Source of the DNA: Halobacterium hubeiense
GTDB lineage: Archaea > Halobacteriota > Halobacteria > Halobacteriales > Halobacteriaceae
DNA: 64,000 bases
Assembly (NCBI RefSeq): GCF_001488575.1
Contig: NZ_LN831302.1
Coordinates: 992,001 to 1,056,000 of the forward strand
Direction of reading: 5' to 3'
Part shown: piece after piece, positions 1 to 64,000 of the stretch
How positions within the stretch are numbered: position 1 is the first letter of the stretch
Layout: each line of letters starts with the position of its first letter
Program-made: the position numbers and the translations under genes
The notes under the pieces: model-generated
Seen by the model: the letters and a program-made list of their open reading frames with translations, nothing else
Databases searched by the model: none
Told to the model about the DNA's origin: nothing

Positions 1-1
1 C

Positions 2-832
2 GCCGCCGGCTTCGCCAGCACGGAGACGTTCCGCCGCGTCGGCTTCCTCGTCGGCCCGCTGCTCGCGTCGGTGCTCATCGCGTCCGCCGGCGACTTCACG
101 CTCGGCTTCCAGTGGGTGCTGGCCGCGGCTGTCGCGTTCGCCGTCGCCGGCACCGCAGTCCAGCACGTCTACTACGACCCCGCGGGCGACAGCATCGGCG
201 ACGAGTTCGAGGGCGTCCGGCAGGTCCTCGACGACCTCCGCGGGCTCCCCGCGGAACTCCGGCCGCTGCTCGTCGCGGACGTGCTCGTGCGGTTCGCCAA
301 CGGGATGGCGTACGTGTTCTTCGTCATCGTCGTCACGGAGTTCCTCGGCGTCGGCTTCACGGGCTTCGGCGTCTCCCTGAGCCCGGACGCGTTCTTCGGC
401 GTGCTGCTCGCCGTCGAGATGCTGGTCGCCCTGCTGTCGATGCTGCCGGTCTCCCGGCTGGCCGAGCGCGTCGGCCTCAAGCCCGTCATCGCGGTCGGGT
501 TCGCGGTCTACGCGGCGTTCCCCGTCCTGCTCGTCAACGCGCCCGCCGACCAGTGGGCGCTCGTCGCGCTGTTCGCGTTCTCCGGGCTGCGGTTCGCGGG
601 TCTCCCCGCGCACAAGGCGATGATTGTCGGGCCGGCGGAGAAAGAGGCGGGCGGCCGCGTCACCGGGACGTACTACCTCGTGCGGAACGCGGTCGGCATC
701 CCGAGTACGGCCGTCGGCGGCGCAATCTATGCGTTCTCGCCGACGCTGTCGTTCACGCTCGCGACCGTCGTCGGCCTGCTCGGCACGGGCTACTACCTCG
801 CGTTCGGCCGCGAGTTCGCCGCGTACGCCTAG
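2..832 (+). CDS. MFS transporter, C-terminal part (5' end outside window)
   Basis: The frame is open from base 2 to the TAG at 830-832, so about 276 C-terminal residues are visible and the true start lies upstream. The protein is a chain of hydrophobic helices. A polar cytoplasmic segment (about residues 55-82, acidic, with GVRQVLDDLRG) separates the end of the first helical bundle from a second bundle of about six helices, which is the usual 6+6 plan of the major facilitator superfamily. A short basic loop after a helix (LAERVGLKP, about residues 155-163) matches the MFS loop 8-9 signature. The substrate cannot be deduced. It ends 4 bases into the convergent lipoprotein gene that follows. 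Confidence 0.8.
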   Translation, partial: AAGFASTETFRRVGFLVGPLLASVLIASAGDFTLGFQWVLAAAVAFAVAGTAVQHVYYDPAGDSIGDEFEGVRQVLDDLRGLPAELRPLLVADVLVRFANGMAYVFFVIVVTEFLGVGFTGFGVSLSPDAFFGVLLAVEMLVALLSMLPVSRLAERVGLKPVIAVGFAVYAAFPVLLVNAPADQWALVALFAFSGLRFAGLPAHKAMIVGPAEKEAGGRVTGTYYLVRNAVGIPSTAVGGAIYAFSPTLSFTLATVVGLLGTGYYLAFGREFAAYA

Positions 833-1896
833 AGCGTCAGCGTCACCGACTCGGTGTCGAGGAACGCGGTCTCGTAGCCCTCGTGGCGGCCCACTTGCGG
901 CGGCTGGCGCACCGACAGCGTGAGCTCGTCCCCCGATTCGACGCTCGGCACCGCGGCGCTGAGGTGGAGGCCGAGGTCCGGGCTGAGCGTGCGCGACAGC
1001 GTGTCGTCGTACAGCGTCTCGCCGTCCCGAACCAGTGTCGCGTCCAGCGCCATCGAGGAGAGCTCGTAGCCGTTGTACCGGGTGCGCGCCGACACCGCGA
1101 GGTACGCCTGCTCGGGCTCGCCGACGCGCTCGGCGGACGCGAGGTCGGTCACGACGTAGTAGGCGTCGTCGATGGCCGCGGTGCCCCGGACGGTCCCTGG
1201 GAGGTCGTCGGGCGCGGGCGCAATCGACTTCGGGTAGCTGGTGTCTCGGGGCGCGAGTGCGCCCGGCTCGCCGGCTTCCTCGATTGGCGTGGCGCCGACT
1301 CGGGCGCGCGTCTCCTCCGTGAACTCCACGGTCATCTCGGCACTCTCGACGCTCTCGAAGCGCCCCTCGAAGGCGCCGGTCTTGCGCCCGGCGACGGCGC
1401 CGATGGAGACGGTCGCGTCGTACGTGCCGTCGCCGTCGAGCGCGAAGTTGTCGCCGTAGTGCGAGCCCATCGGCTGAGAGAGCATCGGGTACAGCACTTC
1501 CTGCTGGAGGAACTCGCCGCGTTCCAGCTCCACGGAGACGGCCGCGGCCGGCACCACGGTGTCGGTCTCGTCGTCCCAGACGACCGCCATCAGGTGGATG
1601 TCGTCCTCGGCGGTCTTCTCGGTCTTCGAGACGTCACGGTTGACCAGCGTCCAGAACGTGTGCGGCACCGTGAACAGCAGGGCGACCGTGTAGTCGCCGA
1701 CGGTCGTCGTCCCCTGCATCGCCATCTGCTCCTCGAAGGACTGGACGTAGACCCCGTCGGGCTTCTCGGCGGTCGTCGCTGCGGTGGTCGTCGCGGGCGG
1801 TTCTGTCGTGGCGTCGTCGGTGGTGTCGCTCACGCAGCCGGCGAGGAGGGCGGAGGAGGCGAGCGACCCGAGCGCGAGGAACCGTCGGCGGCGCAT
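829..1896 (-). CDS. Tat-exported lipoprotein, DUF7350-like (P19/Tp34-like iron-binding fold suspected)
   Basis: 355 residues from the ATG at 1896. The start was chosen because MRRRRFLALGSLASSALLAGC directly encodes a twin-arginine signal with a lipobox ending in Cys at about residue 21; the frame is open further upstream, but without a sensible signal. A Thr/Ala-rich linker follows, then a beta-rich domain (about residues 45-190) with DDIHLMAVVWDDET, a Met-rich stretch (YPMLSQPMGSHYGDN) and a second C-terminal domain. These features match the haloarchaeal DUF7350 proteins, whose N-terminal half resembles periplasmic P19/Tp34 iron-binding proteins; this assignment is from memory of the family. 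It would be anchored outside the cell membrane. Metal binding is an inference from the Met and His residues. Confidence 0.75.
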   Translation of the reverse strand: MRRRRFLALGSLASSALLAGCVSDTTDDATTEPPATTTAATTAEKPDGVYVQSFEEQMAMQGTTTVGDYTVALLFTVPHTFWTLVNRDVSKTEKTAEDDIHLMAVVWDDETDTVVPAAAVSVELERGEFLQQEVLYPMLSQPMGSHYGDNFALDGDGTYDATVSIGAVAGRKTGAFEGRFESVESAEMTVEFTEETRARVGATPIEEAGEPGALAPRDTSYPKSIAPAPDDLPGTVRGTAAIDDAYYVVTDLASAERVGEPEQAYLAVSARTRYNGYELSSMALDATLVRDGETLYDDTLSRTLSPDLGLHLSAAVPSVESGDELTLSVRQPPQVGRHEGYETAFLDTESVTLTL

Positions 1897-1975
1897 ACCG
1901 CAGCCCGCGTTCGGCTGGACAATAGGCTTCCCGGTGTCCAGAAGCGTTAACCTCGCGTCCCGGGTAGGCGCCGGT

Positions 1976-2935
1976 ATGCGACGCGCCGCCCTCGCCGCCC
2001 TCCTCGCGCTCGCGCTCGTGGCCTCGGCCGCCCCGGTCGCCGCGCACGGCAACCACGTCGAGGTCGACAGCCAGCACTCCGCGGACGGCACCGTCGTCGT
2101 GGAGGCCGTCCGCCCGCTCACGGACGGCTTCGTCGTCCTCCACCGCGCGACCGACGACGGCGACATCGGCGACCCCGTGGGCCACAGAGCGGTCGACTTC
2201 GACGACGGCTTCCAGCAGAACCTCGCCGTCGAGATGGACGACGACGCGTGGGCGGACTGGCCCGCGAACGGGTCGCTGTGGGTGGTCTTTCACGCGGACA
2301 GCGACGGCGACGGCGAGTTCGACCCCGGCACCGACGAGCGCGCGTCGGCGTTCGGCGCGACGACCGGCCAGTCGGTGACGCTCGCCAAGACTGACCGGCC
2401 GGCGAACGTCGTCGCCGAGCGCGCGCAAGCCCAGCAGACGGCGACCGCCACCGCGACCGTCGACGCCGCCACGCTCCCCGAGGACGGCTTCCTCGTGCTC
2501 CGCACCGAGTCGGGCACCGAGGAACGCGTCGTCGGCTCGAAAGCGCTCGACGCCGGCACCCACGAGAACGTCACCCTCGACGTCAGCCCCGATGTCTTCA
2601 CCGAGAACCAATCGACGGTCGGGCTGTACGCGCAACTCTACGGCGACGACGGCGACGGCGAGTTCGACGCGGGCGACCGTCTCGTGCGCGCCGGCGACAG
2701 CCCCGTGAGCACGTACTTCCTCGTCTGGCAGGTCGACGAGGTGTCCGCGACGACCGACGGCCCGGTCGTCCAGACGCCCGGCGACGGCGGCGACGTGGTC
2801 ACGCCCACCGAGACCAGCGAGGCGACGACCAGCGAGTCCGCGACGAGCGAATCCGCCACGAGCGTCCCCGGCTACGGCGTCGTCCACGCGCTCGCGGCGC
2901 TCGCGCTCGCGGCCGTCCTGCTCGGCCGCCGGTAG
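1976..2935 (+). CDS. secreted/surface-anchored protein with two DUF7282-like domains and PGF-type C-terminus
   Basis: 319 residues from the ATG at 1976. A Sec-type signal (RRAALAALLALALVASAAPV) ends near AHG at residues 23-25. Two homologous beta domains follow (about residues 25-140 and 145-270). Each carries the pattern 'dGFvVLhR.../dGFLVLRT... VvGskALdaGtHeNVtLDVs' and a calcium-like acidic run (DGDGEFD). A Thr/Ser-rich, O-glycosylation-type linker (TSEATTSESATSESATS) leads to PGYGVVHALAALALAAVLLGRR: a Pro-Gly motif, one helix and terminal arginines. That is the arrangement of archaeosortase (PGF-CTERM) substrates, although the motif here is PGY rather than PGF. It is likely processed and lipid-anchored on the cell surface. 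Its role is unknown. Confidence 0.8.
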   Translation: MRRAALAALLALALVASAAPVAAHGNHVEVDSQHSADGTVVVEAVRPLTDGFVVLHRATDDGDIGDPVGHRAVDFDDGFQQNLAVEMDDDAWADWPANGSLWVVFHADSDGDGEFDPGTDERASAFGATTGQSVTLAKTDRPANVVAERAQAQQTATATATVDAATLPEDGFLVLRTESGTEERVVGSKALDAGTHENVTLDVSPDVFTENQSTVGLYAQLYGDDGDGEFDAGDRLVRAGDSPVSTYFLVWQVDEVSATTDGPVVQTPGDGGDVVTPTETSEATTSESATSESATSVPGYGVVHALAALALAAVLLGRR

Positions 2936-2983
2936 TGTCGCTACCCGGAGGTTCTTCGGTGGGTGGCCGCTACTCCGGGACGC

Positions 2984-3289
2984 ATGATTGTACTCCACGC
3001 CACGTTCCCCATCGACCCCGAGCGCCGCGAGGACGCCCTCGACCTCGCGGAGCACCTCGTCGAGGAGTCCAACCGCGAGGACGGCGTCGTCGACTACCGC
3101 GCGGCCGTCGACGTGCAGGACGAGAACCGGATTCGGTTCTTCGAGCAGTACGAGGACGCGGCCGCCGTCGAAGCCCACGAGGAGAGCGACCACTTCCAGC
3201 GATTCGAGGAAGCGCTCCCCGAGCTACTGGCCGGCGAGCCCGACGTCCGGCAGTTCGAGGTCAGCGACGTCACCGACGTCGAACTGTAG
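2984..3289 (+). CDS. putative quinol monooxygenase (ABM domain)
   Basis: 101 residues from the ATG at 2984, which begins directly with the domain (MIVLHATFPI). This is a single antibiotic-biosynthesis-monooxygenase domain: a beta strand, a helix rich in Glu/Arg (PERREDALDLAEHLVEE), DGVVDYRAAVDVQDENRIRFFEQY, and a second helix with SDHFQRFEEALPEL. The family is a dimeric ferredoxin-like barrel that often oxidises quinols or anthrones without cofactor. Many members have no known substrate, so only the fold is secure. It runs convergent to the Dyp-peroxidase-like gene, with the two stop codons abutting at 3289/3290. Confidence 0.85.
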   Translation: MIVLHATFPIDPERREDALDLAEHLVEESNREDGVVDYRAAVDVQDENRIRFFEQYEDAAAVEAHEESDHFQRFEEALPELLAGEPDVRQFEVSDVTDVEL

Positions 3290-4576
3290 TCACGGGTTCG
3301 GCTCCGGGAGCGCCCGGGACTCCCGGGGCGGCACGAGGAAGTAGCCGCGCCGCCGCACGAAGATATACTCCAAGATGCCGTTGTTGACGCGCTGGCGGAC
3401 AGCCGGCGTCGCCTCGGTCACGTCCGTGCCGTTCATCGCACGGCGCACCTCCTCGAACGTCGAAATCTCGCGCTGGAGCGACGGAAAGTGGAGGCTCGCG
3501 ACGGCGCGGTCGGAGCCGACGTCGTCGGTTGACTCGAAGTGCCGGCGCAGCACGCGCACGCTGCCGTCGCCGTCCCGGTTCGCGCGAGCCGCCTTCTGCG
3601 CGTGTCCGACGCGGCCGTACTCCCGGGCGTGCGTTTCGATGTCGTCCACGTAGTCGTCCACGCGGCTGTTCGCGCCGAGGTTGTCCCCGACGCCCGCCAC
3701 GAGGTCGTCGGCGGCGTGGCCGGGGCTGAACAGCTCCATCACGCGCTCGTCGTAGTCCTGTTCGCCGTACCAGTCGTCGAGGCGCTGGCGGAGGTTCGCG
3801 ACGACCTTCGTGGTGCCGCCAGCGAACGGTCCCGTCTGGATGGTGACGCGGTCCTCGCTGGCCTGATTCTCCCGGAAGCCAGCCGTGAACCCCATGAACA
3901 GCGGCGCGTCCTCGGGCACCGGCTCCGAGTCGGGGACGCCGTCGGCGTCCTGTCGCTCGGCGGGCATCCCCGCGCCGACGAAGCCGGTCCGGCGCGAATC
4001 GACGGTCAGCACGTCGGTCAGCGCCGCCTCGACGCTCACACCGTTCGCCGTCTCGGTTCGTCCCGTGAGCGCGTGCTCGGCTTCGAGGACGACGTCCGCG
4101 CGGTCGCTGGCGAGGTGGACGAGCGCGTCCTGCGTGTCGAAGACCGGGTCCTCGAACGGCGACAGCGGCTCCGGGTCGGGGAGGTCCACGGACTCGGGGA
4201 GGGCGGCGTCGAAGCGCCGGAAGTACGCCGGCGAGTACCCGACGGAGAACAGCAGGCCGTCGCTGGACCACTCATAGGCCTCGTCGAGGGTGGCGAGCGC
4301 GCGCTCGACGGTCTCGCGGGCCGATGCCGTGGGCGGGCCGTCGCGGTCCAGCGAGAGGTAGAGTAAGCTCTGGTGGCGCGGCAGTTCGACGTTCCCGTAC
4401 TCGTCGGTGCGGACGTGGTCGTTCCACGCGTGCTGACGCGCGGGCTTGGCGGCGGCGTCACCGCGCGGCGGGGCGTCGTCGCGCGCGAGGTCCACGCACG
4501 CGGCGAGCGCGGCCGTCGAGCCGGCGGCGACGGCGGCCTTCAACACGTCGCGGCGCGACCGGTCGGCGGGCGGCAT
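3290..4576 (-). CDS. Tat-exported Dyp-peroxidase-like protein (DUF7405 type)
   Basis: 428 residues. The N-terminus SRRDVLKAAVAAGSTAALAAC combines a twin-arginine motif with a lipobox Cys at about residue 27, so the folded protein is probably exported and anchored outside the membrane. The remainder resembles the haloarchaeal Dyp-type peroxidase-like family. It has an N-terminal half with HQSLLYLSLDRDGPP and LLFSVGYSPAYFRRFD, a middle with GFVGAGMPAERQD and FMGFTAGFRENQASED, and a C-terminal half ending in NGILEYIFVRRRGYFLVPP. The canonical GxxDG motif of Dyp peroxidases is not evident, so haem binding and peroxidase activity are unproven. It is followed, on the same strand, by nothing co-directional until beyond the window start. 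Confidence 0.7.
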   Translation of the reverse strand: MPPADRSRRDVLKAAVAAGSTAALAACVDLARDDAPPRGDAAAKPARQHAWNDHVRTDEYGNVELPRHQSLLYLSLDRDGPPTASARETVERALATLDEAYEWSSDGLLFSVGYSPAYFRRFDAALPESVDLPDPEPLSPFEDPVFDTQDALVHLASDRADVVLEAEHALTGRTETANGVSVEAALTDVLTVDSRRTGFVGAGMPAERQDADGVPDSEPVPEDAPLFMGFTAGFRENQASEDRVTIQTGPFAGGTTKVVANLRQRLDDWYGEQDYDERVMELFSPGHAADDLVAGVGDNLGANSRVDDYVDDIETHAREYGRVGHAQKAARANRDGDGSVRVLRRHFESTDDVGSDRAVASLHFPSLQREISTFEEVRRAMNGTDVTEATPAVRQRVNNGILEYIFVRRRGYFLVPPRESRALPEPNP

Positions 4577-4609
4577 TCGAGCGAGCGTTCGGCCCCGGGC
4601 GGCTTGGGT

Positions 4610-5497
4610 CTACTGGACGCTCGAACTGGACGCCCGGTTCAGGAAGCGGACCGCGACAGCGCCCAGCACGAGGTCGAGCACCGCCAGCACGGCCAGCGCC
4701 GGGACGAGCGTGTTCCACATCCCGCCGAAGCCGGTGACCTCGATGACGGTCATCACGTCCTGGCCGAACATCAGCGCGCGCGCCGCGTCGACGCCGTACG
4801 TGATGGGGTTGAGGGCGGCGACCGTCTGCACCCACCCCGGGAGGATGTCCAGCGGGAGGAACGCGCTGGAGAGAAAGAGCAGCGGGAACTGCAGGAGATT
4901 CACCGCGAGAATCGTGGATTCCTGGTCGCGGGTGAAAAGCGCCATCACGTTCGAGAACGCCGTGAACCACACCGAGAACACGATGCCGACGGCGACGATG
5001 CCGGCCAGTCCCAGCCAGCCGGTGGCGACGTACTCGTGGAACGACGCGCCCGAGTCGACGTACAGCAGGACGTAGCCGAGCACGAGGATGATGGTGGTCT
5101 GGACGACGATGCGCAACACCTCCGAGAGGGACTTCCCGAGGAACACCGCGCCCCGGTGCATCGGCGACACCAGCACCTTCTCGAACATCCCGCTCTCGAT
5201 GTCCTCGACGAGGCCGATGCCGGAGGTGGTGGCGGCGATGAGCGACGTCTGCACGACGATGGCGGGCACGAGGTACGTGACGTAGCTGGCGTCCGTGCCG
5301 AGGCTCTGACTGATGGCGCCGCCGGTAATCTGGCCGAACACCTCCGTGAACAGCACGAGGAAGATGATGGGGTTCAGCAGGGAGGCGGTCATCACGAACG
5401 GGTTCCGCGTCGTCTTCAACACCCACCGCTTGAGGTTGATCCACGTGTCCCGCGCGAAGCCGTTCCCGGACGCCCGCTGCTGGCCCTCGGCGCTCAT
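4610..5497 (-). CDS. ABC-2 type exporter, permease subunit
   Basis: 295 residues from the ATG at 5497. It has about six membrane helices in the ABC-2 arrangement. A short cytoplasmic N-terminus with an amphipathic helix (TWINLKRWVLKTTRNPF) precedes helix 1. The conserved segments TSGIGLVEDIESGMFEKVLVSPMHRG (a coupling loop) and LLFLSSAFLPLDILPGWVQTVAALNPITYGVDAAR (typical of DrrB/NodJ-like permeases) are both present. Its first 4 bases overlap the end of the upstream ATPase gene, so the two are translationally coupled and form one exporter. The substrate is unknown; the family exports drugs, lipids or polysaccharides. Confidence 0.9.
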   Translation of the reverse strand: MSAEGQQRASGNGFARDTWINLKRWVLKTTRNPFVMTASLLNPIIFLVLFTEVFGQITGGAISQSLGTDASYVTYLVPAIVVQTSLIAATTSGIGLVEDIESGMFEKVLVSPMHRGAVFLGKSLSEVLRIVVQTTIILVLGYVLLYVDSGASFHEYVATGWLGLAGIVAVGIVFSVWFTAFSNVMALFTRDQESTILAVNLLQFPLLFLSSAFLPLDILPGWVQTVAALNPITYGVDAARALMFGQDVMTVIEVTGFGGMWNTLVPALAVLAVLDLVLGAVAVRFLNRASSSSVQ

Positions 5498-6480
5498 TCG
5501 GCCACCTCCGCCTCCGCGGCGTCCTCGCCCTCGTCGAGTCCTTCGCCCGTAATCGCGAGGAAGACATCGTCGAGCGTCGGGTCGCGGACGTTGAACCCGG
5601 TGACGGAGAAGCCGGCGTCGTTCAGCGCGACGAGCAGGTCCGTCCCGTGGCGGCGGGCCGACGCCGACCGGACGCTGAGCCCGTCGTCGGTCACCTCGAC
5701 GTCCGCGTCCTCGAAGACGCCCGCGTCGGCGGCGACTTCGCGGGCGCGTTCGAGCGTCTCGTCGTCGGCGTCCGCGAACTCGACGTCGAGGACGGCGCCG
5801 CCGATCCGGCGCTTCAGCTCGTCCGGCGAGCCGGAGGCGACGATTTCGCCGCCGCGGATGACGCTGAGCCGGTCGCAGAGCTGGTCGGCCTCCTCGAGGT
5901 ACTGGGTCGTCAGGAAGACCGTGGTGCCGCGCTCGTTGATGCGCTCGAAGTACTCCCAGAGGCGGTTGCGCGCCTTCGGGTCCAGCCCCGTCGTCGGCTC
6001 GTCGAGGAAGACGATGGGCGGCTCGTGGACGAGCGCGGTCGCGACGTCGAGGCGCTTCTTCATCCCGCCGGAGAAGTCCTTGGCCTGCTTGTCCGCGACG
6101 TCCGCGAGGTCCACGAGGTCCAGCAGCTCCTCGATGCGCTCGCTGCGGCCGTCCGCGGAGACGCCGTACGCCTCGCAGGCGAACCGGACGTTCTCCCGGG
6201 CGGTGAGTTCGCCGTCGATGCTCGTCTCCTGTGCCATGTAGCCGATGGACTCCCGGACGGCCCGCGGCTCGGTCTCGACGTCGTGACCGTTGACCGTGAC
6301 GCTGCCGGCCGTCGGTTCGAGGAGCGTCACGAGCACCTTGATGGTCGTGGTCTTCCCCGCGCCGTTCGCGCCGAGGAACCCGAAGAACTCGCCCTCGGGA
6401 ATCTCCAGCGAGACGTCGGTGACGGCCTCCGTTCCGTCCGCGTAGGTCAGTTGCACGTGCTGGGCGTCGATTGCGTTCAC
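5494..6480 (-). CDS. ABC-2 type exporter, ATP-binding subunit (DrrA family)
   Basis: 328 residues if translation starts at the GTG at 6480 (VNAIDAQHVQLTYADG). An in-frame ATG at 6507 would add 9 residues but overlaps the best TATA-like sequence (ATAT near 6506-6510), so the shorter form is preferred. Walker A is GANGAGKTTT (about residue 40), the Q-loop follows in YMAQETSIDGELTARENV, the signature is FSGGMKKRLDVA, Walker B is IVFLDEPTTGLD, and the switch His position holds Gln (FLTTQYLEEADQ). About 80 C-terminal residues (DVEFADADDETL...) match the DrrA-type extension. It is coupled to the permease at 4610-5497. A TetR-like operator lies just upstream. Confidence 0.9.
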   Translation of the reverse strand: MNAIDAQHVQLTYADGTEAVTDVSLEIPEGEFFGFLGANGAGKTTTIKVLVTLLEPTAGSVTVNGHDVETEPRAVRESIGYMAQETSIDGELTARENVRFACEAYGVSADGRSERIEELLDLVDLADVADKQAKDFSGGMKKRLDVATALVHEPPIVFLDEPTTGLDPKARNRLWEYFERINERGTTVFLTTQYLEEADQLCDRLSVIRGGEIVASGSPDELKRRIGGAVLDVEFADADDETLERAREVAADAGVFEDADVEVTDDGLSVRSASARRHGTDLLVALNDAGFSVTGFNVRDPTLDDVFLAITGEGLDEGEDAAEAEVAE

Positions 6481-6515
6481 GGCTGCTCGAACGGAGGCAC
6501 CACGCATATACGCTT

Positions 6516-6533
6516 TGATTGAACGTTCATTCA
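6516..6533. promoter_or_regulatory. TetR-type operator candidate upstream of the ABC exporter
   Basis: The sequence TGATTGAACGTTCATTCA is an 18-bp inverted repeat with 8 of 9 base pairs matched and a perfect TGAACGTTCA core. It lies 36-53 bases upstream of the preferred GTG start and next to the TATA-like ATAT at 6506-6510. Similar TGAAC/GTTCA palindromes are typical TetR-family operators in front of drug-type ABC exporters. No tetR gene is adjacent here; one is present at 50739-51344, but no link between them can be shown. Confidence 0.5.
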
Positions 6534-6647
6534 GCGAGGTAGCAGCCGGACCGGCAGGCTCCCGAACCGACGTAAACTATCGTAGAAAGCGCGAGTAACC
6601 GATTTTCGGCCGATTGCGGGCAAACTCGAAGCCGCGTCGAAGCGACC

Positions 6648-6674
6648 AATTCAGTATAGCAATATAGAATTTAT
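6648..6674 (-). repeat. AT-rich inverted repeat, left copy (downstream of the recombinase)
   Basis: Read on the minus strand this 27-mer begins ATAAATTCTATATTGCTATA. It matches the plus-strand sequence at 9333-9359 at 22 of 27 positions. The two copies point toward each other and enclose the recombinase, DUF5805 gene and gene-poor stretch. It lies 18 bases beyond the recombinase stop codon. A chance AT-rich similarity, or paired promoter-like elements, cannot be excluded. Confidence 0.4.
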
Positions 6675-6691
6675 ACGCTGCCGTTCGAACG

Positions 6692-7738
6692 TCACGTCAA
6701 CGAGTACACGTTCGCGAGGTAGACCTCGCGCACCCTGTCCCCCCAGTTGTGCGTGTACGTGTCGATGATGTCGTCGGCGACGTCCCCGCGGAGGTACTTC
6801 ACGACGCCGCGGTCGCCGGTGCGGTCCCGGAGGTGCGTCGTGAAGAAGTGCCGGAAGTAGTGGGGCGTGACGTTCTCGGCGGCGTCCGCACCGCTTCGGT
6901 ACCAGCCCGCGCGTTCGGCGTGCTCGCGGACGAACGACCGCACCATCTCCGGCGTGAGTCGCTTCCCCCACGCGTCCCGCGTGCTCGCGAACAGCGGCTC
7001 CGCCGGCGACGGCGTGTCCGGCCGAATCGCCAGCCAGCGCACGAGCGCGGCCTTCAACTCCGCGTCTACGGGAACGAGCGTCGCGCGCTTGCGCTTGTTC
7101 GACGCGGTCCGCTCCTCGCCGTTCGCCACCTCGCCGCGGCTCACGTCCGGATCGACGAACAGCGTGTCCGGCCGGCCGTCCAGTTGTGCACGCGTCCCAA
7201 GGTCGTAGGCAGCCTCGACGGCGGGCGCGTCCAGCGCGAGGTCGCGGACGTCGAGATTACAGAGCTCGCCGACGCGTAGTCCAGTTTTCAGCAGTGTGAG
7301 GACGACCGCTCGCTCCAGCGGGTGGGTGATTCCCGCCACGAACGACCGCATCTGGGCTATCGACACTTCGCGCCGAGTCGGGTCCGTGTCGATCGCCTCG
7401 TCCATCTCCTGGGTGACCAGCGTCATCGGATTGCCGTCGAACTCCCCGACCTGGGTCATGTAGCTGTAGAACCGATTCAGGTAGGAGGCGTACGTCGCGA
7501 CCGTGCTGTCGGCGTGGTCGCCGCGGAGTTCGTGCACCCACGCAAGGCAGTCCCGGCGGTCGGCTGCAGCGGGCTCGGTGCCCGTCTCGGAGAGGAACGC
7601 CTCGAACTCCCGGAGGACGCGGCCGTACGCCTCGCGCGTGCGCTCGGACTTCCCGTGGTAGGCCATGTCCTCGAGGAAGTACTCGATGGAGTCCTCGGCG
7701 TCGTGGCCACGGCCCGCGTCGGCGGCGCGCTCGCTCAT
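6692..7738 (-). CDS. tyrosine-type site-specific recombinase (XerC/D-like integrase)
   Basis: 348 residues from the ATG at 7738. The N-terminal SAM-like core-binding domain (about 20-125) has SIEYFLEDMAYHGKSERTREAYGRVLREFE and AWVHELRGDH. The catalytic domain (about 140-345) carries the box I Arg in LLKTGLRVGELCNL, a Lys region (SNKRKRATLVPVD), HYFRHFFTTHL (His-x-x-Arg) and a terminal DTYTH that supplies the tyrosine nucleophile. The usual LGH segment before the tyrosine reads YLRGDVADD, so the second His/Trp position is Asp or Gly. It overlaps the upstream DUF5805 gene by 4 bases, so the two are expressed together. It may act in recombination at a local site or as a chromosomal housekeeping recombinase. 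Confidence 0.85.
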   Translation of the reverse strand: MSERAADAGRGHDAEDSIEYFLEDMAYHGKSERTREAYGRVLREFEAFLSETGTEPAAADRRDCLAWVHELRGDHADSTVATYASYLNRFYSYMTQVGEFDGNPMTLVTQEMDEAIDTDPTRREVSIAQMRSFVAGITHPLERAVVLTLLKTGLRVGELCNLDVRDLALDAPAVEAAYDLGTRAQLDGRPDTLFVDPDVSRGEVANGEERTASNKRKRATLVPVDAELKAALVRWLAIRPDTPSPAEPLFASTRDAWGKRLTPEMVRSFVREHAERAGWYRSGADAAENVTPHYFRHFFTTHLRDRTGDRGVVKYLRGDVADDIIDTYTHNWGDRVREVYLANVYSLT

Positions 7739-8112
7739 CGGTCCTCCCGGCGGACGTAGCCGCCCTGCCGTGGGTCGTGGCGAATCTCCCCGCCCTCGAC
7801 CAGCGACTGCACTGCGTCGTCGAGGCGGTCCTCGAAGTCGCCTGAGAGCTCCGCGACGAGTTCGTCCCACGACACGACCGCCCCCTCCGAGACCGATTCG
7901 AGGACCCGGTCTTCGAGGTCGCTCCCCCCAGGGGTAGCGTCCCCAGAACAACCTTCCTCGTGGTCGTCTAGGAACCCCCGCCGCCCGGCCTGCACCATCG
8001 TCCGCAGGTACTCGCTCTGGGACATGTCGAGTTCGTCAGCGTGCTCGCTCCACCGGGACTTCTGCTCGGTCGGCACGTACGTCTTCACGACCGCGCGGTC
8101 GTCACCAGCCAT
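7735..8112 (-). CDS. DUF5805 family protein, probable DNA-binding partner of the recombinase
   Basis: 125 residues from the ATG at 8112. The start fits the family opening MAGDDRAVVKTYVPTEQK. The first 50 residues look like a ribbon-helix-helix/CopG-type module (KTYVPTEQKSRWSEHADELDMSQSEYLRTMVQAGRRGF). The second half (about 65-120) is a winged-helix-like segment (VSWDELVAELSGDFEDRLDDAVQSLVEGGEIRHDPRQGGYV). It lies directly upstream of the recombinase with a 4-base overlap. The two domains suggest a DNA-binding accessory or repressor for that gene, but no function is established. Two palindromes lie 46-80 bases upstream of its start. Confidence 0.8.
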   Translation of the reverse strand: MAGDDRAVVKTYVPTEQKSRWSEHADELDMSQSEYLRTMVQAGRRGFLDDHEEGCSGDATPGGSDLEDRVLESVSEGAVVSWDELVAELSGDFEDRLDDAVQSLVEGGEIRHDPRQGGYVRREDR

Positions 8113-8157
8113 ACTCCCCGCATCTCCGGCCGGAAACTTCAGTGTTCCCCACGAGCA

Positions 8158-8191
8158 GATAAGGTGTCTTATCGTCTGGAATAGGGCCCTA
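8158..8191. promoter_or_regulatory. two palindromes upstream of the DUF5805-recombinase operon
   Basis: GATAAG-GTGT-CTTATC (8158-8173) has perfect 6-bp arms, and TAGGGCCCTA (8182-8191) is a perfect 10-bp palindrome. They sit 46 and 70 bases upstream of the DUF5805 start, where a haloarchaeal promoter and operator would be expected. Autoregulation by the DUF5805 protein is a guess. Confidence 0.45.
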
Positions 8192-9332
8192 AGTGGAGAA
8201 AATACAGTACCGCACAGAAGGATTTGTGTATTTAGGGACTGTATGGAAGGATAACCAATTTTCCTCTGTGATACCACATTCCTTGATATAGATTCGGCGT
8301 CGGAGCGTTCCCGCGGCACTCGCGAGCAATCAGTTCGAAAATTTCGCAGTTCCTTCCGAGGGCCGAACGAACCGTCCTTCGATACAGCCCGCACTGGTTG
8401 ACGCACTTCCTCAGAATCCCGGCTCGCGTCGGTCGTCGGCACTGGTGGCTACCCGGCGGATTGCGCCAACGAACTGAGTCGTGTGTCGGTTCGTCCGCGT
8501 TCAGTTCGTAGCGCCCGCGGCCCGTCGAAGCTCCAGTCGCGGACTCCTCCATTCGAGTGGCCGATGCGGAGCCTCGGACGCTACGAGAGTGATTCGAGCG
8601 ACGCGCCCGCCGTCGAATCCCGGCTCAGAGCGGACCACTCCAGTCGGTCCGCGACGAATCGCGCCGGGGCTTCTCGCGGCGTCGAGCCGACACCTAGCCC
8701 CGACACCACGGGAGACTTCGCTTCTCTCGGTGGATTGCTTCGCGGGGAACCGGGGGATGTACCTCGTGTGAGGCGCACCGTCCGTTAGAACGGCTCGGCC
8801 ACGGACTCTCGAACTTCGGGGAACATCGGCTTGAGGGGCAGACTGGGAGTATCACGACTCCCGACGGCTCGAACAGAGATGTACCGGTCCTTCGGGGCCC
8901 CAGCCCGGTTCACGCGACGAGATTCCGGTTTCGCCTCGGTACCGCAGTGTGAGTAATCGACACGCCGAGGCCCGATGCCTCGGTTGCTCGGGGGCTCGAC
9001 AACTTCGAGTTGCAGTCCGGGGCTCCGATACCGCGTAGTTCCCGTCTCCCGACGCAGCAACTCCGAACGTCGGGAATGGAGCGGACGGAAAGACTATGAA
9101 AGCTACGATAGGTGGAATAGATAAAATTCTTGGCTATTCTATCTGGTCTCGTTGTGGGCGTCTCGCGTAGCGAGTATCGGTGGCACGAACGAGCTGCCCC
9201 GGTCGTGGCGTCCCGGTGGGTCAACTCACGAGAGCCACGGTCGCTCTCTCCGGACGAAGTAATCAGATTGTGTATCACGGGGTACCGCAAAACTCGGCGT
9301 TCACGTCGTTCGACTCCCAGCCACCGAACAGA

Positions 9333-9359
9333 TAAATTCTATTCTGCTATATCGAATAT
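9333..9359 (+). repeat. AT-rich inverted repeat, right copy
   Basis: This 27-mer begins ATAAATTCTATTCTGCTATA and matches the minus-strand copy at 6648-6674 at 22 of 27 positions. A weaker, gapped relative (ATAAAATTCTTGGCTATTCT) occurs at 9121-9140. Together they may mark the ends of a former mobile segment, but a promoter-like origin is also possible. Confidence 0.4.
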
Positions 9360-9634
9360 TCCTGCAAGCCGTTCCGTACTTTCCATCGAATCGGGCTTCG
9401 ACGCCCCGCGCGGCGACCACGCAGCGGTTCGCCAGTGTGCAGCCGTTCGTGGACCACGGTTCCCGAACGTATTCGGCATTCGTCCGGTTTCCCGACCGAC
9501 AACTGCCCGTTCAAACTCCTTAATGTGGTAGTACCCATCCTAATACTGGTCGAACACTAGCCCACACACGGTATTATCGACTAAACGTCAACGCCTAGCT
9601 TAATGTAGTTGGTGGTGATTGATTTTCGCGTAGA

Positions 9635-9650
9635 GATGTGGCCTCACATC
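9635..9650. promoter_or_regulatory. inverted repeat upstream of the nitrate transporter
   Basis: GATGTG-GCCT-CACATC has perfect 6-bp arms. It lies about 80 bases upstream of the nitrate transporter start and overlaps the start of a 34-codon open frame (9636-9740). It could be an operator for nitrate or ammonium control of the nas cluster. No known haloarchaeal nas operator was matched. Confidence 0.35.
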
Positions 9651-9730
9651 CAGAATAGGATCGAATCGGTGGACGAGCAGTTTAGTGAAATCGAATTCGT
9701 TGGACGTTCGGATGATAGTGGGGTGGATGC

Positions 9731-11050
9731 ATGGCGCTGATACGGATGACGAAGTACCGGACGCTGTTACTCGCGACCGTCGGGTTCAACTTCTCGTTTC
9801 TCATCTGGTTCTCGTTCGCGCCGTTCACGGAGCCGATGGCCAGCGAGTTCGGGCTGTCGCTGGCGGAAATCGGGCTGCTCGCGAGCGCGAACATCTGGCT
9901 GGCGCCGTTCGGGCGCGCGCTGACCGGCTGGCTCTCGGACAAGTTCGGCGCGCCCTCGGTGTTCGCCATCGTGTTGGGGTACGTCGGCGTGTTCTCCATC
10001 GCGTCGGCGTTCGCGCAGTCCTACGGCGTGTTCTTCGTCGAACGGCTCATCGTCGCAACCGCGGGCATCACGTTCGTCGTCGGCATCCAGCACGTCGCGG
10101 AGTGGTTCGAGGAGGAGAACCTCGGGCTCGCGGAGGGCATCTACGCGGGCATCGGGAACGCCGGTGCTGCGGGCGGGGCGCTGATTCTCCCGCGCGTGTT
10201 CGGGACGAACTGGAACGGCCCGCTGTTCTCGACGAACTGGCGGGCGGCGTTCTTCTACACGGGCGTTGTCTCGATTCTGCTCGGCGTGGCGTACTTCACG
10301 CTCGGGGAGGCCGCCAAGACCGAGGAGAAGCGGCAGGCGACCAAGGACAGCGCGAGCTTCGGCGGCTGGGTGCACACCGCGACGCGGTACGGAACGCTCG
10401 TGCTCGCGCTCGCGTACGTGATGACGTTCGGCCTGGAGCTGTCGATGAACGGCTGGCTGGCGACCTACTACCGCGAGGGGTTCGGGACGAACAACCTCGT
10501 GCTCGCGAGCACGTTCGCGGCGACGTTCTCGGTGGCGGCCGGTCTGCTGCGCCCCATCGGCGGCTACGTCAGCGACCGGCTGGCGCGCGCCGAGCGCAAC
10601 ATCCTCCCGTTCTTCACGGGCCACTACCGCGAGCAGTGGACGTTCACCGCGATGTCGTTCGTCGTCGTCGCGATGTTCGGGATGACCCTCGCGGGGCTGT
10701 CCGGCGAGGTGTTGCTCGCGGTCGCCGCGGGCTTCCTCGTGGGGATGGGGTGTGCGTTCGCGGAGGGCGCCATCTTCGCGCAGGTGCCGGCGATGTTCCC
10801 GAACAGTTCGGGGGCGGTCGCGGGCGTCGTCGGCGGCGTCGGCACCATCGGCGGCATCGTCTACCCGCTGGTGTACTCCGCGCAGTTCCTGCCGAACCTC
10901 CACGTCGGCTACGCGGTGGTCGCGGCGTCGATGGTGCCCATCCTCGCGTTGACCGCGTGGGTGTTCCAGCCGAGAATCGCCAGCGTCGCCCACGAGGCGG
11001 GCTTCGGCAGTTCGACCCCGTCGGCCGTCGAAGCGCCGGGTGACGACTGA
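9731..11050 (+). CDS. narK: nitrate/nitrite transporter, NNP family of MFS
   Basis: 439 residues from the ATG at 9731, with about 12 membrane helices. It shows both glycine-rich nitrate signatures of the NNP family: [15 protein letters not shown] (about residues 131-145) and [16 protein letters not shown] (about residues 365-380). It also has the [13 protein letters not shown] loop and the conserved arginine regions VERLIV and [10 protein letters not shown]. It imports nitrate for assimilation, since mobA, nitrite reductase and nitrate reductase follow on the same strand; the gene corresponds to nasB of haloarchaeal nas clusters. Its stop overlaps the mobA start (ATGA at 11048-11052). The upstream region holds an inverted repeat and a short overlapping open frame. 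Confidence 0.92.
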
Positions 11051-11631
11051 TGCGGACGGGGCTCGTGCTCGCGGGCGGCCACTCGACGCGGTTCGGGGGC
11101 GCGGACAAAGCCGTCGCGCGCGTGGACGGCGCGCCGCTGATTCGCCGGGTCGCCGACCGGGTCGCCGGCGTCACCGACGAACTCGTGGTGAACTGCCGGG
11201 ACGACCAGCGAGCCGCGATTACCGAGGCCCTCGACGGCCTCGACTACCGGCTGGCGGTGGACCCGGTTCCCGACGAGGGGCCGGTCGCGGGGTTGCGGAC
11301 CGGGCTCCGGGTGGCGCGCGGCGACGCGGTCGCCGCGGTCGCCTGCGACATGCCCCACGCGGATCCGGCGCTGTTCGAGCGGCTGTTCGAGCGCGCGGAC
11401 ACGGCCGCGGTGCCGCGCGCGAACGGTCACTTGCAGCCGCTGCACGCGGTCTACGGCTGCCACGCGGCGCGTTTCGCGTGCGACCGGACGCTCGCGAACG
11501 GGTCCCGGCGGCTGGCCGACGCGCTCGCGCGCCTCGACCCGACGGTGGTCGACGTCGCCGACGAGACGACGTTCACGAACGTCAACACGAAGGACGATTT
11601 ACTGCGCGTTCGTGGCACACTCGCGAGGTAG
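11050..11631 (+). CDS. mobA: molybdenum cofactor guanylyltransferase MobA
   Basis: 193 residues from the ATG at 11050, overlapping the transporter stop by one base. The N-terminus LVLAGGHSTRFGGADKAVARV is the GTP-binding signature of MobA-type nucleotidyltransferases (LAGGxSxRxGxxK). DEGPVAGLRTGL and VACDMPHADPALFERL supply the metal-binding Asp and the substrate loop. It attaches GMP to molybdopterin, making the MGD cofactor needed by the nitrate reductase encoded 2 kb downstream. This matches nasC in haloarchaeal nas clusters. It is one of few mobA genes found inside the operon it serves, and is probably co-transcribed with the transporter. Confidence 0.9.
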   Translation: MRTGLVLAGGHSTRFGGADKAVARVDGAPLIRRVADRVAGVTDELVVNCRDDQRAAITEALDGLDYRLAVDPVPDEGPVAGLRTGLRVARGDAVAAVACDMPHADPALFERLFERADTAAVPRANGHLQPLHAVYGCHAARFACDRTLANGSRRLADALARLDPTVVDVADETTFTNVNTKDDLLRVRGTLAR

Positions 11632-11767
11632 CTGGCAAATATATCTGTATAAGGTCCTTTAGCTTCTGACGTTCGTCTGCATAAGAGTTTAATAATTCGA
11701 TGTTTTCAACGCTGACCTTTATTATCTAGACGAGAGAGTTGATTAGCCGTACGAGACGAGACGACCG

Positions 11768-11783
11768 TTCGGATATATTCGAA
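11768..11783 (+). promoter_or_regulatory. promoter candidate of nirA, TATA within a near-palindrome
   Basis: TTCGGATATATTCGAA is an 16-bp near-palindrome (two central mismatches) that contains a TATA-like GATATATT at 11772-11779. The element ends 28 bases upstream of the nirA ATG, which is the normal distance for a short-leader haloarchaeal mRNA. It suggests that nirA-nasA has its own promoter in addition to any read-through from mobA. Confidence 0.5.
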
Positions 11784-11811
11784 AAACGAGCCCAAACGCA
11801 CACAACACACG

Positions 11812-13584
11812 ATGGCACACAAGAAAGAGGAGTGGAAGGCCGAGCAGTACGGGGACGAAGTCAGAGCACAGCTCGAGGAGTTCGCCGAGCGCGGCTGGGA
11901 GGCGATTCCCGAGGACGAACACGACAAGTGGTTCTCCCGGTTCAAGTTCTGGGGGGTGTTCCACCAGCGCGGCGGCCAGGAGAGCTACTTCATGATGCGG
12001 CTGACCAACTGCGGCGGCGTCCTCGAACCGGACCAGCTGCGGGCCATCGGCGAGGTCGCCCGCGACTACGCGCAGGGCCCCGCCGAGAACCCCGAGTTCG
12101 GGAACGGCTGGATCGACCTCACGACCCGCCAGTCCATCCAACTGCACTGGCTGAAACTCGAAGACATCCCCGAGATCTGGGAGAAACTCGAAGCCGTCGG
12201 CGTCTCCTCGCGCTCGGCGGGCGGGGACACGATGCGCAACATCTCCGGCTGTCCGGTGGCCGGGAAGGCCGACGAGTACGTCGAGAGCCGCGAACTGCTG
12301 GACGAGATTCAGGAGGGCATCCGCGGCGACGACGACCTCGCGAACATGCCCCGGAAGTTCAACATCTCGGTGACGGGCTGCCGGCAGGGCTGCGCGCAGG
12401 ACGCGCTCAACGACGTCGGCCTCGAACCCGCGCACAAGCTCGTCGACGGCGAAGAAGTCCGCGGCTTCAACGTCCGCGTCGGCGGCGGCCTCGGCGGCCG
12501 CGAGCCCCGCAAGGCCCGCCCGCTGGACATCTTCGTCACGCGCGAGCAGGCCTACGACACCGTGCGCGCGTTCGTCGAACTGTACCACGAGGAGGGCAAC
12601 CGCGAGAACCGCTCGAAGAACCGCGGGCGCTTCTTCGTCGACGAGTGGGGCACCGACGAGATTCGGGACGCCCTCGACGACCGGCTGGACTTCGAACTGG
12701 AGCGCGCGGGCACCGACTTCCGCGGCGAGTACACGTACAACGCCGGCAAGCCCACGGAGCGCGGCGCCCACGACCACGTCGGCGTCTACGACCAGAAGGA
12801 CGGGCAGAACTACGTCGGCATCAGCGTCTCTCTCGGTCGGCTGCGCGCCGACGAAGCCATCGAACTCGCGGACCTCGCCGACGAGTACGGCAGCGGGGAA
12901 GTCCGGCTGACGCGCCGGCAGAACCCCATCATCACGGACGTCGCGGACGACGACCTCGACGACCTGCTCGCGGAGCCGCTGCTCGGCAAGCACAAGCCCG
13001 AGCCCAACCCCTTCGAGCAGGGCGCGATGGCCTGTACGGGCACGGAGTTCTGCTCGCTGGCGCTCACGGAGACGAAGGCGCGGATGGCGCGCCTGCTGCG
13101 CTGGCTCGGGGACAACGTCGAGGTGCCCGACGACGTGGACCGCATCAAGATGCACTTCTCGGGGTGCACCGCGGACTGCGGGCAGGCGATGACCGCAGAC
13201 ATCGGTCTGCAGGGGATGCGCGCGCGCAAGGACGGCGAGATGGTCGAGGCCGTGGACGTCGGCGTCGGCGGCGGCGTCGGCGAGGAGCCGACGTTCATCG
13301 ACTGGGTGCGCCAGCGCGTCCCCGCTGACGAGCTTCCGGGGATGATTGCGAACCTCGTGCGGGCGTTCGCAGCGCTCCGCGAGGACGGGCAGACGTTCCG
13401 CGAGTGGGTGGAGGCGACCGGCCACGAGACCATCGTGGAACTCGCGGAGCCCGAGGAGGTCGAAGGGTACACCGACCCCTGCCTCTACGACGCCAAGCAG
13501 TCGTGGTACCCGTTCGCGGAGGGGGACAGTCCGGCGCCGACCGCCGCCGACGGCACGCCGCTGGCCACCGAGAGCGATGACTGA
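11812..13584 (+). CDS. nirA: assimilatory ferredoxin-nitrite reductase (sirohaem/4Fe-4S)
   Basis: 590 residues from the ATG at 11812. The protein has the two-fold nitrite/sulfite reductase repeat: a ferredoxin-like half-domain near RFKFWGVFHQRGGQESYFMMRLTN, then NISGCPVAG and NISVTGCRQGCAQ, and the second half with VSLGRLRADEA. The cluster/sirohaem ligands are Cys408, Cys414 (CTGTEFC), Cys452 and Cys456 (GCTADC). It reduces nitrite to ammonium with electrons from reduced ferredoxin. It corresponds to nasD of haloarchaeal nas clusters. Sulfite reductase is the alternative in this family, but the flanking nitrate genes make nitrite the likely substrate. Its stop codon overlaps the start of the 32-codon ORF at 13577. 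Confidence 0.92.
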   Translation: MAHKKEEWKAEQYGDEVRAQLEEFAERGWEAIPEDEHDKWFSRFKFWGVFHQRGGQESYFMMRLTNCGGVLEPDQLRAIGEVARDYAQGPAENPEFGNGWIDLTTRQSIQLHWLKLEDIPEIWEKLEAVGVSSRSAGGDTMRNISGCPVAGKADEYVESRELLDEIQEGIRGDDDLANMPRKFNISVTGCRQGCAQDALNDVGLEPAHKLVDGEEVRGFNVRVGGGLGGREPRKARPLDIFVTREQAYDTVRAFVELYHEEGNRENRSKNRGRFFVDEWGTDEIRDALDDRLDFELERAGTDFRGEYTYNAGKPTERGAHDHVGVYDQKDGQNYVGISVSLGRLRADEAIELADLADEYGSGEVRLTRRQNPIITDVADDDLDDLLAEPLLGKHKPEPNPFEQGAMACTGTEFCSLALTETKARMARLLRWLGDNVEVPDDVDRIKMHFSGCTADCGQAMTADIGLQGMRARKDGEMVEAVDVGVGGGVGEEPTFIDWVRQRVPADELPGMIANLVRAFAALREDGQTFREWVEATGHETIVELAEPEEVEGYTDPCLYDAKQSWYPFAEGDSPAPTAADGTPLATESDD

Positions 13585-13675
13585 CGACGCGGCGGCCTCG
13601 ACGGCGCCGATGGACGTCGCGCCCGAACTGCTCCCGGCGAACGCCGACCGCTCGGCCGGGGTGGACGACGCGTGA
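13577..13675 (+). CDS. micro-ORF of 32 residues coupled to nirA and nasA
   Basis: ATG 13577 to TGA 13675, encoding an acidic, Ala-rich 32-residue peptide (starts MTDDAAASTAPMDVAPELL). It overlaps the end of nirA by 8 bases and the GTG start of nasA by 4 bases (GTGA), so it bridges the two genes by translational coupling. Nearly all third positions are G or C, as in real genes here. It has no recognised domain, Cys pair or membrane segment. It may be a true microprotein of the nitrate reductase, or only a coupling device that carries ribosomes into nasA. Confidence 0.55.
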   Translation: MTDDAAASTAPMDVAPELLPANADRSAGVDDA

Positions 13676-15765
13676 GCGAGCCGGTTCAGACCACGTGTAT
13701 GCGGTGTGCGGTCGGCTGCGGCCACCTGACCGACCGCGTGGACGCCGGCTACGGCATCGGGACCGTGCGCGGCGACGTCACCCACCCCGTCAACCGCGGG
13801 CTGGCGTGCTCGCGGGGCGTCGAGGAGACGAAAGACCCCGACGGGACGTGGCTGACGCGCCCGCTCGTGCGGATGGACGGCGACCTCCAGCCGACGACGT
13901 GGGACGTGGCGCTCTCGCGCATCGCCAACGAGTTCGGCGCCGCGCTCGAACGCGACCACGACAGCGTCGCGGTGCTGGGGAGCGGCCAGCAGACCAACGA
14001 GGCGGCGTACGCGCTCGGGAAGCTCGCCCGCGGCGGGTTCGGGACGCGCTACTACGACGCCAACACCACACTCTGCATGGCGAGCGCCGTCACCGCGTAC
14101 TACGACGCGTTCGGTAGCGACGCGCCGCCGTGCACGTACGACGACATCGAGGACGCGCAGACGCACGTCGTCTGGGGCGCGAACCCGGCGGTCGCCCACC
14201 CGGTGATGTTCCGCTGGATTTCCGAGAGCGCGACCGCCGACGACAGCGAACTCGTGGTCGTGGACCCAGTCGGCACGAAGACCGCCCAGGGCGCCGACGA
14301 ACACATCGCGCTCGAACCGGGGACGGACCTCGCGCTCGCGCGGGCGGTGCTGGCTCGCGTCGTCGAGCGCGGCGACGTCGACGAGGAGTTCGTCGAGGAG
14401 GCGACCACGGGCTTCGAGGAGCTACGCGGCGACCTCCCGGACCCGGAGGAAGCCGCCGCGACCGCCGACGTCGATATGGAGACTGTCGAGAAGCTCGCGG
14501 ACGCGTTCGGGGAACAGACGCTCGTTTACTGGGGGATGGGCGTGAATCAGAGCACGCAGGGAACGGAGACGGCGGGCGCGCTCGTGGACCTCTGTCTCGC
14601 GACTGGGAACCTCGGGCCGGGCACGGGGCCGTTCTCGCTGACCGGGCAGGCGAACTCGATGGGGACGCGCGTGTGCTCCTCGAAGGGCTCGTGGCCGGGG
14701 ATGCGGTCGTTCTCGGACCCGGACGAGCGGCGGGTCGTCGCGGACGCGTGGGATGTTCCCGTCGAACGCCTCCCCGACGACCCCGGGCCGGGACCCGTGG
14801 GGCTCGTGAACGCAATCGGGGACGGACCAGTCGAGGCGGTCTGGACGGTCGCGACGAACCCCGCGGCGGGCCTGCCGGACGCCTCCGCGGCGCGCGAGCA
14901 CCTCGAAGACGCGTTCCTCGTCGCGCAGGACGCCTTCCACACCGAGACGACGGAGCTGGCGGACGTCGTGTTGCCGGCGGCGACGTGGGGCGAGTCCTCG
15001 GGGACGGCGGTGAACATGGAGCGCCGCGTCTCCCGGATTCGGCCGGCATCGGACCTCGTCCCCGACGTGCGGACGGACCTCGACATCATCACCACGATTG
15101 GAGAGCTGCTGGTCCCCGGGCTCCTCGGCGACCCCGACCCCCGGGACGTCTTCGACGAGCTCGCGGCGCTGACGGCGGGCACGCAGGCGGACCTCTCGGG
15201 CATCAGCTACGCGCGTCTCGACGAACAGCAAGCCGTGCGCTGGCCGGCGCCGGACGCCGTCTCGCAGGGCGGCTACCGCTACTACGACGACGGCGACTGG
15301 TCGTTCCCGACGCCCTCGGGGAAGGCGCGCTTCTCCACCGGACGCCACGAGGGCCTCCCGGAGCCGACGAACGAGACGTACCCGCTCACGCTGACGACGG
15401 CGCGGGAAGCCGACGGCTACAACACGGGCGTGCGCTCGCGGGGCGAGGATGCGCCCGCGAACCCGCTCGCGCGTGTCAACCCCGAGACCATCGAGCAGGC
15501 CGACGTCCCGGCGGACGCCGACGAGGCGGTCGTGGAGTCCCGCCGTGCGACCGTCCCCGTGCGCGTGGAAGTCGACGAAGCGGTGCCCGAAGGACTGGTG
15601 TGGCTGCCGATTCACCACCCGGAGACGAACGCGCTGACGCTCCCAGAGACGGACCCGCGCTCGGACGAGCCGAACTTCAAGCAGTGCGCGGTGCGCGTGC
15701 GGCCGGTCGCCGACGAGGCCGCGGCCGGCACGCTCGCGGACGCGGACGCGCCCGCCGACGACTGA
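13672..15765 (+). CDS. nasA: assimilatory nitrate reductase, molybdopterin-dependent
   Basis: 697 residues from the GTG at 13672; this start keeps the N-terminal 4Fe-4S site close to the terminus, as in the family. Cys9, Cys12, Cys16 and Cys46 (CMRCAVGC... LAC) bind the cluster. Molybdopterin-oxidoreductase blocks follow: VLGSGQQTNEAAYALGKLA, VWGANPAVAHPV, VYWGMGVNQSTQGTE, GNLGPGTGPFSLTGQANSMG, FHTETTELADVVLPAATWGE, and a C-terminal dinucleotide-binding domain (PLTLTTAREADGYNTGVRS). It reduces nitrate to nitrite in the cytoplasm, probably with ferredoxin. MGD cofactor would come from MobA encoded upstream. There is no Tat signal, which fits an assimilatory rather than respiratory enzyme. Confidence 0.92.
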   Translation: MSEPVQTTCMRCAVGCGHLTDRVDAGYGIGTVRGDVTHPVNRGLACSRGVEETKDPDGTWLTRPLVRMDGDLQPTTWDVALSRIANEFGAALERDHDSVAVLGSGQQTNEAAYALGKLARGGFGTRYYDANTTLCMASAVTAYYDAFGSDAPPCTYDDIEDAQTHVVWGANPAVAHPVMFRWISESATADDSELVVVDPVGTKTAQGADEHIALEPGTDLALARAVLARVVERGDVDEEFVEEATTGFEELRGDLPDPEEAAATADVDMETVEKLADAFGEQTLVYWGMGVNQSTQGTETAGALVDLCLATGNLGPGTGPFSLTGQANSMGTRVCSSKGSWPGMRSFSDPDERRVVADAWDVPVERLPDDPGPGPVGLVNAIGDGPVEAVWTVATNPAAGLPDASAAREHLEDAFLVAQDAFHTETTELADVVLPAATWGESSGTAVNMERRVSRIRPASDLVPDVRTDLDIITTIGELLVPGLLGDPDPRDVFDELAALTAGTQADLSGISYARLDEQQAVRWPAPDAVSQGGYRYYDDGDWSFPTPSGKARFSTGRHEGLPEPTNETYPLTLTTAREADGYNTGVRSRGEDAPANPLARVNPETIEQADVPADADEAVVESRRATVPVRVEVDEAVPEGLVWLPIHHPETNALTLPETDPRSDEPNFKQCAVRVRPVADEAAAGTLADADAPADD

Positions 15766-15825
15766 CGTTCCCGCGGGCTGGGAGCGTGGACAATCTGCTT
15801 TTGGCAGCCCTGCGAAGACGATTCC

Positions 15826-16242
15826 ATGAACGAGGTCACGGAGACGCGCCGCGTCGCCGCTCCACCCGACGCCGTCCGGGACGCGATGGCGGACGTCGAG
15901 GGGTTCGTGCGCTCGGCGGGCTTCGACGACGTGGAGGTAGATGGCGAGGCGATTCGCGTGGCGAACCGGGTCGGTCCCGCGGAAATCGAGCTGGAGCTGG
16001 CCGTCGTCGAGCGGGAGGGCGCGGCGCTCGCCTACGAGCAACGCGAGGGCATCTTCAAGTCGATGTGGACCGAGTACGTCGTCGAGCCGCGGGCCGACGG
16101 CGACGAGTGCGAGGTCACGGCGCGCACCGAGTTCGCGCTCGACGTGCCCGTGGTCGGCGACGTGCTGGACGCGACGGTCATCGAGCGCCAGCGCCGCACG
16201 GAGCTGAACGCGCAACTGGACTGGCTGGCGGCACAGACCTGA
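15826..16242 (+). CDS. SRPBCC family protein
   Basis: 138 residues from the ATG at 15826. The opening MNEVTETRRVAAPPDAVRDAMADVEGF and the later strands (SMWTEYVVEPRADGDECEVTARTEFALDVPVVGDVLDATVIERQRRTELNAQLDWL) follow the helix-grip plan of START/polyketide-cyclase-like proteins, including the long C-terminal helix that covers the cavity. Ligand and function are unknown. It starts 60 bases after nasA and may be read from the same transcript, but no functional link to nitrate metabolism is apparent. Confidence 0.8.
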   Translation: MNEVTETRRVAAPPDAVRDAMADVEGFVRSAGFDDVEVDGEAIRVANRVGPAEIELELAVVEREGAALAYEQREGIFKSMWTEYVVEPRADGDECEVTARTEFALDVPVVGDVLDATVIERQRRTELNAQLDWLAAQT

Positions 16243-16298
16243 CTGTCGCTCCCGCCGCCGGGCGGAGCGGTCGCGTCCCCAGTCACTGATAACCGAGG

Positions 16299-16310
16299 CG
16301 AACGAGTTCG
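16299..16310. promoter_or_regulatory. CGAAC-N2-GTTCG palindrome before the haem-copper operon
   Basis: CGAAC-GA-GTTCG has perfect 5-bp arms and lies 39-50 bases upstream of the first gene of the operon. It resembles the CGAAC/GTTCG half-sites described for the haloarchaeal oxygen-responsive regulator NarO, but with a shorter spacer than I recall for that motif. It overlaps the first copy of the 18-bp motif at 16307. Confidence 0.4.
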
Positions 16311-16324
16311 GGACAACACCCACC
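16307..16324 (+). repeat. 18-bp motif, copy 1 (start of the haem-copper operon)
   Basis: TTCGGGACAACACCCACC. The same sequence with one change (C for A at position 12) is found at 19210-19227, in front of the gene that follows the operon. Copy 1 ends 24 bases upstream of the small membrane gene start. A shared regulator-binding or promoter element is the simplest explanation. Confidence 0.55.
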
Positions 16325-16348
16325 GGGGGAGCGTCACGACGGCCCACT

Positions 16349-16498
16349 ATGTCGGCCGAAACGAACGACGGGACCGCACCGTGGCCCCAGCAGCTACTGG
16401 ACAGCGAGTGGCTGCTGGCGGGCGCGGCAATCCTCTACTTCGTGATTTCGTACGTGTTGTGGGGTGTAATCGACATCTTCACGGTTCCCATGGGGTGA
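16349..16498 (+). CDS. small membrane subunit of the haem-copper oxidase operon (49 residues)
   Basis: ATG 16349 to TGA 16498; 49 residues, too short for most gene callers. A polar N-terminus (MSAETNDGTAPWPQQLLD) is followed by a single hydrophobic helix (WLLAGAAILYFVISYVLWGV, about residues 21-40) and the short tail IDIFTVPMG. It lies 4 bases upstream of the CuA subunit gene. Small single-helix subunits of this kind occur in the haloarchaeal cba (ba3-type) oxidase clusters, and a similar one-helix subunit packs against subunits I and II in bacterial ba3 oxidase. Codon use matches the neighbours, which supports a real gene. Confidence 0.7.
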   Translation: MSAETNDGTAPWPQQLLDSEWLLAGAAILYFVISYVLWGVIDIFTVPMG

Positions 16499-16502
16499 TT
16501 CG

Positions 16503-17483
16503 ATGAGCGACGACGAACACTCGCCGCTGGAGTCCCCCGAGGGGAACTGGTGGAACCAGAAGGTCAACCGCCGGGAGTCCATCTGGCTGGGCATCTCGGG
16601 CGCGTGGGCGGTGTCGATGTTCGGCTGGATGCTCGGCTGGACGCAGGTCGGCGAGCAGAACCAGACCGGACAGACCTACGAGGTGAGCACCGAGCGCTTC
16701 CGGCAGAAAGTCCAGTCGTTCAAGGAGTCTGCGGGCACGCTGGAAGTCGACGGCGAGGAGCTGCTCGTGCCGGACGGCAACGACGTCTACGTCGGCGCGC
16801 TCCAGTGGGCGTGGGACGGCCTCCCCGTAGTGTTGCGGCCCGGCGAGACGTACAAGTTCCACCTCGGCGCCTACGACGTCCAGCACGGCTTCGGCGTGCG
16901 CCCGGAGGGCAACCTCAGCAAGCAGATTTCGCTCCAGATTCTCCCGGGCTACGAGTGGGTCGTGGAGATGTCCTTCGACGAGACGGGCACCTACCACGTC
17001 GTCTGCAACGAGTTCTGCGGCGTCGGCCACCGCACGATGCACGGCACGTTCGTCGTGCGGGACCACGAGCCCGTCGAGACCGGCAGTAGTAGCGAGGACT
17101 CCTCGAACGCCGCCTACGACGGCTGGTTCACGAGCGACGGGCGCGGCGGCGCGACCGACAGCTTCGGCGGGTCGCCGACCGACGCCACCGGCCAGAGCGA
17201 GGTCACCGTGGAGGTCGGCGCCGAGGGGAACGGCGGGCCGTACGCGTTCGCGCCGACCGCCGTGCAGGTGTCCTCGGGGACGACGGTGAACTTCGAGTGG
17301 GTGTCGGACAACCACAACGTCCTCGTGGAGTCCCAGCCCGACGGCGCGGGCTGGCAGGGCGTCGAGTCCTTCGAGAACGAGGGGTACAGCCACTCGGTGA
17401 CGTTCGACGAGCAGGGCGTCTACAAGTACTACTGCGAGCCCCACGTCGGCATGGGGATGAAAGGCGTCGTGGAGGTGGTCTGA
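16503..17483 (+). CDS. haem-copper oxidase subunit II: CuA domain fused to a halocyanin domain
   Basis: 326 residues from the ATG at 16503. One N-terminal membrane helix (about 28-48, IWLGISGAWAVSMFGWMLGW) anchors the protein. The first cupredoxin domain (about 60-190) has the binuclear CuA ligands His128, Cys168, Cys172, His176 and Met179 (CNEFCGVGHRTM). A Ser/Gly linker leads to a second cupredoxin domain (about 210-326) with the type-1 blue copper set His271, Cys311, His314 and a downstream Met (CEPHVGMGM), which is typical of halocyanin. The fused halocyanin is probably the direct electron donor to CuA. The gene starts 4 bases after the small subunit and is followed after one base by subunit I, so all three are one operon. 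Confidence 0.9.
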   Translation: MSDDEHSPLESPEGNWWNQKVNRRESIWLGISGAWAVSMFGWMLGWTQVGEQNQTGQTYEVSTERFRQKVQSFKESAGTLEVDGEELLVPDGNDVYVGALQWAWDGLPVVLRPGETYKFHLGAYDVQHGFGVRPEGNLSKQISLQILPGYEWVVEMSFDETGTYHVVCNEFCGVGHRTMHGTFVVRDHEPVETGSSSEDSSNAAYDGWFTSDGRGGATDSFGGSPTDATGQSEVTVEVGAEGNGGPYAFAPTAVQVSSGTTVNFEWVSDNHNVLVESQPDGAGWQGVESFENEGYSHSVTFDEQGVYKYYCEPHVGMGMKGVVEVV

Positions 17484-17484
17484 G

Positions 17485-19194
17485 ATGTTCGGGTTAGCTA
17501 CGTTCGACTACGACGACGACGGCTTCCGGGAGTGCGGCGTCACGGGACTGACGATTCACAAGTCCGCCGAGGACCTCGTGAAACTGTTCGGCCTCACGGC
17601 CATCGTGTCGCTGGCGGTCGGCGGCGCGTTCGCGCTGACGGTCGCGCTCACGCGCTGGGAGGCAATCGGCCTCCTCGGCCCCGGGAAGTACTACCGGTTC
17701 ACGAGCCTCCACGCGTGGTTCATGATTCTGTTCTGGATGGTGTTCATGGAGATCGCCATCCTCTACGTCGGCGGGCCGTTCGTCCTGGGGCGGAAGCTCT
17801 CCGTCCCGAAGCTCGGGTGGGCGGGCTACGGCATCATGCTGCTGGGCGGCGGCCTCGCCGTCTACAGCATCGCCACCTACGACCTCCCGAATCAGGCGCC
17901 GTTCTACACGTCGTACGTGCCGCTGCCGTCGCCGGCGCCGTACTTCGCGGGCGCCGTGTTGTTCCTGCTCGGGGCGCTCGTCGCCGCCGTCCCGTTCTTC
18001 GTGACGCTGTGGCGCGAGAAGCGCGAGCACCCGACCAAGACGCTGCCGCTCATCACGTTCGGCGCGTTCATCACGGGCGTCATCGCCTTGGAGGCGCTGG
18101 TCGGCGGCATCACCGCGCTCACGCCCGCGTTCCTCTGGCGCATCGGCTTCTTCGAGCACCTGGACGCGGCGTGGTACCGGCAGATGTTCTGGACCATCGG
18201 CCACGGCAGCCAGCAGATCAACCTGCTGGCGATGATCACGGTCTGGTACTTCATGACCCACGTCATCGGCGGCGCGGAGGTCGCCTCCGAGAAGGTCTCC
18301 CGCGTCGCGTTCGTGCTCTACCTGTTCTTCATCAATCTCGGCGCCGCCCACCACCTGATGTCCGACCCCGCGCTGTCCTCGGCGTGGCGGATGTGGAACA
18401 CGTCCTACGCGGCGTACGGCGCGGTCGTCGCGTCGATGATTCACGCGTTCGCCATCCCCGCGGGGCTGGAGGCCGGCCGCCGCCGGAAGGGCGCTGGCGG
18501 CGGCCTGTTCGGCTGGCTGTGGTCCGCGCCGTGGAAGGACCCCGGGTTCTCCTCCACGATTCTCTCGATCATCCTGTTCGGGTTCCTCGGCGGCATCACG
18601 GGCGTGATGATGGGGCAGATGCAGCTCAACATGAGCTGGCACAACAACCTCGCGGTCCCCGGGCACTTCCACGCCACCGTCGTCCTCGGCACGACGCTGT
18701 CGTTCATGGGGCTGGCGTACTACGTGCTCCGGCTGGTGTTCGGCCGCGACTGGTTCGCCAGCCGGCTCGCGTCGATTCAGCCGTTCTTCTACGGCGGCGC
18801 GATGGCCGTCGTCTGCCTGATGATGATGTATCTGGGCCTGCTGTTCGGCGTGCCGCGGCGCCACCCCTCCGTGATGGACATCCCGGGGACGGCGTTCGAC
18901 TTCTCGCCGGCTGAGCCGTTCTTCGTGGTGTTCGGGGCGGCCGCCATCCTCTCGGTCGTCGCGGGCGCGCTGTTCGTCGTCGTCGCGGTCGGCACGCTCC
19001 TCTTCGGCGGCGAGTTCACGCCGCCCATCGTCGAGGACCGCGCCATCTCCCCGGGCAGCGGCGACGCCGACCCGCCCCACGACCAGAGCATGCGCGGGAC
19101 GTTCGTGCTCGTGCTCGTGTTCTTCGGCGTGTTCGTCGTGCTGTACGCGCTGAACTGGTTCCTGCTCTCGCAGGTCTGGGAAATCGGTCCCTGA
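17485..19194 (+). CDS. haem-copper oxidoreductase subunit I (cba/ba3-like), lacking the active-site tyrosine
   Basis: 569 residues with about 13 membrane helices. Visible ligands are His76 (LHAWF, low-spin haem), CuB His240 in helix VI (IGHGSQQ), CuB His289 and His290 (AAHHLM), and His394 and His396 (VPGHFHATV) for the high- and low-spin haems. This layout is that of the B-family ba3 oxidases. The tyrosine that is cross-linked to the first CuB histidine in ba3 and aa3 enzymes (four residues later, HPxVY) is Gln244 here. The alternative cbb3-type tyrosine position (six before His-His) is Ile283. It either reduces oxygen without that residue or reduces NO. It is co-transcribed with the CuA-halocyanin subunit. 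Confidence 0.88.
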   Translation: MFGLATFDYDDDGFRECGVTGLTIHKSAEDLVKLFGLTAIVSLAVGGAFALTVALTRWEAIGLLGPGKYYRFTSLHAWFMILFWMVFMEIAILYVGGPFVLGRKLSVPKLGWAGYGIMLLGGGLAVYSIATYDLPNQAPFYTSYVPLPSPAPYFAGAVLFLLGALVAAVPFFVTLWREKREHPTKTLPLITFGAFITGVIALEALVGGITALTPAFLWRIGFFEHLDAAWYRQMFWTIGHGSQQINLLAMITVWYFMTHVIGGAEVASEKVSRVAFVLYLFFINLGAAHHLMSDPALSSAWRMWNTSYAAYGAVVASMIHAFAIPAGLEAGRRRKGAGGGLFGWLWSAPWKDPGFSSTILSIILFGFLGGITGVMMGQMQLNMSWHNNLAVPGHFHATVVLGTTLSFMGLAYYVLRLVFGRDWFASRLASIQPFFYGGAMAVVCLMMMYLGLLFGVPRRHPSVMDIPGTAFDFSPAEPFFVVFGAAAILSVVAGALFVVVAVGTLLFGGEFTPPIVEDRAISPGSGDADPPHDQSMRGTFVLVLVFFGVFVVLYALNWFLLSQVWEIGP

Positions 19195-19209
19195 CCGCGG
19201 GCAAATATA

Positions 19210-19227
19210 TTCGGGACAACCCCCACC
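19210..19227 (+). repeat. 18-bp motif, copy 2 (after the haem-copper operon)
   Basis: TTCGGGACAACCCCCACC, 17 of 18 bases identical to 16307-16324. It follows directly after the TATA-like AAATATAT at 19203-19210 and lies 37 bases upstream of the GTG start at 19265. This suggests that the next gene has its own promoter under the same control as the oxidase operon. Confidence 0.55.
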
Positions 19228-19264
19228 CGCCGTAGCCGCCAACGTCTACGCAGGGTGACGCACA

Positions 19265-19978
19265 GTGGCTAACCAGACCGAGACGTCGCCGTCCGTGCTC
19301 GCCGGCGTCGCCAGCGCAGTCCGCGGCGGCTGGCGCACCGCCAAGACCGTCTACTACGCGAACTCGGTGAGCTGGCGCGTGCTGAAGAGCGGCGCGCTCG
19401 TCTTCCTCGGGTGCTTCCTGTGGGCGGGGTCGAACGTCCTCGGGTCGTACGTGGACTGGGGCGTCCTCGACTACACGATGGCGTACGGCGCCGTCGTGCT
19501 CGTCTACGGGCCGATTCACCACCTCGTCGTGATTCCGCTGGCGCTGCGCTGGCGGCGCTCCGCGGGGTTGCGCCAGCGCGTCGGGAAGCGCCTGCCGACC
19601 GCGATGCTCGTGGTGTTCCTCGCGGCCGTCGCGGTCGCGGGGACGTTCTCCGCGGGCGCGATGGCGGTGGACTTCGGGTCCGCGATGGGCGGGGACGGCG
19701 CGACGGCCACCCAGCCCGAGTTGGCGTGTACCACCGAGTCCGGCGGCGAGACCGTCGCGTGTGAGGTGACGAACGCCGAGCGCGTCGAGCGCGTGGTCGT
19801 CACGAGCGCGGGCGAGCAGTTGCTCGCCGTCGATGACCCGCCCTTCGAGTTCACGGTCGAGGCGTCGGCCGTCGAGTCAACGATGGACCGCGAACAGTTC
19901 CGCGTGCGCCTCTACGACGGGAACGGGAACCTCGTGCGGCAGTACACGCGCCGGCTCTCCACGGTCGGCCTGAACTAG
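19265..19978 (+). CDS. membrane protein of unknown function, possibly associated with the haem-copper operon
   Basis: 237 residues from the GTG at 19265. Three membrane helices are predicted: about 42-62 (LKSGALVFLGCFLWAGSNVLG), 70-95 (YTMAYGAVVLVYGPIHHLVVIPLAL) and 115-138 (AMLVVFLAAVAVAGTFSAGAMAV). A C-terminal extracellular domain of about 95 residues follows, with two cysteines (ACTTESGGETVAC) and a beta-rich pattern. The HH pair in helix 2 could bind a metal or haem, but this is speculation. It shares the 18-bp upstream motif with the oxidase operon. It may be an assembly factor or an extra subunit; I do not recognise the family. Confidence 0.75.
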   Translation: MANQTETSPSVLAGVASAVRGGWRTAKTVYYANSVSWRVLKSGALVFLGCFLWAGSNVLGSYVDWGVLDYTMAYGAVVLVYGPIHHLVVIPLALRWRRSAGLRQRVGKRLPTAMLVVFLAAVAVAGTFSAGAMAVDFGSAMGGDGATATQPELACTTESGGETVACEVTNAERVERVVVTSAGEQLLAVDDPPFEFTVEASAVESTMDREQFRVRLYDGNGNLVRQYTRRLSTVGLN

Positions 19979-20907
19979 TCCGCGGGCCGCGACGGCGTCT
20001 CGCCCGCGACCCGCCGGAGCTCTGTTCTGATGGCGCGGAACTTCGCGGCGAGGAAGCCCGCGAGGATGAACACGAACCCGGTCGCGGTCGTCGCGGTCAC
20101 TTCCTGCCCGAGCACGAGCCAGCCCGCCAGCGCCGCGAACACGGGAATCACGTACTCGATGAAGCTCATCTCTATCGGCCCCAGCTCGTCCAGCAACACG
20201 AAGTACAGCAGGAAGCCGCCGGCGCCGGCGACGGCGGCGAGGTACGCGATGGCGCCCAGTGCCGAGGGCGTCCACGTCGCGGCCGCGAACGACTGGCCGG
20301 GGAGCGCGAGCACGGCGACGTGGAGGACGACCGCGCCGACGGCCATCATCCACGCCTGCGTCGCGAGGAACGGCAGCGACGGGTCGCGGCTGTGCGTGAG
20401 GACGGCCGCGAGCGCGAACGCGAGCGCGGATGCCAGCACGAGCCCGACCCCCAGCGCGCTGTCGCCGAGGTTCGACGGGTCGGGGTCGGCGATGACGACG
20501 ACGCCCGCGAACCCGAGCACGACGCCGAGCGCGGTGGCGGCGGTGAACTCCTCGTCGGTGGCGACCAGCCGCGTGAGCGCGGGCGTCACCACCGGGATAA
20601 GGCCGAGGAGGACGGCGGCGACGCCGCCGGCGACGTACTGCTGGCCGGCGAACAGGAACGCGTGGTGGACGCCGATCATGAGCGCGCCGCCGACCAGCAC
20701 GTAGACGTAGTCGTCGCGGGTCCGCGGTCGGACGTCGGTGCCGGACGCGAGGACGGCACCGAACAGCAGTACGGCGGCGACGTCGAAGCGCACGGCCGCG
20801 AACGGGACCGCGGGGAGGTCCGCGAGGCCGACGTCCGTCGCCATGAACGCCGTCCCCCAGATGGCAGCCAACAACAGATACTTGCCCGCAGTTCGGTAGC
20901 GACTCAT
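19975..20907 (-). CDS. EamA/DMT-family transporter
   Basis: 310 residues from the ATG at 20907 (MSRYRTAGKYLLLAAIWGTAF); upstream in-frame residues are basic and unlike the family. It has ten hydrophobic helices arranged as two EamA repeats (about 8-140 and 155-300). Typical signatures are WGTAFMATDVGLADLPAVPFAAVRF in repeat 1 and SFIEYVIPVFAALAGWLVLGQEVT in repeat 2. The family exports or imports amino acids, nucleosides or other metabolites; the substrate cannot be told. Its last 4 bases overlap the end of the convergent membrane protein gene. Confidence 0.88.
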   Translation of the reverse strand: MSRYRTAGKYLLLAAIWGTAFMATDVGLADLPAVPFAAVRFDVAAVLLFGAVLASGTDVRPRTRDDYVYVLVGGALMIGVHHAFLFAGQQYVAGGVAAVLLGLIPVVTPALTRLVATDEEFTAATALGVVLGFAGVVVIADPDPSNLGDSALGVGLVLASALAFALAAVLTHSRDPSLPFLATQAWMMAVGAVVLHVAVLALPGQSFAAATWTPSALGAIAYLAAVAGAGGFLLYFVLLDELGPIEMSFIEYVIPVFAALAGWLVLGQEVTATTATGFVFILAGFLAAKFRAIRTELRRVAGETPSRPAD

Positions 20908-20961
20908 TCGGATGGAGGTCGCCGCCGGATGGTGATACGTGCGTCGAACCGCGCGCACTCG

Positions 20962-21882
20962 TCACGACGAGCGGACGCGCGCCGCCACGGCGTCGAGCGC
21001 GTCGTCGGCGACCGCCACGTCGTCGGCGAGGCTGAGGAAGCCGTGGGCCATCGACGGATAGTGGCGGTGTTCGACCGGCGTTCCGGCGTCGTCGAGCGCG
21101 TCCGCGTACGCGCGCCCCTCGTCGCGGAGGGGGTCGTGGCCGGCGGTGACGACCGTCGCGGGCGGGAGGTCGGCGTGGTCGGCGCGCAGGACGCTGGCGT
21201 ACGGGTTCGCGGCGTCCACGGGGCTCCGACAGTAGTGCTCCCAGAACCACTCGACGGCCGCGCGCGTCAGCAGCGGGCCGTCGCCGTGCTCCTCGTAGGA
21301 CGGTCGAGTCGTGTCGCGGTCGGTCATCGGGTAGAGGAGGTGCTGGGCAGCAATCTCGGGGCCGTCGAAGTCCCGGGCGCGCAGCGCGACGGCGGCCGCG
21401 AGGTTGCCGCCCGCGCTCGTCCCCGCGACGGAGACGTGCTCCGGGTCGCCGCCGAACGCGTCGGCGGTCTCGACGGTCCACTCCAACGCGGCGTACGCGT
21501 CGTCGAGCGGCGCGGGGAACGGGTGCTCGGGCGCGAGCCGGTAGTCCACGCTCACGACCACACAGCCCGCGCGAGCGGCGAGTTCGCGGCAGACGCCGCC
21601 GATGGAGTCCAACGTCCCGAGCGTCCAGCCGCCGCCGTGGTAGAAGACCACCATCGGCGCGGGCCGGTCGGGGTCGTCGTGGTAGATTCGCACGGGCACG
21701 TCGCCGCCCGGTCCCGACAAGGAGAGGTCGCGGACGAACGCCACGTCGCGGCGCTCGTCGGGCGTGAACACGTCGTCCTCGACGCGGCGCGCGCTCGCGA
21801 CCGAGAGCCGGTGCCACTCGGGGACGCCGGCGGCCTCGATTGCCTCGATTGCCGCGGCGAGTTCGGGGTCGAGTGCGGTCAC
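20962..21882 (-). CDS. alpha/beta hydrolase of the hormone-sensitive lipase family (esterase)
   Basis: 306 residues from the ATG at 21882. HGGGW (about residues 81-85) is the oxyanion-hole motif of the HSL family, and GTSAGGNLA (about 154-162) carries the nucleophilic Ser. The acid Asp is likely in TAGHDPLRDEG and the catalytic His in MAHGFLSL. The N-terminal cap (about 1-50) is present, and the length is normal. There is no signal peptide, so the enzyme is cytoplasmic and probably hydrolyses short-chain esters. It stands 55 bases upstream of the DMT transporter on the same strand and may be co-transcribed with it. Confidence 0.88.
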   Translation of the reverse strand: MTALDPELAAAIEAIEAAGVPEWHRLSVASARRVEDDVFTPDERRDVAFVRDLSLSGPGGDVPVRIYHDDPDRPAPMVVFYHGGGWTLGTLDSIGGVCRELAARAGCVVVSVDYRLAPEHPFPAPLDDAYAALEWTVETADAFGGDPEHVSVAGTSAGGNLAAAVALRARDFDGPEIAAQHLLYPMTDRDTTRPSYEEHGDGPLLTRAAVEWFWEHYCRSPVDAANPYASVLRADHADLPPATVVTAGHDPLRDEGRAYADALDDAGTPVEHRHYPSMAHGFLSLADDVAVADDALDAVAARVRSS

Positions 21883-21943
21883 GGCTCGGTCGTCGCGCCG
21901 CGGCGACGTGAACGTTCGGCTCGCAGAAAACCGAGGAGCGCGG

Positions 21944-24900
21944 CTAGTCGTCCGCCGGGTCGGCGTCGGCGTTCCCGCCGTCGGTCGCCGCCCCCTGGTC
22001 GGCGCCGTCCGCGTCGAAGTCGAACTCCCGCTCGGACGGCTCGTAGCTCTCGCCGGCCGTCCCCGCGTCGTCGGCGACGTCGAACTGCGCGACCAGCGTC
22101 TGCAGCGACTGCGCGGACTGCGAGACGTTCTGGATGTTCGTCGTCACCTCGTCGATGGCGGCGGTCTGCTCCTCGGTGGCGGCGGAGACGTTGCTCGCCT
22201 CGGCGGCGGACTCCTCGCTGACGCTGGAGACCTCGTCGACCATCGCGACGACCTCCTCCGTGGAGACCGCCTGGTCCTCGGTCGCGTCCGAAATCTCCTC
22301 GACGCCGCGGCCCGCGTCCGTCACGGCCTCCGCGATGTCGTCGAACATCTCGATTGCGCCCGCGATGGTCTCCGAGCCCGTCTCCACGCGGTGTTGCATC
22401 GACTGCATGTCCTCGACGGTGGCGTCGGTGCTGTCCTGAATCTCGTCGATGAGCGCCTCTACCTCGTCGGTGGCGTCGCCGGCCTCCGCGGCCAGCGTCT
22501 TGATTTCGTTCGCGACCACCGCGAAGCCCTCGCCGGCCTCGCCGGCGCGCGCGGCCTCGATGGACGCGTTCAGCGCCAGCAGGTTCGTCTGCTCGGCGAT
22601 GTCCGTGATGAGTCCGACGATCTCGTTGATCTCCTCGATCTGGTCGTCTAACTCCTCGACCTGCTGGACCGCCTCGTCGGCCTCCGACTCGATGGCCGAA
22701 ATCTCGTCGGTGGCGTCGGCGGCGTGGTCGCGGCCGCGGTCGGCCAGCTCGACGGCCTCGTTGGCGGTCGCGACGACGTCCTCGGAGGACGACGCCACTT
22801 CCTCGATGGTCGCCGAGAGGTCGTTCATCTCGTGGGAGACCGACTGCAGCTGCTCGGTCTGCTGGTCGGCGCCGCTGGCAATCTGCTCGACGGCCTGCGC
22901 GGTCTCCTGGCTCGCGGACTTGATCTCCTCGGCGCTGGCGGCGGTCTCGTCGCTCAGCTCCGCGAACTTCTCGGCGACCTCGCGGACCTCCGCGAGGCTG
23001 GCTTCGAGCTCCTCGACGCCGGCCTCGAGGTCGACCATCACCTCGCCGTACTGACCCGGGAGGTCGGTGTCGATGTCCTGGTCGAGGTCGCCCTCGCGGA
23101 GCTGGCGGCTGACCTCGCCGAGCTGGTCGAAGCTCCCCGAGAGCTGCTGGACGCCCGCGTCGAGGTCCGTCAGGACCGCGCCGTACTCGCCGGGGAGGTC
23201 GGTGTCGACGTCGCTGTCGAGGTCGCCCTCCCGAATCCGCCCGCTGGTCGCGCGAATCTCGTCGAATCCCACCTGCAGGCGGTCGATGCCGCCGTCGAGT
23301 TCGGTCATGATGGCGCCGAACTCGCCGGGGAGGTCCGTGTCCACGTCCTGGTCGAGTTCGCCCTGTTCGAGCCCCGTGCTGACGTCCCGGAGCTGGGCGA
23401 CCTGCCGGCGGAGATTCCGCCGCATGTCCTCGAACGCGTCCACGAGCTCGCCGATTTCGTCGTCGGGCGCGTCCACGTCGGTGCCGTCCTCGAAGCGCCC
23501 CTGCGAGAGCGCCGTAGCCTGGTCGCGGACCGCCTCGATGGGCCGCGAGAAGTACCGCGCGGCGTAGTAGCCGAGCGCCACGACGGCGACGATGACGACC
23601 GCGACGAGCAACAACAGGAGGTTGCGCGCGTCCGTCGTGCGGCTGTCGACGGCCGCCGCGAGGGCGTCCGCCGGCCCGGTCACGTCCGTCGCCGGGACGG
23701 TCCCGAGCAGCGCCAACTGCCTGTCGCCGAACTCCAGCGGCGCGTACGCCGCGTAGAAGCGCTCGGTCGAGCCGTCCGCGGCCGTGCGCTCGAACGTCCG
23801 CAGGCCGGTGTCCCCGGCGAGGACGGTGTTCGCCGCGTCGCCCGCGAGCGTCCCGCCGTAGGACTCGCTGGTGATGGACGCGCCGGAGGCGACGACCGAC
23901 TCGTTGGGGTGGCTGAGGACCGTGCCGTCGCCGGCGACGACGCTCAGGTAGCCGGAGTCCCCGACCGTGATGTCGGTCGCGATGTCCGAGATGATGCTGT
24001 AGTCGAAGCGCAGCGACACCACGCCCGCGACCTCGCCGTCGTAGTAGACGGGCGTCGCGATGTACACCACCTGTTCGCCGTCGACGGTCTGCACGTCGCT
24101 GACGTGGACCTCGCCGTTCGGGAGCGACTCCGTCTCGGCGTACCAGTCGGTGTCCGCGTAGGACGTGTCCTTCACGGTCTCGGTGGCGACCGTCCCGTCG
24201 GCGGTCCGGTGCGCGCGGACGACGCCGTCGCCGGTGTCGTCGGTCAGCACGATCTCGTCGTAGGCGGGCCGCTCCTCGTCGCCGACGGTGACGGTGCGGC
24301 TCTCCATGTAGCTGCGGAACGAGTCCCGGATGCCGTCGCGAGCGTCAGCGACGGCGCTGGTCTGGAGCTCGTAGTAGTAGACGTTCGGCGCGAGCACCCA
24401 GTCGAAGTCCTCGTGGTACGTGTACGCGATGAACTTCTGCTCGACGGGGTTGCCCGCTTGGGTGGTGTCCTCCCAGCCGTACTCGGCGACGCCCCACTCC
24501 TCGCCGTTGCGGATGGCCTCGTCGGACTCGACGGTGGATCCGATGTCGTCGAAGACCGTCAGCCCGGCGTCCTCGCGGAGGCTGTAGCCGTCTTCGAGGC
24601 TGTGGTGGGCGACGACTCGCGAGTCGAGGTCGGTGACGTACGCGTAGCCGGTGTCGCCGATGTACCCCGGCTGCATCGCCTCGGCGAGCGTCCCGCTGGA
24701 CTGCGTGAAGTCGCCGCTAGTGCCGAACAGGCGCTGCTCGACCTCGTCCTTGACGGCCTGCTGTTCGCTCGCGCTGAGCGCCCCCCACGACTGCCCGTCG
24801 TACTGGTCGTCGAGCAGCTGCTGTTTGGTGGTTTCGACGGTGGAGTGCATCTGGAGCGCGACGTAGCCGACCTGCCGCTGGCTCTGCTCGCGTATGAGCT

Positions 24901-25186
24901 CCATCTCCCCGGCGTTCGCGGCCTCGTAGTTCTGCACGGGCGTCGACTCCGACAGCGACCGGGCGTCGACGCTCCGCACGTTCAGCAGGTTCTGGAACTC
25001 CGCCTGCCGGGAGTGGACAGTCCCGTTCAGTTCGCCCGTTATCTGGTCTTCGAGCTGCGTGGTGCTCTCCTGTTGGGCGTACGAGCCGACCGACTCCATG
25101 TTCTGGAGGCCGGTGACGCCGACCGCGGACACCGGCACCAGCGAGATGACCAGACACAGCGCGATGAGCTTCGTTCGAATCTTCAT
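21944..25186 (-). CDS. methyl-accepting chemotaxis transducer (Htr-like) with Cache sensor and extra HAMP-like repeats
   Basis: 1080 residues. Helix 1 (about 5-25) and helix 2 (about 515-537) enclose a very large extracellular sensor of about 490 residues. It contains a Cache/PDC-type segment ([57 protein letters not shown]). A HAMP domain follows (about 538-590), then three further HAMP-like repeats (about 595-745) with the recurring '[27 protein letters not shown]' pattern. The signalling domain (about 760-1045) has the conserved tip ([37 protein letters not shown]). It would signal to CheA and the archaellum; cheW and arlJ lie at 61-64 kb. The ligand is unknown. Confidence 0.92.
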
Positions 25187-25453
25187 GGCCGCTCACGCTC
25201 GCTGGTCGTCGGCGGCCGCCCCCGCGAATTTCTGGCAGTACTTGCGCTCTCCGCACCGAATCGGCCTCTGACATCAGCCATGCTCCCGGGAACGCCGGAC
25301 CCGGTAGTTAAACCTTCTGCGGCGTTCTTACGTCCGATAACCAGCGTGGTACAATTTCGACACTAAGGGCGCTGATACTGGGGCTTGGCGCGCGGAACCC
25401 TCGCCGCGGCGCGCCGACAGAACGTACATGAGTCTCGACGCGAACGACCAGAC

Positions 25454-26725
25454 ATGGACGATTTCGACGCGTCGCGGGCGGCCGCCCGGATGCGGGACGC
25501 CGAGTCGTCGCTGACCGGGCTCCGCGAGCGGTTCTCCGTGCCCGAGGACGCCGTCTACATGGACGGGAACAGCCTCGGCGTCCACGGGCAGGACGCCGCG
25601 CACGCGCTGGAGCGCGCCCTCGACCAGTGGAGGGAACTGGGCATCGAGGGGTGGACGGAGGCCGACCCGCCGTGGTTCGAGTACGGCGAGCGCCTCGGCG
25701 ACCGGCTCGCCGACGTCGTCGGCGCGAAGCCCGCGGAGTGCGTCGCCGCCAACTCCACGACGGTCAACATCCACGCGCTCGTCGGGACGTTCATCGACGC
25801 CGCCGACGGCACCGAGGTCGTCGTCAACGAACTGGACTTCCCGACGGACCACTACGCGATTCGCTCCCAGCTGCGAGCGCGCGGCCTCGACCCCGACGAC
25901 CACCTCGTCGTCGTGGAGAGCGACGACGGCCGCACAATCGAGCCGGACGCAATCGCGGACGCTGTCAGCGACGACACCGCCATCGTGTTCATGCCGTCGG
26001 TGCTGTACCGGAGCGGCCAGTTGCTCGACGTCGAAGCCATCACCGACATCGCCCACGACCACGACGCGTTCGCGGGCTTCGACCTCGCGCACTCCGTGGG
26101 CGTCGTCGACCACGACCTCCACTTCGACGGCGTGGACTTCGCGGTGTGGTGCAGTTACAAGTACCTCAACGCTGGCCCCGGCGCCATCGGCGGCCTCTAC
26201 GTCCGCGAGGAGCACTTCGACCTCCCGCCCGCGATGGCGGGCTGGTGGGGGAACGCCGACGACACGCAGTTCGACCTCGAACCCGAGTTCGACCCCGCGC
26301 GGGGCGCCGCCGCCTTCCAAATCGGGACCGTGTCCGTCTTCGCCGCCGCCCCGCTGTTCGGCTCGCTCGACGTCACCGAAGCCGCCGGCGTGGACTCCTT
26401 GTGCGAGCGCTCCGTGGCGTTGACGCGGTACCTCATCAGCCTCGTGGACGAACGCCTCCCCGAGTGCGCGGTCGGGACGCCCCGGGAGGCCGACCGGCGC
26501 GGCGGCCACGTCGCCGTCGAACACCCCGACGCCGGGAAGCTCAGCCGCGCGCTCCGCGACCGCGGCGTCGTCGTGGACTTCCGCCCGCCGAACGTCGTCC
26601 GCGTCGCGCCCTCCCCCTACTTCGTCGGCTTCGAGGACGTCTGGCTCGCCGTCGATGAGATTCGCGACATTCTGGACGCCGACGCCCACCTCGCGTACGG
26701 CGAGAGCGAGGAACAGGTGACCTGA
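25454..26725 (+). CDS. kynU: kynureninase
   Basis: 423 residues from the ATG at 25454 (MDDFDASRAAARMRDAESSL); an in-frame start 69 bases earlier adds an unlikely basic extension. This is a class V aminotransferase fold. It has VYMDGNSLGVHG, the substrate loop WFEYGERLGDRLADVVGA, NSTTVNIHALVGTFI, FMPSVLYRSGQLLDVEAIT, FDLAHSVGVVDHDLHFDGVDFAVWCSYKYLNAGPG with the PLP lysine Lys236, and VRVAPSPYF near the end. It cleaves kynurenine to anthranilate and alanine in tryptophan breakdown. No other kyn genes are near, so the pathway would be scattered or partial. Confidence 0.92.
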   Translation: MDDFDASRAAARMRDAESSLTGLRERFSVPEDAVYMDGNSLGVHGQDAAHALERALDQWRELGIEGWTEADPPWFEYGERLGDRLADVVGAKPAECVAANSTTVNIHALVGTFIDAADGTEVVVNELDFPTDHYAIRSQLRARGLDPDDHLVVVESDDGRTIEPDAIADAVSDDTAIVFMPSVLYRSGQLLDVEAITDIAHDHDAFAGFDLAHSVGVVDHDLHFDGVDFAVWCSYKYLNAGPGAIGGLYVREEHFDLPPAMAGWWGNADDTQFDLEPEFDPARGAAAFQIGTVSVFAAAPLFGSLDVTEAAGVDSLCERSVALTRYLISLVDERLPECAVGTPREADRRGGHVAVEHPDAGKLSRALRDRGVVVDFRPPNVVRVAPSPYFVGFEDVWLAVDEIRDILDADAHLAYGESEEQVT

Positions 26726-26749
26726 TTCGAGCGGGAGAACGCGCGTCTG

Positions 26750-27085
26750 CTACCGGAGATACGCGGTCAGTTCTTTGACGACGCGGTCGACGAACGCGTC
26801 CGTGACGCGCCCCTGCCACGCGACGAGGTCCTCGTGGCGCGGCGAGTGGACGGCCCACGGCGAGACGAACGACTCGCGCGGGACGCCGCCGACCTCCCAG
26901 ACGCCGTCGGCGAGCGCCAGCGACTCATCGTAGGATTTCGTCGAGACGGCGACGGCGACGCACTGCTCGTCGCCGAACGGGTGGCCGTCGTTGTTGACGA
27001 CGAGCCACGGTCGCTGCCGGTCCTCGCCGAGTTTGAACGGGTCGGCGCTCCGGACCACGTCGCCCCGGTCGGGCTGCACGGTCAC
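26750..27085 (-). CDS. PemK/MazF-family toxin-like protein
   Basis: 111 residues from the ATG at 27085. The sequence follows the MazF/PemK core: RGDVVRSADPF..RQRPWLVVNNDGHPFGDEQCVAVAVSTKSYDESL, with the conserved R-G-D-V start and 'RP.lvv.nd' strand, and a C-terminal helix (TDAFVDRVVKELTAYL). MazF proteins are sequence-specific mRNA interferases. It overlaps the upstream winged-helix gene by 4 bases, so the two are co-translated, as expected of a toxin-antitoxin pair. RNase activity cannot be confirmed from sequence, as some haloarchaeal relatives may be domesticated. Confidence 0.8.
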   Translation of the reverse strand: MTVQPDRGDVVRSADPFKLGEDRQRPWLVVNNDGHPFGDEQCVAVAVSTKSYDESLALADGVWEVGGVPRESFVSPWAVHSPRHEDLVAWQGRVTDAFVDRVVKELTAYLR

Positions 27086-27450
27086 GCTCCGTCGTCGCGC
27101 TCGCTGGGGTGGCGTTCGTCGGGCGCAGCGGCATTCCAGTCGTCGGCGTCGATGCCGCCGTCTTCGTCGTCGAGTCGCTCGCCGGCGGCGTGGAGGTCGT
27201 ACGCGGCGGCGACGCGGTCGCGGTCGGCGGTGATTGCCCAGTACGCGCCCTTGTGTCGGACGAGCTCGCGATCCTTGAGCCGCGAGAGCGCGGTCCCGAC
27301 CGTGTTCGCGTCCTCGCCGAGCGCCGTCGCTATCTCCGAGCGCGTGAACGCTTGGTCGTCGTTCGCGAGGAGGAACGAGACCACCTGCTCGGGGACGCTG
27401 GGCCCCCGCGGCAGGTCGTCGGACTCGAAGTCCTCGATGCTCACCGGCAT
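27082..27450 (-). CDS. winged-helix (MarR-like) protein, probable antitoxin/regulator of the MazF-like gene
   Basis: 122 residues. Residues about 20-85 form a winged helix: SVPEQVVSFLLANDDQAFTRSEIATALGEDANTVGTALSRLKDRELVRHKGAYWAI. The remaining tail (about 85-122) is acidic and probably disordered (LDDEDGGIDADDWNAAAPDERHPSERDDG), which is the kind of segment that wraps a toxin. It precedes the MazF-like gene with a 4-base overlap. Two tandem GTAC palindromes lie 32-60 bases upstream of its start and could be its operator. This is not a usual MazE-type antitoxin fold. Confidence 0.8.
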   Translation of the reverse strand: MPVSIEDFESDDLPRGPSVPEQVVSFLLANDDQAFTRSEIATALGEDANTVGTALSRLKDRELVRHKGAYWAITADRDRVAAAYDLHAAGERLDDEDGGIDADDWNAAAPDERHPSERDDGA

Positions 27451-27481
27451 ACCGCGAAGTTCGCGTGCCGAAGTAATGAAT

Positions 27482-27510
27482 GTACTGCCGTACTGTACGT
27501 GCCGACGTAC
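27482..27510. promoter_or_regulatory. tandem GTAC palindromes, operator candidate of the toxin-antitoxin pair
   Basis: GTAC-TGCC-GTAC (27482-27493) is followed, after one base, by GTACGT-GCCG-ACGTAC (27495-27510), which has perfect 6-bp arms. Both share the GTAC..GCC..GTAC plan and lie 32-60 bases upstream of the winged-helix gene start. Two adjacent operators are common for autoregulated toxin-antitoxin modules. Confidence 0.5.
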
Positions 27511-27544
27511 GCTACGTGCTTTCGGGGCGTCGGCTGGTGACCGC

Positions 27545-29839
27545 CTACGTCCGGAACTCGAAGCGCGCGCCGCCCTCGGCGCTGTCCGTTACCTCCACCG
27601 TCCAGCCGTGCGCGTCCGCGATGCTCTTGACGATGGCGAGCCCGAACCCGGTGCCGTCGTCGTCGCCCGACGCGCCGTACTCGAAGACGCCCTCGCGGCG
27701 CTCCGCGGCGATGCCGCAACCGTCGTCCTCGACGTAGAAGCCGTCGTCGCCGTCCAGTGGGCCGACGGAGACGGTGACGTCCTCGCCGCCGTGCTCGACG
27801 GCGTTCCGGAACAGGTTCTCCAACAGCGAAGTGAACCGCGCGACGTCCGCCCGCAGCGCGCGGTCGCCCGCGACGTCCAGCGTCGCGTCGGCGGTGTCGA
27901 CGTTCCGCCACGCGTCCGCGGCGGCGTCCGACAGCGAGCGCTCGCGGACGTCGTCGAGGCTGCGGCCGTGGCGCGCGAGCGCGAGCACGCTCTCGATGAT
28001 CTCGTGCATGCGGTCCAGCGACTCGCCCATGCGCTGGAAGTACTCGTCATCGCCGGTCTCCTCGGCGAGTTCGAGGTAGCCGCGGGCGACGTTCAGGGGG
28101 TTGCGGAGGTCGTGGCTGACGATGCTCGCGAACTCCTCCAAGCGGTCGTTCTGGCGTTCGAGCTCGCGCTCGTGTTCCTTCCGGTCGGTGATGTCCGTGT
28201 ACATCGCGTAGCCGTGGATGTTCGGCTCGTCGAGGCGGAACGGCACCACGTCCAGCAGGAAGTCCCGCGGGCCGTCGGCGGTCTCGCGGCGCACCTCGAC
28301 GTTGATGTTCTGTCCGTCCACGAGCTTCTGGTTGTACTCGTCGGCCTCCTCGTGGTGGTCGGCGGGGATGATGTACTCGTCGATGTTCTCGCCGACGAGT
28401 TCCTCCTCGCTGTAGCCGAACACCTCCTCGAAGGCGGGGTTGACCGCGCGCACGATGGGGTCGTCGTCCTCCACGACGAAGCTCGCCGTGGGGCTGGGGA
28501 CGTTCTCGAACAGCGCCGCGAGCCGGCTGTGTTCGCGCCGCAGGTCGGCTTCGCGGCGGCGGAGCTGGCGGACGCGCTCGGCGCGGTCGAGGGCGGCCTC
28601 GGCGTTCGTTGCGAGCACGCGCACGAGGTCGTGGTCCGTGCCGTCGAAGCTCCCGGCCTCGGGCGCGCCGATGAGCAGGACGCCGTGGTCGCCCAGCGGG
28701 TGGATGATCTCCTCGCGGATGACCGTCTCGGGGTTGTGGACGTTCGACTGCTCGTGGACGTCCGTGAACGTCGCGGGTTCGCCGGACTCGTAGACGTCCC
28801 ACGCGAGGCTCTCGCCGGCCGCGAACGTCGGCGGCGTCTCCCCGGTCACGGGGTCGGAGACGGTCGCCGGCCGGAGCTCCTCGGCGTCGTCGGCGGCGTA
28901 GAACACGCCGACGTACGGGAGGCCGAGGAGGTCGTTGGCGGCTTCCGCGACGACCGCGGCGATGTCGTCGGGGTCGTCCTCCACGAGCATCCGCCGGGTG
29001 GCGTCGTGGAGCCCCGTGAGGGTCTGCTCGCGGTGGCGCTGCTCGGTGACGTCGTCCACGACCGCGAACGCGTCGGGGCCGCCCTGGTGGAGGAACTGCT
29101 TGACCGTCACCTCGAAGACGCGGTCGTCGTCGGCGAACTCGGTCTCGAAGGTCTTTGCGCCGTTCCCGGGGACGAACTGCTCGGAGTGAGCGTCGAAGCA
29201 CGCGGCCAGCGACTCCCCTCGGAGGTCGGTCTCGTCGGCGCCGACGGCGCGCTCGGCCGCGTCGTTGACGAGGCGAATCTCGGTGTCGCCGTCGCTGGTG
29301 ACGTCGTAGAGGACGAGCGCGTCGTCGTTCTGCTCGAACAGCTCGCGGAAGCGCGCCTCGCTCTCCCGGAGGTCGCGCTGCGAGCGGATGCGTTGGACGG
29401 CCTGATAGGCGTGGGAAGCCAGTAGCTCTGCGAGTTCGACGTCGTCCGCGTCGAAGCCGTCGGGCTCGTCCATGCCCGCCTGGAAGACGCCGATGTCGCC
29501 GATGGGGACGCTGACAACGGACCGCGGCGCGCCCTCCGGCGGGGCCGTGACGCGCGGGTCCTCGCGGATGTCCGCGACGATTTGCGCCTCGCCGGTGTGG
29601 TAGGTCTCCCCGGCGATGCCCTCGTCGGTGGGGATGCCGTCGACGCTCGGCGCGCGGCCGCTCCACGACCGCACGGCGAGCACGCCGTCGGCTTCGGCTT
29701 CGACGACCGCGGAGGAGAAGTCGAAGGCGGCTTCGGCGGCGTCGGCCATCGCGTCGAAGACCTCGTCGACATCGTCGGCACTCGCGACTTCGGTGGCGTA
29801 CGAGAGGAGGGCGCTCCGGTGGTCGCGGTCACTCGTCAT
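27545..29839 (-). CDS. multidomain sensor histidine kinase (GAF-PAS-GAF-PAS-HisKA-HATPase)
   Basis: 764 residues, no membrane helix, so a cytoplasmic sensor. The order read from sequence is: GAF 1 (about 5-150, VVEAEADGVLAVRSWSGRAPSVDGIPTDEGIAGE), PAS 1 (about 155-270, ESEARFRELFEQNDDALVLYDV), GAF 2 (about 275-425, YVGVFYAADDAEELRPATVSDPVTGE), PAS 2 (about 435-555, LFENVPSPTASFVVEDDDPIVRAVNPAFEEVFGY), HisKA with His575 (SIVSHDLRNPLNVARGY) and an HATPase domain (NLFRNAVEHGGEDV, DDGCGI, GTGFGLAIVKSI). It overlaps the HalX response regulator gene by 11 bases, so the two form a two-component pair. The ligand is unknown. Confidence 0.92.
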   Translation of the reverse strand: MTSDRDHRSALLSYATEVASADDVDEVFDAMADAAEAAFDFSSAVVEAEADGVLAVRSWSGRAPSVDGIPTDEGIAGETYHTGEAQIVADIREDPRVTAPPEGAPRSVVSVPIGDIGVFQAGMDEPDGFDADDVELAELLASHAYQAVQRIRSQRDLRESEARFRELFEQNDDALVLYDVTSDGDTEIRLVNDAAERAVGADETDLRGESLAACFDAHSEQFVPGNGAKTFETEFADDDRVFEVTVKQFLHQGGPDAFAVVDDVTEQRHREQTLTGLHDATRRMLVEDDPDDIAAVVAEAANDLLGLPYVGVFYAADDAEELRPATVSDPVTGETPPTFAAGESLAWDVYESGEPATFTDVHEQSNVHNPETVIREEIIHPLGDHGVLLIGAPEAGSFDGTDHDLVRVLATNAEAALDRAERVRQLRRREADLRREHSRLAALFENVPSPTASFVVEDDDPIVRAVNPAFEEVFGYSEEELVGENIDEYIIPADHHEEADEYNQKLVDGQNINVEVRRETADGPRDFLLDVVPFRLDEPNIHGYAMYTDITDRKEHERELERQNDRLEEFASIVSHDLRNPLNVARGYLELAEETGDDEYFQRMGESLDRMHEIIESVLALARHGRSLDDVRERSLSDAAADAWRNVDTADATLDVAGDRALRADVARFTSLLENLFRNAVEHGGEDVTVSVGPLDGDDGFYVEDDGCGIAAERREGVFEYGASGDDDGTGFGLAIVKSIADAHGWTVEVTDSAEGGARFEFRT

Positions 29840-30425
29840 CGGCGGAGAGCCGGCGGAACAGGACTTCGTAGTCGTCCTCGTCGAAGTCCTCGACGACGTC
29901 GTCGAGGCGGCTCCGGAGGTCGTCGAGGCGGCCTTCCAGCGCTTCGAACTCCGCGGACTCGGTGACGCTCGGGTCGTTCGACTCCGTGAGGAGCGCGTGC
30001 TTGCGGGCGGCCGCGAAGTACTGCTGGACGGTGTCGTCGTACGTCGACCGGCGGAGCAGGCGGTCGACGGTCTCGCGGAGCGTCTCGCGGTCGACGGGCT
30101 TGCGGAGGTAGTCGTCGAAGCCGAGGTCGACGATGTCGAGTTCGGGTTCGACGGCGGTCACCATCGCCACGCGGCAGTCGAGGCCGCGCTCCCGGATGGC
30201 GTCGAGGACGTCGTCGCCGGAGACGCCGGGCATCTGTCGGTCCAGCAGGACGGCGTCGACGTCCTCGTCGAGGGCGTCGAGAGCGGCTTCGCCGTCGTAG
30301 GCGGTCTCGACGGTGTATCGGTCGCGCAGCCAGATGGCGTAGAGGTCGGCGAGGCCTTCCTCGTCGTCGACGACCAGCACTGTGGCTTCGTCGGCGCTCG
30401 GTTCGTCAGTGCCTTCCCCTGTCAT
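29829..30425 (-). CDS. response regulator with HalX domain
   Basis: 198 residues from the ATG at 30425 (MTGEGTDEPSADEATVLVVDDEEG). The receiver domain (about 15-125) has the acidic pair VDDEEG, the phospho-acceptor Asp in AVLLDRQMPGVSGDDVL, and the conserved Lys in DDYLRKPVDRE. The C-terminal HalX domain (about 125-198) contains the hallmark 'LLRRSTYDDTVQQYFAAARKHALLT' and a long helix (FEALEGRLDDLRSRLDDVVEDF). HalX has no known DNA-binding fold; output may be protein interaction. It precedes the sensor kinase with an 11-base overlap. An iron-box-like palindrome lies 71-86 bases upstream. Confidence 0.92.
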   Translation of the reverse strand: MTGEGTDEPSADEATVLVVDDEEGLADLYAIWLRDRYTVETAYDGEAALDALDEDVDAVLLDRQMPGVSGDDVLDAIRERGLDCRVAMVTAVEPELDIVDLGFDDYLRKPVDRETLRETVDRLLRRSTYDDTVQQYFAAARKHALLTESNDPSVTESAEFEALEGRLDDLRSRLDDVVEDFDEDDYEVLFRRLSADDE

Positions 30426-30495
30426 TGTTGTCCGCGCACCGCGGGTCTGCCGGACCTTCGACGTGAACCTATTTATCACTTGTTGGTGGCGGGGG

Positions 30496-30511
30496 TTTTG
30501 GCAAGCCTAAA
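30496..30511. promoter_or_regulatory. DtxR/Idr-type iron box between the HalX regulator and the GT2 gene
   Basis: TTTTGG-CAAG-CCTAAA, one mismatch from a perfect TTTAGG-N4-CCTAAA palindrome. It lies in the divergent promoter region, 26 bases upstream of the GT2 gene and 71 bases upstream of the regulator gene. The same one-mismatch variant occurs before the ZIP transporter at 57537. Which of the two genes it controls is open. Confidence 0.5.
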
Positions 30512-30536
30512 ATAACGCCGCGTTCTACTGCCGGTC

Positions 30537-31244
30537 ATGTCAGAGTCCGACGGCCGGTACACGCTCGACGACGTCACCGTCGTCATGGGGACGTACAACG
30601 AGGAAGCCGCAATCGAGACCGTTCTCGAAGACATCGACGAGGTCACGGACGGCCGCGCGAGCGTCGTCTGCGTCGATAGCTCCGACGACCGAACGCCGGA
30701 AATCGCGCGCGACCACGGCGCCCGCGTCGTCCGACAGGAGCCGCTGGGCTACGGCGTCGCCGTCCGCTCGGCGCTGTACGAGGCCGACACCGAGGTCGTG
30801 ATTACGACCGACTGCGACGACACCTACCCAATGGAGCGCATCCCCGACTTCCTCGACTACGTCAACGAGGGCTACGACGTCGTCAGCGGCGACCGTCTCT
30901 ACTGGGGCGCCGACGAGATGCCCGCCGTCAACCGCCTCGGCAACGCCACGTTCGCCGCCGTCGCGTCGCTGTTCGTCGGCGAGCGCGTCCACGACACCAC
31001 CACGGGGATGCGCGCGTACCGCCGCGACGTCATCGACGCCATCGACTGGACGCAGAACACCGGCCTCTCCGCGGAACTGCTCATCCGCCCGCTCTGTCGG
31101 GACTACGACGTCATCGAAGTCCCCATCGAGTACGACGAGCGCCTCGGCGAGACGAAACTCGACCCCCTCGAGGGCGGCGCCGAGATTCTGGGCTCGATTC
31201 TGAAGGTCTGCGGCGAAGAACGCCTGCGCGGCCTGCTCCGCTGA
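30537..31244 (+). CDS. family 2 glycosyltransferase (dolichol-phosphate sugar synthase type)
   Basis: 235 residues from the ATG at 30537. GT2 motifs are in order: VVMGTYNEEAAIETVLEDI (nucleotide binding), VVCVDSSDDRTPEIARDHGARVV, the metal-binding site TTDCDDTYPMERIPDFL (D-x-D), GDRLYWGADEMPAVNRLGNATF and the acceptor loop HDTTTGMRAYRRDVID. There is no membrane helix, which fits the soluble dolichol-phosphate-mannose/glucose synthase group. It would charge the lipid carrier for protein N-glycosylation. A GT39-type transferase that uses such donors lies at 32381-34423. Confidence 0.88.
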   Translation: MSESDGRYTLDDVTVVMGTYNEEAAIETVLEDIDEVTDGRASVVCVDSSDDRTPEIARDHGARVVRQEPLGYGVAVRSALYEADTEVVITTDCDDTYPMERIPDFLDYVNEGYDVVSGDRLYWGADEMPAVNRLGNATFAAVASLFVGERVHDTTTGMRAYRRDVIDAIDWTQNTGLSAELLIRPLCRDYDVIEVPIEYDERLGETKLDPLEGGAEILGSILKVCGEERLRGLLR

Positions 31245-31335
31245 CAGTCGGGGCGGATGGGGTCGTTGTTCAGTGGAGATGAACGTCCGGTAGGTACAGA
31301 CAAGACATTTACAGGTTCGCGGTAATTATGTCCGC

Positions 31336-31896
31336 ATGACCACGACGGAAAAAGAGTCACTCATTATTCTGGGACTCGTTAGCAGCCTCCTCACCATCGT
31401 TGGTCTGTGGCCCGAATATGGGCCGCTAAACGCCGACCTCCCGGAGTTAGCGACGGCTCTGCTGCTCCTGATTAATATCGGGCTTGTGGCAACCGGTTGG
31501 TTCTGGTCCCGGGGGCGCGCACCCGGTCAGATTCGGTACGAGCAGATTCCAGCGCTCGCTGTCGGAGTAGTCGGTGTCACGGGCATCGTCGGCAGTCTCG
31601 CCGTGTTTCGGCCGTGGCAGTACACTGGGATGGCCGGCGGGCTATCGATTATCTTCACCGGTCTATTCGTTATCCCCGGTATTGCGCTGAGCCTGAGCGG
31701 CTATATCTGGTTCCGGCAGCGTGAGATGCGCTATTCGCTCGCCTCGCTAGTTGGGTTACTGGCTGTCGGGCTCTTGTACGTCATTCGCCAGCGATTAGAC
31801 TTCGTTACTGGAATCCCGGTGTTCGCGATAGTCGTTGCAGTCGTCTTCATTCTGCCAGTTGTCGTGGTTCCCCGCGTTATTCACCCTCGTCGTTAA
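31336..31896 (+). CDS. orphan membrane protein with atypical base composition
   Basis: 186 residues from the ATG at 31336, with about five to six membrane helices (for example SLIILGLVSSLLTIVGLW, LATALLLLINIGLVATGWFW, QIPALAVGVVGVTGIVGSLAVF, LSIIFTGLFVIPGIALSLSGYI, FAIVVAVVFILPVVVVP). No family is recognised. The gene is clearly richer in A+T than its neighbours, with many A/T third positions (ATT, GTT, CGT, TAT). This suggests recent transfer or relaxed selection. Its promoter region (31245-31335) has no clear operator. Orientation matches the GT2 gene, but 91 bases separate them. Confidence 0.7.
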   Translation: MTTTEKESLIILGLVSSLLTIVGLWPEYGPLNADLPELATALLLLINIGLVATGWFWSRGRAPGQIRYEQIPALAVGVVGVTGIVGSLAVFRPWQYTGMAGGLSIIFTGLFVIPGIALSLSGYIWFRQREMRYSLASLVGLLAVGLLYVIRQRLDFVTGIPVFAIVVAVVFILPVVVVPRVIHPRR

Positions 31897-32061
31897 CGCG
31901 GGAACTCCGCATATCTACTTACCAATTCAGTCGTTGCGCGGCAGGCACGCATCGGAATGAAGAGATACGATCGCGACGGCTCCTAACCATACGCCATATT
32001 ATTGTTCGATTTCCACGATTCTGGGGCGAGAGTATAAGCCATTCGGGTGTGTAGGGATACC

Positions 32062-32379
32062 ATGACTCGGATTACTGAGACTCGCGGCGCGGCGGAGACG
32101 GAGCCTGTCGGGCTGGGGAGGGCGTACGCGGTCGTGGACCGCCACGTGGGCGCGTGGCTCCCGGTGGCGTGGAAGCTCGCGGTGTTCTACGCGGCGTGGC
32201 TCGGGCTCGCGCTGGCCGCGCGCTCGGTGGTCGTCACGCCGGAAGCGCTCCAGTTGGCTGCCATCGCCTACTGGTTCGGGTGGCTGTTCGCGGTCGTGAC
32301 CGTCGTCGTCGGCGCATTCGTCGTGCTGACGAGCGTCCTCGACCAGTACCGGCTCACCGCGCGGCAGGCGAAGTACTGA
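32062..32379 (+). CDS. small membrane protein of unknown function
   Basis: 105 residues from the ATG at 32062 (MTRITETRGAAETEPVGLG); a GTG 15 bases upstream is in frame but less likely. Two long hydrophobic segments (about 32-58, WKLAVFYAAWLGLALAARSVVV, and 65-95, AAIAYWFGWLFAVVTVVVGAFVVLTSVL) are flanked by charged ends. Codon use is that of a native gene. It is convergent with the GT39 gene, with one base between the two stops. The AT-richer upstream spacer (31897-32061) shows TATA-like stretches (ATATTATT near 32000) but nothing else. Confidence 0.7.
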   Translation: MTRITETRGAAETEPVGLGRAYAVVDRHVGAWLPVAWKLAVFYAAWLGLALAARSVVVTPEALQLAAIAYWFGWLFAVVTVVVGAFVVLTSVLDQYRLTARQAKY

Positions 32380-32380
32380 C

Positions 32381-34423
32381 TCACTCGCTTCTCACCGACG
32401 TGTTCACGTACGCGCCGTCCGGCCCGACACCGGGGACGTACGCCGCGCCGCCCTCACAGTTCCGCAGGTCCGTGCAGAGCTCGCGGTACGGCGTCATCGT
32501 CCGGTAGCCATCCTCGGTCCGCTGGACCGGAAACCGCACGCGGTAGGCGTACCCCGCGCCGTAGCCGCCGTCCACGTGCGCGTCCAGCGTGACGCTGGCC
32601 GCCTCGCCCAGCGGTACCGACGCGTTCTCGTCGCCGGCGGACAGCCGCACGCGCCCGTCGGCGACGTGGACGTCGACGTTTGCTCTCGACGCGTTCCCCG
32701 GCGTGAGCGTGAGGTACGCCTCCTCGCCGTCGGCGGACAGCGTGACCGTCACCGTCTGCGTCCACGACGGCAGTCCCAGTTGTGCGTCCACGGTCAGGGC
32801 GTCCCCGCCCGCGACGTGGATGCGCCGGAGGTCGGGTTCGACCGGCTCGTCGCCGTACGGCGACCACGACCCCCGGTAGACGTACCGGTAGAGCGCGCGG
32901 TCGGGGTATGCGTCCGCGACGGCGAGCTGGCGCTCGTCGACCCCGTAGACGGCGCGGCCGTCGAAGCCGGGGTCGTTTCGGAGTGGCTGGAACGGGTGGT
33001 TCAGCCAGTCGCCGTACGGGTCCGGGACGAAGACGACGCTGTTCGCGGGCGGCTCGGGCTCGAAGGGCTCGTAGGCGGCCTCGTAGTGGTCCGTGATGTC
33101 GGCGTTCTCCCGTACCTGCTCGGTGCTCGCCGACGCCGCGACGCCGCCGAGGACGGCGCTCGCGACGAGCAGGACGGCGAGCGTGACCGCGACGGCGCGG
33201 TTCGCGGAGCGCCGGCTCGCGGCCGCGTCGCGCACCCGGTCGGCGGCGGCGAGCACGCCCGTCGCGGCGAACGCGCTCACGGGCACGAGCAGGTCGAAGT
33301 GGTAGTACGGGCCGAGCGTCGTAATCAGGCCGTTCGGGTCCTCGACGTCCCCGAGGACGTTGAAGTTCCCCCAGAAGTAGACGTTCCCGACGACGACGCT
33401 GACCGCGACGCCCGCGAGCACGGCCTGCCGCCACGACCAGCCGCGGCGCTGGGTGACGAGCGCGCCGACGGCCGCCAGCGGCACGCCGAGGGCGCCCAGC
33501 GGCGCCCACTCGGTGACGAACTGTTCGAGGACGCTGGCGTTCGCGCGTAGCGCCAGCCGGGGGGTGTACTGGATTTCGTGGTTCAGTATCTCGCGGTGCC
33601 CGAACCCGAGGCCGTCCAGCGGCGCGAACGCCTGATACGGGAACACGAAGGGGTCGCCCGTGACGACGGCGTTGTACGCGAGCGCGACGCTCACGCCGCA
33701 GAGGCCGAGCGCGGCGGTCGCGACGCGGCGCCGGAACAGCGGGGAGACGCGGCGCTCTCGGAGCGGCTCGCGGAGCGTCCAGACGGCGTGGACGACGAAC
33801 GGCGTCGCGAACAGGACCGCGGTGTACGGCCGCGCGAAGAACGCCAGCCCGACGGCGACGCCGGCGGCGGCCGCCCAGCGCGCGCTCCCGACGCGCTCGG
33901 CGCGGAAGTACGCGAACGCGAACGCGAGGTTCAGCATCGTCGTGGGCGCGTACGGGAGGAAGACGCCGGACTGCACGAGGAACAGCGGCGAGCACAACAG
34001 CACGACGGCCGCGAGGGCGCCCGTGCGGTGGTCGAAGGCGTCGCGGACGACGCCGTACAGCAACGCGACGTTGGCGGCGGCGACCGCGGGGAGCGCGTAC
34101 CGGAAGTCCCCGGCGAGTTCGCCGAGCGCGAACACCGCGGGCACGACTGGCGCGTACTTCGAGTAGAGGCCCCGCGACGACTCCACGAAGAACCACGGGC
34201 GGAACGAGCCCTCGACGGGCGGGCGGAGGAACAGTTGCCCCTCCAAGAGCATCGCTGCCTGCTGGAGGTAGACGGCCTCGTCGTGGTTCGTGGAGTGGTA
34301 CGGGAAGACGGTGACCGAGAGCGCGTACGCCGCGACTGCGGCGACGACCGCCAGCGCCGCGGACGCGAAGTACGGGCTGGCGCGGACGCGAGCGACGAGT
34401 CGGCGCGTGCGCGCTCGGTTCAT
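32381..34423 (-). CDS. GT39-type membrane glycosyltransferase (ArnT/PMT-like)
   Basis: 680 residues from the ATG at 34423. About 11-12 membrane helices fill residues 20-430. The first extracellular loop carries the acidic catalytic region FPYHSTNHDEAVYLQQAAMLL (His/Asp/Glu), which is the hallmark position of lipid-sugar-dependent GT-C enzymes such as ArnT. A soluble C-terminal domain of about 230 residues (beta-rich, YGDWLNHPFQPLRNDPGFDG onward) faces outside. It probably transfers a sugar from a dolichol-phosphate donor to an acceptor outside the membrane. It overlaps the 3' end of the upstream ABC ATPase gene by 4 bases, although a functional link to iron uptake is not obvious. Confidence 0.82.
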   Translation of the reverse strand: MNRARTRRLVARVRASPYFASAALAVVAAVAAYALSVTVFPYHSTNHDEAVYLQQAAMLLEGQLFLRPPVEGSFRPWFFVESSRGLYSKYAPVVPAVFALGELAGDFRYALPAVAAANVALLYGVVRDAFDHRTGALAAVVLLCSPLFLVQSGVFLPYAPTTMLNLAFAFAYFRAERVGSARWAAAAGVAVGLAFFARPYTAVLFATPFVVHAVWTLREPLRERRVSPLFRRRVATAALGLCGVSVALAYNAVVTGDPFVFPYQAFAPLDGLGFGHREILNHEIQYTPRLALRANASVLEQFVTEWAPLGALGVPLAAVGALVTQRRGWSWRQAVLAGVAVSVVVGNVYFWGNFNVLGDVEDPNGLITTLGPYYHFDLLVPVSAFAATGVLAAADRVRDAAASRRSANRAVAVTLAVLLVASAVLGGVAASASTEQVRENADITDHYEAAYEPFEPEPPANSVVFVPDPYGDWLNHPFQPLRNDPGFDGRAVYGVDERQLAVADAYPDRALYRYVYRGSWSPYGDEPVEPDLRRIHVAGGDALTVDAQLGLPSWTQTVTVTLSADGEEAYLTLTPGNASRANVDVHVADGRVRLSAGDENASVPLGEAASVTLDAHVDGGYGAGYAYRVRFPVQRTEDGYRTMTPYRELCTDLRNCEGGAAYVPGVGPDGAYVNTSVRSE

Positions 34424-35550
34424 CCCTGCTTGGGGTACCACGCCAGCGAGTGGTCGGCGACGAGGTCGACGGTGACTGGTTCGCCGACGGTCATGTCCTC
34501 GGCGTGGTTGTGCAGACAGCGCACGACGTCGCCGTTATCTAGTTCGACGTGGTAGATGAACGACGGCCCCGTGTACTGGCGGCGGACGATGGTCCCGTTG
34601 GCGTTGGCCTCGTTGTCGGGGACGGCGCGGAGGTCGTCCGGCCGCACGAGCACGTCCACCATCGCGCCCGCGTAGCCGTCCGCCAGCCCCTTCAACAGGG
34701 TGCGGTCGTAGCTCCCGATGGACGTGTCCACGGTGTCGCTGCCGACGCGCGCGGAGAGGAACCCCGCCTGCCCGAGGAACGACGCGACGAACCGCGACTC
34801 GGGGTGCTCGAACACCGCCTCGGGGTCGCCGACCTGTTCGAGGCGGCCGTCGTTCAGCACGGCGACGCGGTCCGAGATGGAGAGCGCTTCCTCCTGGTCG
34901 TGCGTGACGGAGACGGCGGTGACGCCGGCCTCCTTGAGGATGCGCCGGACCTCCTCGCGCATCTCCACGCGCAGGCGGACGTCCAGGTTCGAGAACGGCT
35001 CGTCCAGCAGGAGGATGTCGGGCTCGGGCGCGAGGCTGCGCGCGAGCGCCACCCGCTGCTGCTGGCCGCCCGAGAGCTGGTCGGGCGAGCGGTCGCCCAT
35101 CCCGGGCATGTCCACGAGGTCGAGGAGTTCGTCGACGCGCTCGTCGGCGGCGTCGCCGTCGCGGTCGGTGAGCCCGAACGCGACGTTCTCCCGCACGGAG
35201 AGGTGCGGGAACAGCGCGAAGTCCTGGAAGACGATGCCGACGCCCCGGGACTGGGCTTCCACGAACGTCGAGGGCCCCGCGACCTCCTCGTCGGCCAGCG
35301 AGATGACGCCGTCGCTGGGGCGTTCGAGGCCCGCGAGCATGCGTAGCGTCGTCGTCTTCCCGCAGCCCGACGGCCCCAGCAGCGTGAGGAGTTCGCCGTC
35401 GCGGACAGACAACGAGAGGTCCGTGACTGCGGTTTCGGAGCCGTACTCCTTGGTCACGCCGTCGAGTTCGAGGACCGCGTCGGCGGCGTCGGTCGGTCCG
35501 TCTCTGTCGGGTTCGACCGCCGCGTCCGTCGTGAGTTCGCTGTCAGCCAT
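34420..35550 (-). CDS. iron(III) ABC transporter, ATP-binding subunit (FbpC/PotA-like)
   Basis: 376 residues from the ATG at 35550 (MADSELTTDAAVEPDRDGP). Walker A is LLGPSGCGKTTT, the Q-loop lies in GIVFQDFALFPHLSVRENVAF, the signature is LSGGQQQRVALARSLA, Walker B is ILLLDEPFSNLD, and the switch is VTHDQEEALSISDRVAV. The C-terminal TOBE region (about 285-370) is present. This is the CUT1/POTA-like group, and its partners (permease and binding protein) identify it as the ATPase of a ferric-ion importer. It overlaps the permease gene by 8 bases and the GT39 gene by 4 bases. Confidence 0.88.
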   Translation of the reverse strand: MADSELTTDAAVEPDRDGPTDAADAVLELDGVTKEYGSETAVTDLSLSVRDGELLTLLGPSGCGKTTTLRMLAGLERPSDGVISLADEEVAGPSTFVEAQSRGVGIVFQDFALFPHLSVRENVAFGLTDRDGDAADERVDELLDLVDMPGMGDRSPDQLSGGQQQRVALARSLAPEPDILLLDEPFSNLDVRLRVEMREEVRRILKEAGVTAVSVTHDQEEALSISDRVAVLNDGRLEQVGDPEAVFEHPESRFVASFLGQAGFLSARVGSDTVDTSIGSYDRTLLKGLADGYAGAMVDVLVRPDDLRAVPDNEANANGTIVRRQYTGPSFIYHVELDNGDVVRCLHNHAEDMTVGEPVTVDLVADHSLAWYPKQG

Positions 35551-37150
35551 TGTATCGTTCCTGAGCGAGGATGACGACCATCGAGAGCGCGGACACGCCC
35601 ACGAGCACGAGCGCGGGAATCGCGGCCGCGCCGTACGAGCCGGCCCCTCTGACGAGCCAGATGTACGAGACGAGGGTTTCAAAGCCTATCGGACTCAGCA
35701 TCAGCGTCGCCGGCAGCTCTTTCATCGTCGTGAGGAAGACCAGCGCCGCGCCGGCGGCGACGCCGGGCGCGATGAGCGGCAGCGTCACGTTCCGGAACGC
35801 GCCCGTCGGCGACCGGCCGAGCGTGCGCGCGGCCTCCGTGAGCTTCGGGTCCACCTGGAGGACCGACGACCGCACGGTGCCGACCGCCTGCGGGAGGAAG
35901 CGCACGACGTACGCGAACACGAGCAGCGGCACGGTCTTGTACAGCGACTGGGCGAACTCCGTGGAGAGGTACAGCAGCGCGAGCGCGACGACGACGCCGG
36001 GAATCGCGTAGCCGACGTACGTCAGGCGGTCGGTGAGCGTGGAGAACAGCGACGTCGAGCGCGCGGCGTACCCGGCGACGGGCAGCGCCAGCAGGGACGC
36101 GGCGAGCGCGGCGGCGGCCGCGACCCTCAGGGAGTTCCACGCGACCACGGGTTCGAACTCGAAGACCGCTTGGCCGGCCTGCTCGAACCACCACGCGAGC
36201 ACGCCAAGCGGCACGCCCAGTGCGAGGGTGGCGACGCTCGCGCAGAACGCCAGCGCCGGCCACTTCCACGCGCCGAGCGTGATTTGGCCGGGCTGGCGGG
36301 AGCCCCGGGAGACGTAGGAGGCGTCGCCCTCGCCGATGCGGGCTTCGAGCGCGAGGACGACCGCGACCACCGCCAGCAGCTGCATCGAGAGCAACGCGGG
36401 GTAGCCCTCGGGGACGCCGAGGCTGCGCTGGGCGACGTAAATCTGCTGGGTGAACACCTCGTAGCGCATGATGGAGGGCGTCCCGAAGTCCGAGAGCGCG
36501 TACAGCGCTGCCAGCAGCGCGCCCGCCGTCACCCCGGGCAGAATCTGGGGGACGGTGACGCGCTTGAACGCCTCCCAGCGGGAGTGGTTGAGCGTGCGCG
36601 CGGCTTCGACGAGCGTGCCGTCGAACGAGAGGAGGGCGGCCCGCGTCGTGAGGAAGACGTACGGGTACGTGAACAGAATCAACACGAGCGCGGTGCCGTG
36701 GAGGCCGTAGATGGCGGGGATGCGTTCGACGCCCAGCGGCGCGAGCGCGTCCGCGAGGTCGCCCTGCGGGCCGAACGCGGAGACGAACGTGAACGCGCCG
36801 ATGTAGCTGGGGACGACAAGCGGGAGCGCGGCGACGACCGTCCAGAACCGCCGCCCGGGGAGGTCCGTCTGGACGGTGAGCACGGCCAGCGGCACGCCGA
36901 CGAGCACGCATCCCAGCGTCACCCAGAACACGAGCACGAGGCTGTTGACGAGCACGTCGAGGCTGCCGGTCTCCGTGAGGAGGCCGACGAGGTGGCCGAA
37001 CCCGTAGTTCGACGCGCGCACGAGCAGGCCGAGCAGCGGCAGGGAGACGAACGCCGCGACGGCGCCCGCCAGCACGGCGAGCGAGAGCCCCGGCTCGTCG
37101 TCGCCGCCGACGGCGGTTCGGAGGCGTGCGAGGCGCTCGCGGGCTGCCAT
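35543..37150 (-). CDS. iron(III) ABC transporter, fused permease (FbpB-like)
   Basis: 535 residues with about 12 membrane helices, i.e. two permease halves in one chain, as in FbpB/ThiP. Each half has the EAA coupling motif: LVEAARTLNHSRWEAFKRVTVPQILPGVTAG (about residue 195) and LTEAARTLGRSPTGAFRNVTLPLIAPGVAAG (about residue 440). It forms the membrane channel for the substrate delivered by the binding protein at 37151-38305, with the ATPase at 34420-35550 supplying energy. Its start abuts the binding-protein stop directly (37150/37151), so the three genes are one operon. Confidence 0.9.
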   Translation of the reverse strand: MAARERLARLRTAVGGDDEPGLSLAVLAGAVAAFVSLPLLGLLVRASNYGFGHLVGLLTETGSLDVLVNSLVLVFWVTLGCVLVGVPLAVLTVQTDLPGRRFWTVVAALPLVVPSYIGAFTFVSAFGPQGDLADALAPLGVERIPAIYGLHGTALVLILFTYPYVFLTTRAALLSFDGTLVEAARTLNHSRWEAFKRVTVPQILPGVTAGALLAALYALSDFGTPSIMRYEVFTQQIYVAQRSLGVPEGYPALLSMQLLAVVAVVLALEARIGEGDASYVSRGSRQPGQITLGAWKWPALAFCASVATLALGVPLGVLAWWFEQAGQAVFEFEPVVAWNSLRVAAAAALAASLLALPVAGYAARSTSLFSTLTDRLTYVGYAIPGVVVALALLYLSTEFAQSLYKTVPLLVFAYVVRFLPQAVGTVRSSVLQVDPKLTEAARTLGRSPTGAFRNVTLPLIAPGVAAGAALVFLTTMKELPATLMLSPIGFETLVSYIWLVRGAGSYGAAAIPALVLVGVSALSMVVILAQERYNG

Positions 37151-38305
37151 CTACGAGAGGATGCCGACGTCTTCGAGGAGTTCGATGGTGGGCTGGACGT
37201 CCGACAGCGACTGGAGGTCGATGTCCGGCGGCGACAGCTCGTCGATGGTCGGAAGCGGGCCGACCGGCTCGACGCCTTCTATCATCGGGAACGCGAACCC
37301 GCGGGTGGCGAGGAACTCCTGTGCTTCCGCGGAGAGCAGGTGGCGGACGAACAGCTCCGCGAGATCGGGGTCGCCGGCGCCGTCGAGGACGCTGGCGCCC
37401 GCGGTGTTGACGAGCGCGCCGGCGTCGTTCTCGGTGAACGCGAGGTCGAGGGGGGCGTCGGGGTTGCTCGCGAACACGAGGATGGGGTAGTAGTGGTTCG
37501 TGAGGCCGAGGCCGACCTCCCCGTTCGTGATGCCCTGCGAGACGGTGGCGTACTCGCTGTCGTAGCGCGCGGGGCTCTGGTCGAGCATGTTGTTCAGCCA
37601 CTCGCGCGTGCCGTCGTCGCCGCGGAGCTGGCGCATCGCGGTGACGAACCCGTGGAACGCGCCGTACGTGGGCGCCCAGCCGAGCGAGCCGGTGAACTGG
37701 TCGTCGGTCGCAATCCCGTCAACGCTGGTGGGAATCTCGGAGGCGCTGAACTGGTTGGTGTTGTAGGGAACCGCGCGCGAGCGGCCGGCGACGCCCGCCC
37801 ACTGGTCGGTGACGAAGCGGTCGTCGGCGACCATCGAGGTGGCGTCGCTGGAGAGGTCGCGGGTGGCGTCGTTGTCCGCGACGTACGCCAGCGAGCCGGC
37901 GTCGACCGACCAGAAGACGTCCGCCTGCGTAGTGCCGCTCTCGTGCTCGTCGACGATGACGTTCGCGAGCTGGGAGGACGGCTGGGTCTGCGCGGACGCC
38001 TCGAAGTCGTCGTAGTACTGGTTGAGGAGGTCGATGAGCGTGGTGTAGCGGCCGCCCTCGCCGCCGCCGAGGTAGATGGAGAGTTCGCCCTCGAGGTCGG
38101 GGAGGTCTTCGATGGACGTGCCGCCGGGCGCGGGCCGGTCGGAGACGATTTCGCCGGAGCCGCGGAAGTCCGCGAGCGTCGGTCGGTCGTCGCTGCTGCT
38201 CCCGTCTCCGCCGAGGATGCTCGTACAGCCGGCGAGTGCGGTCGTGGAGGCTGCGCCTGCCGCCGCGAGGAACCGGCGGCGCGTCTTGTCGCGTGACTCT
38301 CTCAT
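37151..38305 (-). CDS. iron(III) ABC transporter, substrate-binding lipoprotein
   Basis: 384 residues. The N-terminus KTRRRFLAAAGAASTTALAGC has a twin-arginine motif and lipobox Cys at about residue 27, so the protein is Tat-exported and membrane-anchored. The mature part is a type 2 periplasmic-binding fold of the FutA/FbpA group (GELSIYLGGGEGGRYTTLIDLLNQYYDDFEA, ADVFWSVDAGSLAYVADN, RAVPYNTNQF, LGLTNHYYPILVFASN). Tyrosines in the last segment and in GRYTTL could bind Fe(III). An iron box sits between the TATA element and the start codon, so it should be repressed by a DtxR/Idr regulator when iron is plentiful. Confidence 0.9.
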   Translation of the reverse strand: MRESRDKTRRRFLAAAGAASTTALAGCTSILGGDGSSSDDRPTLADFRGSGEIVSDRPAPGGTSIEDLPDLEGELSIYLGGGEGGRYTTLIDLLNQYYDDFEASAQTQPSSQLANVIVDEHESGTTQADVFWSVDAGSLAYVADNDATRDLSSDATSMVADDRFVTDQWAGVAGRSRAVPYNTNQFSASEIPTSVDGIATDDQFTGSLGWAPTYGAFHGFVTAMRQLRGDDGTREWLNNMLDQSPARYDSEYATVSQGITNGEVGLGLTNHYYPILVFASNPDAPLDLAFTENDAGALVNTAGASVLDGAGDPDLAELFVRHLLSAEAQEFLATRGFAFPMIEGVEPVGPLPTIDELSPPDIDLQSLSDVQPTIELLEDVGILS

Positions 38306-38312
38306 GTCTCGA

Positions 38313-38328
38313 ATTAGGTTGGCCTAAA
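38313..38328. promoter_or_regulatory. DtxR/Idr-type iron box of the iron ABC operon
   Basis: ATTAGG-TTGG-CCTAAA; the TTAGG/CCTAA arms are perfectly inverted. It ends 8 bases upstream of the binding-protein start codon and just downstream of the TATA box at 38333-38338, so a bound repressor would block transcription start. Confidence 0.7.
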
Positions 38329-38332
38329 ACTC

Positions 38333-38338
38333 TTATAA
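38333..38338 (-). promoter_or_regulatory. TATA box of the iron ABC operon
   Basis: TTATAA on the minus strand, about 30 bases upstream of the start codon at 38305, predicts a short or absent leader. The iron box lies between it and the expected transcription start. Confidence 0.55.
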
Positions 38339-38365
38339 TTACCGATTCCGTTACCCGAGTCGCGG

Positions 38366-39514
38366 TCAGTCGTCGGCGACCGCGACCGCGCGCTGCTCGG
38401 CCAGCTCGGCACAGCAGTCCACCCAGTCGAGCAGGTACTCCCCGCACTCCGCGAGGAACGCGCCGTTGTTGTACTCCTCGTAGTCGCTCTCTACGAGGCG
38501 CTCGCCGACTGCACGGGCGACTGCCTCGTAGGAGTCCTCGTCGGGTTCGACGGCCGCGACCTCCTTCCAGAAGTGCTCGTTGAGTTCGAGGCCCGCGACC
38601 TCGTTGGCGAGGTCGTCGAACGTCGAGCGCGGCGCCTTGTTGTGCTCGCACAGCGGCGCGCCGTTGTAGATTTCGCCACCCACCACGTCGGCCGCGCGCT
38701 TCAGGAGGACGCCGCTCCAGATGTCGTCGAAGCGCCCGACCTCCCACGCGTTGTCGTCCATCGGGAACTGGTAGAACGCGGGCACGACCTCGCGGCGGAA
38801 CGCGAGGTTCATCGAGCAGACGGTGAGGTAGTTGTCCTCGGCCGCCACGAAGTCGCGGTCGAAGTCCTCGAAGTCCGTGCGCGTCTGGGCCTGCCCCTGC
38901 AGGTCGCCGTCCATCAGGATGCGCACCGCGTCGAGGTCCGGGACGTTCGTCCACAGGCCCTGCGAGGCGACCACGTGGTCGGTCTCGGTGGTGTCCGTCT
39001 CGATTTCTTCGTCCATCGTGGAGTAGGGGTACCCGCGCGGGTAGAGGTCCGAGTCGGACTGGTAGAGGACGTTCACCCACTGCTCGTTCGACGAGACCTC
39101 CTCGACTTCCCCCTCGTGGGCGAGGTTGTCGAGGTGCGTGCCGAAGAAGTCCCACTCGTCGTGGGGGAGCGTGTCGTCGTCGATGAACACGCCGTACTCG
39201 AAGTCGTTCGCCCACAGGTACAGCAGGCCGAACGACGTCTGGGCGTGGCTGGCGGCCGGAATCAGGTGGCTGTACTGGTCGAGGCCCTGCTCGTCGAACC
39301 ACGCGTCGCGGTCGTCGCCGTCGAAGACGGCGCCGGCGACGCCCTCCTCGTCGAGCATCTCGCGCATCCCGTCGGTGTCACAGAAGTCCTCGGTAACGAG
39401 GACGACGAACAGGCGGTCCAGGTCGAAGCCGTGGTCGCGAGCGTTCTGGAAGTACGCGCGCATGCACTCGTACTCTCGAATCGTGGGCACGACCACGCAG
39501 ACGTCTCGGGTCAT
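38366..39514 (-). CDS. RGP-like (GT75-type) glycosyltransferase, iron-box controlled
   Basis: 382 residues from the ATG at 39514. The N-terminal half resembles the reversibly glycosylated polypeptide/UDP-arabinopyranose mutase group, annotated in haloarchaea as alpha-1,4-glucan-protein synthase: CVVVPTIREYECMRAYFQNARDH, then FEYGVFIDDDTLPHDEWDFF with a DDD triad for metal and nucleotide binding, and QGLWTNVPDLDAVRI. The C-terminal part has RRADVVGGEIYNGAPLCEHNKAPR-like acceptor residues and two adjacent Cys (WVDCCAEL). Its real reaction in archaea is not known. Two iron boxes lie directly upstream and the iron ABC operon lies downstream on the same strand, so it should be induced by low iron. 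Confidence 0.75.
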   Translation of the reverse strand: MTRDVCVVVPTIREYECMRAYFQNARDHGFDLDRLFVVLVTEDFCDTDGMREMLDEEGVAGAVFDGDDRDAWFDEQGLDQYSHLIPAASHAQTSFGLLYLWANDFEYGVFIDDDTLPHDEWDFFGTHLDNLAHEGEVEEVSSNEQWVNVLYQSDSDLYPRGYPYSTMDEEIETDTTETDHVVASQGLWTNVPDLDAVRILMDGDLQGQAQTRTDFEDFDRDFVAAEDNYLTVCSMNLAFRREVVPAFYQFPMDDNAWEVGRFDDIWSGVLLKRAADVVGGEIYNGAPLCEHNKAPRSTFDDLANEVAGLELNEHFWKEVAAVEPDEDSYEAVARAVGERLVESDYEEYNNGAFLAECGEYLLDWVDCCAELAEQRAVAVADD

Positions 39515-39530
39515 CCGTTGGCCGGTCTTA

Positions 39531-39546
39531 TTTAGGCCGTCCTAAA
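39531..39546. promoter_or_regulatory. iron box 1 upstream of the RGP-like gene
   Basis: TTTAGG-CCGT-CCTAAA is a perfect DtxR/Idr-type palindrome, 16 bases upstream of the start codon at 39514. An identical core is repeated 29 bases further upstream. Confidence 0.7.
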
Positions 39547-39559
39547 ATGTGTGTCGATG

Positions 39560-39575
39560 TTTAGGCCGTCCTAAT
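39560..39575. promoter_or_regulatory. iron box 2 upstream of the RGP-like gene
   Basis: TTTAGG-CCGT-CCTAAT, the second copy with the same CCGT spacer as box 1. The centres of the two boxes are 29 bases apart (nearly three helical turns), so bound dimers would sit on the same face. It lies just past the stop codon of the membrane protein gene upstream. Confidence 0.65.
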
Positions 39576-39578
39576 CCG

Positions 39579-40286
39579 TCAGGTGAGCCCGGCGACCGAC
39601 TGCTGGAGGCGCACCGTCGGCGGCACGAGCAGGCCGCCCAACAGCACGAGGAACACGTAGAAGACGCCGTCGGCGACCGCGGCCGGCGCCACCAGCGCCA
39701 GCGCGTCGGCGAGCGCGACGCCGGTCGCGCACACCAACACCAGCAGGAGATGGCGGCGCAGCGTGTCGAGCACCGTGCCGTGGGCCAGCGTCTCCAGTCG
39801 CTCGCTGAACGCCACGCCGTACGCCGCGAACCCCACCGCGCCCACGGCCTTCACGCCCGCCGCGACCGCCGGCTGGTCGATGAGCATCACGACCAGCCAC
39901 TCGGCGGCGATGACGGCGACGAACCCGAACTCCAGCCGGCGCACCCGGTCGAGCGAGACGGCGCGCTCGTCGGGCGACGGCGCGAGCGCGCTGTTGAAGT
40001 ACACTTCCCGGAGCGCGAACGTCAGGAACGCGATGGCGACCAAAAGCGAGACGTCCGCGAACGCGCGCACCACGCTGGCGTTCCGGACGGTCAACACGAG
40101 CCCGAGCGCGCCGAACGCCGCGAACGCCAGCCCGAGATAGGTGAGGTAGCCCCAGAAGTCGTCGTACCCCTCCAGCCGGTCGAACGCGTAGTTCTGCACC
40201 GCGTAGTACGTGAACGCCAGTCCGGCGACGACGACGATGCCGTAGCCCGCGAACGCGACCGCCGACAGCGTCTCCGCGGCGGTCAT
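39579..40286 (-). CDS. seven-helix membrane protein of unknown function
   Basis: 235 residues from the ATG at 40286 (MTAAETLSAVAFAGYGIVVV), overlapping the upstream kinase-like gene by 4 bases. About seven membrane helices are visible, with an outside-in start, a cytoplasmic charged loop (ALAPSPDERAVSLDRVRRLEF) and terminal LLVPPTVRLQQSVAGL. The layout is similar to haloarchaeal histidine-kinase-like sensor membranes, but there is no kinase. Coupling to the HEAT-pseudokinase suggests they work together in signalling. No family name can be given with confidence. Confidence 0.72.
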   Translation of the reverse strand: MTAAETLSAVAFAGYGIVVVAGLAFTYYAVQNYAFDRLEGYDDFWGYLTYLGLAFAAFGALGLVLTVRNASVVRAFADVSLLVAIAFLTFALREVYFNSALAPSPDERAVSLDRVRRLEFGFVAVIAAEWLVVMLIDQPAVAAGVKAVGAVGFAAYGVAFSERLETLAHGTVLDTLRRHLLLVLVCATGVALADALALVAPAAVADGVFYVFLVLLGGLLVPPTVRLQQSVAGLT

Positions 40287-41791
40287 CGGCTCACCCCGTC
40301 GAGGTTCGCGGCGAAGTCGTCGAGCGCGCGCTGGAAGTCCAGCACGGTCGCGAACCGCGCGCGCTTCTCCGGCGCCAGCGCCCGCGCGAACAGGTCGTCG
40401 GCGCTCGCCGGGAGCGCGGGGTTGCGCTCGGACGCCGGAATCCGCTCGTCGCCGCTCCCCGGCGGCTCCCCGGTGAGCAGGAAGTACGTCAGCGCGCCCA
40501 GCCCGTAGACGTCCGTCGCCTGGTCGAAGCGCCCGTACGTCTCCGGGTCGCGGTGCTCTGGCGCCGCGAACGCCCCCGGAATCGGCGGCGTACGGCGCGC
40601 GCTCGCGGCGTGCGCGAACCCCCAGTCGCCCAGCAGCGGCGCGTCCCACGTCCGCGGCCCCGTCGCCACGAACCGCACCGCGCCCGGGTGGAGGCCGCCG
40701 TGGACGACGCCCCGCGAGTGGGCGTGACTGACTGCACGCGTGAGGACGCTGGCGTTCCAGACGGCCTCCGCGAGCGTCACCGGCGCGCCGCGGCCGTCGA
40801 GCGCGTCGCCGTCGTCGTACCGGGTCGCCAGCCAGCGCGCGCCGTGCCCGAGCACGGCGACCACGTGGTCGTGGTCGTCCACGCCCGCCCACTGCTCGAC
40901 CGCCTCGGCGAACGCCGACGCGACCGCGCTCTCGTCGGCGCGCAGCCGCCGCACCGTCGCCAGCCCGTGTTCGAGCACGTCCTCGTCGACGTCCGCGCGG
41001 TAGTCCGTCGTGAGCACGCCCTCTCGGAGTTTCAGGTTCGGCGACACGTCTTCCTCTTCGAGTGTCACGTCCGGCGGGTCCGGTATCTCCTCGGGCCGCC
41101 CGGCCTCCGGTCGCTCGTTCTCTCGGTCGTCCTCGTGGACGGGCGCGTTCTGCCCGAACGAGACGTGAATCGGCCGCGAGCGGTCGTCGTCGCCGCCCGT
41201 CTCGACCACGGAGACGCCCTCCGGGAACAGGTCCGCGTACGCCGGGTGCGCGCGCACGACCACCGGGTAGCCGGCGTCCTCCGCGCGCTCCGCGACGGCC
41301 GCTGTCACCTCCTCGACGGCCTCCTCGGCGTACCGCCGGACGAGCGCGTTCTCCGAGCGCGTGAGCCGCGCAATCGCCGACAGGCCCGCCGAGGCCCGCG
41401 CGGGATAGGCCTTCGTCACGCCCGCGACCGCGACCACGCCGTTCTGCTGGACGAGCGGGTCGTCGGCCGCCGTCAGCGATACCAGCTCCGAGAACTGCAC
41501 GGAGAGGGCGTCCGGCTGGCGCTCGGCGAGCTCCGCGAGCACCCACGTCGCGCCCCGCCGCACCCACACGTCGTCGTCTCCGGCGGCCGCCCGGACGTCG
41601 TCGAGGACGGCGCGGACCTTCGTCGGCTCGGTGGTGGCGGCCTCCACGAGCCGCCACGCGGCGCCCGCGCGCTCGTCGGCGTCGTCGCTGTGGAGGCGCT
41701 CGGCGAGCGCGTCGACGCCGTCGGCGTCCACGGACTCCCGGAGCGACGCGATTCGCTCCTCGTCGACCGAGTCGTCGGTGTGGCGTTCCAT
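40283..41791 (-). CDS. HEAT-repeat protein with degenerate protein-kinase domain
   Basis: 502 residues from the ATG at 41791. Residues about 10-180 form HEAT/ARM-like helical repeats (VWVRRGATWVLAELAERQPDAL, DPLVQQNGVVAVAGVTKAYPA, NALVRRYAEEAVEEVTAAVAE). An acidic linker leads to a kinase-like domain (about 270-500). The catalytic loop is HGGLHPGAVRF instead of HRDLKPxN, so the catalytic Asp and Lys are missing. The DFG position reads GDWGFA, the APE motif is FAAPEHRDPE, and DVYGLGALTYFLLTGEPP is conserved. It is therefore a pseudokinase by sequence. It overlaps the seven-helix membrane protein gene by 4 bases. Confidence 0.8.
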   Translation of the reverse strand: MERHTDDSVDEERIASLRESVDADGVDALAERLHSDDADERAGAAWRLVEAATTEPTKVRAVLDDVRAAAGDDDVWVRRGATWVLAELAERQPDALSVQFSELVSLTAADDPLVQQNGVVAVAGVTKAYPARASAGLSAIARLTRSENALVRRYAEEAVEEVTAAVAERAEDAGYPVVVRAHPAYADLFPEGVSVVETGGDDDRSRPIHVSFGQNAPVHEDDRENERPEAGRPEEIPDPPDVTLEEEDVSPNLKLREGVLTTDYRADVDEDVLEHGLATVRRLRADESAVASAFAEAVEQWAGVDDHDHVVAVLGHGARWLATRYDDGDALDGRGAPVTLAEAVWNASVLTRAVSHAHSRGVVHGGLHPGAVRFVATGPRTWDAPLLGDWGFAHAASARRTPPIPGAFAAPEHRDPETYGRFDQATDVYGLGALTYFLLTGEPPGSGDERIPASERNPALPASADDLFARALAPEKRARFATVLDFQRALDDFAANLDGVSR

Positions 41792-41881
41792 CCGGCTGCT
41801 AACGACTCGTTTTCGCCGGCGCTCGCATTGAACCTTCGGCTTTCCCCGGTGGTTTTGCCGCTCCGGGGCGTCTCGGTCGGC

Positions 41882-43210
41882 ATGGTGGACATCCGGAACC
41901 GGCCCGCGCTCGCGGACTCGCCCGCCCGTGAGGCGGCGCTTGCGTGCGTCGAGGCCGGCATCGACGCCGCGCGGCCCGCTCGCGTCGTCGCCGACGAGGT
42001 CGCAGTCGAGGGCGATGCGCTCCGCGTCGCGGACGCGACGTACGACCTCGGCGACTACGAGCGCGTCGCCGTCTCGGGCGGCGGGAACGCGGCCGCGCAC
42101 GTCGCTCGCGCGCTCGCCGACGCGCTGGGGAGCCGACTCGACGGCGGCGTCGTCGTCACCGACGACCGCGTGGACGTGCCGGGGGTCGAGGTGCTCCCCA
42201 GTGACCACCCCGTCCCGTCCGAGCGCGGCGTCGAATCGACGCGCCGACTGCTGGACGCCGCCCGCAGCTACGACGCGGACACGCTCGTCCTCACGGTGAT
42301 TACCGGCGGCGGGAGCGCCGTGCTGCCCGCGCCCGCCGACGACCTCTCCTTGTCCGACCTGCAGGCGACGACGGAGGCGCTGTTGCGCTCGGGCGCACCG
42401 ATTCGCGACGTGAACGCCGTCCGCAAGCACTGCTCGGCGCTGAAGGGCGGGCAGTTAGCGCGAGCGCTCGCGCCGGCGACCGTCGCGACGCTCGTGTTCA
42501 GCGACGTCGTCGGCAACGACCTCGACGTCGTCGCCAGCGGCCCGACGGTACCCGACACCTCGACGTACGGCGACGCGCTCGCGGTCCTCGACGACTACGA
42601 CGTCGATGTCCCCGCCGCGGTCCGCGACCGACTCGAACGCGGCGCGCGCGGCGACCGCCCCGAGACGCCAGGCGAGGGCGACCCCGCCTTCGAGAACGTC
42701 GAAACGCACGTGCTCGCGGACGGCTCGACGGCGCTGGAGGCGGCCCGGGAGGCCGCCCGAGAGCGCGGCTACGAACCGCTGCTCCTCTCGTCGTGCATCG
42801 AGGGCGAAGCCCGCGAGGTCGGCGGCGTTCACGCCGCAGTCGCGACCGAAGCCGCGAACGCGGGCGACCCCGTCGAACCGCCCGCAGTGGTCTTCTCCGG
42901 CGGCGAGCTCACGGTGACGGTCACGGGCGACGGCGAGGGCGGCCCGAATCAGGAGTGCGCGCTCGCGGCCGCCCACCGCCTCCCGGACGGTGCGGCGTTC
43001 GCGTGCGTAGACACTGACGGTATCGACGGCGCCAGCGAGCACGCCGGCGCGCTCGTCGACGGCGAGACGGTCGCCGACCCCGCGGCCGCCCGCGCGGCGC
43101 TCCGCGAGAACGACGCCGGCGGCTACCTCGCCGGCCGAGACGCGTTGCTACGGACCGGACCGACGGGAACGAACGTCAACGACCTGCGCGTGCTGGTCGT
43201 GCCGGAGTGA
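41882..43210 (+). CDS. glycerate 2-kinase (DUF4147/MOFRL family)
   Basis: 442 residues from the ATG at 41882. The N-terminal GCK domain (about 10-240) has VSGGGNAAAHVARALADAL, the phosphate loop VITGGGSAVLPAP and DVNAVRKHCSALKGGQLARAL. The MOFRL domain (about 330-440) has VFSGGELTVTVTGDGEGGPNQECALAAA and DTDGIDGASEHAGALVDGET. It phosphorylates D-glycerate to 2-phosphoglycerate, feeding the semi-phosphorylated Entner-Doudoroff or glycerate salvage route. Length is normal. It stands alone, divergent from the HEAT-pseudokinase gene. Confidence 0.9.
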   Translation: MVDIRNRPALADSPAREAALACVEAGIDAARPARVVADEVAVEGDALRVADATYDLGDYERVAVSGGGNAAAHVARALADALGSRLDGGVVVTDDRVDVPGVEVLPSDHPVPSERGVESTRRLLDAARSYDADTLVLTVITGGGSAVLPAPADDLSLSDLQATTEALLRSGAPIRDVNAVRKHCSALKGGQLARALAPATVATLVFSDVVGNDLDVVASGPTVPDTSTYGDALAVLDDYDVDVPAAVRDRLERGARGDRPETPGEGDPAFENVETHVLADGSTALEAAREAARERGYEPLLLSSCIEGEAREVGGVHAAVATEAANAGDPVEPPAVVFSGGELTVTVTGDGEGGPNQECALAAAHRLPDGAAFACVDTDGIDGASEHAGALVDGETVADPAAARAALRENDAGGYLAGRDALLRTGPTGTNVNDLRVLVVPE

Positions 43211-43211
43211 C

Positions 43212-43613
43212 CTACTGGTCGGCCAGCCACGACAGCGCGTCGTCCTCGCTGGCGAAAATGCGGTACTCGAAGCCGGGGTCGATGGCGTTCAACTGCTCCT
43301 CGATGCGCTCGTTGTCCATCTTCGCGATGGCGGAGTCGGCGTAGACGCCGGCGCCCGCGCGGATGCCGTTCTCGATGAGGTTCGGCACCCACGTCTCCGC
43401 GAGCCACCGCTTGTCCTCGTCGTCGTGTGCGGCAATCGCTTCGGCGTTCACGACGTACCGCTCGGCGCCGCGTTCGAGCGCGACGTCGGCCCACTCGCGG
43501 GCGATGTCGCGGAGGTTCTCCCCGGAGACGTGCGCCTCGTAGGTGAAGATAGGGATGCCGTGTTCGTCGTCGACAGCTACGGTGTGTTCGTCGGTCTGCT
43601 GTAACGTTTGCAT
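43212..43613 (-). CDS. STAS/SpoIIAA-like protein of unknown function
   Basis: 133 residues from the ATG at 43613 (a GTG 6 bases upstream is possible). The sequence fits an alpha/beta SpoIIAA-like fold: IPIFTYEAHVSGENLRDIAREWADVALERGAERYVVNAEAI at the start, KRWLAETWVPNLIENGIRAGAGVYADSAIAKMDNERI in the middle, and EYRIFASEDDALSWLAD at the end. The last motif is common in haloarchaeal and bacterial STAS-like proteins. There is no catalytic signature. It converges with glycerate kinase. Confidence 0.65.
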   Translation of the reverse strand: MQTLQQTDEHTVAVDDEHGIPIFTYEAHVSGENLRDIAREWADVALERGAERYVVNAEAIAAHDDEDKRWLAETWVPNLIENGIRAGAGVYADSAIAKMDNERIEEQLNAIDPGFEYRIFASEDDALSWLADQ

Positions 43614-43685
43614 CGACACTCAGAGACGCGAAAATCGGTCACTTGAAAGTTGGCCTGCAGTTATCGCTCGCGATACCGACGCCGC

Positions 43686-44555
43686 CTACAGCCAGCGGGA
43701 GAACACGGACTCGTCGGTGTCCCGGTGGACGGTCAGGACGGGGCCGGAGTCGCCGTCCCGCTCGACGTCGTCGGTGGTCGAACCGAACAGGAACCGCCGG
43801 AGCCGCCCTTTCTCGGGCGCGCCGAGAACCGTCACGTCGTGGTAGCCGGCGTGCTCGATGATTTCCTCGGCGGGCTCGGCGGCCTCGACGACGTGGTGGT
43901 CGACGTCCACGTCGTCGCCCAACCGGTGCTCGTAGGCGTCCAACAGCGCGTCCGCGTCCCCGCGCTCCGCCTCGCCGGCGTCCTCGCCGACGACGTGGAA
44001 CAGCTCTATCCAGCAGCCGGTGGCGCGCGCAATCGCTTCCGCGATGCGGGTCGCCAGCCCCGAGTGCGGGCCCTTCGCCACCGGCACGAGAATGCTGGAC
44101 GGCGACTCGAAGGCGTCCATGCGCGTCCCGACGACGTTGTGACAGCCCGACGCGACCGTCTGCTCGTCGCGGCCCCGCGAGAAGAACCCGCGCTCCTCGC
44201 GGTCGACGACGGTCGCCGTTATCGAGTGCGAGTCCACGAAGGAGTCCAAGACTCCGCTGGAGTACTCGGTCTCGAACTGCGTCACCGGCACCGAGAACTC
44301 CTCGCGCAGCTCCAGCTCCAGTTCCGCCTCGTGGCGCAGCTCGTCGGCGTCGGCGGACGCCTCGCCGTCGGTGGCGTGGAGGATGTACAGTTCGCCGTCG
44401 CTCCCGAACGTGATACTCGCGCCGAGGCGACTGGTCTCCGCGCGGTTCGCGGCCTCGCAGAACGGGACGAGCACGCGCTGCTCCTCGGACGGCCAGTCGA
44501 CGCCGTCGTGGTCGAGGACCTGCGGCCACGGCCGGTCGTCGGAGTTGATGCTCAT
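43686..44555 (-). CDS. tandem universal stress protein (UspA)
   Basis: 289 residues from the ATG at 44555. Two UspA domains can be seen (about 25-150 and 150-280). The second is complete with SILVPVAKGPHSGLATRIAEAIARATGCWIELFHVV and the ATP-binding motif VLGAPEKGRLRRFLFGSTTDDV (G-x2-G-type). The first domain starts RVLVPFCEAANRAETSRLGASI but lacks a clear glycine motif, so only the second probably binds nucleotide. It may sense energy or stress state. It is divergent from the sensor-kinase homologue at 44753. Confidence 0.85.
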   Translation of the reverse strand: MSINSDDRPWPQVLDHDGVDWPSEEQRVLVPFCEAANRAETSRLGASITFGSDGELYILHATDGEASADADELRHEAELELELREEFSVPVTQFETEYSSGVLDSFVDSHSITATVVDREERGFFSRGRDEQTVASGCHNVVGTRMDAFESPSSILVPVAKGPHSGLATRIAEAIARATGCWIELFHVVGEDAGEAERGDADALLDAYEHRLGDDVDVDHHVVEAAEPAEEIIEHAGYHDVTVLGAPEKGRLRRFLFGSTTDDVERDGDSGPVLTVHRDTDESVFSRWL

Positions 44556-44752
44556 TGCCCGCCCGTTCGACCGAGAGCGTAATAAAGTGTCCCGTCCTCG
44601 CCCTCAACACAGCATTCATTCGTCCAGTTGAAAACGCCTTAATGATATAGAAATTCAGAATTATCGACTAGCTGCGAACGTATATATTGTATTAACGCGA
44701 TTTAGTTTCAGAGTGGGAAGAAACATATGTCCGGGCGTGGAACGGGGAGACG

Positions 44753-45787
44753 ATGGACGACAGCTCTCTCGAATCCCGCGCGGACGCGGGTCGGTTCCAG
44801 TACCTCTTCGAGCACGTGCAGGACGCCGTCGTGGAGTTCGAACTGCGCGACGAGGAGCCAATCGTCGCGACGGTCAACGACGCCTTCTGCGAGACGTTCG
44901 GCGTGGACCGCGGCGAGGTCGTGGGCGCGTCGCTGAACGACCTCATCGTGCCCAGCGACCGGATGACCGAAAGCGACCGCTTCGACCAGCGCACCGCCGC
45001 GGGCAAGTCCAACTACGCCATCGTGGACCGCCACACCGAGGACGGCCTCAAGACGCTGCTGTACCGCGGCATCCCCTACGACGGCGGCGACCGCGGGTTC
45101 GCGCTGTACACCGACCTCACGGACGAGATTCGCCAGGAGCGCGAACTCGCCGTGCTCAACCGCGTGCTCCGGTACAACCTCTCGGAGGAGGTGGACGCGC
45201 TGCTGGACGCCACCGAGAACCTCGCCGCGTCCGCCGAGGACCCCGACGTGGGCGACGCCGCGCGGGAGATTCGGGAGCACGCGCTCGCGCTGGAGCGCAC
45301 CAGCGAGGAGGCGCGCGACGTCGAGCGCGTGCTAGACGCCGACCCCGAGTTGGAGCCGACCGACCTCGGAGACGTGGTGGCGTCGGCGCTCGACGACGTG
45401 CCGCTGGCGGACTACGCGGACGTGACCGTGGACGTGGCGGCCGCGCCGCCGGTCACCTCGGGCGGCCACCTCGACCGCGCGGTCGCCGCGCTCGTGGACA
45501 ACGCGATTCGCTACGCGGACGCCCAGACGCCGTCGGTGCGCGTCACCGCGGAACGGGTGGACGGCGCGGTCGCGCTGTCCGTGGCCGACGAGGGGCCGGG
45601 GCTCCCGGACGACGAACGCCGGCTCCTCACCGGGGACGTCGAGCCGACGCCGCTGGACCACGGGAGCGGGCTCGGCCTCTGGCTGGTGCGGTGGATTGCG
45701 ACGGCGTACGACGGCGCGGTCACGTACGAGGAGCGCGACGACGGCGGCGCAGTCACCCTCGAACTCCGCGCCGCGCCCGACCACTGA
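44753..45787 (+). CDS. PAS-histidine kinase homologue lacking the phospho-histidine
   Basis: 344 residues from the ATG at 44753. A PAS domain (about 15-125: FQYLFEHVQDAVVEFELRD... TVNDAFCETFGVDRGEVVG) is followed by a coiled dimerisation helix and an HATPase domain. The helix holds VLNRVLRYNLSEEVDALL, where haloarchaeal kinases have VLRHN; the residue expected to be phosphorylated is Tyr140. The ATP-binding parts are intact: LVDNAIRYADAQ (N box), VADEGPGLPDDE (G1) and GSGLGLWLVRWIA (G2). It therefore may bind ATP without autophosphorylation on His and act as a modulator of another kinase. An AT-rich, promoter-like region lies upstream (44640-44700). Confidence 0.85.
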   Translation: MDDSSLESRADAGRFQYLFEHVQDAVVEFELRDEEPIVATVNDAFCETFGVDRGEVVGASLNDLIVPSDRMTESDRFDQRTAAGKSNYAIVDRHTEDGLKTLLYRGIPYDGGDRGFALYTDLTDEIRQERELAVLNRVLRYNLSEEVDALLDATENLAASAEDPDVGDAAREIREHALALERTSEEARDVERVLDADPELEPTDLGDVVASALDDVPLADYADVTVDVAAAPPVTSGGHLDRAVAALVDNAIRYADAQTPSVRVTAERVDGAVALSVADEGPGLPDDERRLLTGDVEPTPLDHGSGLGLWLVRWIATAYDGAVTYEERDDGGAVTLELRAAPDH

Positions 45788-45853
45788 CCGGCGCCGAGCG
45801 CGCGGCGGTCCCAACGTGAAAGCGTAAAGACCCCGCTCCGAGACGGACACGAC

Positions 45854-47005
45854 ATGGACCGCGTAGCAATCATCGGAGCGTCGATGACGACGTTCGGCGA
45901 CCGCGACGCGTGGGTGCGGGAGTTGCTGGCGGAGGCCGGCGACGCCGCCCTGCGGGACGCGGGCGTCGAGGGCGACGACCTCGACCACCTCTACGTCTCG
46001 AACATGGCCAGCGGCGAGTTCGAGGGACAGACCGGCGTCCCGAACGCGCTCGCCCACGACCTCGGCGCGCTCGGCGCGTACACCCAGCGCGTCGACCAGA
46101 CCAGCGCCTCGGGCGGCGCGGGCATCTACGCCGCGTGGCAGTCGGTTGCCTCCGGCGCCAGCGAGATGACGCTGCTCGTCGGCGGCGAGAAGATGACCCA
46201 CAAGACCACCGGCGAGGCGACCGACGTCATCGCCAGCCTCACGCACCCCGTGGAGTACAAGCACGGCGTCACGCTCCCGAGTTTCGCGGGCCTCACCGCG
46301 CGCAAGTACCTCGACGAGTACGACGCGCCCCGCGAGAGCCTCGGGAAGGTCGCCGTGAAGAACCACCGCAACGGCGTGGACAACCCCCACGCGCAGTTCC
46401 GCAAGGAAGTCGATCTTGAGACGGTGCTGGACTCGCCAATCGTCGCGGACCCGCTCCGGCTGTACGACTTCTGCCCCATCACGGACGGGAGCGCCGCGCT
46501 CCTGTTCTGCCCGGAGTCCGTCGCCGAAGAGTACGCCGACGACTACGTCGTCGTCTCCGGCATCGGGGGCGCGACCGACACCCACGTCGTCCACGAGCGC
46601 GAGGACCCGACGACGATGCAGGGGGTCGTCGAGTCCTCGGAAATCGCCTACGAGATGGCCGACCGCGGCCCCGAGGACGTGGACTTCGCGGAGCTCCACG
46701 ACATGTTCACCATCCTGGAGTTCCTCCAGAGCGAGGACCTCGGCTTCTTCGAGAAGGGCGAGGGCTGGAAGGCCGTCGAGGAGGGCGTCACCGAACGCGA
46801 CGGCGACCTCCCCATCAACACCTCCGGCGGGCTCAAATCGAAGGGCCACCCGCTCGGCGCGAGCGGCGTCGCACAGGCGTACGAACTCTACGTGCAGTTG
46901 CTCGGCGACGCGGGCGACCGACAGGTCGAGGGAGACGTCGGTCTCGCCTGCAACGTCGGCGGGTTCGGCAACTGCGTGACCACCACCATCCTCGAACAGC
47001 CATGA
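45854..47005 (+). CDS. haloarchaeal-type beta-ketothiolase, catalytic (alpha) subunit
   Basis: 383 residues from the ATG at 45854. The thiolase fold is evident: VAIIGASMTTFG, VDQTSASGGAGIYAAWQSVASGASEMTLLVGGEKM, ELHDMFTILEF, GGLKSKGHPLGASGVAQAYEL and CNVGGFGNCV. The usual nucleophilic Cys is Ser84. A Ser-His-His triad has been described for the two-subunit beta-ketothiolases of haloarchaea that serve PHBV synthesis and acyl-CoA metabolism, so this is a family trait and not a mutation. It condenses or cleaves acetyl-CoA and acyl-CoA units. Its stop overlaps the start of the OB-fold subunit by 4 bases. Confidence 0.88.
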   Translation: MDRVAIIGASMTTFGDRDAWVRELLAEAGDAALRDAGVEGDDLDHLYVSNMASGEFEGQTGVPNALAHDLGALGAYTQRVDQTSASGGAGIYAAWQSVASGASEMTLLVGGEKMTHKTTGEATDVIASLTHPVEYKHGVTLPSFAGLTARKYLDEYDAPRESLGKVAVKNHRNGVDNPHAQFRKEVDLETVLDSPIVADPLRLYDFCPITDGSAALLFCPESVAEEYADDYVVVSGIGGATDTHVVHEREDPTTMQGVVESSEIAYEMADRGPEDVDFAELHDMFTILEFLQSEDLGFFEKGEGWKAVEEGVTERDGDLPINTSGGLKSKGHPLGASGVAQAYELYVQLLGDAGDRQVEGDVGLACNVGGFGNCVTTTILEQP

Positions 47006-47367
47006 GCTTCGACGCACACCGCTGCCCGAACGGCCACGTCACGTACCCCGGGCACACGCGCTGCCCGGAGTGCGGTGAGGAACAGACCGAAACAATCGAC
47101 CTCGCGGAGCGCACCGGCACCGTCGTCACGTGGACGACCTCGACGGCGACGCCCCCGGGCGTCCGCGAGCCCAACCACCTCGCAATCGTCGAGTTCGACC
47201 TCGGGGACGAGAGCGTGCGCGCGCTCGGCCAGCTCACGACCGCGGAGGGCGTCGAAATCGGCTCCGAGGTCGAGCCGGTCTACGAGGACGAGCTGCGCGA
47301 CCCCGAGGCGGGCATCCGCGAGCCCGCGAGCCACGAGTGGGACGGCTACCGGTTCGAACCGGCTTAG
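47002..47367 (+). CDS. Zn-ribbon OB-fold (DUF35) protein, beta subunit of the thiolase
   Basis: 121 residues from the ATG at 47002. A zinc ribbon at residues about 8-32 (CPNGHVTYPGHTRCPECG; the first ligand pair is Cys and probably His) is followed by an OB fold (about 38-120: GTVVTWTTSTATPPGVREPNHLAIVEFDLG). DUF35 proteins bind archaeal thiolases and shuttle acyl-CoA between active sites. The 4-base overlap with the thiolase gene points to a stoichiometric complex. Confidence 0.88.
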   Translation: MSFDAHRCPNGHVTYPGHTRCPECGEEQTETIDLAERTGTVVTWTTSTATPPGVREPNHLAIVEFDLGDESVRALGQLTTAEGVEIGSEVEPVYEDELRDPEAGIREPASHEWDGYRFEPA

Positions 47368-47561
47368 CTCCCGCCGGGCGTCAGGTCGCTGACGGTGGAC
47401 CCGAGCTTCTCGACGCCGCCGTCGAGGAACGACCGCACCGACCCCAGTATCTCGCCCACGAAGTCCGGGACGGGCGCCGGGAGGTCCGTCGGCGGCCCGG
47501 CCTGCGCGACGTTCGCGAGGTCGATGCCGAGCGCCGTGACCGCGTCGAGTAGTTCTATCAT
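47364..47561 (-). CDS. small hypothetical protein (65 residues)
   Basis: 65 residues from the ATG at 47561 (MIELLDAVTALGIDLANVAQ). A short amphipathic start, a Pro-rich middle (PPTDLPAPVPDFV) and a second helix (VGEILGSVRSFLDGGVEKLGSTV) are visible, with no Cys or membrane segment. Its stop overlaps the convergent OB-fold gene by 4 bases. The codon pattern agrees with native genes, but there is no recognised family, so it is only moderately supported. Confidence 0.5.
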   Translation of the reverse strand: MIELLDAVTALGIDLANVAQAGPPTDLPAPVPDFVGEILGSVRSFLDGGVEKLGSTVSDLTPGGS

Positions 47562-47715
47562 TGCACTCGGCGCTGGGAGCGCGACGCACAAGAGTGGACG
47601 ACTCCCCCGACATGGATTTCGACCGACATCAGCCCACTCGCCGTCGATTTACCGCGAACCACGCCGAGAGCCCCTCGCGCTCGTGCCGGAGTCCGCAAAA
47701 TGCAGTGGCGCGCGG

Positions 47716-48813
47716 TTAGAACGCGCGGTGGTACTGGACCGGGACGTCGACGGCGTCCTCGCGGCCGAGTTCCTGCGCGGCGTGCAGCGGGAAGTAGGGG
47801 TCGCGGAGGAACTCCCGGCCGACGATGGCGACGTCCGCGCGGTCGTTGCGGATGACGGCGTCGGCCTGCTCGGCGGAGGTGATGCCGCCGACGGTGCCGA
47901 CCTTCACGTCGGTGTCGCGGTCGTTCCGAATCTGCTCGGCGAACCGGAGCTGGTAGTTCGGGCCGACCCACTCGATGTCCTGAGCGGGGTGGATGCCGCC
48001 GGAGGAGACGTCGATGAGGTCCGCGCCGACCTCGTAGAGGTCGTCCGCGAGCCGGGCGGACTGCTCGACGTCCCACGAGTCGCGGTCGTCGAGCCAGTCG
48101 GTCGCGGAGATGCGCACGAAGACGGCGTTGTCCTCGCCCATCTCCTCGCGGACGGCCTCCGTGACCTCGCGGACGATGCGGGTGCGGTTCTCGAAGCTCC
48201 CGCCGTACTCGTCGTCGCGGTCGTTCGTCACGGGGGAGAGGAACTCGTGGAGGAGGTAGCCGTGGGCGGCGTGGACTTCAGCGATTTCGAAGCCGGCCTC
48301 CCGGGAGCGGCGGGCGGCCTCGCGGAACGACTCGATGACCTCGTCGATGCCCTCGCTGTCGAGGGCTTCGGTCGCGGGCGGCTCCTCGTCGTAGGGCCAC
48401 GGCTCGTCGGAGGGGCCGACGACCGTCCAGCCGCCGTCCTCAGGGTGGACGGGCTCGCTGCCCTCCCACGGTCGGGACTTGGAGGCTTTCCGGCCGGCGT
48501 GCGCGAGCTGGATGCCGGGCGTCGCGCCCTGCTGTTTCACGAAGTCGACGATGGGCTCGATGGCGTCGCGGTGCTCGTCGCTCCAGATGCCGAGGTCCTC
48601 GGGGGTGATGCGGCCGCGGGGCTCGACGGCGGTGGCTTCGGTCATCACGATGCCGGCGCCGCCGACGGCCCGCGACCCGAGGTGGACGCGGTGCCAGTCC
48701 GTGGCGAGGCCGTCGCGGTCCTCGACGGAGTACTGGCACATCGGGGACACGACGAACCGGTTCCGGGCGGTCACGTCTCGCAGTTCCAGCGGCGAGAACA
48801 CGTCGTCTGTCAT
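47716..48813 (-). CDS. NADH:flavin oxidoreductase (Old Yellow Enzyme, YqjM-like)
   Basis: 365 residues from the ATG at 48813 (MTDDVFSPLELRDVTARNRFVVSPMCQYS). The TIM barrel shows the FMN and substrate residues of the thermophilic-like OYE class: the Cys in PMCQYS, IQLAHAGRKAS, EVHAAHGYLLHEFLSPVTNDRDDEYGGSFENR and VGREFLRDPYFPLHAA. These enzymes reduce activated C=C bonds of enals, enones and nitro compounds using NADPH. It is an isolated gene; the next genes upstream and downstream diverge or converge. Confidence 0.92.
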   Translation of the reverse strand: MTDDVFSPLELRDVTARNRFVVSPMCQYSVEDRDGLATDWHRVHLGSRAVGGAGIVMTEATAVEPRGRITPEDLGIWSDEHRDAIEPIVDFVKQQGATPGIQLAHAGRKASKSRPWEGSEPVHPEDGGWTVVGPSDEPWPYDEEPPATEALDSEGIDEVIESFREAARRSREAGFEIAEVHAAHGYLLHEFLSPVTNDRDDEYGGSFENRTRIVREVTEAVREEMGEDNAVFVRISATDWLDDRDSWDVEQSARLADDLYEVGADLIDVSSGGIHPAQDIEWVGPNYQLRFAEQIRNDRDTDVKVGTVGGITSAEQADAVIRNDRADVAIVGREFLRDPYFPLHAAQELGREDAVDVPVQYHRAF

Positions 48814-48949
48814 CGCGGGAACGTAGCGTCGCCGGGGGTTTATCCGCGGTGGACGAGGGGGTGCTTGCCGGCTTCGCGCTGCCGCGGATTTTATCGCCGG
48901 CAGAACACCCAAAATATTTATCGGTTCAGTCGGCGTCCGTACACGTACA

Positions 48950-49627
48950 ATGTCAGACGGTTCCACGGCGCGTGGGTGGGTCGACGACCCGGCCACCTTC
49001 GCGGCGGCCCACGACGACCTCAAGTCCACGGGGTGTCTCCTCCTCGTCCTCGAAGCCGGCGGCAGCGACGCGGGCGGCGACGGCTGTCGGCGGCTCCTCG
49101 GCGACGACGGCGGGGAGCGAAAGCGCCTGCTCGTTCGCAGCGAGAACGAGACGCAGACGACCAGCTCCGCGCCGAGCCGCGACGACCCCGACGAGCGCAC
49201 CGTCGTCTATCGGTCGCCCGCTCGCGACCCGGCCGCCGCGTCCCCGCCGGAGCCGTCGCTGCCCGCGACGACGACTGCCCCCGACGTGGACGCGCTCGGC
49301 GACGCCGTCGAGGAGCAAGCCGACGCGCTCGCGCCGCTGGGCGGCTACGAGCCCGGCCAGCTCCGGGTCTGCATGGACGCGCTCGGCACGCTCCTGGAGG
49401 ACGACGACCTCCTCAGCGTGCTGGAGTTCACGAAGACGCTCGGCGACGTCGCCCGCGAGCGCGACGGCATCGCGCACGTCCACGTCGGCCAGCACGTCCC
49501 CGGCATCGCGGTCGAGGGGCTGCTCGGGCAGTTCGACGCCGTCGTCGAAGTCACCGGCGACGACGACCCGCGGCAGCGCTGGCACCTCCCCGACGAGTCG
49601 CTGTCCACGCGCTGGCTGGAACTCTAA
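48950..49627 (+). CDS. DUF7504-like haloarchaeal signalling protein
   Basis: 225 residues from the ATG at 48950, which lies about 30 bases after an AT-rich TATA-like element (AAAATATTTATC near 48910). It has a variable, disordered centre (about 55-105, Ala/Pro/Ser-rich) between an N-terminal domain (LLLVLEAGGSDAGGDGCRRLLGDD) and a C-terminal half (RVCMDALGTLLEDDDLLSVLEFTKTLGDVARERDGIAHVHV). The latter resembles the RecA-like haloarchaeal DUF7504 family, often found beside two-component genes. A P-loop is not present, so ATP binding is unlikely. Role unknown. Confidence 0.7.
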   Translation: MSDGSTARGWVDDPATFAAAHDDLKSTGCLLLVLEAGGSDAGGDGCRRLLGDDGGERKRLLVRSENETQTTSSAPSRDDPDERTVVYRSPARDPAAASPPEPSLPATTTAPDVDALGDAVEEQADALAPLGGYEPGQLRVCMDALGTLLEDDDLLSVLEFTKTLGDVARERDGIAHVHVGQHVPGIAVEGLLGQFDAVVEVTGDDDPRQRWHLPDESLSTRWLEL

Positions 49628-49875
49628 GCCTCGTCGTCGCCGTCCAGCTCCATCCCCTCGGATTCCGGCGAGTAGTACTCGTCTTCGCCCTCCTCGGCTT
49701 CTCCGCCTTCTCCGGGCTCGCTCTCGCCGGCGACCTCGATTTCGGCTTCGACCTCGATGGAGACGCCCGGGGCGTCCAACTCGGCTTCGAACGCCTCCTC
49801 GTCGCCGGCCTCGACTTCCAGTTCGGTCGAATCGACCTCGACTTCGACTTCCGTGTCGACGTACGTATCAGACAT
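49624..49875 (-). CDS. acidic hypothetical protein (83 residues)
   Basis: 83 residues from the ATG at 49875 (MSDTYVDTEVEVEVDSTELEVEAG). It is extremely rich in Glu and Asp, with alternating V-E repeats that predict beta strands and a disordered acidic tail (GESEPGEGGEAEEGEDEYYSPESEG). No domain is recognised. The 3' end overlaps the DUF7504-like gene by 4 bases. Low complexity makes the coding call moderate. Confidence 0.55.
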   Translation of the reverse strand: MSDTYVDTEVEVEVDSTELEVEAGDEEAFEAELDAPGVSIEVEAEIEVAGESEPGEGGEAEEGEDEYYSPESEGMELDGDDEA

Positions 49876-49960
49876 ACTCGGAACCACACCGCGACGACTG
49901 GTAAACGGTGCGGCCGGTCGCGCCGCTCGTGGTCGTGAAAATACGGCGGGAAAAGTGCCG

Positions 49961-50602
49961 TTAGAACGTCTCGTAGTGGAGGACTTCCTCGACGTCGCGG
50001 CGCGGCAGGCGCTCGGGCTCGTCGCCGCCGCTCGGGCCGACCGCGATGAGGACGACCGGAATCGCGTCGTCGGGGAGGTCCACGAACTCGGCGGCGGCCT
50101 CGAAGTCGAAGCCGGTCATCGGCGTCGCGGTGAGGCCGCGGGCGTGCGCGGACAGCAGGATGTTCTCCGCCGCGAGGGAGGCGTTGCGAATCGCGTAGTC
50201 GCGGCCCGCGCGGTCGGACTCGTAGCCGGCGACGGTCTGCTCTCGCATCGCGTCGCCGGTCTCGGCGTCGACGCGGCCGGCCTCGACCCACTCGTCGAAG
50301 ACGCGGTCGGCGGTCTTCGGCGTGGTGTGGCCGGCGACGAGAATCGCGGTGCCGGCCTCCGCGATGTGCTCTTGCCCGTTGGCAATCTCGACGAGTTCGT
50401 CGAGGCGGTCGTCGTTGCGGACGGCGACGAACTCCCACGGCTGGAGGTTGAACGACGAGGGCGCGAGCGTCGCGTCCTCGACGATGGCTTCCAGCGTCTC
50501 CTCGTCGATGTCCTCACTGGCGTCGAAGTTGTGCCCCGAGCGGCGGCTTCGCAGAACTTCGATGGCGGCGTCCGTTCGCGACTGCTGGCTGGCTTCTGAC
50601 AT
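49961..50602 (-). CDS. nitroreductase-family FMN oxidoreductase
   Basis: 213 residues from the ATG at 50602. The FMN-binding pattern is typical: LRSRRSGHNFDASEDIDEETLEAIVEDATLAPSSFNLQPWEFVAVR near the start, ASLAAENILLSAHARGLTATPMTGFD in the middle (the re-face loop), and IPVVLIAVGPSG then ERLPRRDVEEVLHY at the end. These dimeric enzymes reduce quinones, nitro compounds or flavins with NAD(P)H. It diverges from the tetR gene at 50739; a regulatory link is plausible, as tetR genes often flank their targets. Confidence 0.9.
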   Translation of the reverse strand: MSEASQQSRTDAAIEVLRSRRSGHNFDASEDIDEETLEAIVEDATLAPSSFNLQPWEFVAVRNDDRLDELVEIANGQEHIAEAGTAILVAGHTTPKTADRVFDEWVEAGRVDAETGDAMREQTVAGYESDRAGRDYAIRNASLAAENILLSAHARGLTATPMTGFDFEAAAEFVDLPDDAIPVVLIAVGPSGGDEPERLPRRDVEEVLHYETF

Positions 50603-50738
50603 ACAGTTACGGTACGTTACCCCCACGTAGGGGGTTGGCGGTCCCAGCGCGTTCCGCCGATTGGCGTGCGTGAGCGACCGGCACGCCGGCCGCGACCATC
50701 GACATCACTATCCCGCTCGGTTAACTATCCGTTCACCG

Positions 50739-51344
50739 ATGGCGGACGCTCACCCGTTCAGCGGCGAGCCGGCGACCACGCGGGAGGCGATAATGCAGGC
50801 GACGTTCCACGCGCTCCGCGAGCACGGCTACGCGGGGCTGACGATTCAGCGCATCGGCGACCACTTCGAGAAGAGCAAGTCGCTCTTGTACCACCACTAC
50901 GACAGCAAGGACGAGCTCCTGCTGGACTTCTTGGAGTTCATGCTCGCGGAGTTCGAGCAGGCCGCGCCCGACGACGACCTGCCGCCCCGCGAGCACCTCG
51001 ACGCGGTTCTCGACCACGCGCTCGCCGCGAAACTCCCCGACGACCAGCGGGAGTTCACGGAGGCGATGGTGGAGCTGCGCGCGCAGGCGGCTCACGACGA
51101 CCGCTACCGCGACCACTTCACGCGCAGCGACGAGACGTTCCGCGAGGAGGTCGCGAGCATCGTCCGCGACGGAGTCAACGCGGGCGTATTCCGCGACGTC
51201 GACCCCGACGACGTGGCATCGTTCCTGTTGACGCTCGTCAACGGCGCGATGAACCAACGCGTGACCGCCGAGGAGACGCAGACGGGGGACGTCCGCGAGG
51301 AAGTCGAGGCCTACGTCCAGTCGCGGCTGCTCGCCGACGAGTAG
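50739..51344 (+). CDS. TetR-family transcriptional regulator
   Basis: 201 residues from the ATG at 50739 (MADAHPFSGEPATTREAIMQAT). The N-terminal DNA-binding domain (about 15-62) is TREAIMQATFHALREHGYAGLTIQRIGDHFEKSKSLLYHHYDSKDELLLDFLEF, the classic TetR helix-turn-helix. A helical ligand domain follows (about 75-200). It likely represses a neighbouring gene, such as the divergent nitroreductase or the HAD hydrolase downstream, or more distant exporters. The ligand is unknown. Confidence 0.9.
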   Translation: MADAHPFSGEPATTREAIMQATFHALREHGYAGLTIQRIGDHFEKSKSLLYHHYDSKDELLLDFLEFMLAEFEQAAPDDDLPPREHLDAVLDHALAAKLPDDQREFTEAMVELRAQAAHDDRYRDHFTRSDETFREEVASIVRDGVNAGVFRDVDPDDVASFLLTLVNGAMNQRVTAEETQTGDVREEVEAYVQSRLLADE

Positions 51345-51431
51345 CGCGTTCGCAAGCGGCGCGCAGAACGGCACCCCGAGCGGCGCCGGTCGGCCCGAGA
51401 GTTTTCCGCGTCCCGGCTGAAGGTGACGGCG

Positions 51432-52115
51432 ATGAGTTTCGACCCGGAGCGCGTCAGGACAGTCACGTTCGACTCGTACAGCACGCTCGTGGACGTGGAC
51501 GCCGCCGAGCGCGCGCTCGCCGACCGCGTCGCCGACCCCGAACCAGTCTCCCGGCTGTGGCGCTCGCGGTCGCTCGCGTACACGTTCGTCGCCAACCAAG
51601 TCGACGCCTACCAGCCGTTCTACGAGATGAACCGCGACGCCCTCCAGTACGCCTTAGACGCGTACGGCGCCGACGTCACCACCGCGGAGCGCGACGAGAT
51701 TCTCGCGGTCTACCACGAACTCGACGTCTTCGACGACGTGCGTAGCGGCCTCGAAGCGCTGACCGAGGCGAGCTACGACTGCTACGTCGTCTCGAACGGC
51801 AACCCCGAGATGCTGGATTCGATGGTCGAACACGCCGACATCGGCGACCTCATCGAGGACACGGTGAGCGCCGACGAGGTGGAGACGTTCAAGCCCGCCG
51901 CCGAACTGTACCGCCACGCCGCCGCCCGAACCGGGACGCCTATCGACGAAATCGTCCACGTCACGGCGGGCTGGTTCGACGTGCTCGGCGCGAGCCACGC
52001 GGGGATGCAGGCCGCGTGGGTGGACCGGAAGGGCTCGCCGTGGGAGCCGTTCGCGGGCGACCCCGACCTCACGATTTCGGACTTCCACGACCTCGTCGCG
52101 ACGCTGTCGGACTGA
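51432..52115 (+). CDS. HAD-superfamily hydrolase (haloacid dehalogenase type II-like)
   Basis: 227 residues from the ATG at 51432 (MSFDPERVRTVTFDSYSTLVD); a GTG 9 bases upstream is less likely. Motif I DSYSTLVDVD has the nucleophilic Asp, and the Tyr-Ser-Thr pattern is shared with L-2-haloacid dehalogenases. Motif II is VVSNGNPEML, motif III is the Lys in VETFKPAAELYRHA, and motif IV is VTAGWFDVLGASHAGM. The cap domain lies at about 20-100. Dehalogenase or phosphatase activity cannot be told from sequence. Confidence 0.88.
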   Translation: MSFDPERVRTVTFDSYSTLVDVDAAERALADRVADPEPVSRLWRSRSLAYTFVANQVDAYQPFYEMNRDALQYALDAYGADVTTAERDEILAVYHELDVFDDVRSGLEALTEASYDCYVVSNGNPEMLDSMVEHADIGDLIEDTVSADEVETFKPAAELYRHAAARTGTPIDEIVHVTAGWFDVLGASHAGMQAAWVDRKGSPWEPFAGDPDLTISDFHDLVATLSD

Positions 52116-52186
52116 TTGGCCGGCGCGTGGTATCCGCCTCAACCCCGAGTTATTTGTCCCCACACGACACACTCCGGGACGATTAG

Positions 52187-53056
52187 ATGACGACCGACGA
52201 GACGAGCGCCGAGCCGCAGGTGGTCGGCGACGCGCTCGACCGAATCCAGTCCGCCGCGACCGTCCTCGGCGTCCCCGCGGAGACGACCGAGACCGCGGTC
52301 GCGGTGTTCCGACGGCACCGCGACCAGCGCGCCGCCCACGCCCACAACGTCGCGACGACCGCTGCGGCGTGCCTCTACGTCGCGTGCAAGGTCGAGCGTG
52401 TCCCGCGCACCGTCGACGAGTTCGTGGACGCGACCGAGGCCGACCGCACGCAGCTCCTGCGGCGCGCGAAGGCGGTGACCAGCGAACTCAGCATCGACCT
52501 CTCGGGGTTTGCGGACGCCTCCCAGTACGTCGACCGGTACGCCGACGAACTCGCGCTCCCCGAGGGCGTCGCGGACCGCGCCCGCGAAATCGTCGACCAC
52601 TGCGAGAACGCCGGCATCGCGGGCGGGAAGTCCCCGAGCGGGTGGGCGGCGGCCGCCATCTACAACGCCTGCGTCGAGGCCGACATGGACGTCCGACAGG
52701 ACACGCTCACGGAGCTGGCGGACGTCACGCACGTCACCATCCGGAACCGCTACAAGGAACAGCGCGAGGTGCTGCGCGAGCGGAACCCGCCGCCCGCGAC
52801 CGCGGCGGCCGCCATCGACTGGTACCGCGAGTACCTGCCCGCCTCGGAGTACGTCGCGGACACCGCCCGGGAGTTGCTCGCGACGGCGGCCGACTACCAC
52901 CCGGTGGACGACGAGGCGGCCGCGTGGGCCGCCGCCTCGCTGCGCGTCGCCGGGGAACGCGCGGGCGCCCCCATCGGCATGAAGGCGCTGAAGACGCCCG
53001 CGGGCTGTTCTTCCTCGGACATCCACGAGCGCGCCAACGACCTCGAATCGCTGTAG
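52187..53056 (+). CDS. TFB-like (TFIIB) protein without zinc ribbon
   Basis: 289 residues from the ATG at 52187. It has two cyclin folds typical of archaeal TFB (about 10-100 and 105-195), including VATTAAACLYVACKVERVPRTVDEF in the first and ADVTHVTIRNRYKEQREVL (the BRE-recognition helix-turn-helix) in the second. A third cyclin-like stretch of about 80 residues follows (YREYLPASEYVADTARELLATAADYHPVDDEAAAWAAAS). The N-terminal zinc ribbon and B-finger that recruit RNA polymerase are absent, and no start upstream would supply them. It may bind TBP-DNA but cannot open the promoter in the usual way. Confidence 0.85.
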   Translation: MTTDETSAEPQVVGDALDRIQSAATVLGVPAETTETAVAVFRRHRDQRAAHAHNVATTAAACLYVACKVERVPRTVDEFVDATEADRTQLLRRAKAVTSELSIDLSGFADASQYVDRYADELALPEGVADRAREIVDHCENAGIAGGKSPSGWAAAAIYNACVEADMDVRQDTLTELADVTHVTIRNRYKEQREVLRERNPPPATAAAAIDWYREYLPASEYVADTARELLATAADYHPVDDEAAAWAAASLRVAGERAGAPIGMKALKTPAGCSSSDIHERANDLESL

Positions 53057-53060
53057 CCGG

Positions 53061-53834
53061 CTACTCGTCGCCGAAGACGCCGACGAACTCGCGTTGCTCC
53101 GCCAGTATCTCCGGGTCGAGGTCCGCGACAAGCGTGCGCTCGTCGCGGTTGAGTGCGGCGCTGACGGCGCCGTCCGGCCGCACGACGGCGGACTTGCCGG
53201 CGTAGTCGACGCCGCGGGCGTCCGGGAGGTCGCGCCGTCCGGTGCGCCCACAGCCCACGACCCAGCGCACGCCGTCGAGAGCGCGGGCGCGCAGGAGGAG
53301 CCGCCAGTTCTCGCTGTGCGGACCCGGCCACGCGCCGACGACGAACAGCGCATCGACGCGCTCGCGGGCGAACTCGGCGCTGACGTCCACGAAGTTGAGG
53401 TCGTAGCAGGTGACGATGCCGGTCTTCCCGACGGGTGTCTCCACGGAGACCGCTTTGTCGCCGGCCGTGAGCACGTCGGCTTCGCCGCCCCAGAGGTTCC
53501 GTTTCCGGTAGAACGTGCGGTCGCCGTCGGGCGTGACGTAGGCGACGGTGTTGTAGTAGTCGTCGCCCGCGTCCTCGACGAAGCCCGCGAGCACGCGCAC
53601 GTCGTAGTCCGCGGCGGAGGCGGCGAGGCGGTCGAGGGCGTCGCCGTCACGGGCGAGCGCGGCGTCGCGGATTCGCTCGTCGCCGACAAAGCCGGTGAGC
53701 GCGTACTCGGGGAACAGCGCGACGTCCACGCGGTCGTCGAGCGCGGCGAGGCGCTCCCCGACGGTGGCGAGGTTGGCGGGCGGGTCGAGGTCCGCGAGGT
53801 CGGTCTGACAGGCGGCGACGGTCGGTGTCGGCAC
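53061..53834 (-). CDS. carbon-nitrogen hydrolase (nitrilase superfamily)
   Basis: 257 residues from the GTG at 53834, where the domain begins (VPTPTVAACQTDLADL). An ATG at 53876 would add 14 basic residues and sits almost on the probable promoter. The catalytic triad is visible: Glu in ALFPEYALTGF, Lys in FYRKRNLWGGE, and Cys in TGIVTCYDLNFVDVS. The family hydrolyses nitriles, amides or omega-amidated acids; the short length and EY/RKR pattern point to an amidase-type member. It is convergent with the TFB-like gene (4 bases between stops) and divergent from aldehyde dehydrogenase. Confidence 0.88.
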   Translation of the reverse strand: MPTPTVAACQTDLADLDPPANLATVGERLAALDDRVDVALFPEYALTGFVGDERIRDAALARDGDALDRLAASAADYDVRVLAGFVEDAGDDYYNTVAYVTPDGDRTFYRKRNLWGGEADVLTAGDKAVSVETPVGKTGIVTCYDLNFVDVSAEFARERVDALFVVGAWPGPHSENWRLLLRARALDGVRWVVGCGRTGRRDLPDARGVDYAGKSAVVRPDGAVSAALNRDERTLVADLDPEILAEQREFVGVFGDE

Positions 53835-53929
53835 GCCGCGGAGTCGGCGCGCAGCGGGCAAAAAGCCGACGGACACCGTTAATACGAATTTGAGTAAAGT
53901 CTTTACCCGGGGCGTGCCAACCTCGGTGT

Positions 53930-55375
53930 ATGGAACGAGAGGCCATCCGTCGCCGGGAGCAGCTGTACGTGGGCGGCGAGTGGGTCACGGGGCCGGACAC
54001 CTTCCCCGTCACCGACCTCGCCGACGGCGGCACGTTCGCCGAAGTCGCGGCGGCCGACGAGGGCGCCGCCGACGACGCGCTCGCCGCCGCCGAGGAAGCG
54101 AAGGCGACGCTCCGGGACACCACGATTCCGCAGCGCTGCGAGTGGCTGCAGGCCATCGCGGACGGCCTGCGCGACCGCAAGACCGAACTCGCGGAGGTCA
54201 TCGTCCGCGAGGCCGGCAAGCCCATCTCCTCGGCGCGCGGCGAGGTCGACTCCGCCGCCGAGCGCTTCGAGCGCGCGAAAGAGGAGATTCGCCACCTCAA
54301 GGGCGAGTACCGCGAGGGCACCACGAGCGGCCACGAGGGCTGGGAGGCCATCGTGAAGCACGAGCCGGTCGGCGCGGTGCTGTGTATCACGCCGTACAAC
54401 TACCCGCTGGCGACGACGGCGCTGCAGGTCGCGCCCGCGCTCGCCGCCGGGAACGCTGTCGTCGTCAAGCCCGCAAGCAAGACGCCGGTCAGCGCCGCCA
54501 TCCTCGCGGAAATCGTGGACGAGGCCGACCTCCCCGACGGCGCGTTCAACTTCGTCCCCGGGAAGGCCAGCGCCATCGGCGACACGCTCGCCGGCGACGA
54601 CCGCGTGAACGCCATCGCGATGACCGGCTCGTCGGGCGCCGGCAAGCACGTCGCCTACGAGTCCGGGATGGTGAACCTCCACATGGAACTCGGCGGGAAC
54701 GCGCCCGCCGTCGTCTTCGAGGACGCTGACCTCGACGAGGCCGCCGCGGCGGCCGCGAAGGGGTCGCTGAAGTACGCCGGCCAGCGGTGTTCGGCCGTCT
54801 CGCGCGTGCTCGCTCACGAGTCCGTCCACGACGACCTCGTCGAGCGCATCGACGCCGGGATGGACGACTGGGTGCAGGGCGACCTCTTCGACGAGGACAC
54901 CGACCTCGGCCCGCTCATCAGCGAGGAACAGGCCGACTGGGTGGAGGAACTGGTCGAGGACGCCGTCGAGCGCGGCGCGACCGTCGTCCGCGGCGGCGAC
55001 CGCCACGAGCAGGCCGAGGGCGTCCACGTCTTCGAGCCGACGCTGCTCGCGGACGTCCCGCAGGACGCCCGCATCATCGACGAGGAGCAGTTCGGTCCGG
55101 TGTGCGCGGTGACGACGTTCGAGGACGACGACGAAGCCCTCGACGTCGCGAACCGCTCGGACCTCGCACTGGACGCGTGCGTGTTCACCAGCGACTACGA
55201 CCGCGCGATGCGGATGGCCGAGTACATCGACGCGGGCGCGGTCCGCATCAACGGCGCGCCCTCGCACGGCCTCGGCGACATCCCGTTCGGCGGGAACGAG
55301 GACTCGGGCATCGGCCGCGAGGGCCTCGATTCGACCATCCACGAGTTCGTCCGCAAGAAGTCGATTATTCTGTAG
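53930..55375 (+). CDS. aldehyde dehydrogenase (NAD(P)-dependent)
   Basis: 481 residues from the ATG at 53930. The catalytic Cys is in YAGQRCSAVSR (about residue 287) and the general base Glu in NLHMELGGNAP (about 253). The Rossmann and oxyanion parts are CITPYNYPLATTALQVAPALAAGN, VVVKPASKTPVSA, and the C-terminal INGAPSHGLGDIPFGGNEDSGIGREG. The KPASKTP pattern and the C-terminal SGIGREG match lactaldehyde and non-phosphorylating GAPDH types. The substrate is uncertain. Its final 11 bases overlap the convergent MFS gene. Confidence 0.9.
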   Translation: MEREAIRRREQLYVGGEWVTGPDTFPVTDLADGGTFAEVAAADEGAADDALAAAEEAKATLRDTTIPQRCEWLQAIADGLRDRKTELAEVIVREAGKPISSARGEVDSAAERFERAKEEIRHLKGEYREGTTSGHEGWEAIVKHEPVGAVLCITPYNYPLATTALQVAPALAAGNAVVVKPASKTPVSAAILAEIVDEADLPDGAFNFVPGKASAIGDTLAGDDRVNAIAMTGSSGAGKHVAYESGMVNLHMELGGNAPAVVFEDADLDEAAAAAAKGSLKYAGQRCSAVSRVLAHESVHDDLVERIDAGMDDWVQGDLFDEDTDLGPLISEEQADWVEELVEDAVERGATVVRGGDRHEQAEGVHVFEPTLLADVPQDARIIDEEQFGPVCAVTTFEDDDEALDVANRSDLALDACVFTSDYDRAMRMAEYIDAGAVRINGAPSHGLGDIPFGGNEDSGIGREGLDSTIHEFVRKKSIIL

Positions 55376-56654
55376 TCCGGCGGGTCACCGCCGCGACCAC
55401 CGCTCCCGCGAGCACGAGTCCGCCGGCGACGCCGAACGCGCCGACGTAACTGAGTTCTGTCGCGAGCAGACCGCCGACGACGCTGCCGACCGCAGTGCCG
55501 AGACCGCCCAGCGCCGTGTACGCGCCCAGCGCGTCCCCGCGGACCGCGGGCGGCGCGAGCCGCGCGACGATGGTCGTACCGGTGACGGCGACGACCGCCC
55601 ACGTCAGACCGACCGCGACGAACAGCACGACCAGCCCCGGGAGCGCGAGCGCACCGAGTACGGCCGCGAACGCGACCGCGGGGAAGAGGAGGACGCGCGC
55701 GGCGAGCGCGGTTGTCTGGACGGCTTCGGCGCTGCGGACCGCGGCGAGCGCGCCGACGCGCTCGTAGGCGACCGCGGAGGCCGCGCTGGAGACGAGGAAC
55801 AGCGCGAACACGCTCCCCGAGGAGAGCCCGAGGTCCGTGGCGAGATAGGAGGGGAGCGGGCCGAAGAACACCGCGAACCCCGTGAAGAACAGCGTCGCGG
55901 CCGCGAGGTAGCCCGAGAGCCCGGGCGTCAGCCGGGCGGCGAGCGCGCGCGGGTGGAGCCGGCGCAGCGCCCAGAACGACCGCACGCCGGAGAACGGCGC
56001 GAGGCGCGCGGCCCGACCCGCGCCGCGCTGGAGGCTCTCGATGGAGACGGTCGCCCGCCCGAAGCGGGCCGTCGAGACGTCCGGCCGGCCGGGGAGCCAG
56101 CGCCACGCGAGCGCGGTAGCGAGCGCACACGCGACCGCGGAGGCGTAGAAGAACCACCGCTGGGCGGTGACTGCGGCGACGTACCGGCCGGCGACGGCGG
56201 TCCACGCGGCGCCGGCGAGCAGGCCGGCGAGCCAGCCGTAGCCCTGCCACGCGTTCAGCACGCCGATGCGGCGGTCCCACTCCGGGTCGGGGTGGCCGGA
56301 GACGACCAGCAGCGCGAGCACGGGCGCGGCCGCGGCGACGGCGAACTGGAGCGCGGCGTTCGCGGCGACGACCGCGGGCAGCGACTCGGCGAGCGGGAGC
56401 GCGACGAACGAGACTGCCGAGAGCCCGAGGCTCACGAGGAGGAACGGCCGGTAGCGGCCGGTGCGGGTGGCGAGTCGGCCCCACGCGAGCGCGCCGGGGA
56501 TGCCGGCGAACGCGGCGGTCGCGGCGACGACGGCGACGACGAACGCGTCCGCGCCGAGCGCGATGGCGTACAGCGGCACGAGCACGGACGACGCGCCGAC
56601 GGCGGCGTAGCCGACGCTCCACGCGACCAGCCAGCGGTCCCCGATGTCGAACAC
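55365..56654 (-). CDS. MFS transporter
   Basis: 429 residues from the GTG at 56654 (VFDIGDRWLVAWSVGYAAVG); a TTG at 56681 would add nine residues. About 12 helices are visible, with the loop 2-3 signature WGRLATRTGRYRPFLL and a charged central loop near 210. Late loops include AYERVGALAAVRSAE. A single-chain exporter of unknown substrate is likely. It overlaps the end of the aldehyde dehydrogenase gene. The upstream spacer to the ZIP gene is short (about 30 bases), so it may be transcribed from the ZIP promoter. Confidence 0.85.
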   Translation of the reverse strand: MFDIGDRWLVAWSVGYAAVGASSVLVPLYAIALGADAFVVAVVAATAAFAGIPGALAWGRLATRTGRYRPFLLVSLGLSAVSFVALPLAESLPAVVAANAALQFAVAAAAPVLALLVVSGHPDPEWDRRIGVLNAWQGYGWLAGLLAGAAWTAVAGRYVAAVTAQRWFFYASAVACALATALAWRWLPGRPDVSTARFGRATVSIESLQRGAGRAARLAPFSGVRSFWALRRLHPRALAARLTPGLSGYLAAATLFFTGFAVFFGPLPSYLATDLGLSSGSVFALFLVSSAASAVAYERVGALAAVRSAEAVQTTALAARVLLFPAVAFAAVLGALALPGLVVLFVAVGLTWAVVAVTGTTIVARLAPPAVRGDALGAYTALGGLGTAVGSVVGGLLATELSYVGAFGVAGGLVLAGAVVAAVTRRTTE

Positions 56655-56686
56655 GCCCGAACCGTCGCGGGGCGGGGACAAATCGC

Positions 56687-57484
56687 TTACGCGACCAGCA
56701 GCGGGAGCATCGCGACGACGCCGACGACCAGCCCGGCGAGCAGTTCGCGGCGGCCGCCGTTCGGGAGGCGGCGGCCGACCTCGCGGGCCTCGGGGAGGAA
56801 CTCGGTGAGCACGAGGTAGACCATCGCGCCGCCCGCGAACCCGTAGCCGGCGGGCAGGAGGGTGCGCGCGAACTGGACGAACGCGAACGCTATCACCGCG
56901 CCGATGGGCTGGGGGATGCTCGTGAAGACGGCGACGCCGACGAGCTGCCAGCGGCGCGCGCCGTGCTCGTGGAGCGGAATCGACACCGCCAGCCCCTCCG
57001 GGACGTTGTGGATGGAGATGGCGATGGTCATGAACACCGCGAGCAGCGGCACCGAGAACCCCAAGATCGGGTAGCCGCCCTCCAGCCCCATGTCCGCGAA
57101 GGAGACGCCGACGGCGACGCCCTCGGGGAACGAGTGGACGGTGAGCACGCCCGCGATGAGCACCAGCTTCTCGAAGTCCGCTTGCGCGATGTCCCGGGGT
57201 TCGAACTCGTGGTCGTCGATGAGCCGGCGGGCGGCGACGACGAGCGCGACGCCGACGAGCGCGCCCGCGCCGACCTCCAGCGGCGTGCCGTAGTTGAGGC
57301 CCTCGCGGAACAGCCCGAAGCCGGACGCGGAGAGCATGATGCCGGAGGCCAGTCCCCAGAGGCCGACGCGCCAGCGGTCGTCGACGTCGTCCACGAAGAA
57401 GAACGGGAGCGCGCCCAGTCCCGTGGCGAGGTCCGTCAGCAGGCCCGCGAAGAAGACGAACGCGAGCGCACCCGTCAGTTCCAT
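56687..57484 (-). CDS. ZIP-family divalent metal transporter
   Basis: 265 residues from the ATG at 57484, with eight predicted helices. The hallmark metal-binding motifs are HSFPEG in helix IV (about residue 128) and HNVPEG in helix V (about 170), both with a His and Glu. The N-terminus (LTGALAFVFFAGLLTDLATGLGALPFFF) is typical of the ZupT/GufA branch. The short His-poor loop suggests Zn, Fe or Mn import. An iron-box palindrome lies 53 bases upstream, so iron or manganese uptake under a DtxR/SirR-type repressor is likely. The MFS gene follows on the same strand. Confidence 0.9.
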   Translation of the reverse strand: MELTGALAFVFFAGLLTDLATGLGALPFFFVDDVDDRWRVGLWGLASGIMLSASGFGLFREGLNYGTPLEVGAGALVGVALVVAARRLIDDHEFEPRDIAQADFEKLVLIAGVLTVHSFPEGVAVGVSFADMGLEGGYPILGFSVPLLAVFMTIAISIHNVPEGLAVSIPLHEHGARRWQLVGVAVFTSIPQPIGAVIAFAFVQFARTLLPAGYGFAGGAMVYLVLTEFLPEAREVGRRLPNGGRRELLAGLVVGVVAMLPLLVA

Positions 57485-57536
57485 GTCCGAGGCTACGAAC
57501 GTCCGCGGAATAGTCTTTACCGTTCCAGAAAGAAAA

Positions 57537-57552
57537 TTTTGGGAAACCTAAA
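57537..57552. promoter_or_regulatory. DtxR/Idr-type metal box upstream of the ZIP transporter
   Basis: TTTTGG-GAAA-CCTAAA, one mismatch from a perfect palindrome, the same variant as at 30496. It lies 53 bases upstream of the ZIP start and 40 bases upstream of the MazG start on the other strand. AT-rich DNA (AGAAAATTTT) flanks it and could hold the ZIP promoter. Confidence 0.55.
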
Positions 57553-57591
57553 ACCGTCCGAGTGAAGGGGATTCGGTTTCACCCACGGCGC

Positions 57592-57894
57592 ATGGACGAG
57601 CAAGCCCGCGTTGCCGCGTTCCTCGACGACAACGACATGCGCGTCCCGCCCGCCAACCGCGTGCTCGACCTCGCCAGCGAGGTCGGCGAACTCGCGAAGA
57701 ACGTCAACGAGTCCACCGACTACGGCGCCGGCGCGGGCGCCGACGTGGAACGCGACGAACTCGGCGACGCCCTGTTCTGCCTGCTCGCGCTCGCCGACGA
57801 ACTCGACTACGACGCCGGCGCCGCCCTCGACGAGGCGCTGGCGAAGTACGAGGACCGGCTCGCCGAGTCGGGCTCTGCGGGCTCGGGCGAGTAG
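57592..57894 (+). CDS. MazG-like nucleotide pyrophosphohydrolase
   Basis: 100 residues from the ATG at 57592 (MDEQARVAAFLDDNDMRVPP). The EVGELAKNVNEST and RDELGDALFCLLALADEL segments are the two halves of the all-alpha NTP-PPase metal site (E-x2-E/K and E-x2-D). It hydrolyses nucleoside triphosphates to monophosphates, typically for pool cleaning. Full-length MazG proteins are larger, but single-domain forms of about 100 residues are common in haloarchaea. A GTG 30 bases upstream in frame is possible but less likely. Confidence 0.85.
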   Translation: MDEQARVAAFLDDNDMRVPPANRVLDLASEVGELAKNVNESTDYGAGAGADVERDELGDALFCLLALADELDYDAGAALDEALAKYEDRLAESGSAGSGE

Positions 57895-57958
57895 GGTTCT
57901 CGTCTGGCGGGAGCCGCGGACGCTTTTATCCCCCTGCCAGCCGTCGGTTCACACGAAG

Positions 57959-60055
57959 ATGGAAGACGACGCAAGCGGGCTGTTCGCGCCCGACCGTGTC
58001 GCCGTCGTCGGTGCGACCGACAGGGAGGGAGCCGTCGGTCGCGCCATCGTGACGAACCTCGCTGACTTCGACGGGGACGTCGTCGCCGTCAATCCCGGCC
58101 GCGAGGAAGTGCTGGGCTACGACTGCTATCCGGACCTCCAGACCGCGCCCGACGCCGACCTCGCGGTCGTCGTCGTCCCGCCGTCGGTGGTGGTCGACGC
58201 CGTCCGCGACGCGGGCGAAGCGGGCGTCCGGAACGTCGTGGTCATCACCGCGGGGTTCAGCGAGACCGGCAGCGAGGGCGCCGACCGCGAGCGCGACCTC
58301 GCGGCGGTCGCCGACGACTACGACCTCAACCTCGTCGGCCCGAACAGCCTCGGCGTGCTCTCCACGCCGTCGGGACTGAACGCGACGTTCGGCCCCTCGA
58401 ACGCGCTCCCCGGCTCGCTGTCGTTCATGAGTCAGTCGGGCGCGTTCATCACGGCCGTGCTGGACTGGGCGAACGACCAGGGAATCGGCTTCAAGGACGT
58501 CGTTAGCCTCGGGAACAAGGCCGTCATGGACGAGACGGACTTCCTCCGGCAGTGGCACGACGACGCCGAGACGAACGTCGTGCTCGGCTACCTCGAAGGC
58601 ATCGAGGACGGCCGCGAGTTCATCGACACCGCCCGCGAGGTCACCGAGGACACGCCCGCGGTCGTCGTGAAGTCCGGCCGCACGGAGGCCGGCGCGCAGG
58701 CCGCGTCCTCGCACACGGGCACCATCGCGGGCAGCGAGGCCGCCTACGAGGCGGGCTTCGAGCAGGCGGGCGTCGTCCGCGCGGAGAACGTCCAGGAGTT
58801 GTTCGACTTCGCGCGCGCCCTCGACGGCCTCCCGCTGCCGGACTCGGAGGAGGTCGCGGTCGTCACGAACGCGGGCGGCCCGGGCGTGATGGCGACGGAC
58901 GCTGTCGGCGACGCCCGGCTCTCGATGGCGTCGTTCGGCGACGACACCATCGACGCGCTCTCGGAGATGCTGCCCGCGGAGGGGAACGTCTACAATCCCG
59001 TGGACGTGCTCGGGGACGCGGGCGTCGAGCGATTCGCCGACGCGCTCGACACCGTCCTCGGCTCCGAGGACGTCGGCTGTGCGGTGGTCGTCGCCGCGCC
59101 CACCGCCGTCCTCGACTTCGCGGAGCTCGCGGAGGTGCTCGCGGAGCGGCAGGCCGAGCACGGCAAGCCCGTGGTCGCGTGCCTGATGGGCGGCGAGCGC
59201 ACGGAACGCGCGGCGGACGCGCTCTCGGCGGCGGGCATCCCGAACTACTTCGACCCGGCGCGGGCGGTGGACAGCCTCGACGCGCTCGCCGTCCAGCGCG
59301 CCGTCGAGGCCCGCGAGTACGAGGAGCCCGCCGAGTTCGACGTGGACCGCGAGCGCGCCCGCGAGATTCTGACCGACGCCGCCGACCGGGGCTCCCGCCG
59401 GCTCGGCGTCGAAGCGATGGACCTGCTGGACGCCTACGGCATCCCCACGCCGGAGGGCGAAGTCGTGGACGACCCCGCGGACGCCGTCTGGGTCGCCAAC
59501 GACATCGACGGCGACGTCGTGATGAAAATCGTCAGCCCGGACATCCTCCACAAGTCCGACATCGGCGGCGTCAAAGTCGGTGTCCCCGACGACGAGGTCC
59601 GGGACGCCTACGAGGACCTCGTGACGCGCGCGAAGAACTACCAGCCCGACGCCACCATCCTCGGCGTCCAGGTCCAGGAGATGGTGGACACCGACGCGGG
59701 CACGGAGACGATTCTCGGCGTGAACCGCGACCCCCAGTTCGGGCCGCTCGTGCTGTTCGGGCTGGGCGGCATCTTCGTGGAAGTGCTGGAGGACACGAGC
59801 GTCCGCGTCGCGCCCGTCTCCGGGCGCGAGGCCGACGAGATGATAGACGACCTCGACTCCGCGCCGCTTTTGCGCGGCGCGCGCGGCCGCGAGCCGGCCG
59901 ACGAGGAAGCGATTACGGACGCCGTCCAGCGGCTCAGCCAGTTGGTCACGGACTTCCCCGCGATACTGGAGTTGGACGTGAACCCGCTGCTGGCGACCGC
60001 AGACGGCGTGCAGGCACTGGACGTGCGGCTCACCATCGACCCCGAACAGCTATGA
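57959..60055 (+). CDS. ADP-forming acetyl-CoA synthetase, fused alpha-beta
   Basis: 698 residues from the ATG at 57959. The alpha part (about 1-455) has a CoA-binding Rossmann domain (VAVVGATDREGAVGRAIVTNL), two succinyl-CoA-synthetase-like domains, and His252 in ASSHTGTIAG, the residue that is phosphorylated. The beta part (about 470-698) is an ATP-grasp domain (AYGIPTPEGEV, VVMKIVSPDILHKSDIGGVKVG, ILGVNRDPQFGPLVLFGLGGI). It makes ATP while converting acetyl-CoA, ADP and phosphate to acetate and CoA. It is the main acetate-forming enzyme of haloarchaea. Its stop overlaps the DRTGG gene by 4 bases. Confidence 0.92.
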   Translation: MEDDASGLFAPDRVAVVGATDREGAVGRAIVTNLADFDGDVVAVNPGREEVLGYDCYPDLQTAPDADLAVVVVPPSVVVDAVRDAGEAGVRNVVVITAGFSETGSEGADRERDLAAVADDYDLNLVGPNSLGVLSTPSGLNATFGPSNALPGSLSFMSQSGAFITAVLDWANDQGIGFKDVVSLGNKAVMDETDFLRQWHDDAETNVVLGYLEGIEDGREFIDTAREVTEDTPAVVVKSGRTEAGAQAASSHTGTIAGSEAAYEAGFEQAGVVRAENVQELFDFARALDGLPLPDSEEVAVVTNAGGPGVMATDAVGDARLSMASFGDDTIDALSEMLPAEGNVYNPVDVLGDAGVERFADALDTVLGSEDVGCAVVVAAPTAVLDFAELAEVLAERQAEHGKPVVACLMGGERTERAADALSAAGIPNYFDPARAVDSLDALAVQRAVEAREYEEPAEFDVDRERAREILTDAADRGSRRLGVEAMDLLDAYGIPTPEGEVVDDPADAVWVANDIDGDVVMKIVSPDILHKSDIGGVKVGVPDDEVRDAYEDLVTRAKNYQPDATILGVQVQEMVDTDAGTETILGVNRDPQFGPLVLFGLGGIFVEVLEDTSVRVAPVSGREADEMIDDLDSAPLLRGARGREPADEEAITDAVQRLSQLVTDFPAILELDVNPLLATADGVQALDVRLTIDPEQL

Positions 60056-61113
60056 ACACGCTACTGGTCACATCGACGGAAGCAGGCACCGGCAAGACCG
60101 CGGTCGCGCTCGCGCTGGCGCGGCTGGCGACCGAACGCGGCGCGGACGTCGGCTACATGAAGCCCAAGGGCACCCGTCTGGAGAGCAACGTCGGGAAGAC
60201 GCTGGACGCCGACCCGATGCTCGCCCGGGAGCTGCTCGGGCTCGACGCCGAGATGCACGAACTCGAACCGGTCGTCTACTCGCCGACGTTCGTCGAGGGC
60301 GCGATTCGCGGCCGCGAGGACCCCGCGGAACTCCGGTCGCGCGTGCAGGAGGCCTTCGACGGGCTCGCCGAGGACAAGGACCTGATGGTCGTAGAGGGCG
60401 CCGACGACCTCGCGACCGGCGGCATCGTCGACCTCACGGACCCCGAGGTCGCGGAGCTACTGGACGCAGAGGTCGTCGTGCTCTCGAAGTACGGCGAACC
60501 CAGCGACGTCGACGACGTCCTCGCGGCCGCCGACAACCTCGGCGACCGGTGTGCGGGCGTCGTCTTCAACGCCGTACAGGACGCCGTCTACGACGACGTG
60601 GAGACCGACGTCGCGCCATTCCTCGACGGCCGCGACGTGCCCGTGCTCGGCGTGCTCCCGCAAGACGCCGACCTCGCCGGCGTCACGGTTGCGGACCTCG
60701 CGACGGAACTCGGCGCGGACGTGCTCACCGAGGACGGCGCGGGGACCGGCGAGCGCGTCGAGCGGTTCCTCGTCGGCGCGATGAGCGGCGAGGCCGCGCT
60801 GAGTCACTTCCGGCGCACGAAAGACGCCGCGGTCATCACGGGCGGCGACCGCGCGGACGTCCAGACCGCCGCCCTCGACGCGCCCGGCGTGACGTGTCTC
60901 GTGCTCACCGGCGGCCACCGGCCCTCGGGCGCGGTACTCGGGAAAGCAGCCGAGAACGACGTCCCCGTCCTCTCGGTGCAGTCGGACACGCTGACGACCG
61001 TCGAGCGCGCCGAAGAACTAGTGCGGGGTGGGCGCGTCCGCGACGAGCGCACCGTCGACCGGATGCAGGAACTGCTCTACGACCACGCGGACGTCGACGC
61101 GCTCCTAGACTAG
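60052..61113 (+). CDS. phosphotransacetylase-like P-loop protein with DRTGG domain
   Basis: 353 residues from the ATG at 60052, overlapping the synthetase gene by 4 bases. The N-terminal BioD-like P-loop domain (about 1-200) has VTSTEAGTGKTAVALALARLA, GYMKPKGTRL and LMVVEGADDLATGG. The DRTGG domain (about 215-320) is recognised by VGAMSGEAALSHFRRTKDAAVITGGDRADVQTAAL and TGGHRPSGAVLGKAAENDVPVLSV. This is the N-terminal architecture of long phosphotransacetylases without the catalytic PTA domain. Translational coupling to acetyl-CoA synthetase suggests a regulatory or sensing role in acetate metabolism. Confidence 0.88.
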   Translation: MNTLLVTSTEAGTGKTAVALALARLATERGADVGYMKPKGTRLESNVGKTLDADPMLARELLGLDAEMHELEPVVYSPTFVEGAIRGREDPAELRSRVQEAFDGLAEDKDLMVVEGADDLATGGIVDLTDPEVAELLDAEVVVLSKYGEPSDVDDVLAAADNLGDRCAGVVFNAVQDAVYDDVETDVAPFLDGRDVPVLGVLPQDADLAGVTVADLATELGADVLTEDGAGTGERVERFLVGAMSGEAALSHFRRTKDAAVITGGDRADVQTAALDAPGVTCLVLTGGHRPSGAVLGKAAENDVPVLSVQSDTLTTVERAEELVRGGRVRDERTVDRMQELLYDHADVDALLD

Positions 61114-61500
61114 GGCGTCCGGGTCCACCCAGACGACGAAGCGGTCGTCGCGGCGGACGACGCCACGGGTCGTCTCGGAGGCAGCGGAGTCGTCGATTTC
61201 GTCGGGATCGACTGACTCGACCTCGTGGACGTCGTCGACCAGCAGCCCCGTGCTCTCGTGCTCGGAGAGGACGACAATGCGGCTGCCGTCCGGCGACCCC
61301 TTGATTCCAAGCCGGACGCGCGGGTCCACGACGGTCGTCGTCTCCCCGCGGAGGTCGACGACGCCGACCACGTTCGCGTCGGCGTTCGGAATCGGCGTGA
61401 CGTCCTCGGTGGCGTCCACGATTTCGTCGACGTGCGCGATGTCGATGCAGTAGCGGTCCTCGCCGAGAGAGAACTCCAGCACGTCCGTCTCCGATGTCAT
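61105..61500 (-). CDS. cheW: CheW-like chemotaxis coupling protein
   Basis: 131 residues from the ATG at 61500 (MTSETDVLEFSLGEDRYCIDIAHVDEIVD). It is a single CheW SH3-like double barrel with the typical NVVGVVDLRGETTTVVDPRVRLGI and STGLLVDDVHEVESVDPDEI stretches. It links transducers to the CheA kinase. It overlaps the DRTGG gene by 9 bases at their convergent ends. Its position 1.8 kb from arlJ suggests the edge of the chemotaxis/archaellum cluster; other che genes would lie outside the window. Confidence 0.9.
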   Translation of the reverse strand: MTSETDVLEFSLGEDRYCIDIAHVDEIVDATEDVTPIPNADANVVGVVDLRGETTTVVDPRVRLGIKGSPDGSRIVVLSEHESTGLLVDDVHEVESVDPDEIDDSAASETTRGVVRRDDRFVVWVDPDALV

Positions 61501-61657
61501 AGCGGCGAATCTGGGGCCGACCGAATTAAGCGTTGGGTCTACGCCGCGATACCTATCAGATGGTTGTCCTCTCCGGCGTCCGTCCGGCGGATTCGGCCGC
61601 TGGACTGACGCGCCGACGACGACACTCTTTTTTCCCTCCGAACTCATCATCAGTTCG

Positions 61658-61999
61658 ATGGACCCGGTGGACGTGTTGCGGGTACTCGGCAACAAGTACA
61701 ACGCCGAGATTCTCGAAGCCACCCACTCCCCGAAGTCGGCCCAAGAGCTCAGCGAGGAGCTCGACATCCCGATTGCGACGAGCTACCGGCGCATCGAGGA
61801 GCTCAACGAACACGACCTCCTCAAGCTCGAGGGCAAAGAGCTCTCCGACGAGGGCCGCCGCACCAAGGTCTACCGCCGGCAAGTCGACGAGATATCCGTG
61901 AAGTTCGGCGTCGACGAGACCGAAATCGAGACCAAGGAGCGCACCGAAGCGAAGAACGCGCTCGTGGACGTGTGGAGCGACCTCCGCTCCGAGCAGTGA
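61658..61999 (+). CDS. winged-helix (ArsR-like) transcriptional regulator
   Basis: 113 residues from the ATG at 61658. The wHTH (about 1-65) is DPVDVLRVLGNKYNAEILEATHSPKSAQELSEELDIPIATSYRRIEELNEHDLLKLEG with a wing in SDEGRRTKVYRRQV. A helical tail (about 75-113) could be a dimerisation segment. It is followed by a DUF7521 membrane protein on the same strand, a common haloarchaeal pairing that suggests a membrane-linked sensor with a regulator. It has no metal-binding Cys pair, so classic metal sensing is unlikely. Confidence 0.88.
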   Translation: MDPVDVLRVLGNKYNAEILEATHSPKSAQELSEELDIPIATSYRRIEELNEHDLLKLEGKELSDEGRRTKVYRRQVDEISVKFGVDETEIETKERTEAKNALVDVWSDLRSEQ

Positions 62000-62078
62000 C
62001 GGTGTGATTCTCCGAGATAATAATCGCGGGGACATCTTTATACGGAGTCTGGGGGACGTGCGTACGAGCCACGCGACC

Positions 62079-62363
62079 ATGCGCCCCATCGAAGCAATCT
62101 ACCTCGTCTTCAGCGCGACCCTCGCCGCCGCCGGCCTCAGCATGGTGGCGTTCGCGGTTCGCGCGTACCTCGACACCGGCCGACACTCCATGATGCACCT
62201 CTCGGCCGGCTTCGCGCTGGTCGTCACCGCCGCCATCGGCACGACCGTCGTGGCGTTCGTCACCGACTTCGAGCACACCCGGACGCTGCTGACGGCGAAC
62301 TACGTGCTCACGACCGGGGGGTACCTCTTCGTCATGTACAGCATCGTCACGCCCCAGCAGTGA
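62079..62363 (+). CDS. DUF7521-like membrane protein
   Basis: 94 residues from the ATG at 62079, with three hydrophobic segments: about 5-28 (AIYLVFSATLAAAGLSMVAFAV), 42-65 (LSAGFALVVTAAIGTTVVAFV) and 70-92 (LLTANYVLTTGGYLFVMYSIV). Haloarchaeal DUF7521 proteins share this three-helix shape and sit next to a winged-helix gene, as here (61658-61999). A TATA-like element TTTATACGG lies 38-46 bases upstream, giving a short leader. The function of the pair is unknown. Confidence 0.82.
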   Translation: MRPIEAIYLVFSATLAAAGLSMVAFAVRAYLDTGRHSMMHLSAGFALVVTAAIGTTVVAFVTDFEHTRTLLTANYVLTTGGYLFVMYSIVTPQQ

Positions 62364-62369
62364 CGGCGG

Positions 62370-63305
62370 CTACGAGAACTTCGACTTCACGCGGTCGTAC
62401 AGTTTCACGCGGCGCTTCGACGTCTCCTCGTCGGCGTCCAGCCCGGCTTCCTCGATGAGGTCTTCGAGCGGAATCTCGTAGACCGGCCCGTCGTCGTCGG
62501 GCTCGGCGGCCTCCTCGGTCTCGCCCGTGTCGGGGTCCACCCACTCGAAGCCCGACGACTCCGGCTCCGTCGGTTCCATGCCGACGCTGTCCGCGAGCTT
62601 CGCGGCGAGGCGGTCGTACGCGCGCGCCGCCGGGCTCTCCGGCTTCAACGAGACGACCGGCGTGCCCTTCCGCACCGCGAGCTTCACTGCGTCGTCGTGG
62701 GGGACGCTGGCGGTCACCGCGTCGGTCGTCCCGAGCGCCGCCGCGATGCCCTCAACGTCGTCGAAGCCGCCGTCGCCCGTGCGCGTGAACACCGCGCCGA
62801 CGACCGGCTTGTCGAGTTTCCCGACGAGCTTGCCGGTCTTCGTCGCGTCCGTCAGCGAGTTCAGCTCCGCGGTCGTCACGAGCAACACGCCGTCCGCGAC
62901 GCTCATCGCCATCGCGATGTCGTAACTCAGCCCCGCGCCCGCGTCCAGCAACACGACGTCGTTGTCCTCGCGGAGGTACTCGACGACCCGGTGGAGGGAC
63001 TTGGCGTCCGCTCGCGCGAACTGGTCTAAGTCCGTCGAACCGGGGATGAGCGTGAGGCCGTTCGTCTCGTAGGTGGCGTCGGCGGGCGACGCCTCACCGC
63101 CGAGCACGTCGTGCAGCGTCACGTCCGGGTCGACGCCGAGCAGGCCGGCGAGATTCGCCATCCCGAGGTCGACGTCCACGACGGCCACGTCGAAGCCGTC
63201 GTCGGCGAGCGCCACGCCGAGGTTCGCCGTGGTCGTCGACTTCCCGACGCCACCCTTCCCGCTGGCGACGGCGAACACGTACCCGTCGCCTCCGGCCTCG
63301 TTCAT
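62370..63305 (-). CDS. MinD/ParA-like P-loop ATPase
   Basis: 311 residues from the ATG at 63305. The deviant Walker A is ASGKGGVGKSTTTANLGVAL with both Lys residues, Walker A' is VVDVDLGMANLAGLLG, and switch II is VLLDAGAGLSYDIAMAMSVAD. This is the MinD/ParA architecture for positioning of cell structures. The core ends near 250; a C-terminal acidic extension of about 60 residues follows (DPDTGETEEAAEPDDDGPVYEIPLEDLIEEAGLDADE). Haloarchaeal MinD paralogues place archaella or pili; the adjacent arlJ gene supports such a role. It is transcribed toward the convergent DUF7521 gene. Confidence 0.85.
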   Translation of the reverse strand: MNEAGGDGYVFAVASGKGGVGKSTTTANLGVALADDGFDVAVVDVDLGMANLAGLLGVDPDVTLHDVLGGEASPADATYETNGLTLIPGSTDLDQFARADAKSLHRVVEYLREDNDVVLLDAGAGLSYDIAMAMSVADGVLLVTTAELNSLTDATKTGKLVGKLDKPVVGAVFTRTGDGGFDDVEGIAAALGTTDAVTASVPHDDAVKLAVRKGTPVVSLKPESPAARAYDRLAAKLADSVGMEPTEPESSGFEWVDPDTGETEEAAEPDDDGPVYEIPLEDLIEEAGLDADEETSKRRVKLYDRVKSKFS

Positions 63306-63349
63306 CGTGGGAGAGATAGCGGACTACGATACATAAGTGTGGCTCCCCG

Positions 63350-64000
63350 CTACACCGACAGCAGCGACTCGACGAGCCGAAGCGTCATCGAGCCGATGAT
63401 TGAGGAGATCCACGTCAACACCACGAAGTGGATGTACGCGTTCACCTTGTGGCCGCCGTCGACGACGCGAATCATCAGCGACGACAACACCGCGTTCACC
63501 AGCACGGTCACGACCAGCAGGTACTCGATGAGCTGGATGTCGTACATCGCCGTGTTGATGAGGTCGTCGACCGGCACCGCGGAGTTCGAGAAGTCGAGTC
63601 CCAGCCCGGAGATGACGTCGACGATGCCGAGCCCGATGAAGAACGCGAACGTCGCCGCCGCCGTGATGCCGTACAGCACGCCGACCATCGTCGACGCCGC
63701 CTGATTGCGGCGCTGGCGGAGCTGCTGGACCTCGCCCATGTTCCCGGAGATGAGGTCGCCGAGGTGTTTGGGGTCGCCCCCCATCTGGCGGCCGATGAGG
63801 TACATCTCGCTGAACTTCTGAATCAGGTACGAGTGGGCGTCGGCGGTGAAGTACCGCCACGCCTTCTCCGCGTTCAGCCGGAGGTTCAGCCGCTTGTAGA
63901 GGTCGTCGATGAGCTCGGTGAGCGCGCCGAAGTTCTTGTTCCGCAGCGTCTCCAGCACGCGCGTGGTCGTCGTCTGCCGGGCCGTCTCGCTGGCGCCCAG
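63350..64000 (-). CDS. arlJ: archaellum/type IV pilus membrane assembly protein (ArlJ-like, TadC/GspF family), C-terminal part
   Basis: The frame is open to the window edge at 64000, so about 216 C-terminal residues are seen and the start lies beyond. The cytoplasmic GspF-type domain (LTELIDDLYKRLNLRLNAEKAWRYFTADAHSYLIQKFSEMYLIGRQMGGDPKHLGDLI) is followed by a basic helix (QLRQRRNQAASTMVGVLYGITAAATFAFFIGL) and two C-terminal helices (IQLIEYLLVVTVLVNAVLSSLMIRVV, HFVVLTWISSIIGSMTLRLVESLL). This matches FlaJ/ArlJ, the membrane platform of the archaellum motor; a PilC pilus paralogue is the alternative. A chemotaxis gene nearby supports archaellum. Confidence 0.75.
   Translation of the reverse strand: MGASETARQTTTTRVLETLRNKNFGALTELIDDLYKRLNLRLNAEKAWRYFTADAHSYLIQKFSEMYLIGRQMGGDPKHLGDLISGNMGEVQQLRQRRNQAASTMVGVLYGITAAATFAFFIGLGIVDVISGLGLDFSNSAVPVDDLINTAMYDIQLIEYLLVVTVLVNAVLSSLMIRVVDGGHKVNAYIHFVVLTWISSIIGSMTLRLVESLLSV

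Follow-up and report, generated by a model that had tools for sequence, protein, structure and literature searches.

In the oxygen reductases of the haem-copper superfamily, an active-site tyrosine provides both an electron and a proton when the O-O bond is cleaved, while the reduction of NO requires no such donor. In nitric oxide reductases (NORs), this tyrosine is repeatedly replaced by Gln, Asn, Asp or Glu (PMC8756737 Table A4). The eNOR family (Hemp and Gennis 2008; Murali et al. 2024; PMC8756737) is defined by an active-site Gln and an upstream cupredoxin subunit II, and its known carriers already include Natronomonas and other Halobacteria (PMC8756737). With reference to Murali 2024 it is counted among the biochemically characterised NORs, and it reduces NO under micro-oxic conditions (PMC11388526). 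The CuANOR, or bNOR, of Bacillus azotoformans is an NO reductase with a CuA site and a kinship to the B-type oxidases, and is reported only from Bacillota (PMC11388526). For haloarchaea, a 2021 survey named qNOR as the only NO reductase class (PMC8400030).

We analysed a haloarchaeal window of 64,000 nucleotides from Halobacterium hubeiense (G000:C1:992001-1056000). The operon at 16349-19978 of this window is, with a probability of about 0.86, an eNOR-family nitric oxide reductase operon, with NO reduction as its predicted catalysis. Its subunit I is a member of the already described family and is joined to an unusual electron-entry module. A sequence-only reading had proposed a CuA-dependent NO reductase, or else an oxygen reductase working without the tyrosine, and not an ordinary ba3 oxidase; eNOR membership, NirK in 31 of 31 carrier genomes and a denitrification-type operator all point to the first of these. 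The same reading missed a 49-residue subunit and the fusion to a halocyanin, and did not recognise that the family was known. Its expectation that pipelines would call the gene an oxidase proved right, as plasmid-borne relatives are annotated as 'cbb3-type' or 'b(o/a)3-type' oxidases.

The gene for the predicted eNOR-type subunit I (17485-19194, + strand) is an uninterrupted reading frame of 569 amino acids, and the Pfam COX1 profile (E 4e-56) identifies its product as a haem-copper subunit I. Direct inspection confirmed the complete set of haem and CuB histidines (H76, H240, H289, H290, H394, H396), the Gln instead of Tyr at +4 from the first CuB His (Q243-Q244 in the motif IGHGSQQIN) and the Ile at the cbb3 tyrosine site (I283, six residues ahead of H289), all of which had been claimed earlier. 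When aligned with Thermus ba3, Q244 pairs with the cross-linked tyrosine, native Y237. With Gln244 and Ile283, the protein carries neither the cross-linked Tyr at His+4 that marks the B family (ba3) nor the Tyr six before His-His that marks the C family (cbb3). The relatives compared, 30 from haloarchaea and 84 from bacteria, all had Gln at position 244, whereas Tyr stood there in 21 of 21 ba3-type oxidases. Thus, Q244 is neither a product of chance nor a sequencing error.

Further positions set the two groups apart. All 114 eNOR-side sequences contained Q243, Q244, N246 and H320 and had Ile or Leu at the cbb3 Tyr position. Residue 320 lies at the position of the ba3 K-path Thr; it was His throughout the eNOR side and Thr in 21 of 21 ba3 sequences. 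On helix VIII, all or nearly all eNOR sequences have Y308 and Y311, which ba3 sequences lack. In the alignment, the conserved polar residues Y255, S317, H320 and Ser/Asn268 occupy ba3 K-path positions, and they may line a proton channel. We also observed a Lys at the low-spin haem ligand position in 4 of the 84 bacterial eNOR sequences; for the plasmid eNORs of Thermus thermophilus (L040:11983-13665, L039:9983-11665), this ligand motif reads HFK, not HFH, in the Thermus sequence that was aligned.

To delimit the family, we searched 194 Halobacteria genomes with the protein. Matches at 59-100% identity and above 700 bits were found in 31 of them, and a sharp gap separated these from the remaining matches, ba3 oxidases near 30% identity and below 190 bits. 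Bacterial relatives are about 40-46% identical and spread over many phyla. A contig scan supplied 80 bacterial loci; the enzyme assayed by Murali and colleagues in 2024, which reportedly came from Rhodothermus marinus, was not among them. Phylogeny had been named as a possible refutation of the NO reductase assignment. It clustered subunit I with the eNOR side, and eNOR and ba3 formed separate clades (SH-aLRT 100) in a tree of eNOR-side and ba3 sequences made by a quick method with a midpoint root, its eNOR side defined by the Gln and by homology and not by named reference proteins. On contigs of Nitrospirota (L077:10695-12083, L094:3996-5417, L095:9704-11212, L097:6367-7851), a second haem-copper-like subunit I was seen near eNOR, with a GH[IV]LQ motif and without the CuB His-His pair.

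Structure modelling had also been suggested as a check. The AlphaFold2 model of subunit I, built from 42 sequences (mean pLDDT 87), has the oxidase fold, with a VIA Z of about 34-35 to Rhodobacter aa3 and Thermus ba3. The Thermus and Natronomonas ba3 oxidases resemble this enzyme in fold (VIA Z 34-35, 25% identity), metal ligands, CuA and a small IIa-like subunit, but they differ from it in having Tyr where it has Gln, in sharing only about 30% sequence identity and in belonging to a separate clade.

Directly upstream of subunit I, positions 16503-17483 (+) encode the cupredoxin subunit II, which consists of a membrane anchor, a CuA domain and a C-terminal halocyanin domain. Both copper sites have complete ligand sets: H128, C168, E170, C172, H176 and M179 for CuA, and H271, C311, H314 and M319 for the type 1 copper of the halocyanin domain (residues 217-325, approximately). 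Among profiles, TIGR03102 (halocyanin) matched over its cut-off and CoxB weakly. The locus thus shares with the described eNOR family the active-site Gln, the haem and CuB histidines and the upstream cupredoxin subunit II, but differs from it in the halocyanin domain. We found this fusion in 8 haloarchaeal genomes and not in bacterial relatives, among those whose subunit II was located. In some haloarchaeal ba3 operons a halocyanin is fused to subunit IIa (PMC3128077), whereas here it is fused to subunit II.

The operon opens with a gene below the usual ORF cut-offs, which encodes a single-helix membrane protein of 49 amino acids (16349-16498, +). Each of the 18 haloarchaeal loci examined has a similar small ORF immediately 5' of the subunit II gene, and small annotated ORFs are found at the same place in Thermus, Thermomicrobium and Defluviimonas. 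Given its resemblance to the IIa subunit of B-type oxidases (PMC3128077), the protein may be the counterpart of that subunit. At the other end, a membrane protein of 237 amino acids (19265-19978, +), which matched no Pfam family, is probably an accessory or assembly factor. It follows subunit I in 18 of the 18 loci, directly or one gene further; the gene that is sometimes intercalated is UbiA-type and haem-O-synthase-like. The 49-residue membrane subunit and the halocyanin domain on the CuA subunit are details new in the present analysis. In a nirK-linked cluster elsewhere, upstream of the eNOR operon of that locus, L126:6271-7761 combines a COX15/CtaA-like N-terminal part (below the Pfam cut-off) with a UbiA prenyltransferase, possibly a fusion for haem O/A synthesis.

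Fifty nucleotides ahead of the operon's first start codon, we located a palindromic operator-like site, CGAACGAGTTCG (16299-16310). It fits CGAAC-N2-GTTCG, a motif known from the denitrification promoters of Haloferax mediterranei, where the nor and nosZ promoters carry CGAACATGTTCG and mutation reduces promoter activity (PMC10062603). The chance expectation of the motif in the 106-bp intergenic region is 0.0009. All 8 loci with a fused subunit II have the operator at -50 or -51, with 8, 9 or 10 of 10 bases matched, and most other haloarchaeal eNOR loci have a degenerate version at -56 to -62. For the oxidase genes L001 and L002, no operator was found in the stretch just upstream of subunit I, which need not be the promoter of their operons. 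The 3.13-Mb genome contains 27 such sites, 6 of them inside 12 kb around nirK. This interval (G000:C1:1543030-1554902), in which the six sites surround nirK and a halocyanin-like gene, is apparently a denitrification regulon. Within the window, CGAACGTATTCG at 9464-9475 is a near match to the operator, 267 nt before an MFS transporter gene at 9731.

Upstream of the operon, and outside the system, lie a nirA-like gene of the ferredoxin-nitrite/sulfite-reductase family (11812-13584, +; below equivalog cut-offs) and nasA, an assimilatory nitrate reductase gene (13672-15765, +; NF041323 over cut-off). The sequence-only reading had taken the place behind nitrate/nitrite genes to fit an NO reductase. 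This argument does not hold, because by profile match the genes are assimilatory, do not have NO as a product and are separated from the operon by an intergenic region with a probable promoter and an operator-like site. We therefore rejected these neighbours as evidence for denitrification. At 18 haloarchaeal loci, the neighbourhood of the orthologous operon yielded no homologue of nasA or nirA.

We then compared the distribution of eNOR with that of NirK (TIGR02376 over cut-off) in the 194 sampled Halobacteria genomes, which are phylogenetically correlated. NirK was present in all 31 genomes with eNOR versus 69 of the 163 without it (Fisher p 9e-11). Since related genomes tend to agree in having or lacking eNOR, these counts are not independent. 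Within genera, the exact probability of the pattern was 4e-8, or about 2e-6 by hand calculation when G091 and G163, with their fragmented NirK matches, are scored as NirK-positive. In 12 of the 31 genomes nirK is located 3-9 kb from eNOR (within 10 kb), and these genomes belong to a handful of related genera. In the H. hubeiense genome itself, the eNOR operon lies some 525-540 kb from nirK and qNOR. In Thermus thermophilus NAR1, the genes next to an eNOR relative include those for a nitrite reductase, a regulator of the Rrf2 type and a DUF542 protein, and about a dozen of the 80 bacterial contigs, with their limited flanks, carry nirS- or nirK-like genes.

The H. hubeiense genome also encodes a qNOR (G000:C1:1534450-1536732). 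This NOR (NorZ), the one recognised in haloarchaeal surveys (PMC8400030), would share its substrate with the enzyme described here and is present in the same genome, but it is a single-chain, quinol-type enzyme, whereas eNOR is multi-subunit and fed through CuA and halocyanin; their kinship is at superfamily level only. Side by side, the two may serve different conditions. A qNOR is held by 21 of the 31 genomes with eNOR. The other 10 have NirK and no intact qNOR; there, what looks like a missing step of the pathway would be supplied by a gene that carries an oxidase annotation. Among NirK-positive genomes, qNOR occurred in 21/31 with eNOR versus 52/69 without (p 0.47), that is, the two are statistically independent, and eNOR does not as a rule simply take the place of qNOR. 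In G100, which has intact eNOR and NirK, the qNOR match comprises only 61 C-terminal residues (G100:C1:2875890-2876075) and looks like qNOR decay; its congeners G043 and G070 have both enzymes. NirK without eNOR and without qNOR (at E 1e-100) was seen in 17 Halobacteria genomes (G008, G019, G050 and 14 others).

Judging from the ligands and from known oxidases, electrons of the respiratory chain would pass through the type 1 copper of the fused halocyanin to CuA in subunit II, and from there via the low-spin haem (H76/H396) to the binuclear haem-CuB centre of subunit I (H394; H240/H289/H290). At this centre, 2 NO + 2 H+ + 2 e- would be converted to N2O + H2O, with Gln244 in the place of the donor tyrosine of O2 reductases. 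The polar line includes H320, which takes the place of the K-path Thr of ba3 enzymes, and suggests that protons are taken up from the inside, so that the enzyme may conserve energy; a conserved proton path of Q244, Y255, S317 and H320 might make NO reduction energy-conserving. The invariant His320 at a K-channel position is likewise a new detail of this analysis. Apart from Gln244, NO as the substrate is favoured by the co-occurrence and linkage with NirK, by the ten eNOR genomes lacking an intact qNOR, by the Thermus neighbourhood and by the operator; the qNOR that this genome already has and the two helix-VIII tyrosines count against it. The likely role is respiration or detoxification of NirK-made NO under low oxygen, next to qNOR.

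Could the enzyme instead reduce oxygen without a cross-linked tyrosine, with Gln244 or a helix-VIII tyrosine taking part? The fold common to ba3 and aa3 oxidases, the CuA subunit II, the IIa-like small subunit known from B-type oxidases (PMC3128077) and the two eNOR-specific tyrosines on helix VIII would all suit such an enzyme. However, co-occurrence with NirK is complete and linkage frequent, the operator is shared with the nirK cluster, two oxidases of the aa3 type are available for O2 in this genome, and the family is listed among characterised NO reductases (PMC11388526). We consider an oxygen reductase improbable. A CuA subunit and B-type relatives would equally be expected of another CuA or B-family NO reductase (bNOR/CuANOR, sNOR or gNOR), but the decisive site is Asn in sNOR and CuANOR and Asp in gNOR (PMC8756737 Table A4), compared with Gln244 here and Gln in 114 of 114 relatives, so that membership in one of these families is highly improbable.

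The eNOR assignment itself allows a bifunctional or mainly detoxifying variant, in which NO is the physiological substrate, O2 is reduced slowly, and the enzyme is used under micro-oxic conditions beside the aa3 oxidases and qNOR. It agrees with the qNOR found in 21 of the 31 eNOR genomes and with the micro-oxic NO reduction reported for the family (PMC11388526), but a detoxifying role leaves the retained CuA, the fused donor and the conserved polar path unexplained. We regard this variant as rather unlikely.

Carried by 31 of 194 sampled genomes, eNOR has been overlooked in published denitrification surveys of haloarchaea, and the finding conflicts with the statement that haloarchaea have qNOR only (PMC8400030). 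For annotation, the Gln offers a one-residue rule dividing NO from O2 reductases. Worth keeping from this locus are the electron-entry subunit with its fused halocyanin, the additional small subunit and the denitrification operator. Haloarchaea are genetic hosts in which an electrogenic CuA-type NOR and the replacement of the tyrosine can be tested in vivo. Tentatively, and at slightly less than even odds, we propose that a haloarchaeal subgroup possesses a self-contained halocyanin-CuA eNOR within the denitrification regulon, which would conserve energy via a modified, His320-containing K-type channel and replace qNOR in about one third of its carriers; NO reduction and N2O output by these organisms would then have been missed by surveys.
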